Positions 1-64,000 of a stretch of 64,000 bases of DNA are shown here, piece by piece; position 1 is the stretch's first letter, and each line of letters starts with the position of its first letter. The DNA comes from Exiguobacterium alkaliphilum 12/1 (GTDB lineage Bacteria; Bacillota; Bacilli; Exiguobacteriales; Exiguobacteriaceae), in contig NZ_JJMW01000015.1 of the NCBI RefSeq assembly GCF_000714435.1, positions 62,001 through 126,000 on the forward strand, in the 5' to 3' direction. The notes under the pieces are model-generated. The model did not search any database, was not told the origin of the DNA, and was given only the letters and a program-made list of their open reading frames with translations. The translations under genes were made by a program, and so were the position numbers.

Positions 1-1
1 T

Positions 2-883
2 GAACGTTCATTAAAACAACAGGCCGAGCGTATTCGCCGGGAATTGTCCCAAGAAGGAAAAAAGGCGGTGCCGGTCCCGAAAGTCGAGACACCAGAAGAG
101 TTCATCCCGTCGGACGTCCCGTCACCGATTTACGGCTACGCGCGTCCGAAACCGAAAATCAATTTGCCATCTGAACATTCGCCGGAGACACGCTCCGATT
201 TGAACGCTGATTCAAAATATGTGGAAGAGGCATCGACAGCAGAACCGTTCGTACCAGAGGCGACCGAGGAAACGGTAAATCGGGCCGAGCTGTTCCACGG
301 GGCGCAATCGCCCCCAGTCGTCTCGGAGACGGTCGAAGAGGAGACAGAGACGGAAGAGTCGGTCGATGAAACGGTAGACGTCGAACGTGACTTGGCAGTC
401 GAGCCAGAAGCTGCGCCGGAGACATTGGTTGAAGTGCCGGCGAACGAGGTCACGATTTCCCCGGAAATTGAAGAACCGACCTTCGATGCTACGCAAGGAG
501 AGCCAGTTGACGAGATTGAGGAGAAGACGGGTCTTGGCGACGTATCCATCCTTGAAGGCGGATTTGCTTCGGTATTTATGGGGTCGACTGAGTTATCACC
601 TTCAAAAGTCGTCATCCGTGACGAGAAAGAGGCCGCGTCATCCGAACCGATCAACGTCGAGGAAACTTCTGTTGAACAAGTCGCACCGATTGTCGAGGAT
701 GTTGCAAAGACATTACAGACCGACACCGAGCAGACTGTAGTAGAAGATGGAGCGGAACTGACGCCTGCTGTTAGCGTATCCTACAAAGCAGAAGGCCCGC
801 CGCTGAACGTCATGATGACACCGCAAGACCGAATGGCGATGTATCGCAAGCGGCGTCTCGATCAAAAAAACAATAATCTGTAA
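2..883 (+). CDS. SftA-like acidic protein, N-terminal region only (5' end outside window)
   Basis: The reading frame is open from base 2, so the gene begins before the window. The visible 293 residues are mostly a low-complexity acidic linker rich in Glu, Val, Thr and Pro. Near its start is PSDVPSPIYGY and near its end PPLNVMMTPQDR, which resemble the segments that flank the linker of the Bacillus DNA translocase SftA (YtpS), a FtsK-like pump that clears DNA from the division septum. SftA also lies next to murC in Bacillus. Here the protein stops right after the second motif, where the FtsK ATPase should begin; no Walker motif follows. The family link is by recalled motif and context and is moderate. 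A role at the septum is inference. Confidence 0.5.
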   Translation, partial: ERSLKQQAERIRRELSQEGKKAVPVPKVETPEEFIPSDVPSPIYGYARPKPKINLPSEHSPETRSDLNADSKYVEEASTAEPFVPEATEETVNRAELFHGAQSPPVVSETVEEETETEESVDETVDVERDLAVEPEAAPETLVEVPANEVTISPEIEEPTFDATQGEPVDEIEEKTGLGDVSILEGGFASVFMGSTELSPSKVVIRDEKEAASSEPINVEETSVEQVAPIVEDVAKTLQTDTEQTVVEDGAELTPAVSVSYKAEGPPLNVMMTPQDRMAMYRKRRLDQKNNNL

Positions 884-903
884 TAGCATGACACCTAGAG
901 TTT

Positions 904-912
904 TGCTATAAT
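904..912 (+). promoter_or_regulatory. Extended -10 promoter of murC
   Basis: TGCTATAAT lies about 60 bases before murC and directly after the stop of the upstream gene. It has the TG of an extended -10 and a perfect TATAAT. No good -35 is seen, which is common for extended -10 promoters. Confidence 0.5.
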
Positions 913-970
913 GACAAAGGTTTGTCGCATTTTTTCGCAAACCGCAATGAATTAGGGGGGCTATTTACAG

Positions 971-2278
971 ATGAACCGTTATCACTTCGTCGGAATTAAA
1001 GGAACGGGCATGAGTCCTTTAGCGCAAATTTTAAATGATATGAATAATGAAGTCCGAGGCTCGGACGTTGAAAAAGCATTTTTTACTGAAGAAGCATTGA
1101 ATCGCAAAGGAATCGAGATCCTGCCGTTTGATCCTGAAAATATTACAGAAGGTCAAATCGTCGTGCAAGGGAACGCGTTCACTGACGACCATCCTGAAGT
1201 CGTCCGGGCGCGCGAGCTCGGATTGACGATCTATAAATATTACGAGTTCCTCGGTGAACTCGCGGATCATTACACGAGCGTGGCCATCACCGGCTCACAC
1301 GGGAAGACATCGACGACAGGTCTGTTGGCCCACGTCATGCGCGGCATCGAACCGACGTCGTTCTTGATTGGCGACGGGACGGGCGAAGGGGTCGAAGACT
1401 CTAAAAACTTCGTTTTCGAAGCGTGCGAATACAAGCGCCACTTCCTATATTATCGTCCTGACTATGCCATCATGACGAATATCGACTTTGACCATTCGGA
1501 CTATTTCTCTGGACTCGATGATGTCATTGACGCGTTCCAAGAGATGGCGAAACAAGTCAAAAAAGGAATCATCGCATGTGGAGATGATGAGAATCTCCAA
1601 CACATTCAAGCAAACGTACCAATTGTGTATTACGGATTCGGTGCGCACAACGATTTCCGGGCTGAAAACGTTGAATCGACCGATCGCGGCACGACGTTTG
1701 ACGTGTTCCTACGGGACGACTTCTACGGTACGTTCCGCATCCCGGGTTACGGTAACCATAGCGTCTTGAACGCGCTCGCTGTCATCGCGACGTGCGACTA
1801 CGAGAACTTGCCAAAAGAGCTCGTCAAAGATCGCCTCGAGACGTTCAATGGCGTAAAACGTCGCTTTAGCGAATCGACGCTCGGGAATCAAGTGCTTGTC
1901 GATGACTACGCGCATCACCCGCGGGAGATTAGTGCGACCGTCGAAGCAGCTCGCAAGAAGTACGCGGGCCGTGAGGTCGTGGCTGTATTCCAACCGCACA
2001 CGTACACCCGTCTCAAATCGTTCATGGACGATTTTGCGGCGTCGCTCGCTGAAGCGGACGCGGTCTACTTGTGTGACATTTTCGGTTCGGCTCGCGAGCA
2101 AGAAGGGACGGTCACAATCGAAGACCTCCAATCACGGATCGAAGGGGCGAACGTGTTGAAACGTGGCGGCACACAGGTGCTTCGCGCACACGACAACGCC
2201 GTGCTCTTGTTCATGGGCGCTGGGGATATCCAGACGTATCAACGAGAGTATGAAGAGATTGTTCGTCAAGAAGCATAA
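971..2278 (+). CDS. murC: UDP-N-acetylmuramate--L-alanine ligase MurC
   Basis: Cytoplasmic Mur ligase that adds L-Ala to UDP-MurNAc with ATP, the first step in building the peptidoglycan stem peptide. The 435 residues are of normal MurC length. The N-terminal nucleotide-sugar loop reads GIKGTGM (residues 8-14), the ATP P-loop GSHGKTS lies at about 107-113, and [10 protein letters not shown] marks the C-terminal Mur domain. The ATG follows a GGGGGG ribosome binding site. It has its own promoter and a strong terminator, so it is a single transcription unit. Its place after a SftA-like gene matches Bacillus. Confidence 0.96.
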
Positions 2279-2282
2279 GTTG

Positions 2283-2308
2283 CGAGCGGCTGCGGCCGCT
2301 CGTTTTTT
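2283..2308 (+). terminator. Terminator of murC
   Basis: CGAGCGGC, a four-base loop TGCG and GCCGCTCG form a perfect 8-bp stem followed by six T. Confidence 0.9.
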
Positions 2309-2311
2309 CGT

Positions 2312-2337
2312 GTTTAATTTTCTTATAAGACGGAAAT
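2312..2337 (+). promoter_or_regulatory. SigB-like promoter of dps
   Basis: GTTTAA, 14 bases, then GGAAAT. The -35 is identical to the general stress SigB consensus GTTTAA and the -10 agrees at four of six bases with GGGTAT. No convincing vegetative promoter lies between the murC terminator and dps. Known: B. subtilis dps is SigB controlled. Start use is inferred. Confidence 0.42.
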
Positions 2338-2375
2338 AATACTATCGACTGATTACGGAAAAGGAGATGTTATGA

Positions 2376-2828
2376 ATGGCAAGTCAAGGCGCATTGAACA
2401 CGTTAAACAAAGAAGTGGCCAACTATGGCCTCTTGTTCGTGAAACTCCACAACTATCATTGGTATATTAGCGGGCCACACTTCTTCACGTACCACGAGAA
2501 GTTAGAGGAACTGTATAACCTCGTCGCGGAACTTTACGACGACGTGGCGGAGCGACTGCTCATGAATGACGGCGAACCGTATGCGACGATGAAAGAGTAT
2601 TTAGAGCATTCGACGCTTCAAGAAGGAGATCGTCACGCCGAGACGGATCAGATGATCAAAGACATCATCGGCGACTTCAAACAGATTCGCCAAGAGATGC
2701 AAGATGCGATGGAGAACTTCGAGGACGGGGACGAAGCGATTGAGGACACGTTCGTCTCTCACATCGAGCGTCTCGAGAAAGAGATTTGGATGATGTCGGC
2801 AGCGCTCGGCAAGAAGACGAAGCTGTAA
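2376..2828 (+). CDS. dps: Dps-family DNA-binding ferritin-like protein
   Basis: Mini-ferritin that oxidises Fe(II) with peroxide, stores the iron in a 12-mer shell and protects DNA during stress. The 150 residues match the family length. Ferroxidase ligands of the Dps type are visible as H28, H40, D55 and E59, with the spacing 12-15-4 known from Bacillus and Listeria Dps. The ATG at 2376 is 6-8 bases after AAGGAGATG; an ATG four bases earlier is out of frame. The gene has a SigB-like promoter and its terminator is split by an insertion sequence, which may let transcripts run into the element. Confidence 0.93.
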   Translation: MASQGALNTLNKEVANYGLLFVKLHNYHWYISGPHFFTYHEKLEELYNLVAELYDDVAERLLMNDGEPYATMKEYLEHSTLQEGDRHAETDQMIKDIIGDFKQIRQEMQDAMENFEDGDEAIEDTFVSHIERLEKEIWMMSAALGKKTKL

Positions 2829-2830
2829 GC

Positions 2831-2850
2831 AAAAAAGCGTGCCACCGGGG
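2831..2850. terminator. Left arm of a dps/ampS terminator split by the IS
   Basis: AAAAAAGCGTGCC followed by ACCG and GGG. The matching arm, GGCACGC plus TTTTT, lies on the far side of the insertion sequence at 4311-4322. Removing the element and one GGG copy restores GCGTGCC, loop ACCGG, GGCACGC with A and T runs, a bidirectional terminator between two converging genes. Confidence 0.85.
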
Positions 2851-2862
2851 TAAACTGTACCC
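2851..2862 (+). repeat. Left terminal inverted repeat of the IS
   Basis: TAAACTGTACCC; it matches the reverse complement of the right end at 11 of 12 bases, and weaker similarity goes on for about 25 more bases. Confidence 0.82.
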
Positions 2863-2943
2863 TGAGTAGTAGACACTAAAAAAAAGTCTACTGCTCAGGG
2901 TTTTTGTGTACACTGGACTAAATCATATTGGGAGTGAATTCGA

Positions 2944-3384
2944 GTGTCGAAGAAGATATTTACGTCAAAAGAAATAGATGCGCTAGCCGCAAATCCTTAC
3001 GTTAAATCTGTGAGCCCGAAAGGGATCACGTATACCGATGAGTTTAAGGAACTTTTTATAGCACAGACGTTGGAAGGAAAGTTCCCTGTGGAAATCTTCC
3101 GGGGATGTGGATTCGATGTGGAGGTACTCGGTGAACGGCGTATGAGTTCTTGTAAAAATCGTTGGACACGAGCTTACCGAAAAGATGGGGTAATGGGGCT
3201 GCGCGATACACGATCAAGTAATTCAGGACGTTGGAGGGATAAAGAGCTGTCGACAGAAGAACGGTACGCGAAGCTCGAGGCCGAAAACAAACTGTTGAAA
3301 GCAGAGGTCGAACTATTAAAGGAGATCCGCCTGGCGGAAGGGAGAGGAAAGCTGGACTTAACGCATCGCAAAAGTATGAGCTGA
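2944..3384 (+). CDS. IS3-family transposase OrfA (helix-turn-helix)
   Basis: DNA-binding subunit of the IS transposase, 146 residues with a GTG start after GGGAGTG. Two helix-turn-helix-like segments (about residues 25-60 and 60-85, including GERRMSSCKNRW) are followed by a leucine zipper-like stretch (YAKLEAENKLLKAEVELLKE) that mediates OrfA-OrfAB contacts in this family. OrfB is in the -1 frame; CGC AAA AGT near the end of this gene holds an A AAA G slip site, so a fused OrfAB by programmed -1 frameshift is likely, as is known for IS3 elements. Confidence 0.9.
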   Translation: MSKKIFTSKEIDALAANPYVKSVSPKGITYTDEFKELFIAQTLEGKFPVEIFRGCGFDVEVLGERRMSSCKNRWTRAYRKDGVMGLRDTRSSNSGRWRDKELSTEERYAKLEAENKLLKAEVELLKEIRLAEGRGKLDLTHRKSMS

Positions 3385-3410
3385 TTCAAGGTGTCATCAT
3401 CAAGCACAAA

Positions 3411-4271
3411 ATGAAGGGGATGGTCAGCCATCTCTGCCAGGTGGCCGGGGTGTCACGTCAGGGATACCACGCCTATTTCTCGAAACGGAGGAGACAGATC
3501 AGACAGGAGCGCGAATCGAAAGACGTGGCTCTTCGTGACCTCGTTCTGAAGGCGTTCCACTTCAAGAAGCGCAAGAAGGGTGCTAGGCAGATCAAGATGG
3601 TGCTGTCTGGTCATTTCGGTGTGACGATGAACCTGAAGTGTATCCGACGTATCATGCGGAAATACAACATCGTTTGTCCAATCCGCAAGGCGAAGCCATA
3701 CAAACGGCTCATTAAGGCGACGGCCGAGCACCGGGTGGTGCCGAATCGCCTCAAACGCGAATTCAAACAGGGCACTCCCTACAAGGTGCTTCTCACCGAT
3801 ATCACCTACATATTTTACGGGAACGGTAAGCGAGCCTATCTTTCGACCATCGTGGACGGTTCGACCAATGAGGTACTGGCGCATCAACTCTCTGAGAACA
3901 TCAATCTCGACATTGTATTGGATACGTTGAAGCGTTTACGGAAGAACCGGAGGATTCGCTTGGACAAGGACGCATTCATCCATTCAGATCAAGGAGGGCA
4001 CTACACGAGCCCGACCTATCAGAAAGAGGTGAAGCGTATGAAGCTAGGTCAATCCATGTCCCGACGGGGCAACTGTTGGGATAACGCTGTCCAGGAATCA
4101 TTCTTTGGACATTTCAAGGATATCGTCGAGTTAAAGGCCTGTACCACGTTCGATTCACTACAGCGTGAAATCCGAAAAACCATTAACTATTACAACCATC
4201 ATCGTTATCAATGGAACATGAAAAAGATGACTCCCGTACAGTACAGGAATCATCTCCTTGAATCAGCATAA
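3411..4271 (+). CDS. IS3-family transposase OrfB (DDE integrase)
   Basis: Catalytic part of the IS3 transposase. The rve integrase core shows the DDE triad in LLTDITYI, IHSDQGGHYTS and QESFFGHFK. The usual IS150-group ending YYNHHRYQWNMKKMTPVQYR is intact. The frame is open upstream to about 3350 without a start codon (AS QKYELIQGVIIKHKMKG), which supports expression mainly as an OrfAB fusion by frameshift; the ATG at 3411 is only the first in-frame start. No stop or missing residue suggests decay. Confidence 0.93.
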   Translation: MKGMVSHLCQVAGVSRQGYHAYFSKRRRQIRQERESKDVALRDLVLKAFHFKKRKKGARQIKMVLSGHFGVTMNLKCIRRIMRKYNIVCPIRKAKPYKRLIKATAEHRVVPNRLKREFKQGTPYKVLLTDITYIFYGNGKRAYLSTIVDGSTNEVLAHQLSENINLDIVLDTLKRLRKNRRIRLDKDAFIHSDQGGHYTSPTYQKEVKRMKLGQSMSRRGNCWDNAVQESFFGHFKDIVELKACTTFDSLQREIRKTINYYNHHRYQWNMKKMTPVQYRNHLLESA

Positions 4272-4297
4272 GTTTTTTTATTAATGTCCTTTACAAG

Positions 4298-4309
4298 GGG
4301 TACAGATTA
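4298..4309 (-). repeat. Right terminal inverted repeat of the IS
   Basis: Read on the minus strand it is TAATCTGTACCC, one mismatch from the left end. Confidence 0.82.
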
Positions 4310-4323
4310 GGGCACGCTTTTTG

Positions 4324-5436
4324 TTATTTCAAATTTTCTGGATTGAGTGGCAAGAGCGAGTCGACGACGAAGCGACCGTCTTTCCGAATCAACACGTCAT
4401 CGAACCAAATCTCGCCGCCGCCGTAGTCCGGGCGTTGGATGTTGACGAGGTCCCAGTGGATGGACGAGTCGTTACCGTTATAAGCGTCGTCATACGCCTG
4501 ACCCGGTGTGAAGTGGAAACTACCATCAATCTTCTCATCAAACAAGATGTCTTTCATCGGGTGTTGGATGTATGGGTTGACGCCGATGGCGAACTCGCCG
4601 ACGTAACGGGCGCCTTCGTCCGTATTGAACACGTCGTTGATACGGTCCGTATCGTTTGCCGTCGCCTCGACGATCTTTCCGTCTTGGAACGTCAATTTCA
4701 CGTTCTCGTACGTGAACCCGTGATACGGTGACGGCGTGTTGTACGTGATGACGCCGTTGATTGAGTCTTTCACCGGCGCTGTGAACACTTCACCGTCCGG
4801 GATGTTCATTTGGCCCGAGCATTTGATGGCCGGGATGTCTTTGATGGAGAACGTGAGGTCCGTTCCCGGTCCTGTAATCGTCACGCGGTCGGTCTCGTTC
4901 ATGAGGCTGACGAGGGCGTCCATCGCCCGGTCCATCTTGCCGTAGTCGAGCGTGCAGACGTTGAAGTAAAAGTCTTCGAACGCCTCGGTCGATTTCCCGG
5001 CGAGTTGGGCCATCGACGGCGACGGATAGCGGAGTACGACCCAGCGCGTCCCTTTGACGCGGTCTTCTGTGTGCATTTTCCCGATTGTCGCGCCGACAAG
5101 TTTTTGCTGTTCGGCCGGCACATCGGATAATTCATTGATGTTGTCCCCGGCACGAAGACCGATATAGGCGTCCATTGCTTGCATCTGTTTCCGTTCGATA
5201 TCTGCCATCAGCTCGAGCTGTTCTCGGCTCGCTCCCATGTAGAGCTTGCGCAGGATTCGACTCTCTTTCAACAAGACGAATGGATGACCACCTGCTTCGT
5301 ACGCCTTCTCGACGAGTGCCTCGACGAGCGATTCTTCGACTCCAAAATTCTCGATTAGCACGCGTTCCCCCGGCTTCAATTCAACCGAATAGTTGATTAA
5401 CCCATCCGCGAGTTGCGTGATTCTTGGATCTCTCAT
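4324..5436 (-). CDS. ampS: M29-family metallo-aminopeptidase (AmpS-like)
   Basis: Cytoplasmic metal-dependent aminopeptidase of family M29 (AmpS/PepS/AmpT), which trims N-terminal residues from peptides. The 370 residues run in the family order, with metal-ligand regions NIPDGEVFTAP, YHGFTYENV, DGSFHFTPGQAY and SSIHWDLV visible in the C-terminal half. It is slightly shorter than the roughly 410-residue family members I know. The ATG at 5436 follows AAGGGGTGG. It converges on dps; its stop is only 14 bases from the insertion sequence, which removed one arm of its terminator. Confidence 0.9.
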   Translation of the reverse strand: MRDPRITQLADGLINYSVELKPGERVLIENFGVEESLVEALVEKAYEAGGHPFVLLKESRILRKLYMGASREQLELMADIERKQMQAMDAYIGLRAGDNINELSDVPAEQQKLVGATIGKMHTEDRVKGTRWVVLRYPSPSMAQLAGKSTEAFEDFYFNVCTLDYGKMDRAMDALVSLMNETDRVTITGPGTDLTFSIKDIPAIKCSGQMNIPDGEVFTAPVKDSINGVITYNTPSPYHGFTYENVKLTFQDGKIVEATANDTDRINDVFNTDEGARYVGEFAIGVNPYIQHPMKDILFDEKIDGSFHFTPGQAYDDAYNGNDSSIHWDLVNIQRPDYGGGEIWFDDVLIRKDGRFVVDSLLPLNPENLK

Positions 5437-5561
5437 ACGTCCACCCCTTAACTTTTTTAATTTTTTTCTATTTTAGTGTAATCGAAAACATAAAAACGGG
5501 TAAAGGAATAATCAGACCGGATGGCGAAAACGGTTGAGACAAATCTTTTCAGTCATAATGG

Positions 5562-5570
5562 TGCTATAAT
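5562..5570 (+). promoter_or_regulatory. Extended -10 promoter of ytxGH
   Basis: TGCTATAAT lies 37 bases before the ytxG start, with TG extension and perfect -10; the -35 region is weak. Confidence 0.5.
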
Positions 5571-5606
5571 GAAACCACCATATTATTGAACAGGAGGAAT
5601 GATTGG

Positions 5607-6122
5607 ATGGAAATCACATTGGGAGGCATCGCGGGACTGATTGCTGCACTCGCGTTTGTCGTACTCGTCTTTTTCTTGGCGCGTGTCTTATCGAACGTGA
5701 ACCGGACACTCGGTAGCGTCGCGAACACGACCGAGAATTTAGAACGACAGTTGGATGGGATTACGATGGAAGTGACGGCGCTCTTACATAAGACGAACCG
5801 TCTCGTGGATAACGTAGAAGAGAAAACAGAATTGCTCGCACCAGTGGCTCACGCCCTTGACGAGCTCGGCACGTCACTCAATGAAGTGACCGAGTCAGTC
5901 CGGACAGTGTCTTCGTCTGTACACGTGGCAGCCGATGAAAACAAAGAACAAATCGCGCAAGCGGTCCGATGGGGATCGGTCGCTGTGGAATTATTCAAGA
6001 AAAACAAAAGCGAGACTGGCAACGAACGTCCATCTCGTCGTCGTGGACGACGTGAACGGAAAGAAGAAACACCGTCTGTCTCACCGGGTGTCGTCGCAAC
6101 GGATGACACATTAAAATCTTAA
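5607..6122 (+). CDS. ytxG: YtxG-like DUF948 membrane protein
   Basis: DUF948 protein of 171 residues with one N-terminal membrane helix (about residues 5-28, IAGLIAALAFVVLVFFLARVL without charges) followed by a long amphipathic coiled-coil-like region with regular Leu/Val spacing (about 30-130) and a basic tail (RRRGRRERK). The start is ATG 5607: the AGGAGG at 5592-5597 lies inside the longer frame, so that longer frame cannot be the start. In B. subtilis ytxG and ytxH are stress genes of unknown molecular role just upstream of aroA-ccpA, the same as here. The bacillithiol-related ytxJ that follows them there is missing. Confidence 0.85.
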   Translation: MEITLGGIAGLIAALAFVVLVFFLARVLSNVNRTLGSVANTTENLERQLDGITMEVTALLHKTNRLVDNVEEKTELLAPVAHALDELGTSLNEVTESVRTVSSSVHVAADENKEQIAQAVRWGSVAVELFKKNKSETGNERPSRRRGRRERKEETPSVSPGVVATDDTLKS

Positions 6123-6145
6123 TCATCTCTAGGAGGAACGTACAC

Positions 6146-6838
6146 ATGACATACGACAAAAACAATTCACAACACACACAACAGTCATCAGGCGGAGGCT
6201 TTTTAGCCGGAGTCGTACTTGGGGGAGTCATCGGGGCGGCGGTCGCGCTTCTCACGTCGCCGAAGAGTGGACGTGAAGTACGGACGTACCTTGATGAGAA
6301 GACGGCCACTTCACGTGAGCGTTTGACGGTCAAATCGAAAGAAGTCCGTGAGAAGGCCGAACCGGTCGTCGGAGAATGGATTAAAGTCGCAAGCGACAAG
6401 TCGGCTCCGCTTCTTGAGAAAGCAGCACCGGTCCTTAACCTCGTGAAGGACAAAGCCCGTGAAGCGGCCGAGCTCAAACAGCAGGTCGACGAAGATGAAC
6501 TGTCGATTGAAGAAGCGATGGAGAAGGCCGACCAACTCGTCGCTGAAGCAGAGGCGGAAGTGAAAGAGCAACTCGATCGAGCGGCAGACGAGACATCGAA
6601 CGACTCGAAGGAAGCAACGAAAGATGACTCGAAGAAAGCAACGAAAGATGACTCGAAGCAAGCTGACTCATCTTCTGGCCAAGCCAAGAAACAAGAACAG
6701 GCCAAACCGGAGAGTAGTCGTGATGAGTCAACGAACCATGAATCGGAGTTTGAAGCACCGATTAAGGATTTGCTCGATGACGAGTCGAAACAAGAACTTA
6801 AAGAGTTGAAACAAGATTTGAAGAACGGCAAGAAATAA
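6146..6838 (+). CDS. ytxH: YtxH-like stress protein with Lys/Glu/Asp-rich tail
   Basis: YtxH-like protein (230 residues). A glycine-rich hydrophobic N-terminal segment (GGGFLAGVVLGGVIGAAVALLTSP, about 17-40) is the family signature, directly followed by KSGREVR. The rest is a highly charged helical region with apolipoprotein-like repeats and a disordered tail that contains tandem DSKxATKD repeats. It is 23 bases after ytxG with a strong AGGAGG, so the two are co-transcribed. Function is unknown; the family is linked to general stress. The charged tail is longer than in the B. subtilis protein as I recall it. Confidence 0.82.
   Translation: MTYDKNNSQHTQQSSGGGFLAGVVLGGVIGAAVALLTSPKSGREVRTYLDEKTATSRERLTVKSKEVREKAEPVVGEWIKVASDKSAPLLEKAAPVLNLVKDKAREAAELKQQVDEDELSIEEAMEKADQLVAEAEAEVKEQLDRAADETSNDSKEATKDDSKKATKDDSKQADSSSGQAKKQEQAKPESSRDESTNHESEFEAPIKDLLDDESKQELKELKQDLKNGKK
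6602..6663 (+). repeat. 24-bp tandem repeat inside ytxH
   Basis: Two and a half copies of a 24-bp unit starting GACTCGAAG, coding eight-residue repeats DSKxATKD. Copy number may vary between strains because the length is a multiple of three. Confidence 0.85.
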
Positions 6839-6844
6839 ACGGTG

Positions 6845-6872
6845 ATACCCAGGTCTCCTGGGTATTTTTTTT
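6845..6872 (+). terminator. Terminator of ytxGH
   Basis: ATACCCAGG, loop TCT, CCTGGGTAT, followed by seven T. Confidence 0.92.
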
Positions 6873-6901
6873 GTGGAATCTGTGTCGGCGACCATTTGTC
6901 T

Positions 6902-6930
6902 ATGACAAAGCGAGAGAAGTTCGATATAAT
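6902..6930 (+). promoter_or_regulatory. Vegetative promoter of aroA
   Basis: ATGACA, 17 bases, TATAAT: five of six and six of six to the SigA consensus, 42 bases before the aroA start. Confidence 0.7.
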
Positions 6931-6971
6931 TAGGTTTCTGGAAAGAACGGCTTAGAAATGAGAGGGTAATT

Positions 6972-8063
6972 ATGAGTCCACAAGATCAATTGAACCGATT
7001 ACGTCGTGAAATGGATGAATTGAACCGAGAAATGCTTGATTTGCTCAGTCGTCGAGGAGAACTCGCGGTCGAGATTGGTAAAGTGAAACGTCTTCAAGGC
7101 GTCGAACGATACGATCCCGTACGCGAACGCGAGATGCTCGATTTTATTGCGGCCGAGAATCGAGGTCCTTTTGAGACGCCACGTCTTCAACATCTATTTA
7201 AAGAGATGTTCAAAGCGTCTGCCGAGCTGCAAGGGGAGGACCGTGATAAAACGCTCCTCGTCTCGCGGAAACGTCAAGCTGAGGATACGGTCGTCACGCT
7301 TGGCGGGGCGACGATTGGCAACGGACGCCCCCAATTGATTGCGGGGCCATGTGCCGTCGAATCATTCGAACAAGTGAACGCCGTCGCTGAGAAACTCGCC
7401 TTGTCCGGTGTGAAGATTATGCGCGGTGGCGCGTATAAGCCACGGACGTCGCCATACGATTTCCAAGGGCTCGGCTTTGACGGGCTCAAGCTGTTGAAAC
7501 AAGCGGCCGACCGTCACGATTTACGAGTCATCTCTGAAATCATGACGCCAGGTGCGATCGACTCAGCGCTTCCATACGTGGACATCATCCAAGTCGGGGC
7601 CCGCAACATGCAGAACTTCGATTTGCTAAAAGAAGTCGGGAAGACGGATAAACCCGTGCTCTTGAAACGCGGGCTGTCGGCTACAATCGAAGAGTTCATC
7701 TATGCGGCGGAGTACATCATGGCGAGCGGGAACCATCAAATCATCCTTTGTGAGCGCGGCATCCGGACGTATGAACGGGCGACGCGCAACACACTCGATA
7801 TCACGGCCGTGCCGATTTTGAAGCAAGAGACACATTTGCCGGTTATGGTCGATGTCACCCATTCGACCGGGCGCCGCGATTTGTTGCTTCCGGCTGCGAA
7901 GGCGGCACTTGCTGTCGGGGCCGACGGTGTCATGGTCGAAATGCATCCGAATCCGGCCATCGCCTTGTCCGATGCCCAGCAACAGCTCGATTTCGACCAG
8001 TTTGATGAATTTGTGAACGGATTGACGACACAATTCCCTCAACTTGATTTGGTAAAAAAGTAA
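6972..8063 (+). CDS. aroA: Bifunctional chorismate mutase / DAHP synthase
   Basis: First enzyme of aromatic amino acid synthesis: joins PEP and erythrose-4-phosphate to DAHP. Residues 1-90 are an AroQ-type chorismate mutase helical domain ([18 protein letters not shown], with the Arg residues that bind chorismate), which in Bacillus acts as a feedback sensor for chorismate and prephenate. Residues 100-363 are the DAHP synthase barrel ([39 protein letters not shown]). The length (363) matches B. subtilis AroA (AroG). It precedes ccpA as in Bacillus but has its own promoter and terminator. Confidence 0.96.
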
Positions 8064-8072
8064 GCTTTCCAA

Positions 8073-8088
8073 TTGGAAACGTTTTATA
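8073..8088 (+). promoter_or_regulatory. cre-like site between aroA and ccpA
   Basis: TTGGAAACGTTTTATA agrees with WTGNAANCGNWNNCWW at 15 of 16 positions (A for C near the end). It lies about 100 bases before ccpA and upstream of the aroA terminator, a possible CcpA autoregulation site. Match only; not tested. Confidence 0.35.
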
Positions 8089-8094
8089 TGGCGT

Positions 8095-8137
8095 GAAGAC
8101 AGGGTAAAATGATGACAGATACCTGTCTTCCTTTTTT
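8095..8137 (+). terminator. Terminator of aroA
   Basis: GAAGACAGG and CCTGTCTTC form a 9-bp stem around an 18-base loop, followed by C and six T. A TTGACA overlapping the end of the T run (8136-8141) could be the -35 of ccpA. Confidence 0.72.
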
Positions 8138-8189
8138 GACACGTTTTTTGAAAATCGTTTGAAAATCATTGCTTGTAGGAGGAGTTTTA

Positions 8190-9203
8190 ATGAATAGTAA
8201 CAATGTAACGATCTATGATGTCGCACGAGAGGCCGGGGTGTCGATGGCGACCGTCTCTCGTGTCGTCAACGGAAACCCGAACGTCAAACCGACGACCCGT
8301 AAGAAAGTCCAGGACGCAATTGACCGTCTCGGTTATCGTCCGAACGCTGTCGCACGTGGTCTTGCGAGCAAGAAGACGACGACGGTCGGCGTCATCGTAC
8401 CGGATATCTCGAACATTTTCTTTGCCGACCTTGCGCGCGGTATCGAAGACGTCGCGACGATGTACAAGTACAACATCATCCTCGGGAACTCGGATGCGAA
8501 CCGGGATAAAGAGATTCACTTGTTGAACACGCTTCTCGGGAAACAAGTCGACGGCATCATCTTCATGGGCGGCCGTCTTCACGAAGATCTCGTCGAAGAG
8601 TTCAAGAAATCACCGGTTCCAATCGTCTTGGCCGCGACGTTGAACCAAGGCTATGACCTGCCGGCGGTCAATATCGACTATGAGCAGGCGGCATATGACG
8701 CGACCGAAATGTTGATTGGCCACGGCCACAAACAAGTCGGTTTCATAACTGGCCCGCTCGAGCAACAAATCAACGGCGAGAAGAAGTTCGCCGGTTATCG
8801 CCGGGCACTTGAAGATGCCGGTCTTCCGTTCCAGGAGAACGACGTCATCCTCGGTAACTACACGTACGCCTCGGGCCTCGAAGCGATGCAGAAGATGCTT
8901 GAGCGTGACGATTGCCCGAAAGCCATCTTCGCTGGAACGGATGAGATGGCGCTCGGCGTCATCCATGCAATTCAAGACGCGGGCTTCTCGGTCCCAAACG
9001 ACTTTGAAGTCGTCGGCCACGATAACACGCGTCTTGCGACGATGATTCGTCCGAAATTGACGACGGTCGTCCAACCGATGTATGACATCGGTGCCGTCGC
9101 CATGCGTCTCTTGACGAAGATTTTGAACGCGGAAGAGATTGAAGAGAAGAACGTCGTCTTGCCACACCGCATTGAACGTCGCGACTCGTTACGAAACGAC
9201 TGA
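8190..9203 (+). CDS. ccpA: Catabolite control protein CcpA (LacI family)
   Basis: Global regulator of carbon catabolite control; binds cre sites with HPr-Ser46-P as corepressor. The N-terminal LacI helix-turn-helix ([20 protein letters not shown]) ends in the hinge [17 protein letters not shown], followed by a periplasmic-binding-like core with [10 protein letters not shown] and [14 protein letters not shown]. The 337 residues match CcpA. The start is ATG 8190, seven bases after TAGGAGGAG; the longer frame from 8169 covers this ribosome binding site. The position after aroA and near acuC is the Bacillus arrangement; motP and motS, which lie between them there, are missing. Confidence 0.96.
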
Positions 9204-9204
9204 A

Positions 9205-9247
9205 CGAAAAAACACTTAAGCCGTCGACGGCTTAAGTGTTTTTTTTA
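9205..9247. terminator. Bidirectional terminator of ccpA and acuC
   Basis: AACACTTAAGCCG, loop TCGA, CGGCTTAAGTGTT with A run on the left and T run on the right; serves the two converging genes. Confidence 0.93.
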
Positions 9248-10414
9248 TAAGTAGAGTGATTTACGGTCGTTGGAGATGAACGGCCAGAACGCCCGTTTCG
9301 TCACTTCCCAGTTCTTTTCCTCGATTTGCTGGCGCCGTGGGATGTGGTCGAACGAATAGGTCGTATCGTCCCATCGCGTCGGTAACGGTTGATCGGCCCG
9401 ATGCTGCCATTGCGCAATCCAATCGGCCGGAATGTCACCATGATAGGGTGCCTCGCGTGTCAGACCGGCCCACACTTGCGCCCAAGCGCGTGGCACGGTT
9501 CTGAACCAGTCATAACCACCACCGCCGAGGGCGACGAGCCGTCCCTCTGTATATTCATCGGCGAGCCGGGATGCAATTTGCGGGATTTGCTCGAACGTCC
9601 GAATCGTCGAGGCGAGGTGGGTGAGCGGGTCGAACGCATGTGCGTCGGCCCCGTTTTGCGTCAAAATGATGTCCGGCTTGAACCAAGCGCACGCCTCGCG
9701 TAACACCGTCTCATAACAATGAAGGAACGAGTCGTCCTGCGTGAAGGCGTCGACCGGGACGTTCCAACTGTAGCCGTATCCGTTCCCGTTCCCACGCTCG
9801 GTGACGGCACCTGTGCCAGGGAACAAGTAGCGTCCGGTCTCATGAATCGAGAGCGTCATGACGTCCGGGTCGTCATAAAACAGCCACTGTACGCCGTCCC
9901 CGTGATGGGCGTCAGTATCGACATAAAGCACCCGCATACCATACTGCTTACAGACGTGGGCGATGGCGACGGCCGCATCGTTATAGACGCAAAAACCGGA
10001 CGCCTTCCGCTGCATGCCGTGATGTAGTCCGCCTCCGACGTGAAAGGCGCGTTCGACTTTCCCGCTCGCGACGAGGTCGAGCGCAAGCATCGTCCCACCG
10101 ACGAGGCGGGCCGCCCCTTCGTGAATCGTCGGGAAAATGGGGGTATCTTCCGTACCGAGCCCGAACTTGTTCGCTTTTAGCCCGGTGAGCGTGCCGGCTG
10201 CCGCCGCTTGGACCGCCTCGATATAATCGCGGTCGTGGACGAGCGCCAAGTCTTCAATCGAAGCGAGTGGCGGGGCGATGCATTCATCACGTGACAGTTT
10301 TCCCGCTGTCGTCAAGAGCGAAGTCGTCAGCTCTAAACGAATCGGGTTGAACGGGTGGTCCGCATGGAAACGGTACGACGTCTCGTTTTCCCCGAATATG
10401 TAAGCCGGTCTCAT
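9245..10414 (-). CDS. acuC: AcuC, class I histone-deacetylase-fold protein
   Basis: Zinc-dependent deacetylase of the HDAC fold. In B. subtilis AcuC removes the acetyl group that AcuA puts on acetyl-CoA synthetase and so restores its activity. The 389 residues hold the HDAC signatures: HHGMQRKASGFCVYND, VDTDAHHGDGVQ with zinc ligand Asp/His, QNGADAHAFDPL and GGGGYD. Its start overlaps the acuB stop by four bases (translational coupling), and the order acuA-acuB-acuC opposite acsA is conserved. Confidence 0.95.
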   Translation of the reverse strand: MRPAYIFGENETSYRFHADHPFNPIRLELTTSLLTTAGKLSRDECIAPPLASIEDLALVHDRDYIEAVQAAAAGTLTGLKANKFGLGTEDTPIFPTIHEGAARLVGGTMLALDLVASGKVERAFHVGGGLHHGMQRKASGFCVYNDAAVAIAHVCKQYGMRVLYVDTDAHHGDGVQWLFYDDPDVMTLSIHETGRYLFPGTGAVTERGNGNGYGYSWNVPVDAFTQDDSFLHCYETVLREACAWFKPDIILTQNGADAHAFDPLTHLASTIRTFEQIPQIASRLADEYTEGRLVALGGGGYDWFRTVPRAWAQVWAGLTREAPYHGDIPADWIAQWQHRADQPLPTRWDDTTYSFDHIPRRQQIEEKNWEVTKRAFWPFISNDRKSLYL

Positions 10415-11043
10415 TGCGACATCTCCGGCCCGAGCACGTCATAGCCTTCTCGTTTCAACCGTTCGATGATGCGGAGCGGGTTCATCGTCTGGACCCGGAA
10501 CGAGATGATCCGTTTATACGGGTCTTCCGTCGGGTGGACGAAGACGTTGATGATGTTGACGTTCGTCTTGGCGAGAAGGCGCGTCACTTTCTCAAGCGTG
10601 CCGGTCGTGTTCTCGACAAGAATCTCGATTTGCGAACTCGGCTCAAGGGCACCGGTCAGCTGAACGAAATAACGAAGTAAATCGGTCTCGGTCAACACAC
10701 CGACGAGTTTGCCTCGTTCGACGATCGGAAGGCACGTCAACCGGTGTTCATAGAACAGCGCGGCCGCATCTTCGAAAAAGTCGGCCGGGTGTGCCGTCAC
10801 AAGATCGGTCCGCATGATGCTCGACACCGGGTTTTGAAAGTCGGCGCTCTCACTCTCCGGATGGAACACGCTCGTCGCTCCGCTCATCTCGAACTGTCCA
10901 ATGATTCCGATGACTTGCCGGGCCGGATTCGTGACGATGAGGTGACGCACTTTATGGTCACGCATGAGCTTTGCCGCGTGGGCGATCGTATTCGTCGGTT
11001 GAATCGTCACGACGTGGCGATTCATCATTTGTTCAATCAGCAT
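10411..11043 (-). CDS. acuB: AcuB, CBS pair plus ACT domain regulatory protein
   Basis: Small cytosolic protein (210 residues) with two CBS motifs (about 1-60 and 78-130; LIVTNPARQVIGIIG and PIVERGKLVGVLTETDLLRYF) that usually bind adenine nucleotides, and a C-terminal ACT-like domain (about 138-210, ILVENTTGTLEKVTRLLAK). It belongs to the acu operon for acetoin/acetate use, where its exact role is not settled; a sensor of energy charge is inference. It starts 11 bases after acuA. Confidence 0.93.
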   Translation of the reverse strand: MLIEQMMNRHVVTIQPTNTIAHAAKLMRDHKVRHLIVTNPARQVIGIIGQFEMSGATSVFHPESESADFQNPVSSIMRTDLVTAHPADFFEDAAALFYEHRLTCLPIVERGKLVGVLTETDLLRYFVQLTGALEPSSQIEILVENTTGTLEKVTRLLAKTNVNIINVFVHPTEDPYKRIISFRVQTMNPLRIIERLKREGYDVLGPEMSQ

Positions 11044-11054
11044 CGTAGCCCTCC

Positions 11055-11684
11055 TCAGTCATACATGAACCGGCGGCGGAGCCGGAGCGAGTCGAAATGG
11101 TCAATCGATTCTTGGCGGACGTTCTTGCCGATTCGTGCCATGAGACAGTTGGCCGGATGCGAGGCGATCTCTGGGTCGTCGGTCGGGAAGAAGACGAGCC
11201 CGCCGTGATTCATCATCTTCTCCATCACGTTCCGGTAGTCCCAAATCGATAGCCCGCTTCCTTTCAAATCCCAGTGCCAATAATATTCTGTCGTCAAAAT
11301 CAAAAAGTCATCCATATGCGGGTCCATCATCGACACTTCGAGCAACTGTTTGCCAATGCGTTGGCCGCGATAGCGCGGGCTGACCTCAATCGCTCCGAGC
11401 TCGAGGATGTATGGGTCGTTCCCTTCGCTCCAGCGCTCATACGGGTCTGGATATAAGTACGTCACATAGCCGATAATCAACTCATCGACCCGGGCGACGA
11501 TGATCCGGCCTTCTTTCAAGGCAGCGATTTCGACGAGCGCCTTATGTTGGTCTTCCGGCTCCCGGAACGCCGTCAATCCTTCGTCGAGGCGATACGTCGC
11601 AAGAACGTCACTCTCAATCGGTCCATCGATGATTACGGCTCCGAGTGAGGTTTCCCACACTTTTGAATGATACTGTTTTTCCAT
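11055..11684 (-). CDS. acuA: AcuA, GNAT acetyltransferase acting on acetyl-CoA synthetase
   Basis: GNAT family lysine acetyltransferase; in B. subtilis it acetylates the catalytic lysine of AcsA and shuts it off. The acetyl-CoA loop is seen in GAIEVSPRYRGQRIGKQLL (about 112-130). The length of 209 is typical. It is the first gene of acuABC and reads away from acsA, its target. The ATG follows AAAAGGTGGTG. A perfect TATAAT overlapped by a cre-like sequence lies 26 bases upstream, which suggests repression when glucose is present. Confidence 0.95.
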   Translation of the reverse strand: MEKQYHSKVWETSLGAVIIDGPIESDVLATYRLDEGLTAFREPEDQHKALVEIAALKEGRIIVARVDELIIGYVTYLYPDPYERWSEGNDPYILELGAIEVSPRYRGQRIGKQLLEVSMMDPHMDDFLILTTEYYWHWDLKGSGLSIWDYRNVMEKMMNHGGLVFFPTDDPEIASHPANCLMARIGKNVRQESIDHFDSLRLRRRFMYD

Positions 11685-11709
11685 GGAGTCACCACCTTTT
11701 CCACTTCTT

Positions 11710-11724
11710 ATTATAGCGCTTTCA
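11710..11724 (-). promoter_or_regulatory. acuABC -10 promoter overlapped by cre site
   Basis: On the minus strand TGAAAGCGCTATAA (one mismatch to TGWAANCGNTNWCA) runs into the perfect -10 TATAAT at 11710-11715. CcpA bound here would block RNA polymerase. The -35 is weak. Confidence 0.62.
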
Positions 11725-11765
11725 CGACCCGAGTTTCACACCGTTTTGGAGTTTTTGGAAATTCA

Positions 11766-11807
11766 TTGATTTGTCATAATATTAACACTATACTGAAAGT
11801 GGTTATA
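11766..11807 (+). promoter_or_regulatory. acsA promoter with cre-like sequence at the start point
   Basis: TTGATT, 17 bases, TATACT (11789-11794). TGAAAGTGGTTATA at 11794-11807 agrees with the cre consensus at all but two fixed positions and would cover the transcription start. Known: acsA of B. subtilis is CcpA repressed. Confidence 0.5.
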
Positions 11808-11839
11808 CCATTCATTGCAGGGGAGGCGAATCTTTAACG

Positions 11840-13546
11840 ATGGAAAAATTGAAAGCGTTATCAGGGGAACATCAATTGGCGTCGTATGAAGATGCTTGTC
11901 AGTCGTTCGAGTGGACGCAAGCAGAAGCGTTATTGTCTTGGAATTTGACCGGGAATGTCAACATGGCGTATGAGGCGATTGATCGTCACGCAGAAGGGGA
12001 ACTCGCGACGAAATTGGCCTTGCTCTACTTCGATGGGGATCGGGAAGAGCGCTACACGTACGCTGACATGAAACAAGAAAGCAATCGATCCGGGAACGTT
12101 CTGAAATCGGTCGGAGTGGAGAAAGGCGATCGTGTCTTCATCTTCATGCCACGGAGTCCAGAACTTTATTTTATTTTACTCGGTGCGATCAAGCTTGGCG
12201 CCATCGTTGGGCCGTTGTTTGAAGCGTTCATGGAACAGGCCGTCCACGACCGTCTGCTCGACTCGGAAGCGAAAGTGATCGTGACGACCGAGGCGCTGTT
12301 ACCGCGCATCCCGTTGGAGCAGTTGCCGCAGTTGGAGACGATTCTCATCGTCGGCGATGACGTGTCAGAGAGCGGGAAGATCATCGATTACCGCAAGTTG
12401 GCACATGGCGCCTCGACGGACCTTGACATCACATGGGTCGACCGTGAAGACGGCATGATCCTGCATTATACGTCCGGCTCGACAGGGAAACCGAAAGGCG
12501 TGCTGCACGTCCATAACGCGATGATTCAGCACTTGATGACGGGAAAATGGGTGCTCGACTTGCAGGCCGACGACGTGTACTGGTGCACGGCCGACCCAGG
12601 TTGGGTGACGGGCACGAGTTACGGCATCTTCGCCCCGTTCTTGAACGGGACGACGAACGTCATCGTCGGGGGCCGGTTCAATCCGGAGTTTTGGTACTCG
12701 GTCATCGAACGGTTCGGTGTCACGGTCTGGTATAGCGCGCCGACGGCGTTCCGGATGCTCATGGGTGCGGGGGACGAGGCGTTTGAGAAGTACGACTTGT
12801 CGTCGCTCCGACACATCTTGTCGGTCGGTGAACCGCTCAACCCGGAAGTCATCCGTTGGGGCAATGAGTCGTTCGGCTTACGTATTCACGATACGTGGTG
12901 GATGACGGAGACTGGGGCGATGATGATTTGCAACTATCCGACGATGGACATCAAACCGGGTTCGATGGGGAAAGCCATCCCGGGTTGTGAGGCGGCCATC
13001 TTAGATGACCGTGGACAACCGCTCCCGCCGCATCGGATGGGCAATTTGGCACTCAAGACGCCATGGCCGTCGATGATGCGCAAGATTTGGAAGAACGATG
13101 CAAAGTATGAGAGCTACTTCTGGGGCGACTGGTACGTCTCAGGTGACTCGGCTTATATGGATGAGGACGGGTATTTCTGGTTCCAAGGCCGTGTCGACGA
13201 CGTCATTATGACGGCAGGCGAGCGTGTCGGACCGTTCGAGGTCGAGAGTCGTCTCGTCGAGCATCCAGCTGTCGCCGAGGCCGGTGTCATCGGGAAACCG
13301 GACCCGGTCCGCGGCGAAATTATCAAGGCGTTCATCGCGCTTCGGAAAGGCTATGAGCCGTCCGACGAGTTAAAGGCGGAGATTCAAAAGTTTGTCAAAG
13401 AGGGGCTCGCGGCGCATGCGGCACCTCGGGAAATCGAGTTCAAAGACAAGTTGCCGAAGACGCGCAGCGGTAAGATTATGCGTCGTGTCTTGAAGGCATG
13501 GGAATTGAACCTTGAGACAGGTGATTTATCGACAATGGAAGATTGA
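11840..13546 (+). CDS. acsA: Acetyl-CoA synthetase AcsA (AMP-forming)
   Basis: Activates acetate to acetyl-CoA through acetyl-AMP, for growth on acetate. The ANL adenylating enzyme signatures are YTSGSTGKPKGVLHVH (P-loop-like A3), DTWWMTETGAMM (A5), GDSAYMDEDGYFWFQGRVDDVI (A7/A8) and the C-terminal PKTRSGKIMRR, whose Lys at about 545 is the residue that AcuA acetylates. The 568 residues match Bacillus AcsA. AGGGGAGG lies 13 bases before the ATG, slightly long. It is divergent from its regulators acuABC. Confidence 0.96.
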   Translation: MEKLKALSGEHQLASYEDACQSFEWTQAEALLSWNLTGNVNMAYEAIDRHAEGELATKLALLYFDGDREERYTYADMKQESNRSGNVLKSVGVEKGDRVFIFMPRSPELYFILLGAIKLGAIVGPLFEAFMEQAVHDRLLDSEAKVIVTTEALLPRIPLEQLPQLETILIVGDDVSESGKIIDYRKLAHGASTDLDITWVDREDGMILHYTSGSTGKPKGVLHVHNAMIQHLMTGKWVLDLQADDVYWCTADPGWVTGTSYGIFAPFLNGTTNVIVGGRFNPEFWYSVIERFGVTVWYSAPTAFRMLMGAGDEAFEKYDLSSLRHILSVGEPLNPEVIRWGNESFGLRIHDTWWMTETGAMMICNYPTMDIKPGSMGKAIPGCEAAILDDRGQPLPPHRMGNLALKTPWPSMMRKIWKNDAKYESYFWGDWYVSGDSAYMDEDGYFWFQGRVDDVIMTAGERVGPFEVESRLVEHPAVAEAGVIGKPDPVRGEIIKAFIALRKGYEPSDELKAEIQKFVKEGLAAHAAPREIEFKDKLPKTRSGKIMRRVLKAWELNLETGDLSTMED

Positions 13547-13552
13547 TTGAAA

Positions 13553-13585
13553 AAAAAGGTCGACACCGCGGTGTCGACCTTTTTG
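13553..13585. terminator. Bidirectional terminator of acsA and the PBP gene
   Basis: AAAAAGGTCGACACCG and CGGTGTCGACCTTTTT form a long perfect stem between converging genes. Confidence 0.93.
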
Positions 13586-13591
13586 TCTTGC

Positions 13592-16006
13592 TTATTCGTC
13601 CGCGTCAGCCTCGGCCTCCGCTTCTTCTTGGGCTTTCTTTTCAGCCTCGGCTTTCTTCTTGGCTTCTTCTTCCGCTTTCTTCGCGTCTTCTGCCTTCTTC
13701 TTCGCTTCCGCCTCGGCTTTTTTCTTCGCCTCGGCATCTTTCTGTTCAGCAGCTTCGCGTTTCGCTTCTTCCGCCTCTTGTTTCGCTTCTTCTGCTTTCT
13801 GCTTCGCTTCCTCTTCCTTCTTCTTCTCTTCGACTTTCTTCTTCTCTGAGAACGTTCCAGAGTCTTGGAAGTCTTTTGACGTCACGCTAGATGGTTGCGT
13901 GAAGCGTGCGTTCGTGAACGTCTCCGGCTTATCCGCATACACGCGGTTCACGATTTGTGACCAAATCCGTTGCGTCCGCTGGTAGTATGGGCCGTATGGG
14001 TAAGCATCGGTCATCCCGAGTTTTTGGTTATCGTAACCAGACCAGACTGCGAGTGTGACGTCTGGCGTCGAGCCAACGAGATACGAATCTCGTTTCAATT
14101 GTGTCGTACCGGTTTTACCCATCCAGTCGCCCGGGGCGTTCAAAAGTGACTTGGCGTACGTCGCCGTACCTGACGTGTACACGTCACGCAACATGTCGAC
14201 GACGAGGTAGGCCGTGCGATCGGAGTAAATCCGTTTCTTCTCAGGCTGGGCCTCAAAGATGATCTCGCCTTGGAACTCGACTTTATCGACGAAGTACGGG
14301 TTTACGTGTTCGCCGTAGTTGGCGAGCATCGCATACGTCGACGCGAGGTTGACCGGGCTGACTTCACCGACACCGAGTGCCATCGAGGAGGCTTTTCGGT
14401 TCGTATCCGATACGCCGATGCCCATATCGATGAGTTTCTGTGTGTCAGCCTCCATTTGGTTCCGTTCTTCATAAATTTTGACGGCAGGAACGTTCAATGA
14501 TAGTTTGAGCGCGTCGCGGACAGTGACTGGGCCGCGGTACGTTTTCCCTTCGTTGTTGACCGGGTCTTTCCGTTCGCTGTAATCATATTGATAGAAGTAT
14601 TCTTCGTCGATAATCGTCGTCGCAGGTGTGATCATGCCTGCCTCGATCGCATTCGCGTAAACGAGAATCGGTTTTGCGGTCGATCCGATTTGACGAGTCA
14701 TCTGCGTGGCGTGGTTATATTCTTCAGTCTTTCCGTTAATATAGCGTCCACCGACGAAGCCGAGCACACGGCCCGTCTTGTTCTCGAGCATGACCGCGGC
14801 GGTCTGTTCCGGATAGCTCGTCCCGTCCGCATTTTGGTTCGGTCCGAAGTTATCCGCGTTTTTAGCCGGCTGCTGCATCGATTCGTGGATTTGCTTATCG
14901 AGCGTCAAGTGAATCTTATAACCGCCTTGACGGAGCGCGTTGTGCGCCCGTTTCCCGTAAGTCGAACGGACTTCGTTCCGTTCGTTTGGTCCGAGGTCGT
15001 TCAGGTTGATTCCGTCTTCTTGTAAGAAGTGGTTCGTCACGATGGCGAGCGCCTCACGTTCCGCTACGTCGACGAGATACGGATAACGGTCGCGCGGCTT
15101 CGATTGTGTCTTCATGAAGTCTTGCGTGATATCGTAGTTATACGCCGCATCATATTCTTCTTGTGTGATTTTCCCGGCGACGTACATTCGATTCAGTACC
15201 GTCTTCATCCGGTTGATGCCGGCGGTGACGTCTTCTTTAATGACTCCGCCTTGATAATATGGCGTGTAGAGGAACGGGTTTTTTGGAATCCCGGCAAGGA
15301 ATGCCGCTTGCGGGAGTGTCAAATTCTCTGCCGACGTGTTGAATACGCCGCGAGACGCTGCTTCAATCCCGGAGATGTTGCGTCCCATCGAGTTGCGTCC
15401 GAACGAGACGACGTTCAAGTAGGCGTTCAAAATCTCATCTTTATCCATCGCTTTTTCGAGGCGGAGCGCGAGCAAAATCTCTTTCGCTTTCCGCTCGAAC
15501 GACACTTCGTTCGTCAACATCTGGTTCTTGATGAGCTGTTGGGTGAGTGTCGAGCCGCCGGTCCGCTCTTCTGAACCGGTCGCTTCTTGCAAGATGGCAC
15601 GGAGCGTCGCTTTCGGGACGACCCCGTCATGCTCGTAAAACTCGACGTCCTCGGTCGCTAACAACGCGTCGATGACGAACGGCGATACTTTATCGACTGG
15701 AATCGGCGTACGCACTTCATCGGTCGTGTAGTTCCCGATCCGTTCTCCGCTTCCGAAGTAAATGTCAGAGGTCGACGAGTACGTGTTGATTTGGGACGTC
15801 ATCGTCTTATAGGCAGGGGTTGGCATGTCCTTGACGAGCGATGCGAAATACCCGGCGCCGATTCCGGCGCCTAAAAAACCGATGAGGACAACGGAGATGA
15901 TCGTGAGCAGGAGTACGTTCCACGACACATCGTAAAATACATTGGCATAACGGCGGGCTTTCAAGGATGTTGGATTGTTCCATAAGTCTCGAATCTTTTG
16001 CAGCAT
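13592..16006 (-). CDS. Class A penicillin-binding protein with Ala/Glu/Lys-rich C-tail
   Basis: Bifunctional peptidoglycan synthase anchored in the membrane: an N-terminal helix (about 30-57), a glycosyltransferase GT51 domain (EDVEFYEHDG, GGSTLTQQLIKNQ, ERKAKEILLA) and a transpeptidase domain with GSTAKP (SxxK), SLN and KTGTT. After about residue 735 comes a highly charged tail of EEAKQKAEEAK-type repeats, likely a long helix outside the membrane. The start is ATG 16006, five bases after AAGGAGG; the ATG at 16021 precedes that site. The gene lies next to tyrS; I cannot say which named PBP it is. Confidence 0.92.
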   Translation of the reverse strand: MLQKIRDLWNNPTSLKARRYANVFYDVSWNVLLLTIISVVLIGFLGAGIGAGYFASLVKDMPTPAYKTMTSQINTYSSTSDIYFGSGERIGNYTTDEVRTPIPVDKVSPFVIDALLATEDVEFYEHDGVVPKATLRAILQEATGSEERTGGSTLTQQLIKNQMLTNEVSFERKAKEILLALRLEKAMDKDEILNAYLNVVSFGRNSMGRNISGIEAASRGVFNTSAENLTLPQAAFLAGIPKNPFLYTPYYQGGVIKEDVTAGINRMKTVLNRMYVAGKITQEEYDAAYNYDITQDFMKTQSKPRDRYPYLVDVAEREALAIVTNHFLQEDGINLNDLGPNERNEVRSTYGKRAHNALRQGGYKIHLTLDKQIHESMQQPAKNADNFGPNQNADGTSYPEQTAAVMLENKTGRVLGFVGGRYINGKTEEYNHATQMTRQIGSTAKPILVYANAIEAGMITPATTIIDEEYFYQYDYSERKDPVNNEGKTYRGPVTVRDALKLSLNVPAVKIYEERNQMEADTQKLIDMGIGVSDTNRKASSMALGVGEVSPVNLASTYAMLANYGEHVNPYFVDKVEFQGEIIFEAQPEKKRIYSDRTAYLVVDMLRDVYTSGTATYAKSLLNAPGDWMGKTGTTQLKRDSYLVGSTPDVTLAVWSGYDNQKLGMTDAYPYGPYYQRTQRIWSQIVNRVYADKPETFTNARFTQPSSVTSKDFQDSGTFSEKKKVEEKKKEEEAKQKAEEAKQEAEEAKREAAEQKDAEAKKKAEAEAKKKAEDAKKAEEEAKKKAEAEKKAQEEAEAEADADE

Positions 16007-16056
16007 GACAGCCTCCTTCATATGGTGTAAATCGATTGCAGACAGTAATATATTCG

Positions 16057-16065
16057 ATTATAGCA
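16057..16065 (-). promoter_or_regulatory. Extended -10 promoter of the PBP gene
   Basis: Minus-strand TGCTATAAT about 50 bases upstream of the start; -35 not recognisable. Confidence 0.5.
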
Positions 16066-16123
16066 CAAGTCTTTCCCCACCTTATCGTGAATCGACCTTT
16101 CGTTGCAAGTTTCAATCTTGTTA

Positions 16124-16151
16124 TTGACAACGTGGAAACCAAACTTATAAA
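16124..16151 (+). promoter_or_regulatory. Vegetative promoter of tyrS
   Basis: TTGACA, 16 bases, TATAAA, directly before the T-box leader. Confidence 0.75.
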
Positions 16152-16157
16152 ATGAAT

Positions 16158-16393
16158 GGCATAGTCATTATATCGATGCAATGAAGAAAGCGAAGTAGTC
16201 GGTGGACCGCTTGTCCAGAAAGCTAGTGGATGCTGTGAACTAGCCAATGTCAACTGATGAATTACACTTTTGGAGCATGCCGTTCGGCCGGGTCGAGACC
16301 GTTATCTCTCATGTAAAGTGGCCACAGCTGTGGCAATTAGGGTGGTACCGCGGAATCTCCGTCCCTTCTCGATATGAGAAGGGGCGTTTTTTT
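16158..16393 (+). ncRNA. Tyr T-box riboswitch leader of tyrS
   Basis: The leader binds uncharged tRNA-Tyr and then allows read-through into tyrS. The T-box AGGGTGGTACCGCGG is at 16339-16353. A terminator (CCCTTCTC, GATAT, GAGAAGGG, then GCG and seven T) fills 16361-16393. In Stem I a TAC codon preceded by GAAT and followed by A at 16263-16265 is the likely Tyr specifier. An open frame runs through the leader into tyrS, but the T-box signals show it is not translated. Confidence 0.93.
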
Positions 16394-16417
16394 ATGTCAA
16401 TCGAAGGAGTGGGACAA

Positions 16418-17665
16418 ATGGAATTATTGAATGATTTAGCATTTCGAGGACTCGTCAACCAAATGACGGATGAAGCAGGATTGAAAGAACAGTTGAAGAA
16501 GCCGACGACGCTTTACACGGGATTTGACCCGACAGCGGATTCGCTCCATATCGGGCACTTGTTGCCGATTTTGACGCTCAGACGTTTTCAAGAGGCGGGA
16601 CATCAAGTCATCGCCCTCGTCGGTGGAGCGACGGGGATGATCGGCGACCCGTCTGGACGCTCGGACGAACGGTCACTGAACACGCTCGACACGGTCAAAG
16701 AATTCTCGGACCGTATTAAGGATCAATTGAGCCGTTTCCTCCCATTAGAAGGAGAGAACCCGATCACGATTCGCAACAACTACGAATGGACGGCTGAACT
16801 GTCCATCATCGACTTCCTGCGCGATATCGGAAAGCATTTCCCGATCAGCTACATGCTCGCGAAAGACTCGGTCGACTCGCGTTTAGAGAATGGAATCTCG
16901 TACACGGAATTCTCGTACATGTTATTGCAATCGTTCGACTTTTTGAAGTTATACGAAACAGAGAACTGCCGCCTTCAAGTCGGTGGGAGCGACCAGTGGG
17001 GGAACATCACAGCTGGGCTCGAACTCATCCGCCGTTTCGGTCATCAAGAAAAGGCGTTCGGTCTCACCGTGCCGCTCGTCACGAAGTCGGACGGTCAAAA
17101 GTTCGGGAAGACGGCTGGCGGTGCGGTCTGGCTCGATGCTGACAAGACGACACCGTACGAGTTCTACCAGTTTTGGATTAACGTCGATGACGCCGACGTC
17201 ATCAAGTTCATCAAATACTTCACGTTCATGACGCACGAAGAGATTGATGCGCTCGCGGAAGAAGTTGCAGCTGCTCCGGAGAAACGTGCTGCCCAGCGCC
17301 GTCTCGCCGAAGAGATGACGAAGCTCGTCCACGGGGAAGCCGGTCTTGAACAGGCTGAGCGAATCACGAACGCATTCTTCAGCGGAGACCTCGCGTCACT
17401 GAAACCGGAAGACATGGACGCGGCGTTCAAAGGGATGCCGCAGTACGAACTCGATGGTGAGCGTAACCTCGTCGACCTTCTCGTTGAGGCGGGGATCGTC
17501 CAATCGAAACGTCAGGCACGGGAAGACGTGCAAAACGGTGCCATCTATTTGAACGGCGAGCGTGAACAAGCGCTCGATAAGACGGTGACACGTGCCGATA
17601 CGCTCGGTGAGTTCACGATTATCCGTCGTGGGAAGAAAAAATATTTCGTGATCCGTCACGTCTAA
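16418..17665 (+). CDS. tyrS: Tyrosyl-tRNA synthetase
   Basis: Class I aminoacyl-tRNA synthetase that charges tRNA-Tyr. The signature HIGH is at 44-47 and the KMSKS-type loop is KFGKT at about 228-232. YTGFDPTADSLH and QVGGSDQWGNI form the tyrosine pocket. A C-terminal S4-like RNA-binding domain (about 350-415, VQSKRQAREDVQNGAIYLNGE) is present. The 415-residue product starts at ATG 16418 after AAGGAG; upstream in-frame codons lie in the T-box leader. Regulated by uncharged tRNA through that leader. Confidence 0.97.
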   Translation: MELLNDLAFRGLVNQMTDEAGLKEQLKKPTTLYTGFDPTADSLHIGHLLPILTLRRFQEAGHQVIALVGGATGMIGDPSGRSDERSLNTLDTVKEFSDRIKDQLSRFLPLEGENPITIRNNYEWTAELSIIDFLRDIGKHFPISYMLAKDSVDSRLENGISYTEFSYMLLQSFDFLKLYETENCRLQVGGSDQWGNITAGLELIRRFGHQEKAFGLTVPLVTKSDGQKFGKTAGGAVWLDADKTTPYEFYQFWINVDDADVIKFIKYFTFMTHEEIDALAEEVAAAPEKRAAQRRLAEEMTKLVHGEAGLEQAERITNAFFSGDLASLKPEDMDAAFKGMPQYELDGERNLVDLLVEAGIVQSKRQAREDVQNGAIYLNGEREQALDKTVTRADTLGEFTIIRRGKKKYFVIRHV

Positions 17666-17670
17666 TGCAA

Positions 17671-17710
17671 CCGTCCATTCTCGTCTGATTACGAGAATGG
17701 ACGGTTTTTT
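17671..17710 (+). terminator. Terminator of tyrS
   Basis: CCGTCCATTCTCGT and ACGAGAATGGACGG, a 14-bp stem with six T. Confidence 0.94.
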
Positions 17711-17765
17711 GTGTTTCGAACGAACGCGGGTCTGATACGATAGAAGAAAGCGAGGAGGGTGAAAG

Positions 17766-18392
17766 ATGGAAATTGAAGAGTTTTTTGGCGAACAGTTTCA
17801 GCAATGGCGAGAGCGATTCCGCTACTATGAGATGGCGATCACAGAGCTTGAAAGTGACCTTGGGATTATCGACCTCGACTGGCAAACACGACTCGGATAC
17901 TCACCGATCGAACACGTTAAGACACGGATGAAGACGCTTCCGTCTATCGTCCGGAAGATGAAGCAAAAAGAATTGCCGCTCGAAGTGGATGCCCTCTGGG
18001 ACAACGTCCATGACGTCGCTGGTGTTCGCATCGTCACGAGTTTTCGGGACGATATTTATGCGATTTTAGAGCATTTAAGGAAGCGAGATGATTTACAAAT
18101 CGATGAAGTGAAAGACTATATCAAACATCCGAAACCGAGTGGGTATCGGAGCCTTCACCTGATCGTCCGGACGAAAGTATATTTGGCCGAACGAATCATC
18201 TGGGTACCGGCCGAGATTCAAATCCGGACATTGGCGATGGATTTTTGGGCGGCGACGGAACATAAGCTTCAATATAAATATCAGCATCAAGTTCCTGAGT
18301 CGTCACGAGCGGAACTGACCGAGGCGGCGAACATGGCGGATGCGCTCGATACCCAGATGGGCCGGATTCGTGAACAGATTTTAAAGAAATGA
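17766..18392 (+). CDS. Small alarmone synthetase, (p)ppGpp synthetase
   Basis: Single-domain RelA/SpoT-type synthetase that makes (p)ppGpp from ATP and GDP/GTP. The 208 residues carry only the synthetase domain: GYSPIEHVKTRMK, DVAGVRIVTSF, KHPKPSGYRSLHLI and EIQIRTLAMDFWAATEH are the nucleotide-binding and catalytic segments. There is no HD hydrolase, TGS or ACT part, so it is RelP or RelQ type (YwaC/YjbM); which one I cannot decide. SAS proteins are usually controlled by expression, for example in cell wall stress. It lies alone between tyrS and rpsD, a position I do not know from B. subtilis. Confidence 0.93.
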   Translation: MEIEEFFGEQFQQWRERFRYYEMAITELESDLGIIDLDWQTRLGYSPIEHVKTRMKTLPSIVRKMKQKELPLEVDALWDNVHDVAGVRIVTSFRDDIYAILEHLRKRDDLQIDEVKDYIKHPKPSGYRSLHLIVRTKVYLAERIIWVPAEIQIRTLAMDFWAATEHKLQYKYQHQVPESSRAELTEAANMADALDTQMGRIREQILKK

Positions 18393-18430
18393 AAAATCCC
18401 CTTTCCTGCCGAGGCGGGAAAGGGGATAAA
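18393..18430 (-). terminator. Terminator of rpsD (possibly also of the alarmone synthetase)
   Basis: TCCCCTTTCCTGCC and GGCGGGAAAGGGGA pair with one G-T mismatch. The clean T run (five T) is on the minus strand after rpsD; the plus strand side is weak. Confidence 0.78.
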
Positions 18431-18434
18431 AGCA

Positions 18435-19034
18435 TTAACGTGAGTAGTACTCGACGATCAATTGCTCTTTGATTTGGTCGTTGAGCTCAGCGCGCTCAGG
18501 AAGACGTACGTACGTACCTTCGAGCTTTTCAGCGTCGAACGTGACGAAGTCTTTTGTAGCTGGTGCTACTTCGAGCGCTTCAGCGATCGCTTTGAAGTTT
18601 TTAGACTTCTCACGAACTGAGATGACTTGACCTGGTTTTACACGGTAAGACGCGATGTCTACACGTGAACCGTCAACTTGGATGTGACCGTGGTTGACGA
18701 GTTGGCGCGCGCCGCGACGTGTGCGAGCGAGGCCCATACGGTAAACGAGGTTGTCAAGGCGTGACTCGAGCAAGAACATGAAGTTCTCACCGTGGATACC
18801 TTGCATTTTCCCTGCATCGTTGAAGATGCGACGGAATTGCTTCTCGTTGATTCCGTACATATGACGGAGTGCTTGCTTCGCTTGAAGCTGAAGACCGTAT
18901 TCAGAGATTTTACGACGACCATTGCCGTGTTGGCCTGGTGCGTAAGGACGTTTTGCTAATTCTTTACCCGTTTCGCTAAGCGAGATGCCTAAGCGACGCG
19001 AGAGTTTCCAAGCTGGACCTGTGTAACGAGCCAT
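18435..19034 (-). CDS. rpsD: 30S ribosomal protein S4
   Basis: Primary 16S rRNA-binding protein that starts 30S assembly; in Bacillus it also represses its own translation. The 199 residues have the S4 N-terminal part ([19 protein letters not shown]) and the S4 RNA-binding domain ([32 protein letters not shown]). This is the zinc-free form without Cys in the N-terminus. It is a single gene outside the ribosomal operons, as in B. subtilis, with a strong promoter and a long leader. The ATG follows AAGGAGGAG. Confidence 0.97.
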
Positions 19035-19221
19035 GTTTGGACTCCTCCTTGTTGTTCATGTATTTTGCACAAAAGAACAACGGTGTCAAAGACGGGTGAC
19101 GCCCCTTTCAAGGTTCAAGCACCTTCACTTGATAGCGAAGCTACGAGATGCTCCTCCGACAACGTCGAGGCCCGAAAGGTGGATACGTCTGTCGATGACT
19201 GCTATCGTCATTTCATGCACA
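19035..19221 (-). promoter_or_regulatory. Long rpsD leader, probable S4 autoregulation element
   Basis: About 187 bases lie between the promoter and the rpsD start. On the minus strand the leader has several complementary stretches (for example AAGTGAAGGTGCTTGAACCTT and GGGGCGTCACCC) suited to folding. S4 autoregulatory leaders upstream of rpsD are known in Bacillales; assignment here is by position and length, not by a covariance model. Confidence 0.5.
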
Positions 19222-19227
19222 AAAAAT

Positions 19228-19256
19228 AGTATACGATGAATAAAACAGCTTGTCAA
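19228..19256 (-). promoter_or_regulatory. Strong vegetative promoter of rpsD
   Basis: On the minus strand TTGACA, 17 bases, TATACT; near-perfect SigA promoter. Confidence 0.85.
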
Positions 19257-19739
19257 TCAGATGAAGCGAAGTAATGTCTGGCAAAATTGTTCGAGGCCAT
19301 GACGGTCGATTTCTGAGAAACGATCGAACTCGGGGCTGTCGATATCGAGCACGCCGATCGTCTCGCCGTCGCGAACGAGCGGGACGACGATCTCTGAGTT
19401 CGATGCGGCGTCACAGGCGATATGCCCTGGGAACTTGTGGACGTCCGCCACGAGTTGCGTTTCTTGCGTTGAAGCGGCTGTCCCGCATACGCCTTTCCCA
19501 AATGCGATATGGACGCAAGCTGGGAGACCTTGGAATGGGCCGAGGATGAGCGCGTCGTCACCGTTCTTCATATAGAAGCCGACCCAGTTGATCCGATCTA
19601 GAAATTGGTTAAGGAGCGCGCTCGCGTTGGCGAGGTTCGCGACTTCGTTCGTTTCGCCTTCTAACAGTGCAGCGAGTTGTTTGTTCAGCAGTTCATAGCC
19701 GGCGGCCAAGTCGCCAGAGTAAGCAGTCGTTTGAAACAT
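19257..19739 (-). CDS. GAF-domain free methionine-(R)-sulfoxide reductase
   Basis: Single GAF domain protein of 160 residues (YtsP in B. subtilis), fRMsr family, which reduces free methionine-R-sulfoxide in the cytosol. Family features seen are INWVGFYM, LGPFQG, the catalytic Cys segments QGLPACVHIAFGKGVCGTAA, HIACDAASNSEIVVP and IGVLDIDSP. The ATG at 19739 follows AGGAGGG. It is a single gene upstream of the rpsD promoter and divergent from ezrA. Confidence 0.9.
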   Translation of the reverse strand: MFQTTAYSGDLAAGYELLNKQLAALLEGETNEVANLANASALLNQFLDRINWVGFYMKNGDDALILGPFQGLPACVHIAFGKGVCGTAASTQETQLVADVHKFPGHIACDAASNSEIVVPLVRDGETIGVLDIDSPEFDRFSEIDRHGLEQFCQTLLRFI

Positions 19740-19975
19740 ATGATTCCCTCCTATATGAATACAAGCTCAGATATGCATCATCGTACACGCATTTTTTCAA
19801 TTTGTCTTCCGAAACGTTTTTATGAGCGCGCAACATTCTCACGTCAAACCATTGGAAAACCTATGCAAATCCACTGTTGTATAATATGATTAAGTATATC
19901 TATACTTATAAAATACATCATTTTCTTCTTTACGATACATAAGTCCATGAAAGCGGCTTGGAGGTTGTGACAAAG

Positions 19976-21706
19976 ATGGATTACGGATTATACGGGATTT
20001 TAATTGGAATCATCGTCATCGCGCTAGGGGCCATGCTCGCTAGTATGCTCATTCGAAGAAAGTATTACCAAAAAATTGATGATTTGGATATTCGCAAACA
20101 AAGTATTCTCAGTGCGAGTATCCCGGCCGAGCTTCAAAAGTTCAAGCAGTGGCCGATGGAAGGCGAGACAAAAGAGAAGTTCGATCGCTGGCATCAGTCG
20201 TGGGACGAGCTCGTCAGCGTCCATACCGGCCAAATCGATGAATCGCTTTATCGGTCGGAAGAAGATCTCGATAAGTACCGCTTCTTGAAAGTGAAATCGG
20301 ACTTGGACGCGACGGAACAGTTGATTGAAGAACTCGAGTCGATGGTGCACGCCATGCTCGACGAGATGGATGAGTTCAATCAACACCATTCGTCGCTTCT
20401 CGACATCGTCAAAAAAGACGAGAAAGAGCTGTACCAGCTAAGAAAGACGCTCGTCTCACAAAACAATGCGTTCGGACCGACGTATCACCTCGTCGAAGCC
20501 GAGATTGCAGCAGCCGAGGCGAAGCGTAACGAGATGATGACGCTCAAACAAGTTGGGCAAGTGTCAGAGGCGTTCTTGGCGGGACAAGACTTGTCGGCGA
20601 AAGTGACGCACATTCGTGAACTCGTCGGTGTCATCCCGCAGTTCGTTCGGACCGTTCAAGTCGACTTACGACAGCAACTCAACCAGCTCCGTTCGGGCCA
20701 CAAAGAGATGCAGATGGACGGATACGCCCTTGAACCGCTCGGTTTAATGGAAGAAATCGAACAGGCGGAAGACCGACGTCAAGCGCTTATGGAACGCATC
20801 GAACGACTCGAGTTCGACCATTTCGAGACGGACATGCAACAATTGAGCTCGGATATCGATCAACTGTTCGAAGCGTTCCGCACCGAGGTCGACGCGCGCC
20901 AATACGTGAAAAAAGAGTTCGCGACCGTCCGTGAACGTGATGAGAAGACAACAGAACTCATGACGCGATTGAACGAAGAGATGTCTCGCCTAATCAGTAA
21001 CTATGAGATTAACGCCCGGGTCGGCGAAGAGTTCGAGCAGCTCGAGCGGGAACGGACGACGCTCTCGGCGAACGTCCATGACATCGAGCAAGCGCTCAGC
21101 GCCCAAATGCTTCCGTTCAGCCTCGTTAAATCGAAAGTGCAGGAAGCGAAACGGTCACTCGATCAATTCGCGGCCATGCATGAACGGTTTATCGACAACA
21201 CGAACTCGCTCCGAAAAGAAGAACTCGAAGTGCGCAACAAGCTCGAAGGCTGGAAACGTGAACTGTCCGCCCATCGTCGTCTTCTCGCCAAGAGCGCGAT
21301 GCCGGTCGTGCCGAACGATTTGATGAACGACATGCGCCAACTGCAAAAGAGTGTCCAGTCGCTCGATGAGCAGTTCGAGAAGGCGCCTTTCAACATGACG
21401 TACATCGTCGGCTTGAGCCACGACATCGAAGAGACGATGGACAACTTCCGGGACCGGGTCAAGGCGCTTCTTCGTCAAGTCACGTACGCCGAACAGCTGT
21501 TACAGTATGCGAACCGCTATCGCCGTCGTGACAACGAGGTGCACATCGCCTTGACGCTCGCTGAGAACAAGTTCTTGCACGGGGAGTATGGGACGGCCGT
21601 CGAAATCGGCGAGCGCGTACTCGGCCGTTTCGATGAAGCGGCGCCGCGTCAGATTCGTCAACGTGTCGAAAAGGGAATCGAGCACCAAGAATTGCTTCGA
21701 AAATAA
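19976..21706 (+). CDS. ezrA: Septation ring formation regulator EzrA
   Basis: Membrane protein of the divisome that prevents extra FtsZ rings and links FtsZ with cell wall enzymes. One N-terminal membrane helix (about 4-24, GLYGILIGIIVIALGAMLAS) is followed by a 550-residue cytoplasmic coiled-coil, spectrin-like repeat region. The length 576 is near the usual 560-570. The start is ATG 19976, 10 bases after GGAGGT; codons further upstream overlap that site. Same neighbourhood as in Bacillus (rpsD, ytsP, ezrA). Confidence 0.95.
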   Translation: MDYGLYGILIGIIVIALGAMLASMLIRRKYYQKIDDLDIRKQSILSASIPAELQKFKQWPMEGETKEKFDRWHQSWDELVSVHTGQIDESLYRSEEDLDKYRFLKVKSDLDATEQLIEELESMVHAMLDEMDEFNQHHSSLLDIVKKDEKELYQLRKTLVSQNNAFGPTYHLVEAEIAAAEAKRNEMMTLKQVGQVSEAFLAGQDLSAKVTHIRELVGVIPQFVRTVQVDLRQQLNQLRSGHKEMQMDGYALEPLGLMEEIEQAEDRRQALMERIERLEFDHFETDMQQLSSDIDQLFEAFRTEVDARQYVKKEFATVRERDEKTTELMTRLNEEMSRLISNYEINARVGEEFEQLERERTTLSANVHDIEQALSAQMLPFSLVKSKVQEAKRSLDQFAAMHERFIDNTNSLRKEELEVRNKLEGWKRELSAHRRLLAKSAMPVVPNDLMNDMRQLQKSVQSLDEQFEKAPFNMTYIVGLSHDIEETMDNFRDRVKALLRQVTYAEQLLQYANRYRRRDNEVHIALTLAENKFLHGEYGTAVEIGERVLGRFDEAAPRQIRQRVEKGIEHQELLRK

Positions 21707-21716
21707 TCTATGCATG

Positions 21717-21760
21717 AAGATTGACGTAAACGGGAATTAACGTAGACGTCAATCTTTTTT
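21717..21760 (+). terminator. Terminator of ezrA
   Basis: AAGATTGACGT and ACGTCAATCTT form an 11-bp stem around an 18-base loop, followed by T run. Confidence 0.8.
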
Positions 21761-21781
21761 GAATCGAGGAGGAGTTATGTG

Positions 21782-23353
21782 ATGGGAACGTTATGGGTGA
21801 ACGGAAAGATTTATACGTTGAATAAAGAAGGCGAGATGAGTCGGGCGATGTATGTCGAACATGGCCGCATCCTGAAGATGGGGGAAGAAGGGCAGCTGCG
21901 CCGTACATATGCGGGGCGTATTCAGGACATCGTCAATCTTGAAGGAAAGAGCGTCTATCCGGCGTTCACAGACTCACATATCCATTTAATCGGATACGGG
22001 GAAGCGCTCGATCGGGTCGATGCGACGGAGACGACCGATTTGAACGCGTTGCTTGAGACGATGAAACAAAAAGCGAGCGGGGATGATTGGATCGTCGCGG
22101 AAGGGTTCAACGATCGGCTGCTCGGCGAGATGCCGACGCGCGAGATGATCGATGCGGTCATCCCGGACCGTCCCGTCGTCTTGAAACGGGTGTGCCGCCA
22201 CGTGGCCGTCGTCAACTCGAAAGGACTCGAGCGGCTCGGCTTGATTCATCATACGGTCATCGAGGGCGGAAAGCTCGGGCGCGATGCGGAAGGGAAGCTG
22301 AACGGGGTGCTCTATGACGCAGCGCTCGACTTGTTGCACCGCGAACTCGGTGGCAACAAAGAGAAGAACGTCGCCTCGATTCGACGGGCCGTCGACGCCT
22401 TGTTCAGTCACGGCATCGTCGGTGCCCATACCGAGGACTTATTCTATCACGGTGACCCGCTCGAGACGATTCAGGCGTATGAAGACGTGCTCGGTGACGT
22501 CCCATTTCACGCACATCTGCTCGTCCATGAACAAATCGTCGACCGTGTGCTTCAACACGATGCGCTCTACAAGCGACCGCGCTTTGACTTCGGGGCGATG
22601 AAACTGTTCGTCGACGGCTCGTTCGGCGGCCGGACGGCGCTCTTGTCCGAACCGTATACGGACGACCCGGTCCAACGTGGCATCGAAGTGCATCGGCCGG
22701 ACCATCTCGAGGCGCTCGTGAAAAAAGCCCGGTCCTACGGGATGAACGTGGCGGCCCACGTGATCGGTGACGCAGCAGCTGAACAGTTCATCGGCTTGCT
22801 TGAGAAATATCCGGCCAAACGGGGGACGCGCGATCGTATCATTCACGCGTCGCTCCTCGATGACGCACTGTTGAAGCGCATCTCGGCGTTGCCGGTCTTG
22901 ATTGATGCGCAGCCGGTCTTCCTGTCCGACGACATGGAACTACTCTTCGACCGCCTCGGCAACGAACGCGTCGACAACGCCTATCGCTTCAAATCGATGG
23001 TGGCAACGGGGGCGTTGTTCCTCGGTGGGAGCGACGCCCCGATTTCGGACGTCGACGTTCGAAAGGGGCTTTACGCCGCTGTCACCCGCCAGTCATTCGC
23101 CGGCTCGAGCACGCTCGCGCCGAACGAGCGTCTGTCGATGTATGAGGCGCTCCGGAGCTTCACGTACTCGCCACGCGTCGCCACGAACACGCACGGACGT
23201 GACGGCTTGCTCATCCAAAGCTATAATGCGACGTTCACCGTGTGGGAGGAAGACTTCTTTGACCTTCGGGGGATGGACATCTTGAACAACCGTCTCGTCA
23301 TGACCGTCGTCGAAGGGACGCCGGTATATGAAGCGGACGTCATCACGACGTAA
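21782..23353 (+). CDS. Amidohydrolase family 3 (YtcJ-like) metal-dependent hydrolase
   Basis: Metal-dependent hydrolase of the amidohydrolase superfamily, 523 residues, with PAFTDSHIHL carrying the metal-binding HxH near residue 64, LFVDGSFGGRTALL, the later His in AAHVIGD and IIHASLLDD, and GGSDAPISDVD with the catalytic Asp. It resembles B. subtilis YtcJ, whose substrate is unknown; the family cleaves exocyclic amides and formamides. ATG 21782 lies 8 bases after GAGGAGG; a GTG one codon earlier is possible. It is a lone gene facing nadK. Confidence 0.88.
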   Translation: MGTLWVNGKIYTLNKEGEMSRAMYVEHGRILKMGEEGQLRRTYAGRIQDIVNLEGKSVYPAFTDSHIHLIGYGEALDRVDATETTDLNALLETMKQKASGDDWIVAEGFNDRLLGEMPTREMIDAVIPDRPVVLKRVCRHVAVVNSKGLERLGLIHHTVIEGGKLGRDAEGKLNGVLYDAALDLLHRELGGNKEKNVASIRRAVDALFSHGIVGAHTEDLFYHGDPLETIQAYEDVLGDVPFHAHLLVHEQIVDRVLQHDALYKRPRFDFGAMKLFVDGSFGGRTALLSEPYTDDPVQRGIEVHRPDHLEALVKKARSYGMNVAAHVIGDAAAEQFIGLLEKYPAKRGTRDRIIHASLLDDALLKRISALPVLIDAQPVFLSDDMELLFDRLGNERVDNAYRFKSMVATGALFLGGSDAPISDVDVRKGLYAAVTRQSFAGSSTLAPNERLSMYEALRSFTYSPRVATNTHGRDGLLIQSYNATFTVWEEDFFDLRGMDILNNRLVMTVVEGTPVYEADVITT

Positions 23354-23354
23354 C

Positions 23355-23389
23355 AAGAAAGAGCCTCCGCGTAGGAGGCTCTTTCTTTA
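23355..23389. terminator. Bidirectional terminator of the amidohydrolase gene and nadK
   Basis: AAGAAAGAGCCTCC and GGAGGCTCTTTCTTT flank a five-base loop. Confidence 0.93.
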
Positions 23390-23393
23390 GGGA

Positions 23394-24203
23394 TTAGAAG
23401 AATGAACGTTGAACTTTATGCCAGAACGAGTTGTTGCGGAGCTTCACTGTCTTGACGACCTTGTCCGACAGTTCGATGTCGATGCGGTCGGTATACTTCA
23501 GGCTGAGCGCTTCATTGTCCATGCCGATAATCGGATAGTCGTTGCCGTCCTCGATGATGCGGAGCGACAGTTTGCGTGACTCGTGGACGATGAACGAAGA
23601 ACCGAGCGTCCGGTAACGGTTGTTGTTGACCGAGGCAATCTCGCTCACTTGCATGCATGGGATGAGCGGGTCGACGACGGCGCCTGTAAGCGATTTGTTG
23701 TAAGCCGTCGAACCGGTCGGTGTCGAGACGACCATTCCATCTCCACGGAACGTCTCGAAATGAAGATCGTCGATGTATACCTCGATTGCGAGCGATTTGA
23801 TGATACTCGATTTGATTGACGCCTCGTTCAGACAGAGAAGCGGTGTCGATTCGTTGATGGAAGCCGAAAGGAGCGGATATTTGCGCACTTCGAGCCCGGC
23901 CTCGATGCGGGCCGTGTTGTCCGAGAACAAGCGGTCGACTTCATCGAGTTTATGTATGTCGAAATCACAATAAAACTCGTTCAAGCCGCGGCCGAAGCCG
24001 ACGTAAATCGCATCTTGGCGGAACCCGGTATAGCGGACGGCCTGGAGAAACGCGCCATCTCCCCCGATGGCGACGATGATGTTGGCATCCTCAGGGCGTT
24101 CGACGACGTTAAAGCCGTGCTTTTCCCCGATTTCCCGTAGTTTTTTCACTTCTTTTGTGAAATCGTTGACGTTTCGGTGATACAAATACACGTTGTTTCT
24201 CAT
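23394..24203 (-). CDS. nadK: NAD kinase
   Basis: Phosphorylates NAD to NADP with ATP or polyphosphate. The diagnostic GGDG motif is in IVAIGGDGAFLQAVR, followed by LNEASIK and GDGMVVSTPTGSTAYNKSLTGA, which form the ATP/NAD site. At 269 residues it is of normal length. Its position near a ytcJ-like gene points to the second Bacillus NAD kinase (YtdI, NadK2/NadF type) rather than the first; this is by context. Minus-strand AAAGGGG is too close to the first ATG, so start 24203 (MRNNVYLYHR) is chosen. Confidence 0.93.
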   Translation of the reverse strand: MRNNVYLYHRNVNDFTKEVKKLREIGEKHGFNVVERPEDANIIVAIGGDGAFLQAVRYTGFRQDAIYVGFGRGLNEFYCDFDIHKLDEVDRLFSDNTARIEAGLEVRKYPLLSASINESTPLLCLNEASIKSSIIKSLAIEVYIDDLHFETFRGDGMVVSTPTGSTAYNKSLTGAVVDPLIPCMQVSEIASVNNNRYRTLGSSFIVHESRKLSLRIIEDGNDYPIIGMDNEALSLKYTDRIDIELSDKVVKTVKLRNNSFWHKVQRSFF

Positions 24204-24299
24204 TTGAGTCATCCCCTTTGTCGTATGTGTCTTCCCTATTATACCGTGTTTTGTTAATTGGATATAGGGAAAAACTGAAACAGCGTCGAAGCAGGATGC

Positions 24300-24329
24300 T
24301 TGTCATGACGCGTGTGCCATCGATATGAT
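24300..24329 (+). promoter_or_regulatory. Promoter of tpx
   Basis: TTGTCA, 18 bases, TATGAT, 36 bases before the tpx start. Confidence 0.5.
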
Positions 24330-24364
24330 GGGGACGTACAATTCCGCTAAAAGGGGATGGAACA

Positions 24365-24853
24365 ATGCCAACATTTAAAGGGAACAACGTAACGCTTCAA
24401 GGGAATCCAGTGAAAGTAGGCGACCAAGCGCCTGACTTCACGGCACTGACGACTTCATTAGACGAAGTGACACTCGCGGCCTATCCGGGGAAAAAGCTGA
24501 TTAGCGTCATCCCGTCAATCGACACAGGTGTGTGCGATGCGCAGACGCGTGCGTTCAATGAGAAGGCGTCATCGCTTGGCGGAACGGTACTTACCGTCTC
24601 GAACGACTTGCCGTTCGCACAGCGTCGCTGGTGCTCGGCAGCGGGAATTGATAACGTCGTCACGCTTTCGGATCATCGTGATCTCTCCTTTGCAAAATCG
24701 TTCGGTGTCTTGATCGAGGAACTTCGTCTTTTGGCCCGTTCTGTCTTTGTCGTCGATTCAAACGGCACGGTCCAATACGTGCAGTATATGGACGAGATGA
24801 CGGACGAAGTTGACTTCGATTCAGCGCTCGCAGCGTTCGCGGCAGCAAACTGA
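24365..24853 (+). CDS. tpx: Thiol peroxidase Tpx (atypical 2-Cys peroxiredoxin)
   Basis: Reduces hydroperoxides with thioredoxin. 162 residues; peroxidatic C57 is in [14 protein letters not shown] and resolving C90 in RRWCSAAGI, spaced 33 residues as in Tpx. The active site Thr and Arg of the peroxiredoxin fold (T54, R62) are in place. It starts with an ATG after AAAAGGGGATGG. It precedes ytxK and ackA as in B. subtilis, but a terminator hairpin separates it from ytxK. Confidence 0.95.
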
Positions 24854-24903
24854 TTCGCTTGGCGAATTCTCCGGAATCGTCTACACTAATAGAAGTGAAA
24901 CGA

Positions 24904-24930
24904 CCGGCTCTCAGTTAGAGAGCCGGTTTT
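24904..24930 (+). terminator. Terminator or attenuator between tpx and ytxK
   Basis: CCGGCTCTC, loop AGTTA, GAGAGCCGG, then TTTT. It ends only 21 bases before ytxK, so it could limit read-through rather than end all transcription. Confidence 0.78.
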
Positions 24931-24951
24931 GTATGGAAAGGATGAACGAAG

Positions 24952-25839
24952 ATGGAACGATTCGAACAACTGTACCGAGATTGGAAACAAGATGTGAAAA
25001 AATTGGTGGCTGACCTAGATGTCTTACCGCTCGAAGCGTTGATTGAAGTGCTAGAGCGCGTCGACGTGGCGTCAGAGGACATGGATGATGTACGGAAGGC
25101 GGTCAGCCTGCTCGTCCTCGAGGAGACGACGACGCTCCCCCCGAACCATCAGCCGACGCCGGATGCGGTCAGTCTGTTTATCGGGTATTTGGCGACGAAG
25201 CTCGTCGAGGACAAGGCGACGCTACTCGAGCTCGGCAGCGGCACGGGCACGCTCGTCCATGCCGTGTTGTCGCAATTGAACGAGGCGACGGCACAGGCCG
25301 TCGAAGTCGATGAGACGATGCTCCGCTTGTCTTATGCCATCAGTAACCTGCTCGAGAAGCCGGTTTCCTATTTCCATCAAGACGCGCTCGAGCCGCTGTT
25401 CGTTGAACCAGCAAACTTGACGCTCGTCGACTTACCAATCGGCTATTATCCGAATGATGAGGTGGCGAAGACGTACGATCTGCACCGGACCGACGGCCAC
25501 GCGTACGCTCACTTTCTGATGATGGAACAGGCGATGCGGCATACGGTTCCGGGTGGTCACGGCCTTTTCGTCATCCCGAACAATTTGTTTGAACAAGATG
25601 ACGAAGGGAAATTAAAACAGTGGATGGACCGAGAGGCCGTCGTCAAAGGCGTGCTTCAGTTGCCTACGACGATGTTTAAAGACGAGCGGTATGCGAAGAG
25701 TTTGCTCCTGCTTCAAAAGCTCGGAGAAGGCGTCAAACGACCGAAACAAGCGCTCCTCGTCGAACTGCCATCGTTCACGGACGTCCGCGCTGTCGCCAAT
25801 ATCGTGAAACAGATTGATGATTGGTTTAAAACAACATAA
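24952..25839 (+). CDS. ytxK: YtxK-like class I SAM-dependent methyltransferase
   Basis: Related to N6-adenine DNA methylase domains of type I systems. SAM-binding LLELGSGTGTLVHAVL (about 90-105) and the acidic AQAVEVDETMLRL are clear. In place of the catalytic NPPY-type tetrapeptide there is VDLPIGYYP, so a different or lost catalytic chemistry is possible. No specificity subunit or restriction gene is nearby, so it is not a restriction-modification system. It lies between tpx and ackA, a conserved Bacillales cluster. The target is unknown to me. 295 residues, ATG start after GGAAAGGATG. Confidence 0.88.
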   Translation: MERFEQLYRDWKQDVKKLVADLDVLPLEALIEVLERVDVASEDMDDVRKAVSLLVLEETTTLPPNHQPTPDAVSLFIGYLATKLVEDKATLLELGSGTGTLVHAVLSQLNEATAQAVEVDETMLRLSYAISNLLEKPVSYFHQDALEPLFVEPANLTLVDLPIGYYPNDEVAKTYDLHRTDGHAYAHFLMMEQAMRHTVPGGHGLFVIPNNLFEQDDEGKLKQWMDREAVVKGVLQLPTTMFKDERYAKSLLLLQKLGEGVKRPKQALLVELPSFTDVRAVANIVKQIDDWFKTT

Positions 25840-25868
25840 TTTTATTAGGCAAAAGACTTGAAAAACAT

Positions 25869-25896
25869 ATGTCATATCAAGTATCTTCATTATGAT
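25869..25896 (+). promoter_or_regulatory. Promoter of ackA
   Basis: ATGTCA, 16 bases, TATGAT, in the 125-base gap between ytxK and ackA. Confidence 0.45.
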
Positions 25897-25964
25897 ACAG
25901 TTATCGGTTTTCAAAAGAACAGATAAAGATACCCGTTTAAATCGAAAGGTAAGAGGTGTATGAC

Positions 25965-27176
25965 ATGACAAAAATTATGGCAGTCAACGCAGGTAGTTCG
26001 TCATTGAAGTTCCAACTTCTCGAAATGCCGTCTGAACACATGCTCGCGGTCGGTCTCGTCGAGCGCGTCGGGAAAGACGATGCAATCTTCACAATCAAAT
26101 ACGGCGAAGGACAGAAGTTCAACGTCGTGACACCGCTTCACACGCACAAAGAAGCGGTCGAGCTCGCGCTCGAAAAATTGATTGATCTCGGAATCATCGC
26201 ATCGTTCGATGAAATCGCAGGGGTCGGGCACCGTGTCCTTCACGGAAAAGAGTTGTACGCAGATTCGGTCGTCATCGACGATGAAGTCATGAAGAATATC
26301 GAATCGTTCGTTGAACTCGGACCGCTCCATATCCCACCGAACTTGACAGGGATTCGTGCATTCCAGACGATTTTGCCGAACGTCCCGCAAGTCGCGGTGT
26401 TCGATACGGCGTTCCACCAATCGATGCCGGAAGAGAACTTCTTGTACAGCCTCCCGTACGAGTATTACACGGAGCACGGTGTCCGGAAATACGGTTTCCA
26501 CGGGACGAGCCACAAGTACGTGACGCAACGTGCGGCCGAGCTTCTCGGACGTCCGCTCGAAGACTTGCGCCTCATCTCGTGCCACCTCGGCAGCGGTGCG
26601 TCAATCGCAGCGGTAGCCGGTGGTCGTTCAATCGATACGACGATGGGCTTCACACCACTCGAAGGAATCACGATGGGAACGCGCTCGGGATCGCTTGACC
26701 CGGCCCTCATCCCGTTCCTCATGCAGAAGACGGGCAAGTCAGCTGAAGACGTCTTGAACGTCATGAACAAAGAGTCGGGCGTTTACGGTCTCTCGGGAAT
26801 CTCGAGTGACTTGCGTGACATCGAGCAGGCGGCAGCTGAAGGCAACCATCGTGCCGAAGTGTCACTCAAAATCTTCTCGAACCGCATCCACGGCTATATC
26901 GGACAATACGCGGCAGAGATGAACGGTGTAGACGCCATCATCTTCACAGCCGGCGTCGGGGAAAACTCGGACGTCATCCGTGAGCGTATCCTCCGTGGCC
27001 TCGAGTTCATGGGCGTTTACTGGGACCCATCACTCAACAACGGTGCACGCGGCAAAGAGTTGTTTATTAACTATCCGCATTCACCAGTCAAAGTCATCAT
27101 CATCCCGACGAATGAAGAGTTGGTCATCGCGCGCGACACGGTCCGCATCGCGAACCTCGTCGAGACACACGCCTAA
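25965..27176 (+). CDS. ackA: Acetate kinase
   Basis: Makes ATP from acetyl phosphate in overflow metabolism, or the reverse. The 403 residues show the ASKHA-fold signatures [14 protein letters not shown] (residues 4-17), [31 protein letters not shown] and TAGVGENS. The start is ATG 25965; the frame opens with a GTG three codons earlier that overlaps the ribosome binding site AAGAGGTG. Works opposite to acsA, which recovers acetate. A terminator follows, so it is transcribed alone. Confidence 0.97.
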
Positions 27177-27190
27177 TCAATCGTAACGTA

Positions 27191-27227
27191 AGGCCATCTT
27201 GTTCACATGGAACAAGATGGCCTTTTT
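27191..27227 (+). terminator. Terminator of ackA
   Basis: AGGCCATCTTGTT and AACAAGATGGCCT form a 13-bp stem, followed by T run. Confidence 0.94.
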
Positions 27228-27618
27228 TAGTGCTGTGGACCTAATTCGCGCAAATTCTCGATAGGAGAATGGTCAGCTTAGTGATCCTCGTTTGTAACAA
27301 TCAGGACGAAAAAACGAAACTTTGTAACGCTCACGTCATAATAAAGCCATTAAATGTAAATTAATATTACGAAAGTTCATTCCTCGATGTAATAACGTCA
27401 TCATTCTTTAAAAACAAGAACTTTTGTAACATAACCGTAACTTTCATGTCACTCAAATGAAGTTTAGTTGTAAACGCACATCGACTAGATTCGTCATATA
27501 GTTATCTGGACGAAACATACTCGTCTTGACTCATCGGATTACTGTACGCGTATCGAACACCTTAGAACATGACAACATGAACAACGACAAACAAACCGAC
27601 TAGGAAAGGACGAACCAC
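27228..27618 (+). other. Long AT-rich regulatory intergenic region
   Basis: 391 bases with no gene. It has several TGTAAC or TGTAAA hexamers (27293, 27323, 27355, 27425, 27469) and one WalR-type pair. A leader of at least 100 bases before the 3D-protein start seems likely: TATAGT at about 27495-27500 is a possible -10, but I see no clear -35. Confidence 0.5.
27425..27441 (+). promoter_or_regulatory. WalR (YycF)-type box
   Basis: TGTAAC, five bases, CGTAAC. The known WalR consensus is two TGTWAH hexamers in direct repeat separated by five bases; there is one mismatch (C for the first T of the second half). It lies upstream of a cell wall 3D-domain gene of a kind that WalR controls in B. subtilis (yocH). 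Confidence 0.55.
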
Positions 27619-28209
27619 ATGCTAAAAAAAATTGGAACGGTCTTATTACTGACGGTCATGACATTCGCCATGCTATTACCACAACAACAAGTCGAGGCAG
27701 CTTCTAAAACGTATGTCCAAAGCCAAGTGAACGGGTTGAACGTTCGGGCGGCGGCGCACGTGGAAGGGAAAGTACTCGGGAAGATCAATAAAGGGCACCA
27801 GTTGGAGCGCACCGGTTCGAAGGGCGCTTGGATTCGCGTCAACTATAAAGGGAAGACGGCCTGGATCGCCACGAAATACTTACGCACGGTCAAACCGGTC
27901 GCCAAGTCGAGCGTGAAAACGTATACGATGAACGCATCGGCCTACACGCCTTACTGCAAAGGCTGCTCGGGCAAGACGGCACTCGGCTGGAACGTTCGCA
28001 CGCAAAAACATAACGTCGTCGCGGTCGACCCGCGCGTCATCCCGCTCGGTTCGAAAGTACAAGTGTACGTCGGCGGGAAGTTGATGGGGACTTACACGGC
28101 GGCAGACACGGGTGGCGCGATTAAAGGGAACAAAATCGATATCTTGATGTACTCGCAAAGTGCAGCGCTCAAGTTTGGGCGCAAGACGGTCACCGTCAAA
28201 GTGTTATAA
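27619..28209 (+). CDS. Secreted SH3b plus 3D-domain cell wall protein
   Basis: A signal peptide (about 1-27, ending QQQVEA) is followed by an SH3b domain (about 32-90, VNGLNVRAAAHVEGKVLGKINKG) that binds cell wall, and a C-terminal 3D domain (about 100-196) with the three conserved Asp in AVDPRVIPLGS, AADTGGAIKGNKIDIL. The 3D fold is that of MltA-type lytic transglycosylases and of B. subtilis YocH, so it probably cleaves peptidoglycan strands outside the cell. Single gene with AAAGGAC before the ATG; a WalR-type box lies upstream. A Cys pair (YCKGCSGKTALG) near the fold start is typical. Confidence 0.9.
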   Translation: MLKKIGTVLLLTVMTFAMLLPQQQVEAASKTYVQSQVNGLNVRAAAHVEGKVLGKINKGHQLERTGSKGAWIRVNYKGKTAWIATKYLRTVKPVAKSSVKTYTMNASAYTPYCKGCSGKTALGWNVRTQKHNVVAVDPRVIPLGSKVQVYVGGKLMGTYTAADTGGAIKGNKIDILMYSQSAALKFGRKTVTVKVL

Positions 28210-28211
28210 AT

Positions 28212-28261
28212 AAAAAAGAGATCAGCGCCGGTGCGGTTCGCCGGCGCTGATCTCTTTTTTA
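28212..28261. terminator. Bidirectional terminator after the 3D-domain gene
   Basis: AAAAAAGAGATCAGCGCCGG and its complement with a short loop and T run; it also ends the converging stress protein gene. Confidence 0.94.
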
Positions 28262-28696
28262 TTGACGGACGATGAGGACGTCGCACTTGGCATAGCGGAC
28301 GATGCTCTCGGAGACGCTACCGATGAAGAAGCGCTCGACGGCGTTCAAACCAGTCGCGCCACAGATGATGAGGTCGATTTCATTGTTCGGTGCAATCTTC
28401 TTGGCGATCGTCACTTTCGGGGAGCCGTACTCGATGACGGTCTCGACTTCTTTGACGCCCCGCTCACGGGCACGGTTGACGTAGTCATCGAGCAACTCTT
28501 TCGCATACGTCTCGGCGCGCTCGGTGATTGTCCGGTCATACGCCTCGACCGTGGCGAACGTCCGCGTATCGATGACGTGACCGATATACAGCTTCCCATC
28601 GTTACGAAGCGCGACGTCGATAGCTGTTTCGAATGCACGTTCCGCCTCTTTCGAGCCGTCGACGGCAGAGAGGATATGTTTGTAGACAATTGCCAT
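28259..28696 (-). CDS. Universal stress protein (UspA family)
   Basis: Cytosolic UspA-fold protein, 145 residues. The ATP-binding motif G-2x-G-9x-G-S is present as GATGLNAVERFFIGSVSE, and the N-terminal ILSAVDGSKEAERA is typical. ATP-binding members act in stress survival and dormancy; the exact role is unknown. The longer reading frame starts before the AAAGGTTGGG ribosome binding site, so ATG 28696 is chosen. Single gene. Confidence 0.92.
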   Translation of the reverse strand: MAIVYKHILSAVDGSKEAERAFETAIDVALRNDGKLYIGHVIDTRTFATVEAYDRTITERAETYAKELLDDYVNRARERGVKEVETVIEYGSPKVTIAKKIAPNNEIDLIICGATGLNAVERFFIGSVSESIVRYAKCDVLIVRQ

Positions 28697-28879
28697 GTAA
28701 ATCCCAACCTTTCGCTTGAAATGTACGTGCGGCTTACATGTATAGTATACCACTTCTATAAAAATTCACGCCCGCTTCTGGCGAGATTGTGTGAAAATTT
28801 CACAACTTTCTTCGCGAGCAGGTTGAAGTTTGGAAATGGGGCGCGGGAACGGGTAAGATGTTACAGAGGAGGGATGACG

Positions 28880-29605
28880 ATGAAACACGTGGTCATCACG
28901 GCCGGGGCCAAAGGGATCGGCCGGGTTGTGACAGAACGGTTGTTAGAGGAAGGATGGCACGTCAGCGTGCTACAACGGAGTCCGATTGATTGGGCGCACG
29001 AACGGCTACATATGATTGAAGCGCCGCTCACGGACCGAGAAGCGGTGCTTGACGGTTTCGAGCAGGCGGTGGCGCGGTTCGGTGAGCCGGATGCGCTCAT
29101 CTTGAATGCAGGGCCCTACATCTTCGACCGCAAATGTCTCATCGACTTATCGGACGAAGAGTGGGACGAGGTCATCACTGGGAACTTGTCGGCCTCGTTT
29201 TGGCTCATGCGGCGGGCCATCCCCGCAATGCGCGCGAAACGGTTCGGGCGCATCATCACGTACGGCTTTCCGGAAAGCGCGACGGCCCCGGGCTGGCTGC
29301 ATCGCTCCGCCTTCGCCGCAGCGAAGACCGGTCTCGTCAGTTTGACGAAGTCGGTGGCGCTCGAAGAGGCGGCCCATGGAATCACGGCGAATATGATCAA
29401 CCCGGGGAACATCGTCGGGGCGCAAAAAGAAATGCGGATTGACGCAGCCGAGGCCGACGACCAGACACCGGTCGGTCGGCACGGGACAGGCGAGGACATC
29501 GCCCGGATGATCTTGTTCTTGCTCGCCGAAGAGTCGGACATGGTCACGGGAGCAGTCATCGATGTGACCGGGGGCGTGAACGTCGTCCATCAATACCGGA
29601 AGTGA
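28880..29605 (+). CDS. Short-chain dehydrogenase/reductase-like protein lacking the catalytic Tyr
   Basis: Rossmann-fold SDR of 241 residues. The NAD(P) motif TAGAKGIG (7-14) and LNAGPYIF (the NAG motif) are intact, and the C-terminus ends DVTGGVNVV as in FabG-like enzymes. The active site YxxxK reads F145-A-A-A-K149 (RSAFAAAK), so the proton-donating Tyr is Phe, and the upstream Ser region reads ITYGFPESATAP. A normal SDR redox reaction is doubtful; a binding or regulatory role, or an unusual mechanism, is inference. ATG 28880 lies six bases after AGAGGAGGG. It is 10 bases before the phosphoesterase gene, so they form an operon. Confidence 0.88.
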   Translation: MKHVVITAGAKGIGRVVTERLLEEGWHVSVLQRSPIDWAHERLHMIEAPLTDREAVLDGFEQAVARFGEPDALILNAGPYIFDRKCLIDLSDEEWDEVITGNLSASFWLMRRAIPAMRAKRFGRIITYGFPESATAPGWLHRSAFAAAKTGLVSLTKSVALEEAAHGITANMINPGNIVGAQKEMRIDAAEADDQTPVGRHGTGEDIARMILFLLAEESDMVTGAVIDVTGGVNVVHQYRK

Positions 29606-29615
29606 GGGGATTCAG

Positions 29616-30338
29616 ATGAAATTGGCCATCTTGACGGATATCCATGGGAACGTCCAGGCGCTCGATGCCGTCTTCAACCAGTTGGACGCGGCAGGCGTCA
29701 CGGACGTGTGGAGTCTCGGGGATATGATTGCGATGGGGCCGGACTCGAACGAGGTCATGGCCCGTCTGCTCGACCGCGGCGTCCAGATGATCACGGGGAA
29801 TCACGATGAGGCCGTGCTGTCGCTCCTTGAAGGGAAAGGCCATCCTGCGAGCTATGCGCATACGCGCCCGCACCACGAGTGGGTCGCCCGGACGTTGCTT
29901 CCGGAGTACGCCGATGTTTTATTTCAGTTACCGCGAACGATAGACCGAGTCGTAGGCAACGAGCGGGTTTATGGTATCCATTATCATATTCCTTTGGCGA
30001 AGCGAGCGGCGCCGATTGTCGAGGACCCGTTCCATGAGATTCTCGAGGCGACGCTTCCGAACATGCAACAACTGTTCGGCGACTATGAGGCGGACATCAT
30101 CTGCTTCGGACATCATCACCCGATCCATTCGTTCGAGGACGAGTCGAAGCGCTACCTCAACCCAGGTGCGCTCGGCGTCGCGCGGGACGACTTGGCTCGA
30201 TACGGCATCCTCTCACTCGATGAGTCCGGGGTCTCGATCGCGCTACAGGCCGTACCGTATGATAAGCGTGCGTTTCTCGAACGGATGGAACGGTTTGATG
30301 TGCCACAACGGGACGTCATGTATCGTTTGTTTTATTAA
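29616..30338 (+). CDS. Calcineurin-like metallophosphoesterase (YfcE/MJ0936 type)
   Basis: Two-metal phosphoesterase, 240 residues, with the five motifs of the superfamily: LTDIHGN, SLGDMIAMGPDS, ITGNHDE, GIHYHIP and CFGHHHPIH, followed by LNPGALG. These enzymes act on small phosphodiesters or nucleotides; some remove phosphate from phosphoproteins. The substrate is not known. It is the second gene of a pair with the SDR-like gene, and a terminator follows. Confidence 0.92.
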   Translation: MKLAILTDIHGNVQALDAVFNQLDAAGVTDVWSLGDMIAMGPDSNEVMARLLDRGVQMITGNHDEAVLSLLEGKGHPASYAHTRPHHEWVARTLLPEYADVLFQLPRTIDRVVGNERVYGIHYHIPLAKRAAPIVEDPFHEILEATLPNMQQLFGDYEADIICFGHHHPIHSFEDESKRYLNPGALGVARDDLARYGILSLDESGVSIALQAVPYDKRAFLERMERFDVPQRDVMYRLFY

Positions 30339-30347
30339 GTCCATAAG

Positions 30348-30377
30348 AAAAACCAGCCGCGCGGGCTGGTTTTTTTA
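30348..30377. terminator. Bidirectional terminator of the phosphoesterase gene and the peptidase gene
   Basis: AAAAACCAGCC, loop GCGC, GGGCTGGTTTTT, between converging genes. Confidence 0.92.
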
Positions 30378-31472
30378 TTTGATCTCTTGAAGTGCTTTCG
30401 GATAACTCGTCAACAAGATCGGGCCGCTCTCGGTCATGACGACGTCGTCCTCGATACGGACACCGCCGACGCCTGGAAGGTAGATGCCAGGTTCGACTGT
30501 GAACGTCATCCCGGCTTGGGCGGTCATGTCGTTGTTGGCTGCCATCGATGGGAACTCGTGGACTTCGATGCCAATCCCATGGCCCACGCGGTGCGTGAAG
30601 TATTCACCGTATCCGGCCGTCGTGATCACTTGACGGGCTGCGATGTCAATCGAGCCGAGCGTCGCGCCGAGGTTCGCCGCGTCGATTGCGGCGAGCTCTG
30701 CTTGGAGGACCGTCTCGTATATCTCGCGCTGTTTCGTGCTGGCCTCGCCATATACGACGGTCCGCGTAATGTCGGAGCAGTACCCTTGCCAGACGACACC
30801 GAGGTCGAACAAGGCGAAGTCACCTTGCTTCAACCGGTTGTTTCCCGGTACACCGTGCGGGTCGGCGCTGTTCTCGCCGAAGAGGACGAGCGTGTCGAAG
30901 GACATCTCACGGACGCCTTGTCTCTTCATCGCATACTCGATTTCGGCAATGACCTCGAGCTCGGTCACGCCTTCAAGGAGGGCGCGAATCCCCGCCTCGA
31001 TGGCCATGTCGGCGAGTTCGGCGGCGCGCTTCATGACACGGACCTCGTCTTGCGACTTGATCATGCGGAGCGCTTGCAACTCCTCGGTCAAATCGATGAT
31101 TGAAAGTCCGGCGAAACCGGCCCGGAGTTGTTCGACCCGGTTATATGTCAAATGCTCGCCTTCGATGCCGATGCGCTCTGGGACGATTTGTTGGTCGAGG
31201 AACAGTTTGACGACTTTGTCCCACGGGTTCTCATGGTCCATATAGGTGACGATGTCGCCCGTCCAGTCGCTCGCCTCGACAATCCCTTTCTCAAGGGCGG
31301 GGCAGACGATGGCCGTCGTCCCGTTCTTCAAGACGAGGATGGCAATGAGCCGTTCGTGGGCCTCGGCGTAGACGCCTGAGAAATAAAAGACGGACGCTTT
31401 CGAGGTGATGAACGCGGCGTCCAACCCTTTCGTCGCCAAAGATTGTGCGATTTGGTTCGTTCGTTGGTTCAA
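30375..31472 (-). CDS. Xaa-Pro aminopeptidase/dipeptidase (M24B family)
   Basis: Two-metal peptidase that cleaves X-Pro bonds. An N-terminal creatinase-like domain (about 1-130) is followed by the pita-bread catalytic domain with metal ligands visible in FALFDLG, CSDITRT, VGHGIGIEVHE, TVEPGIY and VRIEDDV. It is 365 residues from a TTG start at 31472, six bases after GGAAGGG; the longer frame would put the ribosome binding site inside the gene. Similar to Bacillus YqhT/YkvY/PepQ; which one cannot be said. Converges on the phosphoesterase gene. Confidence 0.92.
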   Translation of the reverse strand: MNQRTNQIAQSLATKGLDAAFITSKASVFYFSGVYAEAHERLIAILVLKNGTTAIVCPALEKGIVEASDWTGDIVTYMDHENPWDKVVKLFLDQQIVPERIGIEGEHLTYNRVEQLRAGFAGLSIIDLTEELQALRMIKSQDEVRVMKRAAELADMAIEAGIRALLEGVTELEVIAEIEYAMKRQGVREMSFDTLVLFGENSADPHGVPGNNRLKQGDFALFDLGVVWQGYCSDITRTVVYGEASTKQREIYETVLQAELAAIDAANLGATLGSIDIAARQVITTAGYGEYFTHRVGHGIGIEVHEFPSMAANNDMTAQAGMTFTVEPGIYLPGVGGVRIEDDVVMTESGPILLTSYPKALQEIK

Positions 31473-31564
31473 GTCGATCCCTTCCTTCTCGTTCAATGAT
31501 GTTCGAACTCATTATATCGTTTTCAAAATCAGAAAGGAAATGTAACCATTTCATTAGTACAGTT

Positions 31565-31593
31565 TGAACAAGTTGGACTGATACAGTATACTA
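31565..31593 (+). promoter_or_regulatory. Vegetative promoter of ytoI
   Basis: TTGAAC, 17 bases, TATACT, 40 bases before the ytoI start. Confidence 0.68.
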
Positions 31594-31632
31594 AAAGTGA
31601 CAGAAAATGTATTAAGGGAAGGGACTCGTGAC

Positions 31633-32943
31633 ATGACAACAAAACATGAACAGATCATTGCACATATCGAGTCGCTCGATGTGGGAGCCAAGATTTCTGT
31701 TCGCCAAATCGCAAAAGAGTTGGCGGTCTCAGAAGGAACGGCTTACCGGGCCATCAAAGAAGCCGAGAACTTGGGATTCGTCTCGACAATCGAACGGGTC
31801 GGCACGATTCGCATCAAGCGGAAGCATAAAGAGAACATTGAAAAGCTGACGTTCGCCGAAGTCGTCAACATCGTCGACGGGCAAGTGCTCGGCGGTCGCG
31901 ACGGTCTTCATAAGACACTCTCGAAATTCGTCATCGGTGCGATGAAGCTCGAGGCGATGATGCGTTATATCGACGTCGATTCGCTCGTCATCATCGGGAA
32001 CCGGGAGAAAGCACACGAGCTCGTCTTGCAGTCTGGCGGAGCCGTCCTCATCACCGGGGGCTTCGATACGACGGACGAAGTGAAGCGAATGGCCGATAAA
32101 TACAGCATGCCGGTCATCTCGACGTCGTATGACAGCTTTACGGTGGCGACGATGATCAACCGGGCCATCTACGACCGTTTGATTAAAAAGGAGATTTTAC
32201 TCGTATCCGATATCGTCATCCCGCTGCACGACACGTTCTACTTGAAGGCGGACGATACGGTGAAGCGTTGGCACGAATTGAACGAGCGGACGAAACATAA
32301 CCGCTATCCCGTCATCGATGACCAAATGAAAGTCGTCGGGGTCATCACGGCGAAGGACATCATCGATCGGTCTCATGACACGGAGATTGAGAAAGTGATG
32401 ACGAGAAGCCCGATCACCGTCGGCGTCCAGACGAGCGTGACAAACGCCGCCCATCAGATGGTATGGGAAGGCATCGAGATGTTGCCGGTCGTCGACAACT
32501 ATGGCCGTCTACTCGGCATCATCAGTCGACAGGATGTGTTAAAAGCGCTCCAGCTCGCCAACCGGCAGCCACAAGTCGGCGAGACGTTCGACAACATGAT
32601 CACGAACCAGTTGAAAGAAGACCCGACCTCGAACGGGACGGCGTTCACCGTCGAAGTGGCACCGCAGATGACGAGCCATATGGGGACGGCATCGTCAGGC
32701 GTGTTGACGACGCTCCTCGTCGAGGGGGCGACGCGAAGCTTGCGTCACATGAAAAAAGGGGATCTCGTCGTCGAGAACATCACCGTCTATTTCATGAAGC
32801 CGATTCAAATCGAGAGTCAAATCCGCGTCTCGGCCAACGTGTTCGATCTCGGACGGAAGTTCGGGAAAGTTGACGTCGAGATGACGCAAGGGACGCAACT
32901 CGTCGCCAAGGCGCTCGTGACGGCACAATTGATTGACCGCTAA
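31633..32943 (+). CDS. ytoI: YtoI-like regulator: HTH, DRTGG, CBS pair, hotdog
   Basis: Four modules in one cytosolic protein of 436 residues: winged or DeoR-like helix-turn-helix (about 1-65, SVRQIAKELAVSEGTAYRAI), DRTGG domain (about 75-180), CBS pair (about 195-305, PVIDDQMKVVGVITAKDII and MLPVVDNYGRLLGIISRQDVL) and a C-terminal hotdog/thioesterase-like domain (about 330-436). A ligand such as an adenine nucleotide or acyl-CoA controlling DNA binding is a reasonable guess. ATG 31633 is chosen because AAGGGAAGGG precedes it; the longer frame from 31597 runs through that site. Neighbours ytpI and nrnA are as in Bacillus. Confidence 0.9.
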   Translation: MTTKHEQIIAHIESLDVGAKISVRQIAKELAVSEGTAYRAIKEAENLGFVSTIERVGTIRIKRKHKENIEKLTFAEVVNIVDGQVLGGRDGLHKTLSKFVIGAMKLEAMMRYIDVDSLVIIGNREKAHELVLQSGGAVLITGGFDTTDEVKRMADKYSMPVISTSYDSFTVATMINRAIYDRLIKKEILLVSDIVIPLHDTFYLKADDTVKRWHELNERTKHNRYPVIDDQMKVVGVITAKDIIDRSHDTEIEKVMTRSPITVGVQTSVTNAAHQMVWEGIEMLPVVDNYGRLLGIISRQDVLKALQLANRQPQVGETFDNMITNQLKEDPTSNGTAFTVEVAPQMTSHMGTASSGVLTTLLVEGATRSLRHMKKGDLVVENITVYFMKPIQIESQIRVSANVFDLGRKFGKVDVEMTQGTQLVAKALVTAQLIDR

Positions 32944-32980
32944 TAAAAATGAGCTGATGGATTCATCAGCTCATTTTTAT
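32943..32980. terminator. Bidirectional terminator of ytoI and ytpI
   Basis: ATAAAAATGAGCTGATG and CATCAGCTCATTTTTAT around a short loop. Confidence 0.93.
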
Positions 32981-32984
32981 ATCA

Positions 32985-33299
32985 TCACGATTGGTGAATC
33001 GGTTCATCGGCAGCGAGCGGATAGAGTTTCCGGTAGCGGATGAACCCGACGATGGCATTGCCGACACCGAGAACGAGCATGACGATGCTGACAATCCAGC
33101 CGACGGTCGAGTCGAGAATGAACCCGCCAATCATTTGGTTGATCGCGAACAAGGCGAGGAACATGCTGAGCCAAATGAGGGCCTGCGTGTTGAACAATGC
33201 TTTTCGATACGGCGTTTTCGTAAGATAGGCACGTCGTTTATAGACGAAGTAAGCGCCGAGGGCAAACAGGATGAGCCCGATCAGAACAAGTTGAGCCAA
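32985..33299 (-). CDS. ytpI: YtpI-like small membrane protein
   Basis: 104 residues with three membrane helices (about 2-20, 37-58, 66-88) separated by a short basic loop (YKRRAYLTKTPYRKALF). It fits the YtpI family by length, order of segments and place between ytoI and nrnA. Function is unknown. The ATG overlaps no other gene; a GGGGTTTC-side upstream AAGGGG gives a ribosome binding site on the minus strand. Divergent from nrnA. Confidence 0.8.
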   Translation of the reverse strand: MAQLVLIGLILFALGAYFVYKRRAYLTKTPYRKALFNTQALIWLSMFLALFAINQMIGGFILDSTVGWIVSIVMLVLGVGNAIVGFIRYRKLYPLAADEPIHQS

Positions 33300-33376
33300 G
33301 TGAAGAAACCCCTTTCAGACAAGTAATCTGTTATCATCATACCATAGAATAACGTTCAAGAAAGCGAGGAATGGCT

Positions 33377-34342
33377 ATGGCACATTGGCCAGAAGCAGCA
33401 AGCATCAAACAAGCAATCGAAGAGGCGAAGACGATTTTGATTCACCGCCACGTCCGTCCGGACCCGGATGCCCTTGGCAGTCAGTTGGGGCTAAAACGCA
33501 TCATCGAACGCGCGTATCCAGAGAAGGACGTGTATGTCGTCGGTGGAATCGTGCGCGATTTAGAGTTTTTAGGGAAGATGGAACACGTCGAACCGGAGAT
33601 GTACGACGAAGCGCTCGTCCTCGTCCTCGATACGGCCAACCACGAGCGAATTGACGGGCCACATGCGCTCAAAGGGAAGAGGGTCGTCAAAATCGACCAT
33701 CACCCGGATGAAGATCCGTACGCGACACAACAGATCGTCGACACGTCGGTCAGTTCGACGTCTGAGATGATTGCTGAGCTCGCAGAGGCGTGGGGGCTCG
33801 CGCTCGACGAAGAATCAGCCTTCCTCTTGTTTGCCGGCATCGTCGGGGACACGGGGCGTTTCCAGTTCCGTAACGCGACGCCACGGACGTTCGAAGTGGC
33901 GGCGAAGCTGTTATCGTTCGGCATTGACACGGGCCGGCTATATCGTCAAATGTATAAGACCGATTTGGCGACGTTGCAACTTCAAGGTTATGTCTTACAA
34001 AACGTCCACGTGACGGACGCGGGGGTCGGCTATGTGAAAATCGATGCGGATGTGCTCCGGACGTTTCATGCGACGCCCGAGGCGGCGTCACAACTCGTCA
34101 ACAGCTTCTCGGGGCTCGAAGGCTTAAAGTGTTGGGTCATGTTCGTCGAGAACAAGGATGAGATTCGCGTCCGCATCCGTTCGAAAGGCCCGGTCATCAA
34201 CGAGGTGGCGAAGCGGTATCGTGGCGGCGGGCATCAAATGGCCGCCGGAGCGACGATTGACAAGTGGGAAGAGATGGAGGACGTCATTGCGGCGCTTGAC
34301 GAGGTGGCGCATCCGTATACGTTCGAAAATGAAGAGAGCTGA
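33377..34342 (+). CDS. nrnA: Bifunctional oligoribonuclease / pAp phosphatase NrnA
   Basis: DHH-DHHA1 phosphoesterase that degrades 2-5 nt RNA fragments and hydrolyses pAp from sulfate assimilation and CoA metabolism. Motifs: HRHVRPDPDALGSQLGL (motif I), LVLDTANHERI (II), KIDHHPD (DHH), GIVGDTGRFQF (IV), and the C-terminal substrate loop RGGGHQMAAG. 321 residues. The second ATG (33377) is used because the GAGGA site touches the first ATG at 33371. Known as ytqI in B. subtilis. Confidence 0.95.
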   Translation: MAHWPEAASIKQAIEEAKTILIHRHVRPDPDALGSQLGLKRIIERAYPEKDVYVVGGIVRDLEFLGKMEHVEPEMYDEALVLVLDTANHERIDGPHALKGKRVVKIDHHPDEDPYATQQIVDTSVSSTSEMIAELAEAWGLALDEESAFLLFAGIVGDTGRFQFRNATPRTFEVAAKLLSFGIDTGRLYRQMYKTDLATLQLQGYVLQNVHVTDAGVGYVKIDADVLRTFHATPEAASQLVNSFSGLEGLKCWVMFVENKDEIRVRIRSKGPVINEVAKRYRGGGHQMAAGATIDKWEEMEDVIAALDEVAHPYTFENEES

Positions 34343-34366
34343 CCGCGGTCAGCTCTCTTCATTTTG
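34326..34366. terminator. Bidirectional terminator after nrnA
   Basis: GAAGAGAGCTGACC, GC, GGTCAGCTCTCTTC with AAAAT before and ATTTTG after; its left part overlaps the 3' end of nrnA. Confidence 0.88.
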
Positions 34367-34550
34367 TCTCGTCTGCTTTTGGGATGAACCACGTGCCGCG
34401 ATCGGTCACGTCCTCGACGACATCGAGTTGATATTCGATGATGTACTTGCGGAGCCGTTCGATGATCTCCGGGCTGTCGGCGAACACGGTCTGTCCATTT
34501 TGCAAATCTGCCAGTTTATCGCGCGCGATTTGTCCCCGATTAATAATCAT
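34359..34550 (-). CDS. Small conserved-type hypothetical protein (63 aa)
   Basis: Charged, soluble 63-residue product with no membrane segment (MIINRGQIARDKLADLQNG ... DRGTWFIPKADETK). The AAAAGGGGG ribosome binding site, ATG start, a terminator matched on its own strand, and placement between two converging/diverging real genes support it as a true gene. Family not recognised; in Bacillus the sporulation genes ytrH and ytrI lie near here, but this protein does not resemble membrane proteins of that kind. Confidence 0.68.
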   Translation of the reverse strand: MIINRGQIARDKLADLQNGQTVFADSPEIIERLRKYIIEYQLDVVEDVTDRGTWFIPKADETK

Positions 34551-34651
34551 ACGCTTTTACCCCCTTTTACGATGACTTTTGTCTATAATTATTGTATCAG
34601 AGAAGTGGTGATAGGAGTTTGACAATAATCAAAAAAGAGAGGAGGGGTCAG

Positions 34652-37600
34652 ATGCTTCATTTGAATGTCCAATCGGCGTATAGTCTGATGCAGAGCACGG
34701 TTCGGTTGGAAGCCTATGTGGCACAGATGGCCGAACGTGGTAGCCGTGCCGTGGCGCTCGCCGACGAAGCATATTACGGCGTCCCTCAATTTTTTCGGCT
34801 GTGTGCGCGTTATAACGTCAAACCGGTCATCGGTTTGCGTACGGTGCTACGGGTCGGCGGGCTGGACGTGGCGGTGCTCGCGTACGCTGTCGAGGCGAGC
34901 CACATCGAACAGTTGTACCGGTACGTTGGGGGAGGGGCAATCACCGAAGCGACGGAACTCGCCATCGTCGTCTTACCTGATAATTGGAAGACGAGCGATC
35001 CGATGCATCGTCGTCGCCTCTTCCATCAATTGCTCAATCACGTAAAAGAGGACCGACTATGGCTCGGTCTGCCTGCACCGCAGACGACAGAGCACGTCCT
35101 CGTGTTGAAGCAGCTGCGGGCAATGCGTGAGGAACTCGGTGTCCGGCTCATCCCCGCTCCGGAGACGCGGTATATGCGCCAGGACGACTTTGAGGCGTAT
35201 CGCGCTTTGGTAGCGATCGGGGAAGGGGACGTCATCTCGGAAGAGGACATCCATCACCGAGGGCGCCATGTGCGTCTGCCTAGCGAGATGAACGATTGGT
35301 TCGATGCAGACGAGCTCGCCGAATTGGAGCGTTTCGAGGCAGGCGTCGAGCCGATTCAGTTGCCGGAAGCGGCTGCTGCCATCCCTGAATTGTCGGAAGC
35401 CTATCCACGATTGAAGCGGCTCGTCGCCGAACGGCTAAAGCAGAAGGGGTTGCTCCGTGAACCGTATCTCGAGCGGGCGCGCTATGAACTCGAGGTCATC
35501 GAACGGACCGGCTTCGCCTCGTACTTCCTCATCGTCGAGGACATCGTTCGTTTCGCCAAGGGTGAAGCGATTGAAGTCGGGCCGGGGCGCGGATCTGCGG
35601 CCGGTTCGCTCGTTAGTTTCGCCCTCGACATCACCGAGGTCGACCCGGTTCAGTTTGACTTGCTGTTCGAGCGTTTCTTGAACCCGGAACGTGTATCGAT
35701 GCCTGATATCGATTTGGACTTCGAAGACGAGCGCCGTGAGGAAGTCGTCCGCTACGTGCTCGAGAAGTACGGGGCACATCATGCCGCCCAGATTGGGACG
35801 CTTGCCACGTTCGGGGCGAAAGCGGCACTCCGCGACGTCGCCCGTGCCCTCGGCATGACGCTCGAAGAAGGGCAGGCGGCCAGCAAACAAGTGCGCGATG
35901 ACGGTCTTCAAGGCGTGCGGTCTAATCCGACGAAGATGAAATGGTTCGCCGGCAGTAAGAAGCGGTCCCAGTTATTGAAGATCGCCTCGGAGCTCGAGGG
36001 ATTGCCCCGCCAAGCCTCCATCCATGCCGCCGGACTCGTCCTCAGCCGGGAGGCGTTAGAGAACGTCACGCCGCTCCAACCGACGGATGGCGAACAAGTG
36101 ACGCAATATAATATGAAGGATCTCGAGGCGCTCGGTCTTTTGAAAATTGATTTACTCGGCTTGCGGAACTTGACCCGGCTCCGGCAGATGGAGACGCTCA
36201 TCCGTGAGTCCGACGCGATGTTCTCGTTGAAGACGATCCCGCTCAACGATGCGAAGACGCTTCGTCTGTTGGCCCGTGGTGACACGGATGGCATTTTCCA
36301 ATTCGAGTCGGATGGGATGAAACAGGCGCTCCGTCAAGTGAAGCCTTCCGCATTCGAAGATATCGTCGTCACGATGTCGCTCTATCGTCCGGGACCGATG
36401 CAGTTTATCGAGACGTACGCGAAGCGCAAGCACGGCATGCCCTATCAGCCGGTCCACCAGGTCGTCGGTGAACTGATGACGACGACGCACGGCGTCCTCG
36501 TCTATCAGGAGCAAGTGATGCGTCTATTGCGTGAACTGGCCGGTTACTCGTACGCCGAGGCGGATTTGGTACGACGGGCCATCGCCAAAAAAGATGTCGC
36601 GACGATCGAAGTCGAGAAGGCGCGTTTTCTCGAGCGGTCTGCCGCTTCTTACGGAGAGGACTCGATGCGTCAAGTGTTCTCGTGGATCGAGAAGTTTGCC
36701 GGCTACGGATTCAACCGTTCGCACGCGGTCGCATACAGCCTGATCAGCTACCGGCTCGCCTATGTGAAAGCCCATTTTCAACGGGTGTTTTATGTCACGA
36801 CCTATGACAAGACGAGTCAACTCGTACGGATGTTGCGAAAAGATAAAATCCCAATCTATCCGCCTGACGTGTTACACGGACAAGCCGGCCCGTTCCTTGA
36901 AGGTCCGGGCGTGCGACTCGGGCTCAAGGCGATCCTAGGCTTGACGAAGCGGGACGTCGAGCGTTTAATAGCGCATCATGAAACGTTTAAGGATGTAGGA
37001 CAGTTGCGAGAGTTGATGGAGTGGGGCGCAAAAGACGAGTTGAAGCTGCGGCGATTGCTCGGTGCCGGTGCGCTCGATCGCCTCTATCACGGTGAGCGTA
37101 GACAAGCGTTCCTCGCCGTGACGCGTCTACGCGAACAAGCGGATACCCATCTCTTGCCGGATGAACTGTCCGCGCTCGGTTTGAAACGGACAGAGCCGGT
37201 CGAACCGAACTGGTCGGAAGAAGAGCGGGAGGCGCTCGGGACGTGGATCGTCCATTCACCATTAATGACAGTCGCACCGCTCAATGTGACGACCGTGACG
37301 CTCGATGAAGTATCAGTGGGGGAAAGGGGATTTGTCGTCGTATACGTCGATGCGATTCGCACGTTCAAAACGAAGAAGCATGAGGACATGGGTGTGATGA
37401 TGGTCGACGACGGCGTCACCCAAGACGAAGTCGTCATCTTCCCGCGCGTGTTCCAAGCGTTCGGCCGATCGCTCTATAGCGGCAACGTCCTATTGCTCGA
37501 AGTCCATTCGAATGAGCGGGACGGCCGCCGCCAATGGATCGTCGAACGCGTGCGGCCATTGCACGGGCAGGCGTTGTTCGTCCGTCTTCGGCGCGAGACG

Positions 37601-37822
37601 TTCGCGGAGCTCGAAGAGTTGCTACATGCGTCACCGGGCGATGTGCCGGTCGTCTGTCGCTTTTCGGACTCGAAAGAAGTGAAGCAGCTCGCTTCCGCGT
37701 ATTCGGTCAATCCGACGGAATCGTTGATGCAGGCGTTGAAGAAACGGTTCGGTGAGACGGAAGTCGTCTTGAAACGAGTGGACTCGAAAATGGCTGGTAC
37801 GAAAACTAGTACCAAGTCATAA
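34652..37822 (+). CDS. dnaE: DNA polymerase III alpha subunit, DnaE type
   Basis: Error-prone second replicative polymerase of Firmicutes that extends RNA primers before PolC takes over. 1056 residues: N-terminal PHP domain (1-200), C-family polymerase core with PDIDLDFEDERREEVV (catalytic Asp, near 350), VGPGRGSAAGSLV and FNRSHAVAYSLISYR, then a helix-hairpin-helix and OB domain (about 850-1000). The PHP site reads LHLNVQS where active PHP enzymes have HxHxx, so it lacks key His and proofreading is not expected. Start ATG 34652 after GAGAGGAGGGG; upstream in-frame codons precede this site. A TATAAT is at 34584-34589. Confidence 0.96.
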   Translation: MLHLNVQSAYSLMQSTVRLEAYVAQMAERGSRAVALADEAYYGVPQFFRLCARYNVKPVIGLRTVLRVGGLDVAVLAYAVEASHIEQLYRYVGGGAITEATELAIVVLPDNWKTSDPMHRRRLFHQLLNHVKEDRLWLGLPAPQTTEHVLVLKQLRAMREELGVRLIPAPETRYMRQDDFEAYRALVAIGEGDVISEEDIHHRGRHVRLPSEMNDWFDADELAELERFEAGVEPIQLPEAAAAIPELSEAYPRLKRLVAERLKQKGLLREPYLERARYELEVIERTGFASYFLIVEDIVRFAKGEAIEVGPGRGSAAGSLVSFALDITEVDPVQFDLLFERFLNPERVSMPDIDLDFEDERREEVVRYVLEKYGAHHAAQIGTLATFGAKAALRDVARALGMTLEEGQAASKQVRDDGLQGVRSNPTKMKWFAGSKKRSQLLKIASELEGLPRQASIHAAGLVLSREALENVTPLQPTDGEQVTQYNMKDLEALGLLKIDLLGLRNLTRLRQMETLIRESDAMFSLKTIPLNDAKTLRLLARGDTDGIFQFESDGMKQALRQVKPSAFEDIVVTMSLYRPGPMQFIETYAKRKHGMPYQPVHQVVGELMTTTHGVLVYQEQVMRLLRELAGYSYAEADLVRRAIAKKDVATIEVEKARFLERSAASYGEDSMRQVFSWIEKFAGYGFNRSHAVAYSLISYRLAYVKAHFQRVFYVTTYDKTSQLVRMLRKDKIPIYPPDVLHGQAGPFLEGPGVRLGLKAILGLTKRDVERLIAHHETFKDVGQLRELMEWGAKDELKLRRLLGAGALDRLYHGERRQAFLAVTRLREQADTHLLPDELSALGLKRTEPVEPNWSEEEREALGTWIVHSPLMTVAPLNVTTVTLDEVSVGERGFVVVYVDAIRTFKTKKHEDMGVMMVDDGVTQDEVVIFPRVFQAFGRSLYSGNVLLLEVHSNERDGRRQWIVERVRPLHGQALFVRLRRETFAELEELLHASPGDVPVVCRFSDSKEVKQLASAYSVNPTESLMQALKKRFGETEVVLKRVDSKMAGTKTSTKS

Positions 37823-37826
37823 AAAG

Positions 37827-37855
37827 TGGTATAATCTGATTAATTGGTCTGACCA
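37827..37855 (+). promoter_or_regulatory. Promoter and GntR-type operator of the gntR-accDA operon
   Basis: Extended -10 TGGTATAAT (37827-37835) is followed by TGGTCTGACCA (37845-37855), a perfect 11-bp inverted repeat of the FadR-subfamily GntR type that would lie just after the transcription start. The first gene behind it codes a GntR regulator, so autoregulation is likely. Confidence 0.62.
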
Positions 37856-37899
37856 CTTTAGAGAGAATGCCATGTTAAATAAGGGAGTTGAACGGTCAG

Positions 37900-38454
37900 A
37901 TGCATGGAAAACACGCATCCTCATTTCACGAAAACATTTCGAAAATACGTTCGTTAATCGTTCAGGCGTCATTGAAACCGGGAGATCGTCTCCCGTCAGA
38001 GCGCGAACTCGCCGAGACGTTGTCGATTAGCCGGTCCTCGGTCCGAGAAGCGTTGCGCGCCCTCAGTTTTTTAGGGATCGTCGAGACGCGGCACGGTGGC
38101 GGCACGTTCTTGTGTGAGCAAGATCGACATCGCTACATCGAGATTTTGTCTGAGTTTATCGTGACGAAGCAGACGAAAGCGACCGACATTGTCGAGATGC
38201 TCCGTTTGCTCGAACGATTGGCGTTCTCAGAAGTCGAACCGACGAGAGAGCGCGTGCAGGCGCTCGAAGCGGTCTTGACCTCGGACCGCTTGTTCCGTCA
38301 ACAGCTCATCTTCAGTTTGAAGAACGAGTTGTTCATCCGCATTTGGAGCGAGGTCAACCGCTTTTATGATGGGACGGAGACAGGTGACTTATATAGCTTA
38401 GACGAACGAACTGAACTGTTTGAAATGTGGCGTAAAGTGGGGATGCCGGAATGA
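37900..38454 (+). CDS. GntR-family transcriptional regulator (FadR-like) upstream of accDA
   Basis: 184 residues. The winged helix-turn-helix (about 18-80) shows the GntR signature LKPGDRLPSERELAETLSISRSSVREALRAL. The C-terminal domain is short (about 100 residues; FadR/FCD domains have about 150), so its ligand pocket may be reduced. The next gene is accD (stop overlaps the longer accD frame), and a GntR gene in front of accDA occurs in other Bacillales, so a role in fatty acid synthesis control is inferred. ATG 37900 is preferred; a TTG at 37888 directly abuts GGGAG. Confidence 0.88.
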   Translation: MHGKHASSFHENISKIRSLIVQASLKPGDRLPSERELAETLSISRSSVREALRALSFLGIVETRHGGGTFLCEQDRHRYIEILSEFIVTKQTKATDIVEMLRLLERLAFSEVEPTRERVQALEAVLTSDRLFRQQLIFSLKNELFIRIWSEVNRFYDGTETGDLYSLDERTELFEMWRKVGMPE

Positions 38455-38468
38455 ACGAGGGGGAAGCG

Positions 38469-39323
38469 ATGACTGCTTTTTTCAAGAAACCAAAACGATA
38501 CATGCCGTTGCGCCAACGAGAACCAAAGATTGATGCGCCGCAAGGGTTGATGACAAAATGTCCAGCTTGTAAATATATGCATTACACGAAACAGTTGAAC
38601 GAACATCATAAAGTATGCGACTGTGGGTATCATTTCCCGCTCAGTGCCGATGAACGCATCGCGATGCTCGTCGACAGCGGCTCGTTTGAACAGTTTGCAG
38701 GACCGAATGTGTTGCGAAATCCGCTCGACTTTCCTGAATATGAAGAAAAGTTGGCGAAAGACAAAGAGCGGACCGGAATCGAAGAAGCCATCGTCTGCGG
38801 ACGGGCAACGATATCTGGTCAACCGTTCGTCGTCTGCGTCATGGACGCACGCTTCCGGATGGGTTCGATGGGCGCCTACGTCGGGGAAGCGATCGCTTCA
38901 GCCGTAAGAAGAGCGACCGCCGAACGCTTGCCGGTCGTCTTGTTCACCGCTTCTGGCGGCGCGCGTATGCAAGAAGGGATGGTCAGCCTCATGCAGATGG
39001 CGAACACGTCAATCGCATTGAAGCAACATGATGAGGCCGGCCTTCTTTATATCGCTTACTTAACGCATCCGACGACGGGCGGGGTCTCCGCGAGCTTCGC
39101 GATGCTCGGCGATTTGAACGTAGCCGAGCCGGGCGCGCTCATCGGGTTCGCCGGTCGCCGGATTATCGAACAGACGATTCGTGAAAAGCTTCCGGAAAAC
39201 TTCCAAACCGCTGAGTTTTTATTAGAGGCGGGTCAGCTTGACGCCGTCGTTCATCGTGAACAGATGCGTACGTTTTTACACAACATGATCACGTTACATG
39301 GTGGAGGTGTGAACCGTGTTTGA
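38469..39323 (+). CDS. accD: Acetyl-CoA carboxylase carboxyltransferase subunit beta
   Basis: Forms, with AccA, the carboxyltransferase that makes malonyl-CoA for fatty acid synthesis. 284 residues; N-terminal zinc ribbon [13 protein letters not shown] ... KVCDCGYHF (about 30-55) and a crotonase-fold transferase with [23 protein letters not shown] and [11 protein letters not shown]. The second half of the zinc ribbon is C-x-C, not the usual C-x2-C, one residue short. ATG 38469 follows GAGGGGGAAG; the upstream ATG at 38451 overlaps the GntR gene and lacks its own site. Its end overlaps accA by 8 bases. Confidence 0.96.
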
Positions 39324-40251
39324 TCCAATCAAAGAAGTGAACGAACAACTTTATAAACTTCGCGAGACGGCCGAGACGAAAGGGATTGATTTGTCTCGTG
39401 AGATTCGCCATCTCGAAGCGAAGTTACACCGATTAGAAAAAGACATTTATGGGAATATGAAACCGTGGGATCGCGTCCAGTTGGCTCGGAACCCGAAACG
39501 GCCGACGACGCTCGATTACATCAATCAACTGTTCCCAGATTTCATTGAACTTCACGGTGACCGGCACGGATATGACGATGCGGCCATCGTCGCAGGGATT
39601 GCGACGCTCGACGGTGCACCGGTCACGATTATCGGACACCAACGCGGGCGGAACACGAAAGAGAACATGGCGCGGAATTTCGGGATGCCCCATCCGGAAG
39701 GGTATCGAAAAGCATTGCGCTTCATGAAACAAGCGGAGAAGTTCAATCGCCCGATCATCACGTTCATCGATACGAAAGGGGCGTATCCGGGTAGAGCCGC
39801 CGAAGAACGCGGACAAAGTGAAGCGATTGCGCGCAACTTGTTCGAGATGGCGACGCTCAAGACGCCAATCGTCTCGGTCGTCATCGGGGAGGGCGGATCT
39901 GGCGGTGCGCTCGGCATCGGTGTTTGCGACCGTCTGCTCATGCTCGAGAACAGCACGTACTCCGTCATTTCGCCGGAAGGGGCGGCCGCATTGCTCTGGA
40001 AGGATGCGAAACTTGCGGAACGTGCTGCTGAGACGATGAAGATTACAGCACAAGACTTGTATGGATTGGGGATCGTCGATGAAGTCGTCACGGAAGTGTT
40101 CGGAGGCGCGCATATGGATGTGTCATTACAGTCTTCACTTCTGAAGCCTGTATTAACACAACACATCAAAGACTTAGGACAACAGAGCCGAGACGAGCTG
40201 TTAAGCGGTCGTGCCGCCAAATATCATCAAATTGGCACAATTGGCTCGTGA
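39316..40251 (+). CDS. accA: Acetyl-CoA carboxylase carboxyltransferase subunit alpha
   Basis: Alpha half of the carboxyltransferase. 311 residues with an N-terminal helical extension (1-45) and the family segments [40 protein letters not shown] and [21 protein letters not shown], which build the oxyanion hole and CoA site. It starts at GTG 39316 inside the end of accD (translational coupling), with TGGTGGAGGTG as ribosome binding site. AccB and AccC are not in this window. Confidence 0.96.
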
Positions 40252-40342
40252 AAACGGTAACAACCGCATAGCCAAACCGTTCAATCGTTCACCGGTTGAC
40301 CGTTTCCGAACGTACCCCATGTTTTTTTTTCACATACTTGTG

Positions 40343-40372
40343 TTGTAAAACAAAGGTCAGACATGGTATTTT
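40343..40372 (+). promoter_or_regulatory. pfkA promoter with GntR-type half site in the spacer
   Basis: TTGTAA, 18 bases, TATTTT. The spacer contains AAGGTCAGACAT, which on the minus strand is TGTCTGACC and resembles the operator before the GntR gene (shared GTCTGACC). Confidence 0.48.
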
Positions 40373-40399
40373 ATTTTCAGATTTCGTTAAAACACATAA

Positions 40400-41380
<981 letters not shown>

Positions 41381-41397
41381 CGAGTACCAGTGAACTC

Positions 41398-41440
41398 CAC
41401 AGAGACGGGATCAGGTCGGTTGACCCCCCGTTTTCTGTGT
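41398..41440 (+). other. Hairpin between pfkA and pyk
   Basis: CACAGAGACGGG and CCCGTTTTCTGTG pair imperfectly around a loop of about 17 bases. The T run is short, so it is more likely a weak attenuator or processing site than a full terminator; this could set the pfkA to pyk ratio. Confidence 0.35.
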
Positions 41441-41475
41441 GTAAATGTAATACATCCCCTAGGAGGTTTTTATTT

Positions 41476-43218
41476 ATGCGTAGAACGAAAATTGTATGTA
41501 CGATTGGACCAGCTTCAGAGAAACGTCTTCCGGAAATGATTGAAGCCGGTATGAACGTCGCCCGTCTCAACTTCTCACACGGTGACTATGAAGAGCACGG
41601 CGCACGTATCCGCGACATCCGCGAAGCAGCAAAAGCTGCCGGCAAAGTCGTGACGGTTCTTCTTGACACGAAAGGTCCTGAAATCCGTACACATACGTTT
41701 GAAGACGGAAAAGCACTCCTCGAAAAAGGAAAAGAAGTCATCATCGTCTCGACAGAAGAAATCGTCGGAACGAAAGATCGTTTCTCGGTCACGTACGAAG
41801 GTCTCTACGAAGACGTTGAAGTCGGGTCACGCATCATGCTCGATGACGGACTCATCGGTCTCCTTGTCGTTGAGAAGCTCCCGAACCGTGATCTTCGCTG
41901 CGTCATCGAAAACGAAGGCGTTATCAAGACGAAGAAAGGTGTCAACTTGCCTAACGTCAAGGTAAACCTTCCTGCCCTTACAGACAAAGACATCGCCGAC
42001 ATCGAGTTCGGGATTTCACAAGACATCGATGTCATCGCGGCATCGTTCGTCCGCCGTGCGTCTGACGTCGTTGAGATTCGTCAACTTCTTGAACGCAACA
42101 ACGCGTCACACATCAAAATCTATCCGAAAATCGAGAACCAAGAAGGTGTCGACAATATCGACGAAATCTTGGCGATTTCTGACGGTTTGATGGTCGCTCG
42201 TGGAGATCTCGGTATCGAGATCCCGACGGAAGAAGTGACACCCGTCCAAAAAGAATTGATCAAGAAATGTAACGACCTCGGGAAACCAGTCATCACGGCT
42301 ACACAGATGCTCGACTCAATGCAACGCAACCCACGCCCGACACGTGCGGAAGCGTCGGACGTTGCCAACGCCATCCTTGATGGGACAGATGCAGTCATGC
42401 TCTCTGGTGAGACGGCTGCCGGGGACTACCCAATCGAGTCAGTTCAAATGCAAGCAGCGATCGCTGTTCGCACGGAACAAATGCTCGACTACAAAAACTT
42501 GCTCAAAGATCGCCAGAAGCGCAGCGAGCACACGGTGACGGATGCAATCTCACAAGCGGTTGCCTACACGGCAATCAACTTGAACGCGAAAGCAATCTTG
42601 ACGCCGACACAATCAGGTTACACGGCTGCCCGTACAGCGAAGTATCGTCCAGAGGCGAACATTATCGCGGTGACGGAATCAGAGCGCGTGGCACGTCAAT
42701 TGAACCTCGTTTGGGGCGTATACCCGATCGTCGCCGACACGATGCCGAACAACACGGATGAGATGTTGGTACAGGCTTCTGAGGCAGCACGTCACGCTGG
42801 ATTTGTCACAGATGGCGACCTCGTCGTGATCTCAGCAGGAATCCCGGCTGCGACTGCTGGAACGACGAACATGATGAAAGTTCACATCGTCGGTCACGCC
42901 CTCGCGAACGGACGCGGCATCGGTGAGCGCGGTCTCGTCGGCGAAGTCGTGGTTGCGAACAATGCGGAAGAAGCGAACGCGAAAGCGAAAGAGGGTATGA
43001 TCCTCGTCGCACCGTTCACAGATAAAGAAATGATGCCAGCGATCGAGAAAGCGGCTGGAATCATCACGGAAGACGGCGGATTGACGAGCCATGCCGGCAT
43101 CGTCGGACCATCGCTTCGTAAACCAGTCATCGTCGGTGTCGAGTCTGCGACATCAACGCTCCGTGATGGTCAGATGATTTCGATCGACCCACTCACTGGT
43201 AAAATCTACAACGCGTAA
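41476..43218 (+). CDS. pyk: Pyruvate kinase with C-terminal PEP-utilising-like domain
   Basis: Last glycolytic step, PEP plus ADP to pyruvate plus ATP. 580 residues: the TIM barrel (1-~350) with [37 protein letters not shown] and [12 protein letters not shown], the regulatory C domain (~350-470), and the extra C-terminal domain (~480-580, [19 protein letters not shown]) typical of Bacillus and Geobacillus enzymes. The TSHA motif resembles the phosphohistidine loop of PEP-utilising enzymes. ATG 41476 follows AGGAGG; the longer frame upstream lies in the leader. Confidence 0.97.
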
Positions 43219-43231
43219 TCGAATGCCAATC

Positions 43232-43264
43232 GAACCGACCTTAGCGATGAGGTCGGTTCTTTTT
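43232..43264 (+). terminator. Terminator of pyk
   Basis: GAACCGACCT, eight-base loop, AGGTCGGTTC, then five T. Confidence 0.92.
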
Positions 43265-43286
43265 CCATTCAGAAAGAAGGAGTCAT

Positions 43287-43751
43287 ATGAGTGCGTATCT
43301 ATTCTTATTGTTGCTCGTCTTAATTGGGATCGTCTCGCATAACCAATCGGTCATCATCGCCAGCAGCGTCTTGTTGATTATCAAGGCGGTCGGGTTCGGT
43401 GATCAACTGTTCCCGACGCTCGCCTCGAAAGGGATCCATTGGGGCGTGACAATCATCACCATCGCCGTCCTCGTTCCGATTGCAACGGGAGACATAGGTT
43501 TTCGTGAATTGTGGAATAGTATTAAAGGGCCGGTCGGGGTCATCGCGTTCGCTTCCGGGATCTTCGTCGCCGTCGCTGCTGGCCAGGGCGTTCAACTCAT
43601 GCGCGTCGACCCGGTCGTGACGACGGCGCTCCTTGCCGGAACGATTTTAGCGGTCGGTTTTATGAAAGGTGTACCGGTCGGGCCGCTCGTCGGGGCAGGG
43701 ATCGCCGCCCTCATTTTAGGCGGCTATCAACTGCTTGAGAAATGGTTTTGA
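43287..43751 (+). CDS. ytwI: DUF441 membrane protein (YtwI-like)
   Basis: 154-residue membrane protein with about four helices (residues 3-28 with SHNQSVIIASSVLLIIKA, 50-66, 78-100, 112-150) and the glycine-rich GPLVGAGIAALILGG end typical of DUF441. Function is unknown. Position between pyk and citZ is that of ytwI in B. subtilis. Own ribosome binding site AGAAAGAAGGAG before ATG. Confidence 0.88.
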   Translation: MSAYLFLLLLVLIGIVSHNQSVIIASSVLLIIKAVGFGDQLFPTLASKGIHWGVTIITIAVLVPIATGDIGFRELWNSIKGPVGVIAFASGIFVAVAAGQGVQLMRVDPVVTTALLAGTILAVGFMKGVPVGPLVGAGIAALILGGYQLLEKWF

Positions 43752-43765
43752 CAAATTTTGACGAC

Positions 43766-43781
43766 TGGATACGCTTACATT
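43766..43781 (-). promoter_or_regulatory. cre site upstream of citZ
   Basis: On the minus strand ATGTAAGCGTATCCAG matches WTGNAANCGNWNNCWW at 15 of 16 positions. It lies about 24-39 bases upstream of the TATACT -10 of citZ. Known: citZ of B. subtilis is CcpA and CcpC repressed. Confidence 0.58.
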
Positions 43782-43804
43782 TCTTTTTTTCAGTAAATTG
43801 TTTA

Positions 43805-43810
43805 TACTGA
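43805..43810 (+). promoter_or_regulatory. -10 of citZ
   Basis: TATACT with only a weak T-rich -35; the long 5' leader that follows has an 8-bp stem (43849-43856 with 43878-43885). Confidence 0.45.
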
Positions 43811-43938
43811 ATGGAGGACAGGACGGGTTGGCGTCGAAACACGATCGTGGGGAAAGCGTTCGGCGGCCGTTCTTATTCCCTACACATAGACTGGTTTCAT
43901 ACGGTCGACCACTTTTAAAGACTGAGGGGGAGTTATGG

Positions 43939-45051
43939 ATGTCAACAACAAAAGGGTTAGAAGGGATTGTGGCAGCAGCCTCGAAAGTAAGTTCGATTAT
44001 CGATGGACAATTGACTTACGGAGGGTACACAATTGATGATTTGGCGGACCACGCCACGTTTGAAGAAGTCGTCTTCTTGTTATGGAACGATCGTCTTCCT
44101 AAAGCGGACGAATTAAATACACTTTCAGCAGCACTCGTGAAGGAGGCGAAGTTACCGGAAGACGTCATCGCGACGCTCGAGCGGGCACCGAAATCGGCGA
44201 ACGCGATGGCGACGATTCGCACAGCGCTCTCGCAACTCGCTCTTTATGACGACGAGTCAGAAGATATGAGTGACGAGGCGAACATGCGTAAAGCGATTCG
44301 GCTTCAAGCGCAAATCGCGACGATCGTGACGGCGTTCGCACGACTTCGTAAAGGGGAGCAACCCGTCGCGCCGAAGCAAGGCTTGTCGTATGCGGCCAAC
44401 TTCCTCTACATGTTGAACGGAGAAGAGCCGAGTGAAGTCGCTGAGAAGACGATCGACAAAGCGCTCATCTTGCACGCCGACCATGAATTGAACGCATCGA
44501 CGTTCACGGCCCGCGTCTGTGTCGCGACACTCTCGGATATGTATTCGGGCGTGACGGCGGCGATGGGTGCATTGAAAGGCCCGCTCCACGGCGGTGCCAA
44601 CGAGGCGGTCATGAAGATGTTGCATGAAATCGGATCGGTCGATAAAGTCGAGGATTACGTTCGCGGCAAGTTCGAGCGTCGTGAGAAAATCATGGGCTTC
44701 GGTCACCGCGTCTACAAGGACGGCGACCCACGGGCGAAACACTTGAAAGAGATGAGCCGTCAATTGACAGCCCAAATCGGTGAGCCGGAATGGTACGAAA
44801 TGTCGGAGAAAATCGACCACCTCGTCGAGACGGAAAAAGGCTTGAAGCCGAACGTCGATTTCTATTCGGCATCCACATACTATGCGCTCGGTCTTGACGA
44901 AGAGTTGTTCACGCCGATTTTCGCCGTGTCACGGATGTCTGGGTGGATCGCCCACATCCTCGAGCAATACGCAGACAACCGTCTCATCCGTCCACGTGCG
45001 GAATATGTCGGCGAAGCGCATCGTTCTTACGTGCCGGTCAACGAGCGCTAA
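43939..45051 (+). CDS. citZ: Citrate synthase
   Basis: Condenses oxaloacetate and acetyl-CoA, the entry of the TCA cycle. 370 residues, the short Gram-positive type. Active site segments are LHADHELNASTFTARV (His), GPLHGGANEAVMKML, MGFGHRVYKDGDPRAK (His, with the citrate-binding Arg) and the Asp in NVDFYSAS. ATG 43939 is 7 bases after AGGGGGAG; the in-frame extension to 43798 is leader. Followed by icd and mdh, as in Bacillus, though icd may have its own start site. Confidence 0.96.
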   Translation: MSTTKGLEGIVAAASKVSSIIDGQLTYGGYTIDDLADHATFEEVVFLLWNDRLPKADELNTLSAALVKEAKLPEDVIATLERAPKSANAMATIRTALSQLALYDDESEDMSDEANMRKAIRLQAQIATIVTAFARLRKGEQPVAPKQGLSYAANFLYMLNGEEPSEVAEKTIDKALILHADHELNASTFTARVCVATLSDMYSGVTAAMGALKGPLHGGANEAVMKMLHEIGSVDKVEDYVRGKFERREKIMGFGHRVYKDGDPRAKHLKEMSRQLTAQIGEPEWYEMSEKIDHLVETEKGLKPNVDFYSASTYYALGLDEELFTPIFAVSRMSGWIAHILEQYADNRLIRPRAEYVGEAHRSYVPVNER

Positions 45052-45111
45052 GGCGAACGAAAAAGATCGAGTCACAATTTAGACATAAACTTTGGTAAAC
45101 TAACAAGTGAC

Positions 45112-45137
45112 GTAGGTCGGCGCAAGCGTCGGCCTAC
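45112..45137 (+). other. Strong hairpin in the citZ-icd gap
   Basis: GTAGGTCGGCG, loop CAAG, CGTCGGCCTAC: 11 pairs including two G-T pairs and no T run. Not a terminator; perhaps an RNA stabiliser at a processing site. Confidence 0.65.
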
Positions 45138-45161
45138 AGTAATGTACTTAGGGGGATTCAT

Positions 45162-46433
45162 ATGTTGACACAAGGTCAGAAAATTACTGTAGAAAACGGT
45201 GCGCTCAACGTACCAAACGTACCAACGATTCCATTCATCATCGGGGACGGCACAGGTCCTGATATTTGGAACGCAGCAGTTCGCGTCTTTGATGCAGCTG
45301 TCGAGAAGGCATATGGCGGCGAGAAGAAAATCGAATGGATGGAAGTGTACGCTGGGGAGAAGGCGTTCAACCAAAAAGGTGAATGGCTCCCGAACGAGAC
45401 GCTTGATGAAATCCGTGAATATTTGATTGCCATCAAAGGTCCATTGACGACGCCGGTCGGCGGCGGGATTCGCTCACTCAACGTCGCACTCCGTCAAGAA
45501 CTCGACTTGTACACATGCTTGCGCCCGGTCCGTTACTTCACAGGCGTTCCTTCACCGGTCAAACGCCCAGAGGATACAGACATGGTCATCTTCCGCGAGA
45601 ACACAGAAGACATCTACGCAGGGATCGAGTACGCATCAGGCAGCGACGAAGTGAAGAAGTTGATTACTTTCTTGAAAGAAGAGATGAACGTCAACAAGAT
45701 CCGTTTCCCAGAAACATCTGGTATCGGCATCAAGCCGGTATCGTCTGAAGGAACGAAACGCCTTGTTCGTGCCGCGCTCGAGTACGCGATTGCGAACAAC
45801 CGTAAATCGCTCACGCTCGTCCATAAAGGCAACATCATGAAGTTCACAGAAGGCGCCTTCAAAAACTGGGGCTACGAGCTCGCTGAGGAAGAATACGGCG
45901 ACAAAGTCTTCACATGGGCACAGTATGACCGCATCAAAGAAGAGTCAGGCGAAGCGGCTGCAAACGATGCACAAGCTAAAGCCGAGGCAGAAGGTAAAAT
46001 CATCGTAAAAGATTCGATTGCCGACATCTTCTTGCAACAGATTTTGACACGTCCGCGTGAGTTCGATGTCGTCGCGACGATGAACTTGAACGGTGACTAC
46101 ATCTCGGACGCACTCGCTGCCCAAGTCGGCGGAATCGGGATCGCACCTGGAGCGAACATCAACTACGTGACAGGCCACGCCATTTTCGAAGCGACACACG
46201 GGACGGCACCGAAGTATGCCGGCCTCGACAAGGTCAACCCGTCATCGGTCATCTTGTCTGGAGAAATGATGCTCCGTCATATGAACTGGAACGAAGCGGC
46301 TGACCTCATCATCAACTCGATGGAGAAAACGATCGCTTCAAAAGTCGTCACGTACGATTTTGCCCGTCTCATGGACGGCGCGACAGAAGTGAAGTGTTCA
46401 GAGTTTGCGGATGAATTGATCAAAAACATGTAA
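45162..46433 (+). CDS. icd: Isocitrate dehydrogenase (NADP)
   Basis: Oxidises isocitrate to 2-oxoglutarate. 423 residues, the bacterial dimeric NADP form: [31 protein letters not shown] (with the Ser that is phosphorylated in E. coli), [50 protein letters not shown] and [12 protein letters not shown] long charged insert in the middle ([14 protein letters not shown]) is normal in this type. The ATG is preceded by AGGGGGA. Middle gene of citZ-icd-mdh. Confidence 0.97.
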
Positions 46434-46463
46434 GACATCAGCCAAACCAAGGGGGAGAGCACA

Positions 46464-47399
46464 ATGATTCGTCGCAATAAGATCTCGGTGATCGGTAGCG
46501 GATTCACAGGCGCCACGACGGCACTGTATTTGGCTCAAAAAGAACTCGGTAACGTCGTCCTGCTCGATATGAAAGACAACGAAAACCCGACGAAAGGAAA
46601 GGCGCTCGATATGCAAGAGACGGCGCCGATTCAAGGGTTTGACTCGTGGATCACCGGGACGTCAGACTATGCGGACACGGCCGGGTCAGATATCGTCGTC
46701 ATCACGGCAGGCATCGCGCGCAAGCCAGGCATGAGTCGGGACGACCTCGTCTCGACGAACGCCAACGTGATGCGAGCGGTCACGAAAGAAGTGGCACGAT
46801 ATTCACCAGATGCGATTTTGATCGTCTTGACGAACCCGGTCGACGCGATGACGTATGCCGCGTTCAAAGAGTCGGGCTTCCCGAAAGAACGTGTCATCGG
46901 ACAATCGGGTGTCCTCGATACGGCAAGATTCCGGACGTTCGTCGCCGAGGCGTTGAACGTCTCGGTGAAAGACGTCTCCGGCTTCGTGCTCGGTGGGCAC
47001 GGGGATGACATGGTCCCGCTCATCCGCTATTCGTATGCAGGGGGCATCCCGCTCGAGAAACTGTTGTCGCATGACCAAATCGAAGCGATTGTGAATCGGA
47101 CTCGAAAAGGTGGCGGAGAAATTGTCCAGCTCCTTGGGAACGGGTCGGCCTACTATGCGCCGGCTGCCGCCATCGTCGAGATGGTCGAAGCGATTTTAAA
47201 AGACCAGCGTCGAATCTTGCCGGCCATCGCGTATCTCGACGGCGAATACGGTTTCCACGACCTCTACCTTGGTGTCCCGACGATTCTTGGCGCGAACGGG
47301 ATTGAGCGTGTGCTCGAACTTGAGTTGACGGAAGACGAGACGGCTGCGCTTCAGCGTTCAGCCGACTCCGTCCGGTCTGTCTTGAACGTCCTTACATGA
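46464..47399 (+). CDS. mdh: Malate dehydrogenase (LDH-like, NAD)
   Basis: Oxidises malate to oxaloacetate. 311 residues of the LDH-like MDH group: [14 protein letters not shown] (NAD loop), DITAG-type region [18 protein letters not shown] with the substrate Arg of the mobile loop, [22 protein letters not shown] and the active-site His in [12 protein letters not shown]. Starts 30 bases after icd with AAGGGGGAGAG, so it is co-transcribed. A terminator ends the unit. Confidence 0.97.
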
Positions 47400-47404
47400 C
47401 GAGG

Positions 47405-47438
47405 AAGTCCTGTCCACAATCGTGGGCAGGACTTTTTT
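47405..47438 (+). terminator. Terminator of citZ-icd-mdh
   Basis: AAGTCCTGTCC, eight-base loop, GGGCAGGACTT, then T run. Confidence 0.92.
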
Positions 47439-47584
47439 GTGGAGATGAAACGGATTGGACCGTGCTACACTTGGGATAGAACGTGGATTTGTTTTGTTTT
47501 TGTAAAGATTTGCTTTGAAGTTGGTGTCGGGCGCGATTGCTTTGTAAAATGGAACATGAAGAAGACATTAGAGGAGGAACACGT

Positions 47585-48289
47585 GTGGCCGATAAAGTGA
47601 TTGTTGTCGATGATGAAGTGTCGATTGCGACGTTGTTGAAATTTAACTTGGAGCAAGCAGGATTTGAAGTGGAGACTGCCCATGACGGGAAGACCGGTCT
47701 TGAGCTTGCGGAGAGACAAGACGCGGTACTCATCGTGCTCGATTTGATGTTGCCGGAGATGGACGGGCTCGAGGTATGCAAGCGACTGCGTCAACAAAAA
47801 GTAAATACTCCAATCTTGATGCTGACAGCAAAGGATGATGAGTTTGATAAAGTGCTCGGTCTCGAGCTCGGGGCGGACGATTATTTGACGAAACCGTTCA
47901 GCCCACGAGAAGTCGTCGCCCGCGTGAAAGCGATTCTTCGACGTTCGGCCCCGGCCGAGGTCGCCGCGGTCGATGAGGATGTCATCGAGATTGGTGACGT
48001 GAAGATCGTCACATCGAATTACGAGGTGTTCAAAAAAGGGGAACGTCTCGAACTGACCCCGAAAGAGTTCGAACTCCTCGCTTATTTGGCGAAGAACAAA
48101 GGGCGTGTCTTGACGCGAGATCAACTCTTGTCTGCGATTTGGAATTACGACTTTGTCGGGGACACGCGAATCGTCGATGTGCACATCAGCCACTTGCGCG
48201 AAAAGATTGAGCCGGTGACGAAGAAACCGTCGTATATTAAGACGATTCGTGGACTCGGCTATAAGATGGAAGAGCCGATGTCCGAATGA
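47585..48289 (+). CDS. phoP: Phosphate regulator PhoP (OmpR-type response regulator)
   Basis: Response regulator that turns on phosphate-starvation genes. Receiver domain: VVDDE, phosphoacceptor D53 in VLDLMLPEMDG, LTA, TKPF; C-terminal OmpR-type winged helix (about 140-234, LTPKEFELLAYL, GDTRIVDVHISHLREKIE). 234 residues. Start GTG 47585 lies 8 bases after AGAGGAGGA; the frame upstream has no start with a site. It overlaps phoR by four bases (ATGA). Identity as PhoP rests on its place between mdh and phoR-polA, as in B. subtilis, and on the PhoP box found at the end of phoR. Confidence 0.92.
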   Translation: MADKVIVVDDEVSIATLLKFNLEQAGFEVETAHDGKTGLELAERQDAVLIVLDLMLPEMDGLEVCKRLRQQKVNTPILMLTAKDDEFDKVLGLELGADDYLTKPFSPREVVARVKAILRRSAPAEVAAVDEDVIEIGDVKIVTSNYEVFKKGERLELTPKEFELLAYLAKNKGRVLTRDQLLSAIWNYDFVGDTRIVDVHISHLREKIEPVTKKPSYIKTIRGLGYKMEEPMSE

Positions 48290-50013
48290 AGACGTATCGC
48301 TCGCGCTTTTTAACGACGCTCATCCTGCTTGTCACGGGTGTGTTGCTCACGCTCGGGATCGTGCTCGGTCAGCTGTTCAAAGATTTCTACTTGGACTCGG
48401 AGCGCGACCGTTTGAAAGAAGATACGAAACTCGCCGCCCTATATCTCGATGGCGGGGAGTTGAACGAGATTCAAGATTATGTGGGCCAAATCGATGACGA
48501 GAGCAGTTTCGATATCTTACTGCTCAATCGAAACATGCAAGTCATCGCGGGTACCCCGTTCCGTGTCGGGTCGTTCGAATATCGCGTTGACCCGGAGACG
48601 ATCTCGAGTGACGGGGAGTTCGGGAACGCCACACGTGACGACTTGATTCAGTTCACGAAACCGATCACGTTGTCGTCGGAGGAAACGGTGTACCTCAGCT
48701 TCATCCGTTACGTCTCGGATTTAGAGAGTGTATACAACCGCATTTGGATGACGATCGCTTTTGCCTTGTTCTTTTCATTCTTCATCATCTTGTTCGTGCT
48801 CCACAATTTGACGAACCAATTCATTCGGCCAATCGATGAGGCGACGATCGTCTTGCGCGAACTCGCCGATGGGAACTATCGGGCCCGCGTCTATGAGTTG
48901 CGAAACGATGCCGAGACGGGGAGTCTGGCCGGATCGATTAACGTCCTCGCGCGGAACCTCGAAACGATTTCACTCGGAGAGGCGGTCCAGCGGGCACGGC
49001 TCGAATCGCTCATCGAATATATGGGGGCCGGTCTTTTACTCGTCGACGAACGCGGCATCGTCACACTCGTGAACCGGTCGTATCGGGACATGTTCCAATA
49101 CGATGAGTTGATGATTGGCCAGTTTTATCACGGGATTTTACCGAGTCCGGACGTCGAGACGTTAATCGAAGACGTCTATTTGACCGAAGAACCGCATCGG
49201 CGTCAATTGTCGATTCGGACCGGATTCAATCAACGGACGTATATGGTATCGGCGGCGCCGATCTTCAGCGATACGGGGATGCTCCGTGGCACGACTCTCT
49301 TGTTCAACGATATTAGTGAACTGAAGCGGCTCGAGAAGATGCGCAAAGACTTCGTCGCCAACGTCAGTCACGAGTTGAAGACGCCGCTCACGTCGATTCG
49401 TGGCTTCAGTGAGACGCTCCTCGACGGGGCGAAAGAAGTGCCGGAGCTGCGAGACCAGTTCCTCGATATCATTCAAAAAGAAGCGACTCGGATGCAGATG
49501 CTCGTCGAAGATTTACTCGAATTGTCGCGGCTCGAACGGGAAGATTTTCATTTGGAGTTCACGCCAGTGCAGTTGAATCAACTTGTAGAAGAAGTAAGTC
49601 TCGTCTTGAGCCAGAAGGCTGAGCGGAAATCGATTCAACTCGAGACGCGGCACGACGGGGAAGTGATGCTCCAAGCCGACATGAACCGCATCAAGCAGGT
49701 GATTTTAAACCTCGTCGCGAACGCGATCAACTATTCACCGGAAGGCAGCCGGGTCGAAATCGCTGTCGAACGAAATGACGCGATAGGAAGGTTGATCGTC
49801 AAAGACAATGGCATTGGTATCGCCGAGAAAGAGATAAGCCGCATCTTTGAGCGGTTCTATCGCGTCGATAAGGCGCGGAGTCGGAACTCCGGTGGGACGG
49901 GACTCGGACTCGCTATCGTCAAGCACATCGTCGACCTCCATCATGCGACGATTCAAGTCGATAGCGTGGAAGGGGAAGGGACGACGTTCACGATTGAATT
50001 CCCCTTGCCTTAA
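48286..50013 (+). CDS. phoR: Phosphate sensor histidine kinase PhoR
   Basis: Membrane kinase that phosphorylates PhoP when phosphate or wall teichoic acid intermediates signal. 575 residues: TM1 (about 8-30), an extracytoplasmic PAS-like loop to about 155, TM2 (about 156-178), HAMP (about 180-232), cytoplasmic PAS (about 235-345), HisKA with H362 in NVSHELKTPLTSIRGF, and HATPase with NLVANAINYSPEG and GGTGLGLAIVKHIV. Translationally coupled with phoP by the overlapping ATGA. Confidence 0.94.
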   Translation: MKTYRSRFLTTLILLVTGVLLTLGIVLGQLFKDFYLDSERDRLKEDTKLAALYLDGGELNEIQDYVGQIDDESSFDILLLNRNMQVIAGTPFRVGSFEYRVDPETISSDGEFGNATRDDLIQFTKPITLSSEETVYLSFIRYVSDLESVYNRIWMTIAFALFFSFFIILFVLHNLTNQFIRPIDEATIVLRELADGNYRARVYELRNDAETGSLAGSINVLARNLETISLGEAVQRARLESLIEYMGAGLLLVDERGIVTLVNRSYRDMFQYDELMIGQFYHGILPSPDVETLIEDVYLTEEPHRRQLSIRTGFNQRTYMVSAAPIFSDTGMLRGTTLLFNDISELKRLEKMRKDFVANVSHELKTPLTSIRGFSETLLDGAKEVPELRDQFLDIIQKEATRMQMLVEDLLELSRLEREDFHLEFTPVQLNQLVEEVSLVLSQKAERKSIQLETRHDGEVMLQADMNRIKQVILNLVANAINYSPEGSRVEIAVERNDAIGRLIVKDNGIGIAEKEISRIFERFYRVDKARSRNSGGTGLGLAIVKHIVDLHHATIQVDSVEGEGTTFTIEFPLP

Positions 50014-50048
50014 CAAGGAGTTCACGTTCTGTTCATACCGTCTTAACA
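50010..50048 (+). promoter_or_regulatory. PhoP box: four direct repeats with 11-bp period
   Basis: TTAACA, TTCACG, TTCATA and TTAACA at 50010, 50021, 50032 and 50043, each separated by exactly five bases. This is the layout of the B. subtilis PhoP core binding region (TT(A/C/T)ACA repeats, one helical turn apart, about -60 to -22). It starts in the last codon/stop of phoR and sits 22-60 bases before the putative start point at about 50070. Confidence 0.72.
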
Positions 50049-50054
50049 AAGACT

Positions 50055-50063
50055 TGCTATTCT
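50055..50063 (+). promoter_or_regulatory. Extended -10 behind the PhoP box
   Basis: TGCTATTCT (TGn plus TATTCT). No vegetative -35, as usual for PhoP-activated promoters. Confidence 0.5.
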
Positions 50064-50069
50064 ATAGAC

Positions 50070-50165
50070 GAGACCTCTTCATCATCTCGTGTCGTGTCCG
50101 GTGCTCATCTCCACACGGGCGCGAAGGAGACCCTTTTCTAGTCACTAGAAAAGGGTCTTTTTTTT
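50070..50165 (+). ncRNA. Candidate PhoP-controlled small RNA or polA leader
   Basis: A predicted transcript of about 95 bases from the promoter above to a strong terminator. It has no convincing ORF. CGTGT (50092) and ACACG (50113) could pair. It may be a free small RNA made under phosphate starvation, or the front of a polA transcript that is attenuated. Inferred from signals only. Confidence 0.42.
50129..50165 (+). terminator. Strong terminator between phoR and polA
   Basis: GACCCTTTTCTAG, loop TCA, CTAGAAAAGGGTC: perfect 13-bp stem followed by eight T. Confidence 0.95.
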
Positions 50166-50221
50166 CGAACGCATGTGCCCGTATGATATGATGGAGTCAG
50201 AAGCGAATGGAGGTTACTAGA

Positions 50222-52819
50222 ATGAATAAATTGCTGCTCCTTGATGGGAATTCTCTGACGTACCGTGCATTTTTCGCGCTGCCTCCGATGACGGATGCAT
50301 CGGGCCGGAACACGAATGCGGTGTACGGGTTCACGATGATGCTATTGAAATTGATGGAAGATGAGCGACCGACGCATTTCGCTGTCGCGTTCGATGCCTC
50401 GAAGAAGACGTTCCGCCACGATACATATGCGGACTATAAAGGGGGACGCGAGAAGACGCCGGGTGAGCTACGTGAACAGTTCCCGATCGTCCGCGAGATT
50501 TGTGAGGCGTTTGGCATCCAAGTGCTCGAGCTCGACAACTATGAGGCTGACGATATTATCGGGACGCTCTCGAAGCGAGACGAGTTCGACAACGTGACGA
50601 TTGTGACGGGGGATAAAGACTTGTTACAACTGATTGATGACCGCGTCACCGTCTACTTGACGAAGCGGGGCATCACCGATGTCGAGACGATGGATGAAAC
50701 GGCCTTTAAAGAGCGCTATGACGGTCTGAACCCGCGCCAGATGATCGATTTAAAAGGACTCATGGGCGATAAGTCGGATAACATTCCTGGTATCCCGGGT
50801 GTCGGAGAGAAGACGGCGCTGAAGCTATTGAACGCCTACGGATCGGTCGAAGGGTTGTATGCCCACACGGCTGAACTAAAAGGGAAACAAAAAGAGAAGG
50901 TAGAGGCGAACGAGCATGAAGCGAAGCTGTCGAAACAGCTCGCCACGATCCATACGGACGTACCGATTGAGGTCGACGTCGACCAGCTGGCGTTCCACCC
51001 GTATGACGTCTCGAAAGTGAAACCACTTTTCATGAGCCTGCAATTCAAATCGCTAATCGGCAAGCTTCAAACGGATGAAGATGCAGTCGAACCTGCCCCG
51101 AGGCAGGAGGTGACGCACATCGAGCTCGACGCCCAGGACTTGTCGCGTGCCGTGTTGTTCCTCGAGCAACTGCGTGAAGATTATTTCGAAGAACCGATGA
51201 TCGGTGTCGCCATCGCCTCGAGTGCGGGCGTGACGGTCGGTGACGCCTCGCTCCTTAAGACCGATATCGTTAAAGAATGGCTGGCGGATGAAGCGCGCAG
51301 GACGATCTGTCTCGATGCGAAACAGACGATCATCCAGCTGAAACGAAACGGGCTCACGCTTGTCGGGTACGAGGACTTGCTCGTGGCCGGTTATTTGCTC
51401 AACTTGTCAGGTGGGACGACGCTCGATTCGATTGCGGCCCACTTCGAACACACGTTACCGGAAGACGATGCCGTCTACGGCAAAGGGGCGAAGCGCCACA
51501 TCCCGGAACGTGACGTGCTCGAGCAACATCTCGCCGAGAAAGCGATGGCGATCTTGTCGCTCTTCGACCATGTCGCCGCGGCGCTCGTCGAGAACGAACA
51601 GACGTCGCTCTATGAAGACTTAGAACGTCCGCTCGTCTCGGTCCTCGCCGAAATGGAATGGGCCGGTATTCACATCGATGTGGCGACGTTGCAGGCGATG
51701 GAGCAAGATTTAGGTGGCCGGATCGAACAACTTGAGTCAGAGATTCACCATCTTGCCGGCGAAGCGTTCAATATTAACTCGCCGAAACAACTCGGCGTCA
51801 TCTTATTTGAGAAGTTGGCGCTCCCGCCGGTCAAGAAGACGAAGACCGGCTATTCGACGGCGGCGGACGTGCTCGAGAAGCTGGCACCGCTCCATCCGAT
51901 TATCGAACACATCATGCATTACCGAGAGCTCGGAAAACTCCAATCGACCTATGTCGAAGGGTTGCAAAAAGTCGTGAAGGAAGACGGGAAGATTCATACC
52001 CGTTACACGCAGACGCTGACGCAAACCGGGCGTCTCTCTTCGGTCAACCCGAACTTACAGAACATCCCGATTCGACTCGAGGAGGGACGCCGGATTCGTA
52101 AGGCGTTCACAGCAAGCGAACCGGGCTGGGTACTGTACGCTGTCGACTATTCACAAATCGAGTTACGGATCATGTCGCACATGTCCCAAGACGAGAAGAT
52201 GCTCGATGCGTTCTTGCATGACGAAGACATCCATACCTCGACGGCAGCGAACGTTTTCAAAGTCGCCAAAGAGGATGTGACGTCACTCATGCGCCGCCAA
52301 GCGAAGGCGGTCAACTTCGGCATCATCTATGGCATCAGTGATTATGGATTGTCACAAAACCTTGGGATTAGTCGAAAAGAAGCGCAAACGTTCATCGACA
52401 CGTATTTCGAACAGTTCCCGGGCGTGAAACGATTCATGGACGAGGCGATTGAACGGGCACGTGAACACGGATACGTCGAGACGATGCTGAAGCGTCGTCG
52501 CAACATCCCAGACATCCATTCACGCAATTTCAATCTGCGTGGGTTCGCGGAGCGGACAGCCATCAACACCCCGATTCAAGGGACAGCGGCTGATATCATC
52601 AAGAAAGCGATGATTGACGTCGATCAGGCGCTTCGAACCTCGACACTCCAGTCGAAGTTATTGTTACAAGTGCACGATGAACTCATCTTTGAAGGACCGA
52701 AAGAAGAGACCGAGGCGCTCGAGAAGCTCGTCAAACAGGCGATGGAGCACACGATTCAACTCGATGTACCGCTTCGCGCCGACGGCTCGTTCGGCGAGAC
52801 GTGGTTTGATACAAAATAA
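50222..52819 (+). CDS. polA: DNA polymerase I
   Basis: Fills gaps and removes RNA primers. 865 residues: 5' nuclease (about 1-290, LLLDGNSLTYRAFFALP, GDKDLLQLID, GLMGDKSDNIPG), a 3'-5' exonuclease-fold domain (about 310-470) that lacks the acidic residues of a proofreading site, as in Bacillus PolA, and the polymerase (about 480-865) with VDYSQIELRIMSH, RRQAKAVNFGIIYG and LLQVHDELIFE. ATG 50222 follows GGAGGTTAC; the upstream in-frame TTG-type start overlaps it. First gene of polA-mutM-coaE. Confidence 0.97.
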   Translation: MNKLLLLDGNSLTYRAFFALPPMTDASGRNTNAVYGFTMMLLKLMEDERPTHFAVAFDASKKTFRHDTYADYKGGREKTPGELREQFPIVREICEAFGIQVLELDNYEADDIIGTLSKRDEFDNVTIVTGDKDLLQLIDDRVTVYLTKRGITDVETMDETAFKERYDGLNPRQMIDLKGLMGDKSDNIPGIPGVGEKTALKLLNAYGSVEGLYAHTAELKGKQKEKVEANEHEAKLSKQLATIHTDVPIEVDVDQLAFHPYDVSKVKPLFMSLQFKSLIGKLQTDEDAVEPAPRQEVTHIELDAQDLSRAVLFLEQLREDYFEEPMIGVAIASSAGVTVGDASLLKTDIVKEWLADEARRTICLDAKQTIIQLKRNGLTLVGYEDLLVAGYLLNLSGGTTLDSIAAHFEHTLPEDDAVYGKGAKRHIPERDVLEQHLAEKAMAILSLFDHVAAALVENEQTSLYEDLERPLVSVLAEMEWAGIHIDVATLQAMEQDLGGRIEQLESEIHHLAGEAFNINSPKQLGVILFEKLALPPVKKTKTGYSTAADVLEKLAPLHPIIEHIMHYRELGKLQSTYVEGLQKVVKEDGKIHTRYTQTLTQTGRLSSVNPNLQNIPIRLEEGRRIRKAFTASEPGWVLYAVDYSQIELRIMSHMSQDEKMLDAFLHDEDIHTSTAANVFKVAKEDVTSLMRRQAKAVNFGIIYGISDYGLSQNLGISRKEAQTFIDTYFEQFPGVKRFMDEAIERAREHGYVETMLKRRRNIPDIHSRNFNLRGFAERTAINTPIQGTAADIIKKAMIDVDQALRTSTLQSKLLLQVHDELIFEGPKEETEALEKLVKQAMEHTIQLDVPLRADGSFGETWFDTK

Positions 52820-52839
52820 AGACTAGAAAGGAACTTGTT

Positions 52840-53664
52840 ATGCCTGAACTACCTGAAGTGGAGACGGTCTGTCGTCGATTACGGCCGTTCGTCTCCGGAA
52901 AAACGATTGAAGCCGTAGACGTGTTTGACGCAAAAATCATCCGTGGGCACGAGCCGGATCAGTTCGTCGAGCACTTGCTCGGTGAGACGATTCTAGACGT
53001 CGAGCGGCGTGGAAAGTTCATCTTATTCAAATTGACGAACGGATATCTCGTTTCGCACTTACGGATGGAAGGGAAATTCTTCCCGCATGACGAAAGAGTC
53101 AGTCCGGTCAAACATTCGCATGTCGTCTTCACGTTCACGGACGGGACGACGCTCCATTACAATGACGTCCGAAAGTTCGGGACGATGGAGTTGAAGACGA
53201 ATGAGGAACTATTCGTCACACCCCCGCTGTCGCTTCTCGCGCTCGAGCCGTTCGATCCGGATGTCACGGCCGAAGCGTTACACAGACGGCTGAGCCGGAT
53301 GAACGTCCGCGCCATCAAGACGGCGCTACTTGACCAATCCATTTTTGTCGGACTCGGTAACATCTATGTCGATGAGACGCTGTTTCGGGCCGGTGTCCAT
53401 CCGACCCGACCGGCAGCGAGCTTGTCATATGCTGAAGTTGAGACGGTCCGGCAAGAGGCGATTGCCGTCTTGACCGAGGCGATTGAGCGAGGGGGGAGCA
53501 CGATTCGGAGCTACACGAATCCAGACGGGGCGACCGGCACGTTCCAAGAGACACTTTACGTCTACGGACAGACCGGCAACCCGTGCCAGAAGTGCGGCCG
53601 GTCGATTGAGAAGATGAAACTAGGCGGACGGGGTACGCATTACTGTCCGCACTGCCAACAGTAA
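52840..53664 (+). CDS. mutM: Formamidopyrimidine-DNA glycosylase MutM
   Basis: Base excision repair enzyme removing 8-oxoG and Fapy lesions, with AP lyase activity. 274 residues; N-terminal catalytic PELPEVETV with Pro2 as nucleophile and E3, central H2TH domain (FVGLGNIYVDETLFRAGVHP) and C-terminal zinc finger CQKCGRSIEKMKLGGRGTHYCPHC. Starts 20 bases after polA with AGAAAGGAAC; same operon order as B. subtilis. Confidence 0.97.
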   Translation: MPELPEVETVCRRLRPFVSGKTIEAVDVFDAKIIRGHEPDQFVEHLLGETILDVERRGKFILFKLTNGYLVSHLRMEGKFFPHDERVSPVKHSHVVFTFTDGTTLHYNDVRKFGTMELKTNEELFVTPPLSLLALEPFDPDVTAEALHRRLSRMNVRAIKTALLDQSIFVGLGNIYVDETLFRAGVHPTRPAASLSYAEVETVRQEAIAVLTEAIERGGSTIRSYTNPDGATGTFQETLYVYGQTGNPCQKCGRSIEKMKLGGRGTHYCPHCQQ

Positions 53665-53676
53665 GAGGTGGAGAAG

Positions 53677-54282
53677 ATGTTGAAGATTGGTTTGACAGGC
53701 GGAATCGCGACCGGGAAGTCGACCGTCTCACGCCTGTTTCGACAACGTGGCATCCCGATTATCGATGCCGATCAAATTGCCCGTAAGGTCATCGAGCCGA
53801 ATGGAAAAGCGTTCGCCGCAGTCCGTGAAGCGTTCCCGGCGTGTTTCGACGGGGATCGATTGAATCGACCGGCGCTCGGGCGCGAGATTTTTCATGACGA
53901 TGCGAAACGTCAACTCCTCAATCAACTCATGCACCCCGCCATCCGGGAAGAGATGGTCGAAGAGATGAAAGGGTACGCAGAGTCGGGCGAGACGGTCGTC
54001 ATCTTCGACATCCCGCTCTTGTTCGAAGGGACGATGCGCGATCTTGTCGACTACACGGTCGTCGTCTATTGCCGGGAAGAGATTCAATTGATGCGGCTCA
54101 TGGAACGGAACGGCTTGACGAAAGAGGAAGCACTCGCCCGGATTCATGCCCAAATCCCGATTGAAGAGAAAAAACATCAAGCAGACTACTTGATTAACAA
54201 TAACGGGGCGCTCGGTGAACTGCCGCCTCAAGTCGATCGGCTCGTCAATCAGTTTCGGGACACGAAAAAAGAAGGCGTCTGA
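53677..54282 (+). CDS. coaE: Dephospho-CoA kinase
   Basis: Last step of coenzyme A synthesis: phosphorylates the 3'-OH of dephospho-CoA. 201 residues with P-loop GLTGGIATGKST near the N-terminus, DADQIARKVIEP, the lid region and FDIPLLFEG. ATG 53677 lies after AGAGGTGG; a GTG at 53668 overlaps that site. Ends in a hairpin that includes its stop codon. Confidence 0.96.
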   Translation: MLKIGLTGGIATGKSTVSRLFRQRGIPIIDADQIARKVIEPNGKAFAAVREAFPACFDGDRLNRPALGREIFHDDAKRQLLNQLMHPAIREEMVEEMKGYAESGETVVIFDIPLLFEGTMRDLVDYTVVVYCREEIQLMRLMERNGLTKEEALARIHAQIPIEEKKHQADYLINNNGALGELPPQVDRLVNQFRDTKKEGV

Positions 54283-54296
54283 CGCCTTCTTTCGTG

Positions 54297-54330
54297 AAGA
54301 CGCATCCTCATTCAAGGGGTGCGTCTTTTA
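54297..54330. terminator. Bidirectional hairpin between coaE and the M50-like gene
   Basis: AAGACGCA and TGCGTCTT around a 15-base loop, with a short T run. A second hairpin at 54271-54289 (GAAGGCGT/ACGCCTTC) covers the coaE stop. Confidence 0.75.
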
Positions 54331-54810
54331 ATTGAGCGGGTCGGATTCGGGTCTACCTTTTCGCCACGTGTCATAGATGGCGCGACCGTCGCTCGGGTGA
54401 CCGTTGGAATAGTAAATCGGGTAAAGCGAGAAGAAGATATAGTAGAACGAGAAGTATGCGAACTGATACGTATAAATGGTCGGTTCGATTTCCCGTGCCA
54501 AGATGAATCCGTTCACGATTAAGATGCTCGCCAAGTTGAAAAGCGATCCGCCGGCATAGACGAGGCTCCTCGTCAGACGATTGCTCACTTTTAAATCGGT
54601 GAATTGACACCACGCATCATAAAAGTAGACGCGATTGAACTGCAATCGGCCGACTTTGAATAATTTTTTCCCCGTACCAATCTCCATGTCGAGTGATCCA
54701 CCGAACAGTTTCGCGAAAAAGAAATGACCGAATTGATGAATCAATGTCACGATCGGCAAGATGATGAAAAATGAAATGACGAATTTATCGATGTCGCCCC
54801 AACCAAACAT
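54328..54810 (-). CDS. M50-like (site-2 protease type) membrane protein with altered active site
   Basis: 160 residues with about four hydrophobic helices (10-38, 85-103, 110-132). The first holds HQFGHFFFAKLFGGS (H25-Q26-F27-G28-H29), which matches the HExGH zinc motif of M50 proteases with Gln for the catalytic Glu. Near the end is GHPSDGRAIYD, at the place of the N-P-D-G zinc motif. It is likely an M50-related protein without peptidase activity; the sensor or chaperone role is a guess. ATG with AAAGGAG site. It lies between coaE and gapB, facing coaE. Confidence 0.75.
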   Translation of the reverse strand: MFGWGDIDKFVISFFIILPIVTLIHQFGHFFFAKLFGGSLDMEIGTGKKLFKVGRLQFNRVYFYDAWCQFTDLKVSNRLTRSLVYAGGSLFNLASILIVNGFILAREIEPTIYTYQFAYFSFYYIFFSLYPIYYSNGHPSDGRAIYDTWRKGRPESDPLN

Positions 54811-54902
54811 AAAACATTGCTCCTTTCCAAGCTCTAGAACGAATTTCCCTCTTTTATAAAACTCAAACTGTAAAAAAGTGAAAGAAATGTGACGATTGAT
54901 AG

Positions 54903-54931
54903 TGAAAACGCTTCCAATTATCCGTTATAAT
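54903..54931 (+). promoter_or_regulatory. gapB promoter with cre site over the -35
   Basis: TGAAAACGCTTCCA (54903-54916) has one mismatch to TGWAANCGNTNWCA and lies over the -35 position of the TATAAT at 54926-54931. CcpA bound here would compete with RNA polymerase and switch gapB off on glucose. Confidence 0.6.
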
Positions 54932-54964
54932 GGTGTCGTAACGCAGAAAAAAGGGGGAACTAGA

Positions 54965-55996
54965 ATGGGGACGAAAGTGGCGATCAATGGATTTGGACGA
55001 ATCGGGAGAATGGTGTTCCGGAAATTGATGCTTGAGGGCCGGCATGAGGTCGTGGCCATCAATGCGAGTTATCCAGCCGAGACGCTGGCGCATTTGATTA
55101 AACATGACACGGTCCACGGACCGTTCGGGTTGACGGTTCGAGCGCATGGGGATGCGCTTATCGTCGACGGGAAGCGAATCGAACTCGTGGCCGAGCGAGA
55201 CCCGGAGAAGTTGCCGTGGCGCGAGCTCGACATTGAAATCGTCGTTGAAGCGACTGGGAAGTTCAATTCAGACATCGGTGCGTCGAAACATTTGACGGCC
55301 GGAGCGAAGAAAGTGATTTTGACGGCGCCTGGTAAAGGCGACGTGCGGACGATCGTGATGGGGGTCAATGATCGGGAGTACACACCGGAGCACGACCACA
55401 TCATCTCGAACGCCTCGTGTACGACGAACTGTCTCGGACCGGTCGTCAAAGTGCTCGACTCGACGTTCGGGATCGAGACCGGTCTCGTGACGACGGTGCA
55501 TGCGTACACGAACGACCAAAACAACATCGACAACCCGCATAAAGACTTACGTCGGGCCCGTGCTTGTGGTACTTCGATTATACCGACTTCGACAGGGGCC
55601 GCGAAAGCGATTGGCCTCGTACTGCCAGAGCTTCAAGGTAAGTTGAACGGGATGGCGCTCCGGGTGCCGACCCCGAACGTCTCACTCGTCGACCTCGTCG
55701 TCGAATTGCGCCGGGACGTGACGGTCGATGAAGTGAACGAAGCGTTCGAGCGTGCGGCCCATGGGGAGATGACGGGCATTCTCGGTGTATCGACCGAACC
55801 GCTCGTCTCAATCGATTTCAATGGCGATGAGCGCTCGTCCATCATCGATGCGGATTCGACGATGGTGATTGGAGGGAACCATGTCAAAGTACTCGCGTGG
55901 TATGACAACGAATGGGGCTATTCATGCCGTGTCGTCGACTTGTTGGACATGGTCGCGAGCTACCTTCAAATCGGGCAACAAGAAACCCACGCCTAA
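54965..55996 (+). CDS. gapB: Glyceraldehyde-3-phosphate dehydrogenase GapB (gluconeogenic type)
   Basis: Works in the gluconeogenic direction with NADP. 343 residues; VAINGFGRIGRMVFR, catalytic C152 in SNASCTTNC, RRARACGTSIIPTSTG, and WYDNEWGYSCRVVDL. AINASYPAETLAHLIKHDT is the GapB-type segment: Asn-Ala-Ser replaces the Asp that favours NAD in GapA. ATG 54965 follows AAAAGGGGGAAC. Gene order coaE, gapB, speD is that of B. subtilis. Expected to be repressed on glucose (cre in its promoter). Confidence 0.94.
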   Translation: MGTKVAINGFGRIGRMVFRKLMLEGRHEVVAINASYPAETLAHLIKHDTVHGPFGLTVRAHGDALIVDGKRIELVAERDPEKLPWRELDIEIVVEATGKFNSDIGASKHLTAGAKKVILTAPGKGDVRTIVMGVNDREYTPEHDHIISNASCTTNCLGPVVKVLDSTFGIETGLVTTVHAYTNDQNNIDNPHKDLRRARACGTSIIPTSTGAAKAIGLVLPELQGKLNGMALRVPTPNVSLVDLVVELRRDVTVDEVNEAFERAAHGEMTGILGVSTEPLVSIDFNGDERSSIIDADSTMVIGGNHVKVLAWYDNEWGYSCRVVDLLDMVASYLQIGQQETHA

Positions 55997-56227
55997 AAAA
56001 ATATATTTAACGAAAAATATTTTTAAAGAAATGAAACAAATGTCTTGTAACGACGTCCCAAACACGATACACTCTAACTCGTGAACTTCAATTGGTCTGA
56101 CAAACGCAACTTAAAGGGTTAGGACCTCTCTGGACTAACTTGCCCCCGTGGTTGTGGGCGATTCAGGCACAAAGTGAGTGATCATCAACTACTTTGAGAC
56201 CATTGATGTAAAGGGGGATCCACTAAT
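55997..56227 (+). promoter_or_regulatory. speD upstream region with folded leader
   Basis: 231 bases without a gene. It contains AATTGGTCTGAC (56090-56101), identical to the core in front of the GntR gene, then three possible hairpins: GTTAG/CTAAC (56119-56140), GCCC/GGGC (56143-56159), and CATCAA/TTGATG (56185-56211), and GGGGG as part of the ribosome binding site. Looks like a structured 5' leader; class not recognised. Confidence 0.4.
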
Positions 56228-56614
56228 ATGGATACTATGGGACGTCACATTATTACAGAACTTTGGGAGTGCAATCCCGACAAATTGAACGATATCGACT
56301 ACATCGAGCGCTTGTTCGTCGATGCAGCACTTCGCTCGGGCGCTGAAGTCCGTGAAGTTGCTTTCCACAAATTCGCGCCGCACGGTGTGAGTGGAGTCGT
56401 GATCATCTCAGAATCGCACTTGACGATTCACAGCTTCCCGGAGCATGGCTACGCATCAGTCGATGTGTTCACATGTGGGGACCGCATCGATCCGGCTACA
56501 GCGTCGCAGTATATCGCTGAAGGTTTGGACGCGAAAGTGCGTGAAGACGTCAAACTTGATCGTGGAATGGGACCAATCCGTGTTCCTGAAGCGCAAGTGG
56601 CAATCAGCAAATAA
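56228..56614 (+). CDS. speD: S-adenosylmethionine decarboxylase proenzyme
   Basis: Pyruvoyl enzyme that makes decarboxylated SAM for spermidine synthesis. 128 residues, the small class 1B form; the proenzyme cuts itself between E62 and S63 in [14 protein letters not shown], and the new N-terminal Ser becomes pyruvoyl. His and Cys (H68, C83) of the active site are in this stretch and TCG. ATG follows AAGGGGGATCC. Next to gapB as in B. subtilis. Confidence 0.96.
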
Positions 56615-56629
56615 TCAGATTGACCTTTT

Positions 56630-56659
56630 GAGGCTGGCCGATTTTCGGTCAGCCCTTTT
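56630..56659 (+). terminator. Terminator of speD
   Basis: GGCTGGCCG and CGGTCAGCC with one G-T pair, followed by TTTT. Confidence 0.82.
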
Positions 56660-56725
56660 AATTGTTTTGTTAACGCCTTAATTTTGATATGCTTAACGTA
56701 TATAAATGAGTTGTTGAGGTGGAAA

Positions 56726-57094
56726 ATGGGAGTATTCGATAAGTTTCAAACACATATCCAGACAGATGATTCGCATAAACAGGAAGCGTTGCGCACCCGT
56801 TACTATGCCGCGTCTCCGAACGCCGTCATGAAGTGGCTCGAGGAAACAATCAAGGCAGAAGGGCAGACGGTTCGCCGTGTCGATGCAGACCGAGGCGAAC
56901 TCGCGTTTCAAGGTGACGGATGGGACGCACTCGCGACTGTCATTCAAGTCGACGGGGGACGGACAGCGGTCGACTTCACGTTGAACCGGGATAGCCGCTT
57001 CGGTCCAGACCTTCGTCAAATCGTGGTGACGTATTATGAGGCGTTACAACAAAAATTCCCGCTCCGAGCCATCGGAAACAAAACTGTTGAATGA
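56726..57094 (+). CDS. Hypothetical cytosolic protein (122 aa)
   Basis: Soluble alpha/beta-looking protein of 122 residues, no membrane segment, with regular content and codon use like its neighbours. It starts at ATG 56726 after TGAGGTGG; the longer frame from 56684 lies before this site. It ends 15 bases before nrdR, so the two are co-transcribed. The sequence (ALATVIQVDGGRTAVDFTL, LRQIVVTYYEAL) does not call up a family for me. A link to NrdR is only by operon context. Confidence 0.75.
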   Translation: MGVFDKFQTHIQTDDSHKQEALRTRYYAASPNAVMKWLEETIKAEGQTVRRVDADRGELAFQGDGWDALATVIQVDGGRTAVDFTLNRDSRFGPDLRQIVVTYYEALQQKFPLRAIGNKTVE

Positions 57095-57109
57095 TAAGGA
57101 GGCTTGAGC

Positions 57110-57577
57110 ATGCGTTGTCCTAAATGTGATCATAACGGAACGAGGGTGCTCGACTCCCGTCCAGTTCAGGATTTTTATTCAATTCGCCGTCGCCGCGAGT
57201 GTGAGCAGTGCGGCTATCGGTTCACAACGTTCGAGACGGTTGAACAAACGCCGCTCATCATCGTCAAGAAAGATGGGAATCGAGAAGAGTTCAGTCGCGA
57301 GAAAGTGCTTCGCGGGATCATTCGCGCCTGTGAGAAACGTCCGGTCACGCTCGAACAGCTTGAAGGTGTCGTCACGAAAGTCGAACAACAGTTACGTGCG
57401 CTCGGCCAGTCCGAGATTCCGAGTGAACAAGTCGGCGAACTCGTCATGAACGAACTCGCCCGCGTCGACGAAGTGGCGTACGTCCGCTTCGCCTCGGTGT
57501 ATCGCCAATTCAAAGATATTTCCGTGTTCTTTAAAGAACTAGAAGATTTAATGAAGCAAGAAAAATCGACCAACTAA
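57110..57577 (+). CDS. nrdR: Ribonucleotide reductase regulator NrdR
   Basis: Repressor of ribonucleotide reductase genes that senses ATP/dATP. 155 residues; N-terminal zinc ribbon [17 protein letters not shown] ... [12 protein letters not shown], and the ATP-cone (about 46-140, [19 protein letters not shown]). ATG 57110 lies 7 bases after AAGGAGG; a TTG two codons upstream is less likely. Gene order speD, nrdR, dnaB, dnaI as in Bacillus. Confidence 0.96.
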
Positions 57578-57578
57578 G

Positions 57579-57602
57579 GGCGGCCTTCTGGTCGCCTTTT
57601 TT
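57579..57602 (+). terminator. Terminator of nrdR
   Basis: GGCGGCC, loop TTCT, GGTCGCC, six T. It ends 16 bases before dnaB, so some read-through may feed dnaB. Confidence 0.85.
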
Positions 57603-57617
57603 CAGGGGAGAATCACT

Positions 57618-58970
57618 ATGGAAAAAGAACGGACCATCTTTGGGACCGATGAACTGCTCATCATGAGCACGGGGCTCGTCGATCGCGAGTCCTATCAATC
57701 GCTCTATCATCTGTATCAACCGGTCATCGGGGTAAAAGCGCTCGCGCTCTATCAGACGCTTTGGAGTGAACTGAAACCTGGGAAAATGAAATCGAATTAT
57801 ATGTCACACAGCGCCTTATGTGAAATGCTCGAGTATTCGATTAGCGAGCTGACGGACAGCCTGTTCCGGCTCGAAGCGATTGGACTCGTGCGAACGTATA
57901 AGACGAAAGACGCGCGCGTCACGCAGTACGTGTATCAGTTGCGGGTCCCGCTCGCGCCGCACACGTTCTTGAACGACGGCCTGTTGTCGAGTTTTCTCTT
58001 CTATAAGGTAGGCGAGGTCCGCTTCAAACAGTTGCAAGGTCGATTCACGATCGACCCGCTTCCAGCCGGCATCGTCGAAGTGACGAAAGATTTTAACGAG
58101 GTGTTCGACGTCAAAGGCGTCAACCATATGGCGTTCACGCAAAAAAACTATGAGAAACCGGACCGTGCGAAAATCGAGATCAACTATACGTTCGATATGG
58201 ACATCGTCAAAAAGTTGACGAACTTCCCGGTCGGCTTTTTCACGAAAAAGTTGGATGAGACCATCACGAAACTCGCCTACGTCTCTCAAATCGATGAAGA
58301 GTTGATGGCCGAAATGTTGAAAGAGTATTTCGTCCATGAAGCGTACTTGCCGCTCAGCGAACAAGAGAAGCGAGACGGCTGTCGCCAGATGGTGCTCCAG
58401 CTGAAGAAGAAGCAGACAAGGCATCGAAAAGCGAAGGCGAACGAGTTGACGAAGACCGAACTCGGGGACTTGGACGATCCGAACGTGATGGAGACGGCGC
58501 ATCCTCATCAATACGTCTCGACGCTTCGGAAGACGCCGCAATTATCGAAGAGCGACGAACAACTCATCATCGAGATGGTCGATACGCTCGGACTCGCCCC
58601 AGGCGTCATCAACGCACTGTTCTATTACTGCATCGAAGTGAAGAAGCAGACGCGGCTTAGTGAGAATTACGTGATGCGCATCGCCACGAGCTGGAAGACG
58701 GCCGGGTATGTGCATGCGAAAGATGCGCTCGACCAAGAAGCGACACAAGACGCGTTGATTGAGAAGAAACAACAGAAGCGCGAGAACGTGCAACGGACGA
58801 CGGTCGGCTCACGCCGCAAGACGCCGCAGACGGAACTGCCGAAGTGGCTTGAAGAGGACGCGAAAGAGCAACGCTCGTACGACCAGAAACGAAAACAAGA
58901 GCTCGAGGCGTCGGTGCCAGATGACGCTGAACTCGTCAAGTTGCTCAATGAGTTGAAAGAGAAAGGATGA
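57618..58970 (+). CDS. dnaB: Replication initiation and membrane attachment protein DnaB
   Basis: Firmicute DnaB, part of the DnaD-DnaB-DnaI cascade that loads the replicative helicase. 450 residues with a winged helix-like N-terminal DDBH1 domain (about 1-140, SLYHLYQPVIGVKALALYQTLW), a second DDBH2 domain (about 290-390), and a charged C-terminal end. ATG after AGGGGAG. It overlaps dnaI's first possible ATG by four bases and is coupled to it. Confidence 0.94.
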   Translation: MEKERTIFGTDELLIMSTGLVDRESYQSLYHLYQPVIGVKALALYQTLWSELKPGKMKSNYMSHSALCEMLEYSISELTDSLFRLEAIGLVRTYKTKDARVTQYVYQLRVPLAPHTFLNDGLLSSFLFYKVGEVRFKQLQGRFTIDPLPAGIVEVTKDFNEVFDVKGVNHMAFTQKNYEKPDRAKIEINYTFDMDIVKKLTNFPVGFFTKKLDETITKLAYVSQIDEELMAEMLKEYFVHEAYLPLSEQEKRDGCRQMVLQLKKKQTRHRKAKANELTKTELGDLDDPNVMETAHPHQYVSTLRKTPQLSKSDEQLIIEMVDTLGLAPGVINALFYYCIEVKKQTRLSENYVMRIATSWKTAGYVHAKDALDQEATQDALIEKKQQKRENVQRTTVGSRRKTPQTELPKWLEEDAKEQRSYDQKRKQELEASVPDDAELVKLLNELKEKG

Positions 58971-58975
58971 GGGAC

Positions 58976-59890
58976 ATGGAACGTATCAATCAGACGCTCG
59001 CCCAGATGATGAATCGGAAAGAAGTTCGGGAAGCGTACGAGTCGATTCGTCGGCGTACCCTCGACCATCCTGGCGTGATCGCCTTCTTAAAGGCACATCC
59101 GGAGCTAGATGAGGCGGCAATCGAGCTCGGCTTCACGAAACTGAGCGAGTATGCCGAACAGATGGACGGAAAGGTGCTCATCGAGGCGAACGCCGTCATT
59201 CCGGGCCATCAGCCCGTCCTCTATGTCGACCTCGGACAAGTCGCCATCCGTTACGAGGAAACGGTCAAACATCGTCAAGCGCGTCGGCAAAAAGAGATGG
59301 ACCGAAAGTTCAAGAGCCTGTTCTTGCCGGAAGAAGTGCGTGAAGCGAGCTTTGAATCGTTCGATTGGTCGGATGACGCCCGTAAAATCGCACTCCGTGA
59401 GGCGATGCGGTTCGTCTCCGGGATGAAGACGAGACAGAAAGTGAACGGTCTGTATCTGCACGGCAGCTTCGGCGTCGGGAAGACGTATCTGCTCGCAGCC
59501 ATCGCCAACGAGTTGAAAGTGGCCGACATCGAGACGATTCTCGTCCACGCACCTGGCTTCGTTTCGGAAGCGAAACGGAAAATCCGGACCGACTCGTTCG
59601 ATTCGTTTTTGACGTCGTTCCAACACGTGCCCGTGCTGTTGATTGATGACATCGGGGCCGAGGCGATTAGCCCGTGGGTGCGCGACGAGCTGTTCGGCAT
59701 CATCTTGCAGTACCGGATGATGCACCGGTTACCGACGCTATACAGTTCGAACTTCAGTGGCGAAGAGCTCGAGACCCATTTCTCGATTGACGGATCCCCG
59801 CAAAATAAGATGAAAGCGCAACGGCTCATGCAGCGCATCTCGACGACGACGACACAAATCGAGTTGAAAGGTGAAAATCGTCGCCGGTAA
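58976..59890 (+). CDS. dnaI: Primosomal helicase loader DnaI
   Basis: AAA+ ATPase that loads the DnaC helicase at origins and restart sites. 304 residues; N-terminal helicase-binding domain (about 1-130), Walker A GSFGVGKTYL (about 163-172), Walker B VLLIDDIGAE, sensor segment YSSNFSGEEL and a C-terminal Arg finger region. The ATG at 58967 overlaps the dnaB stop; ATG 58976 has better spacing from AAAGGA and is chosen. Last gene of the unit. Confidence 0.94.
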   Translation: MERINQTLAQMMNRKEVREAYESIRRRTLDHPGVIAFLKAHPELDEAAIELGFTKLSEYAEQMDGKVLIEANAVIPGHQPVLYVDLGQVAIRYEETVKHRQARRQKEMDRKFKSLFLPEEVREASFESFDWSDDARKIALREAMRFVSGMKTRQKVNGLYLHGSFGVGKTYLLAAIANELKVADIETILVHAPGFVSEAKRKIRTDSFDSFLTSFQHVPVLLIDDIGAEAISPWVRDELFGIILQYRMMHRLPTLYSSNFSGEELETHFSIDGSPQNKMKAQRLMQRISTTTTQIELKGENRRR

Positions 59891-59893
59891 GGA

Positions 59894-59922
59894 TTGTATT
59901 TCTCGAACGGGTTGACTATACT
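59894..59922 (+). promoter_or_regulatory. Vegetative promoter of thrS
   Basis: TTGTAT, 17 bases, TATACT, directly after the dnaI stop. A second TATAAT lies at 59930-59935. Confidence 0.62.
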
Positions 59923-59928
59923 AATAGC

Positions 59929-60170
59929 ATATAATGGATGCAATGACAGAGGACATGAGACGTCGTCACGGGTTTCAAAGCGAGGGAAGGTTGGTGAGAG
60001 CTTCCTAGACACGCCGAACGTTTTACTCCCTCCGAGCACCGCACGGGTCAATCGTGCGGCGAGTCACACTCGTTATCGTGTGTTCGAGCCAAGCGTCTGC
60101 TTGGGAACGAGGGTGGTACCACGAGAATCAAAGCTCGTCCCTTTCATAGGGATGGGCTTTTTTTATTTTT
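59929..60170 (+). ncRNA. Thr T-box riboswitch leader of thrS
   Basis: Senses uncharged tRNA-Thr. T-box core CGAGGGTGGTACCACG at 60109-60123. A terminator AAAGC(TCGTCCCT)/(AGGGATGG)GCTTT with T run follows at 60130-60170. ACC at 60039-60041 in GAGCACCGC is the likely Thr specifier codon in Stem I. The 303-base gap between dnaI and thrS is filled by promoter, leader and terminator. Confidence 0.92.
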
Positions 60171-60194
60171 TTATGAAAAGAGAGGGGAAGTTAC

Positions 60195-62132
60195 ATGATT
60201 CATTTGACATTTCCAGACGGTGCCGTCAAGGAGTTCGAAGCCGGCATCACAGCAGAAGAAGTAGCAGGTTCGATTAGCCCGGGCCTCCGTAAAAAAGCGC
60301 TCGCCGCAAAAATTGACGGGGAATTGATCGATTATCGTCGCCCGATCGAACAAGACGGTCGCATCGAACTCGTCATGCCGGACTCCGAGGACGGCCTCGA
60401 CTTAATGCGCCACTCGACGGCTCACTTGATGGCGCAAGCAATCAAGCGCCTTTACGGTGATGAAGGCTCGATTTACCTCGGGATTGGACCGACAATCGAG
60501 AACGGCTTCTATTACGACATCGAGATGGACCGTCGTATCAACGAAGAGGATTTGCCTGAAATCGAGAAGATGATGAAACGCATCGTCGATGAGAACCTCG
60601 ACATCACACGTGAAGTCGTTTCGCGTGACGAGGCGCTCGCCCGCTATCAGGCACTCGGTGACCCACTCAAAATCGAATTGCTCGAAGACATCCCGGCCGA
60701 CCAGACGCTCACGATGTATCATCAAGGCGAATTTTTCGACTTGTGCCGTGGACCGCACGTCGCATCGACATCGAAATTGAAAGTGTTCAAATTGATGAGC
60801 GTCGCCGGGGCCTACTGGCGTGGCGATTCCGACAACAAAATGTTGCAACGCATCTACGGGACAGCATGGGCGACGAAAGAACAGCTCGCAGAACACTTGC
60901 GTCTCCTTGAAGAAGCGAAAGAGCGTGACCATCGTAAACTCGGGAAAGAGCTCGATCTCTTCTTCGTCTCGCAAGAAGTCGGTCAAGGTCTGCCGATGTG
61001 GCTCCCGAAAGGCGCCTCGATTCGTCGCACGGTCGAGCGCTATATCGTCGACAAAGAACTCGAACTCGGTTATCAGCACGTCTATACGCCGGTGCTCGGT
61101 TCGGTCGATTTGTATAAGACGTCTGGACACTGGGACCACTATCAAGACGACATGTTCCCGAAAATGGAGATGGACAACGAAGAACTCGTCCTTCGTCCGA
61201 TGAACTGTCCGCACCATATGACAATCTACAAACACGAGCCACGTTCGTACCGTGAACTCCCACTTCGGATCGCCGAACTCGGCGGCATGCACCGTTATGA
61301 GATGTCTGGGGCGCTCACAGGCTTGCAGCGCGTCCGTTACATGGTGCTCAATGACGGGCACACGTTCGTCACACCGGAACAGATGAAGCAAGAGTTCAAA
61401 GACATCGTCCACTTGATTCAAGAAGTGTACGCTGACTTCGGGATTAAAGATTATCGTTTCCGCTTGTCGTACCGTGACCCGGCGGACAAGGAGAAGTACT
61501 TCGACAACGATGCGATTTGGGAGACGGCCCAGCGTCAATTGAAAGAGACGATGGACGAGCTCGGCCTCCCGTATTTCGAGGCCGAAGGCGAAGCGGCGTT
61601 CTACGGACCGAAGCTTGACGTCCAAGTCCGGACGGCGCTCGGCAAAGAAGAGACGCTCTCGACGGTTCAACTCGACTTCTTGCTCCCAGAGCGGTTCGAC
61701 TTGACGTACACAGGACCGGACGGGAAAGACCATCGCCCGATCGTCCTTCACCGTGGGGTCGTCTCGACGATGGAGCGTTTCGTCGCTTACTTGATTGAGG
61801 AGTATAAAGGCGCATTCCCGACATGGCTCGCACCGGTTCAAGTGAAATTGATTCCGGTCTCGCATGTCCACGATGACTATGTCGCGGAAGTGAAAGCGGA
61901 GCTCGTCAAGCGCGGCGTCCGCGTCGAGACGGATCTCCGTGACGAGAAGCTCGGCTATAAGATTCGCGAAGCACAGATGAAGAAAATCCCGATGACGCTC
62001 GTGCTCGGCGATAAAGAGCGCGATGAGCGGGCGGTCAACATTCGCCGTTACGGCCAACAAGAACAAGTTTCGGCTTCACTTGACGAATTTATCGCGTCAT
62101 TGACTGCGGAAATCGCCAACCGTTCACGTTAA
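60195..62132 (+). CDS. thrS: Threonyl-tRNA synthetase
   Basis: Class II synthetase charging tRNA-Thr with editing. 645 residues: TGS domain (1-62, [19 protein letters not shown]), the HxxxH editing domain (about 65-225, [12 protein letters not shown] with LCRGPHV), catalytic domain with motif 2 [21 protein letters not shown], and motif 3 [17 protein letters not shown], then the anticodon-binding domain (about 535-645). ATG after GAGAGGGGAAG. Controlled by the T-box leader. Confidence 0.97.
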
Positions 62133-62134
62133 CT

Positions 62135-62172
62135 GAGGAGACCGTCCTTCGACGAAGGATGGTCTTCTTTTC
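62135..62172 (+). terminator. Terminator of thrS
   Basis: GAGACCGTCCTTCG pairs with the following CGAAGGATGGTCTTC (one G-T) with a TTTT end. Confidence 0.85.
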
Positions 62173-62235
62173 GGTCTAAAGACGGATGCGGAATAGGTGT
62201 GAGAACACGTAAGGTAGAAGAAAGGAGTGATCATT

Positions 62236-63111
62236 TTGAATTTTATGAAACCATTCGTAGCGCTGACGATCGGTTCGGTCGTCGCGACGAGCATGATACC
62301 AAAAGTAAACGCAGAAGCCATCGTGGACGATACAATCGTCACGCTCGGGGAGTCGCTTTCCTCGAACCAGCAGCAGTGGGTGCTCGAACGTGTCGAGGCA
62401 CCGGCCGGAATCGACCCGATTATCACGACAGTGGCCGATGAAGAGAAGTATTTAGGTGACGCGGTTCCACAAGCCCAGCGCGGGGGTGGCATGTACTCGT
62501 CAGCCCGCATCAAATTGATGGAGGAAGGCAGCGGATTGAACATTAAGACAGAGAACGTCACATGGGTGACAGAAGACATGTATGCGAATGCACTCGTCAC
62601 GGCCGGCGTGACCGATGCGGACATTTACATCACGTCACCGATTCGCGTGACCGGTACGTCCGCTCTCACAGGCATCATGAAGGCGTATGACGTCACCGCT
62701 AGTGAGACGGGCATCGAACTGACAGAAGAACGTAAGGCGCTCGCCCAAGAAGAGCTCGCCGTCACGTCGGAGATCGGCAAAGCGGTCGGACAAGAGGATG
62801 TCGCCGGGCTCATGAACGACATCAAGGCGGCGATCGCCAACCAGAAACCAGAGACGAACATCGAAATTCGTGACATCGTCATTCAAGTGCTCAATCAAAA
62901 CAACGTCCAACTGTCAGACACGCAGTTGAACCAATTGACGGGGCTATTTGAAAACATGCAACAAGCGAACCTTGACTGGGCATCGATCAGTGACGGGTTG
63001 AAAGGGGCCGGACAAAACGTTCAAGCGTTCCTCGAGCAAGAAGAAGTGAAAGGCTTCTTCGCCCGGTTGTTCGCCGCACTGAGTAACTTCTTCAAATCGT
63101 TGACGAACTAA
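62236..63111 (+). CDS. Secreted DUF1002 protein
   Basis: A signal peptide (about 1-25, cleaved after VNA) is followed by a DUF1002 domain: GESLSSNQQQWVLERV, GGGMYSSARIKL, NVTWVTEDMYANALVTAGVTDADIYITSP and a helical C-terminal part. 291 residues; function of DUF1002 is unknown. The start is likely TTG 62236, eight bases after AAAGGAG; the GTG at 62227 touches the site and the ATG at 62245 is far from it. Strong terminator follows. In other Bacillales, similar proteins (YpuA-like) occur as single genes. Confidence 0.85.
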   Translation: MNFMKPFVALTIGSVVATSMIPKVNAEAIVDDTIVTLGESLSSNQQQWVLERVEAPAGIDPIITTVADEEKYLGDAVPQAQRGGGMYSSARIKLMEEGSGLNIKTENVTWVTEDMYANALVTAGVTDADIYITSPIRVTGTSALTGIMKAYDVTASETGIELTEERKALAQEELAVTSEIGKAVGQEDVAGLMNDIKAAIANQKPETNIEIRDIVIQVLNQNNVQLSDTQLNQLTGLFENMQQANLDWASISDGLKGAGQNVQAFLEQEEVKGFFARLFAALSNFFKSLTN

Positions 63112-63117
63112 CTATAC

Positions 63118-63143
63118 AAAAAAAAGGGCGCGAGCCCTTTTTT
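63118..63143. terminator. Bidirectional terminator of the DUF1002 gene and the 69-aa gene
   Basis: AAAAAGGGC, loop GCGA, GCCCTTTTTT. Confidence 0.92.
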
Positions 63144-63351
63144 AATACCAGCGTTTATAAATGTAGTCGCGGGCGCTCTTGTTGTCATCGACGATCTTAA
63201 GGGTGATGCGGTTCATCTCTTCTAATAAATCGGTCAGTACGGCTTTTAACTTTTCATCTTCTAACCCATGGTGTCGCATCGTCTCGGTGACGATGCGTTC
63301 GACTTGGTCATGATAATCGTGATCGCTGCCTACATCTTTACGCCAATTCAT
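63142..63351 (-). CDS. Small hypothetical protein (69 aa)
   Basis: Charged soluble protein of 69 residues (MNWRKDVGSDHDYHDQVERI ... DNKSARDYIYKRWY) with two predicted helices. Minus-strand AAGGGAGGG precedes the ATG by six bases; an ATG two codons upstream touches that site and the longer frame continues before it. A terminator on its strand supports a real gene. Family not recognised. Confidence 0.65.
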   Translation of the reverse strand: MNWRKDVGSDHDYHDQVERIVTETMRHHGLEDEKLKAVLTDLLEEMNRITLKIVDDNKSARDYIYKRWY

Positions 63352-63462
63352 GGCCATCCCTCCCTTTTTTATTTTTATTCCCTCGCAAAAGGTATTGCGA
63401 AACGATGGAATGACTGTTATCATCATAAAAGTGTGAGCTACCAATTATTCATGCGCGAATTC

Positions 63463-63491
63463 TTGACATCTTTTCCTGCTAGTGTTAAGAT
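63463..63491 (+). promoter_or_regulatory. Promoter of infC
   Basis: TTGACA, 17 bases, TAAGAT; TTGACA is perfect. Confidence 0.75.
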
Positions 63492-63497
63492 GACATA

Positions 63498-63645
63498 GTG
63501 ATTAAATACAACAAAGCAGAAGCGCCCGCTTCTCACCTCGTCCGAACAGATTCGGTCAGGTCCATCATGTACGTGAAGCAGCCGAGCATTCGTCTCTGTT
63601 GACTCCGAAATGATGTGTGGGCGGGAAACTGCCGACGCTTTTTTT
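63498..63645 (+). ncRNA. infC leader with terminator (L20-leader type)
   Basis: About 150-base leader ending in a terminator: GTGTGGGCGG, loop GAAA, CTGCCGACGC with seven T (63615-63645). The upstream GAAGCGCCCGCTTC-region could form a competing structure. In Bacillales the infC-rpmI-rplT operon is controlled by binding of ribosomal protein L20 to such a leader; recognised by position and pattern, not by model. Confidence 0.72.
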
Positions 63646-63704
63646 ATTGCCATGTTGTCTTATCAATCTAAAACTCGTGCATTCGCACGATGGAGGTGCT
63701 AACC

Positions 63705-64000
63705 ATTAGCAAAGAGCTCTTTATCAACGAAAACATTCGTGCCCGTGAAGTTCGCCTAATTGGAGCGGACGGTGCACAACTCGGTGTGCAATCGCGCAAT
63801 GAGGCATTGCGTTTAGCGGAAGAGGCTGAACTTGACCTTGTCTTGGTCGCCGACAAAGCTAACCCACCGGTCGCCAAAATCATGGACTATGGGAAATACC
63901 GTTTCGAACTTCAAAAGAAGGAAAAAGAAGCGCGTAAAAACCAAAAAGTCATCCAGATGAAAGAAGTGCGTCTCAGCCCAACGATCGAGGAAAACGATTT
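63705..64000 (+). CDS. infC: Translation initiation factor IF-3, 5' part (runs off window)
   Basis: N-terminal 98 residues of IF-3, which checks start codon pairing and prevents 70S association. Frame [27 protein letters not shown] and [24 protein letters not shown] with [11 protein letters not shown] is the IF-3 N-domain and linker. The likely start is ATT at 63705, six bases after GGAGGTG. An in-frame ATG at 63690 exists but overlaps that site. AUU starts on infC are known to allow autoregulation by IF-3. Open to the last base. Confidence 0.95.

Follow-up and report, generated by a model that had tools for sequence, protein, structure and literature searches.

An insertion sequence lies between dps and ampS in Exiguobacterium alkaliphilum 12/1, in the loop of the terminator hairpin that the two convergent genes share. 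This locus raises the question of whether the element landed there by accident or because its transposase seeks out such places. The window is the whole stretch of DNA that was analysed, 64,000 nucleotides long (contig NZ_JJMW01000015.1, positions 62,001 to 126,000). The site comprises the following features:

2376-2828, + strand: dps, coding for a ferritin-like Dps protein (Pfam PF00210, 3e-22), the gene 5' of the terminator
2831-2843, + strand: left arm of the host terminator, an A-tract plus GCGTGCC, AAAAAAGCGTGCC (sequence; repeat pair I6)
2848-2850, no strand: left copy of the GGG target duplication (boundary set by other copies of the element)
2851-4309, + strand: IS3-family insertion sequence of 1459 bp with ends TAAACTGTACCC...GGGTACAGATTA
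4298-4309, - strand: right terminal inverted repeat, matching the left end at 11 of 12 bases in direct reading
4310-4312, no strand: right copy of the GGG target duplication (sequence and the element boundary in other copies)
4311-4322, + strand: right arm of the host terminator, GGCACGC plus the T-tract TTTTT (repeat pair I6), whose first two bases (4311-4312) are common to the right GGG duplication
4324-5436, - strand: convergent gene for an ampS/pepS-type M29 aminopeptidase (PF02073, 2.5e-55)

The initial annotation placed a 1459-bp IS3 element, flanked by GGG duplications, between terminator arms at 2831-2843 and 4311-4322. The arms hold on re-reading of the sequence and the repeat pairs, and the element is correct to the base. 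Its boundaries were taken from other copies and not from a repeat search alone. Partial copies in the element's own genome break at window positions 2851 and 4309 (query 8 and query 1466), and 11 full-length copies from G011, a different species of this genus, cover exactly bases 1-1459. Because other copies break at identical bases, the element is assigned to 2851-4309. The two host arms are 100% complementary over 12 nt (repeat pair I6). Removal of the element and one GGG restores the hairpin, as had been proposed: the joined site folds into a 12-bp stem with a 5-nt loop (-18.0 kcal/mol), which 0 of 200 shuffles equal. The duplication sits 3 bp off the hairpin axis and the right T-tract is just 5 bp away. 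The insertion had also been called recent, and this is supported by the fact that the window copy differs at only 4 of 1459 bases from each of the 11 G011 copies, which are identical with one another. In the assembly of the element's own genome (G000), the contig pairs C39/C67 and C38/C46 are equally long and identical in the 1531 bases read (L004 = L005, L006 = L007); contamination is listed as 7.58%.

The empty site that the annotation proposed to look for in sister strains exists. At all 17 orthologous loci read by eye in the genus, an uninterrupted hairpin directly follows the dps stop codon, a count that includes L111, which stops at a contig edge, and leaves out the window's own locus, L123 (a paralogous dps of G005) and G018 (no match). 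L110 carries the stem predicted by the annotation with a different loop, AAAAAGCGTGCC-TCGCT-GGCACGCTTTTT. The flanks of three G011 insertions likewise find matches in 19, 19 and 15 of 19 genus genomes. Among the twelve loci taken for each, G011 included, the sister loci show by eye an uninterrupted hairpin in 11/11, 11/11 and 10/10 cases (32/32; L341 stands outside these 32). Creation of the hairpin by the insertion is thereby ruled out, both at dps and at the G011 sites.

The following features of the element bear on its placement:

2944-3384, + strand: orfA, with an HTH_Tnp_2 domain (PF20310, 3e-15)
3243-4271, + strand: orfB frame (342 codons open), coding for the DDE transposase (NF033516, 5e-77; rve PF00665; frame extent)
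3316-3338, + strand: putative -1 frameshift site TTAAAG (3316-3321) with a small hairpin (3326-3338), by comparison with TTAAAAAAG or CTAAAAAAG in relatives

Apart from its unusual target, which holds across the clade, the element is a regular IS3-type transposon. The NF033516 match of OrfB lies above the cut-off and is accompanied by rve domains. Two frames overlap, orfB being open in the -1 frame from 3243 across the putative slippery site, and the GGG duplication falls within the 3 to 5 bp of the family. The slippery point reads A AAA AAG in relatives and only TTAAAG in the window. In the elements of G094 (L171) and G295 (L166), the transposase frame is open for ~475 codons, and since OrfA and OrfB appear fused there, no frameshift seems to be needed. 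Termini of the form TG...CA are usual in the IS3 family, though not universal; the window group ends in TAA...TTA and its sister groups in TGA...TCA, so that membership rests on the transposase. Relatives on plasmid records that are 60-65% identical are named 'IS3 family transposase' or are nameless, and OrfB matches none of the solved structures searched at E 0.001. In a tree of 29 transposases, the window element belongs to a Bacilli clade of 19 rows (100/100), 18 of which we labelled terminator-targeting. IS150, to whose group the initial annotation assigned the element, forms another supported clade with c172b and c274b, linked to the window clade through an unresolved fork; IS150 was labelled terminator-targeting from a reading of its hok sites, the weakest of the labels. 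HTH_Tnp_2 (PF20310) is found in OrfA of the window element and of the four clade relatives scanned, while IS150 InsJ and c172b carry other HTH domains.

The dps/ampS site is one of many, since the element's clade selects terminators; this had been overlooked in the initial annotation. Ten of the 11 full G011 copies are flanked by a 3-bp duplication, and by eye all sites except L025 look like split terminators, L028 weakly so; in several, the duplication makes up the entire loop (CAT, GGC). At eight of the 11 insertions, the axis of a strong dyad, defined by a stem score of 25 or more, is no more than 4 bp away (p 4e-17). Chance is a poor explanation, because such positions make up only 0.47% of 398,400 sampled from ~400 kb of G011. 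Terminator-like arms again flank related elements at ten loci of Bacilli whose proteins are 62-70% identical.

Seven multi-copy sets from Bacilli genomes, and then two more, were delimited by comparison of copies, and the stem scores of true flank pairs were set against those of left flanks joined to wrong right flanks (swaps). In the first set of 54 sites, the median score is 30 (also the score of the window site) versus 11.5 for 1065 swaps; 42 sites exceed the 95th percentile of the swaps and 35 the 99th. After de-duplication and removal of mirror readings of symmetric-ended elements, 50 of 69 clade sites score above 95% of 2719 swapped-flank controls (~3.5 expected). A 3-bp duplication is present at 64 of the 69, of which 48 pass the same threshold, as do 20 of the 23 sites of the window group. 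Among the 19 that fail are both copies of t234, a member of the same clade in which no hairpin is seen, three of five G275 copies and one further G094 copy; some failing sites look rearranged, the duplication being absent, and others are plain misses. Scoring excluded 14 loci for which no second copy was suitable for setting the ends (L153, L154, L155, L245-L255), L152 and L179, whose ends deviate, L237, whose ends could not be located, and L060, where no duplication was seen. It also excluded half-sites at contig edges and a truncated copy from the element's own genome (L002, L003, L006), the partial copies L010/L018 and L030/L031, and L043; several of these resemble terminator arms. At L242 (G040), the stem of the invaded terminator was scored as perfect over 20 pairs, and the orientation of the element cannot be read from its ends alone because they are nearly symmetric. 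At L011 1501-1701 (G015), a remnant of ~200 bp keeps stretches near both element ends and has lost the middle.

Seven IS3-type sets outside the clade were picked as controls before their flanks were seen, and only two behaved as such: none of the 11 sites of c275 (genome G275) and c274a (G274) passes the stem score. The other five are partly positive (c140a 4/10, c140b 1/5, c172a 3/5, c172b 2/3, c274b 1/3), so the preference for such sites is not limited to the clade.

What the transposase recognises was approached by alignment of 33 targets. A dominates at positions -13 to -16 and T at +14 to +16; inside the arms no base is fixed and the stems have no sequence in common, which excludes a family of the REP/PU type. 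The median spacing from the duplication to the A-tract and to the T-tract is 11 and 11 bp in the window group, and ~15 bp in the G140/G274 sister group. In many sites the duplication lies 0-1.5 bp from the hairpin axis. It is quite probable, in our judgement, that the transposase picks intrinsic terminators and inserts into the loop of the hairpin, and we infer that it recognises their architecture rather than a fixed sequence. It would read the GC-rich dyad, make its 3-bp stagger at the axis, and find the A-tract and the T-tract about one helical turn to either side; the insertion splits the host terminator. From sequence, a target that forms a hairpin looks the same as a duplex target with two-fold symmetry.

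The tracts could in principle suffice. If the transposase read A- and T-tracts at a fixed spacing, or bendability, the hairpin would be incidental, and the dominance of just these bases, with no other conserved base and with a spacing that varies among subclades, fits such a reading. The tract spacing, however, recurs at 68 places in ~400 kb of G011; the stem is strong at 22 of these and scores below 15 at 37, whereas all ten duplicated G011 insertions score 16 or more. Spacing alone is therefore insufficient. At the threshold of 25, the 8 of 11 insertions differ from the 22 of 68 tract-spaced places with p 0.014 (Fisher test), and several sites are without one of the two tracts. We consider targeting by tracts unlikely; dyad and tracts both seem to matter.

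Slightly less likely still is that the element follows transcription, i.e. a paused or terminating RNA polymerase, or a hairpin opened at active terminators. Stem, tracts and gene ends all occur together, as this would predict, but orientation relative to gene ends shows no bias over 93 sites: with open frames of 80 codons or more as stand-ins for genes, ends are found on the left-end side in 17, on the right-end side in 28, on both in 24 and on neither in 24.

Selection would dispense with targeting altogether: insertions would be widespread and survive only in harmless gene ends. Terminators are intergenic, their loss is perhaps tolerated, and at 69 of the 93 sites an open frame ends no farther than 90 bp away on one side or both. 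Yet selection would neither put the duplication 0-1.5 bp from the hairpin axis nor spare other intergenic space; c275 and c274a, in two of these same genomes, avoid terminators (0/11), and the identity of the G011 copies leaves little time for purging. Selection alone is thus rejected, and we regard it as improbable. A single chance insertion, which the initial annotation implied, accounts for the dps/ampS site and nothing further, and is refuted by the other copies in G011 and across the clade, leaving it next to no probability.

The proposed structure-guided targeting by the transposase is accompanied by a second peculiarity, at the ends of the element:

2859-2905, + strand: terminator-like hairpin of the element itself (arms 2859-2874 and 2886-2901) with a T-tract (fold z -7.5; covariation)
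2851-2856, + strand: TAAACT, -10-like hexamer of a predicted circle-junction promoter, 17 bp from the -35-like hexamer across a 3-bp junction
4290-4295, + strand: TTTACA, the -35-like hexamer in the right end (junction promoter comparison)

The left-end hairpin folds with -28.2 kcal/mol, and a hairpin followed by T's is present in all 20 left ends examined. An alignment of 16 left ends gives 92.9% paired cells for the 16-bp helix, ten pairs of which have changed on both sides; the alignment contains 46 compensatory cells versus 15.1 in shuffles. Slid versions of the helix reach at most 42.7% pairing, and RNAalifold recovers it unaided with 13 pairs. Transcripts that enter from the left end would stop at this terminator hairpin and would not reach the transposase genes. 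When the element transposes, the ends joined in an IS3-type circle would create a -35/-10 promoter. With 3 bp set between the ends of the circle, 17 of 20 elements have TTTACA, TTGACA or TTGACT 17 bp from a TAAACT-like hexamer across the right-left junction; the predicted promoter is absent from three TGA-ended elements of the 20. Its transcript is predicted to start near 2863, ~7 bp past the -10 hexamer and inside the left arm of the hairpin; only the junction transcript would then avoid forming the hairpin in full. In its shortened form, 12 pairs remain (-17.6 versus -28.2 kcal/mol) and GGG is left unpaired before the T's, for which reason weaker termination is predicted. In IS10 and IS50, a hairpin that forms only in outside-derived transcripts silences the transposase by blocking translation; for the window element, termination of the outside transcript is predicted instead.

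The left-end hairpin also bears on the read-through between dps and ampS that had been expected to yield antisense RNA to each gene. From dps towards ampS this is doubtful, as the hairpin at 2859-2905 faces dps. In the other direction the expectation stands as a possibility: the right end has no terminator facing ampS, and its folding in the ampS direction is no better than that of shuffles. Read-through from dps is thus predicted to be blocked and that from ampS not; transcripts from ampS could enter the element and be antisense first to the transposase and further on to dps. A hairpin scanner, which cannot list the left-end hairpin because it takes loops of 3-8 nt, reports two minus-strand matches, at 3338-3326 and 3432-3419, a number that shuffled sequences also reach. 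The lack of orientation bias rules out that the terminator of the element is turned towards the gene upstream, and indicates that its placement does not serve the host.

The window clade is a new, terminator-selective variety of target-selective IS (cf. IS1397); IS1397, IS1272 and group IIC introns come nearest, none is identical, and IS1272 belongs to another IS family. IS1397, ISKpn1 and ISPsy8 are likewise IS3-family elements with short palindromic intergenic targets, but they hit the host's REP/PU repeat family, whereas the window clade hits terminators without a common stem sequence; their transposases are regarded as responsible for target choice (PMC1525189). IS1272 of Staphylococcus also targets a potential stem-loop and not a sequence (PMC5678879), but it replaces the target inverted repeat without duplication, whereas both arms and 3-bp duplications are present at the G011 and clade sites. 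Intrinsic terminators also serve group IIC (bacterial class C) introns as places to insert (PMC3522654), but these are retroelements that insert downstream of the terminator and use IBS motifs, whereas here a DDE transposon enters the loop. The literature searched, with subscription papers largely outside it, contains no report of IS3 elements targeting terminators, which is weak evidence of novelty.

IS150 of E. coli, the nearest named IS compared (33% identity between OrfB and InsK), offers a parallel. Among the 40 matches listed, 12 insertions were read: 10 adjoin hok-type genes, and 8 have a GCCCC arm on the left and a GAGGC arm on the right. By eye, we take these arms to be the edges of Sok terminator hairpin loops. 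IS150 differs, though, in lying outside the window clade and in using one family of sites, and none of the 12 insertions passes the stem score (at most 20.0), their loops being long. Hot spots of IS150 at hok/sok loci are described in evolution and mutation-accumulation studies (PMC5419217, PMC5289635), trg/mokB being one in mutation-accumulation lines (PMC5289635); insertions within genes, e.g. pflB, are also reported. Coordinates published in PMC5419217 misfit the REL606 map away from the origin, and only two hokC positions can be placed; by eye, both fall inside or at the edge of a putative SokC hairpin. The link of IS150 and hok/sok to the same target rule is suggestive only.

Tentatively, and with rather less than even confidence, we propose that a widespread IS3 clade with HTH_Tnp_2-type OrfA combines structure-guided insertion into terminator hairpins with a built-in end terminator that would separate host read-through from the junction-promoter transcript, and that IS150 at hok/sok is a further case. 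Held with the same reserve, terminator hairpins would be nearly neutral landing sites that are plentiful in bacteria. If this proposal is right, a general target class can be named for a group of common elements, one that accounts for their positions at gene ends and their spread without killing genes. Read-through and antisense RNA would arise predictably where insertions split terminators, and there would be a testable DDE transposase that selects DNA through hairpin architecture. Where IS150 repeatedly hits type I toxin-antitoxin loci in evolution experiments, this may then reflect target preference and not selection only.

More distant elements behave in diverse ways. By eye only, and outside the scored set, six copies of Hydrogenovibrio relatives (30% identity) show no terminator. 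In E. coli K-12, seven of eight copies of IS2 and IS3 lie inside genes or gene remnants, as judged from annotation and unscored. Clean ends were not obtained for the Thorsellia and Butyrivibrio sets. Elements of the c274a set (L221-L226, G274) repeatedly occur within tandem-repeat arrays of 41/82 bp (GCGTTGC...) or next to them, apparently another target preference. In L073-L079 (Butyrivibrio, Lachnospiraceae; 35-40% identity), relatives have long flank stretches beyond orfB in common, perhaps passenger genes of a larger element.
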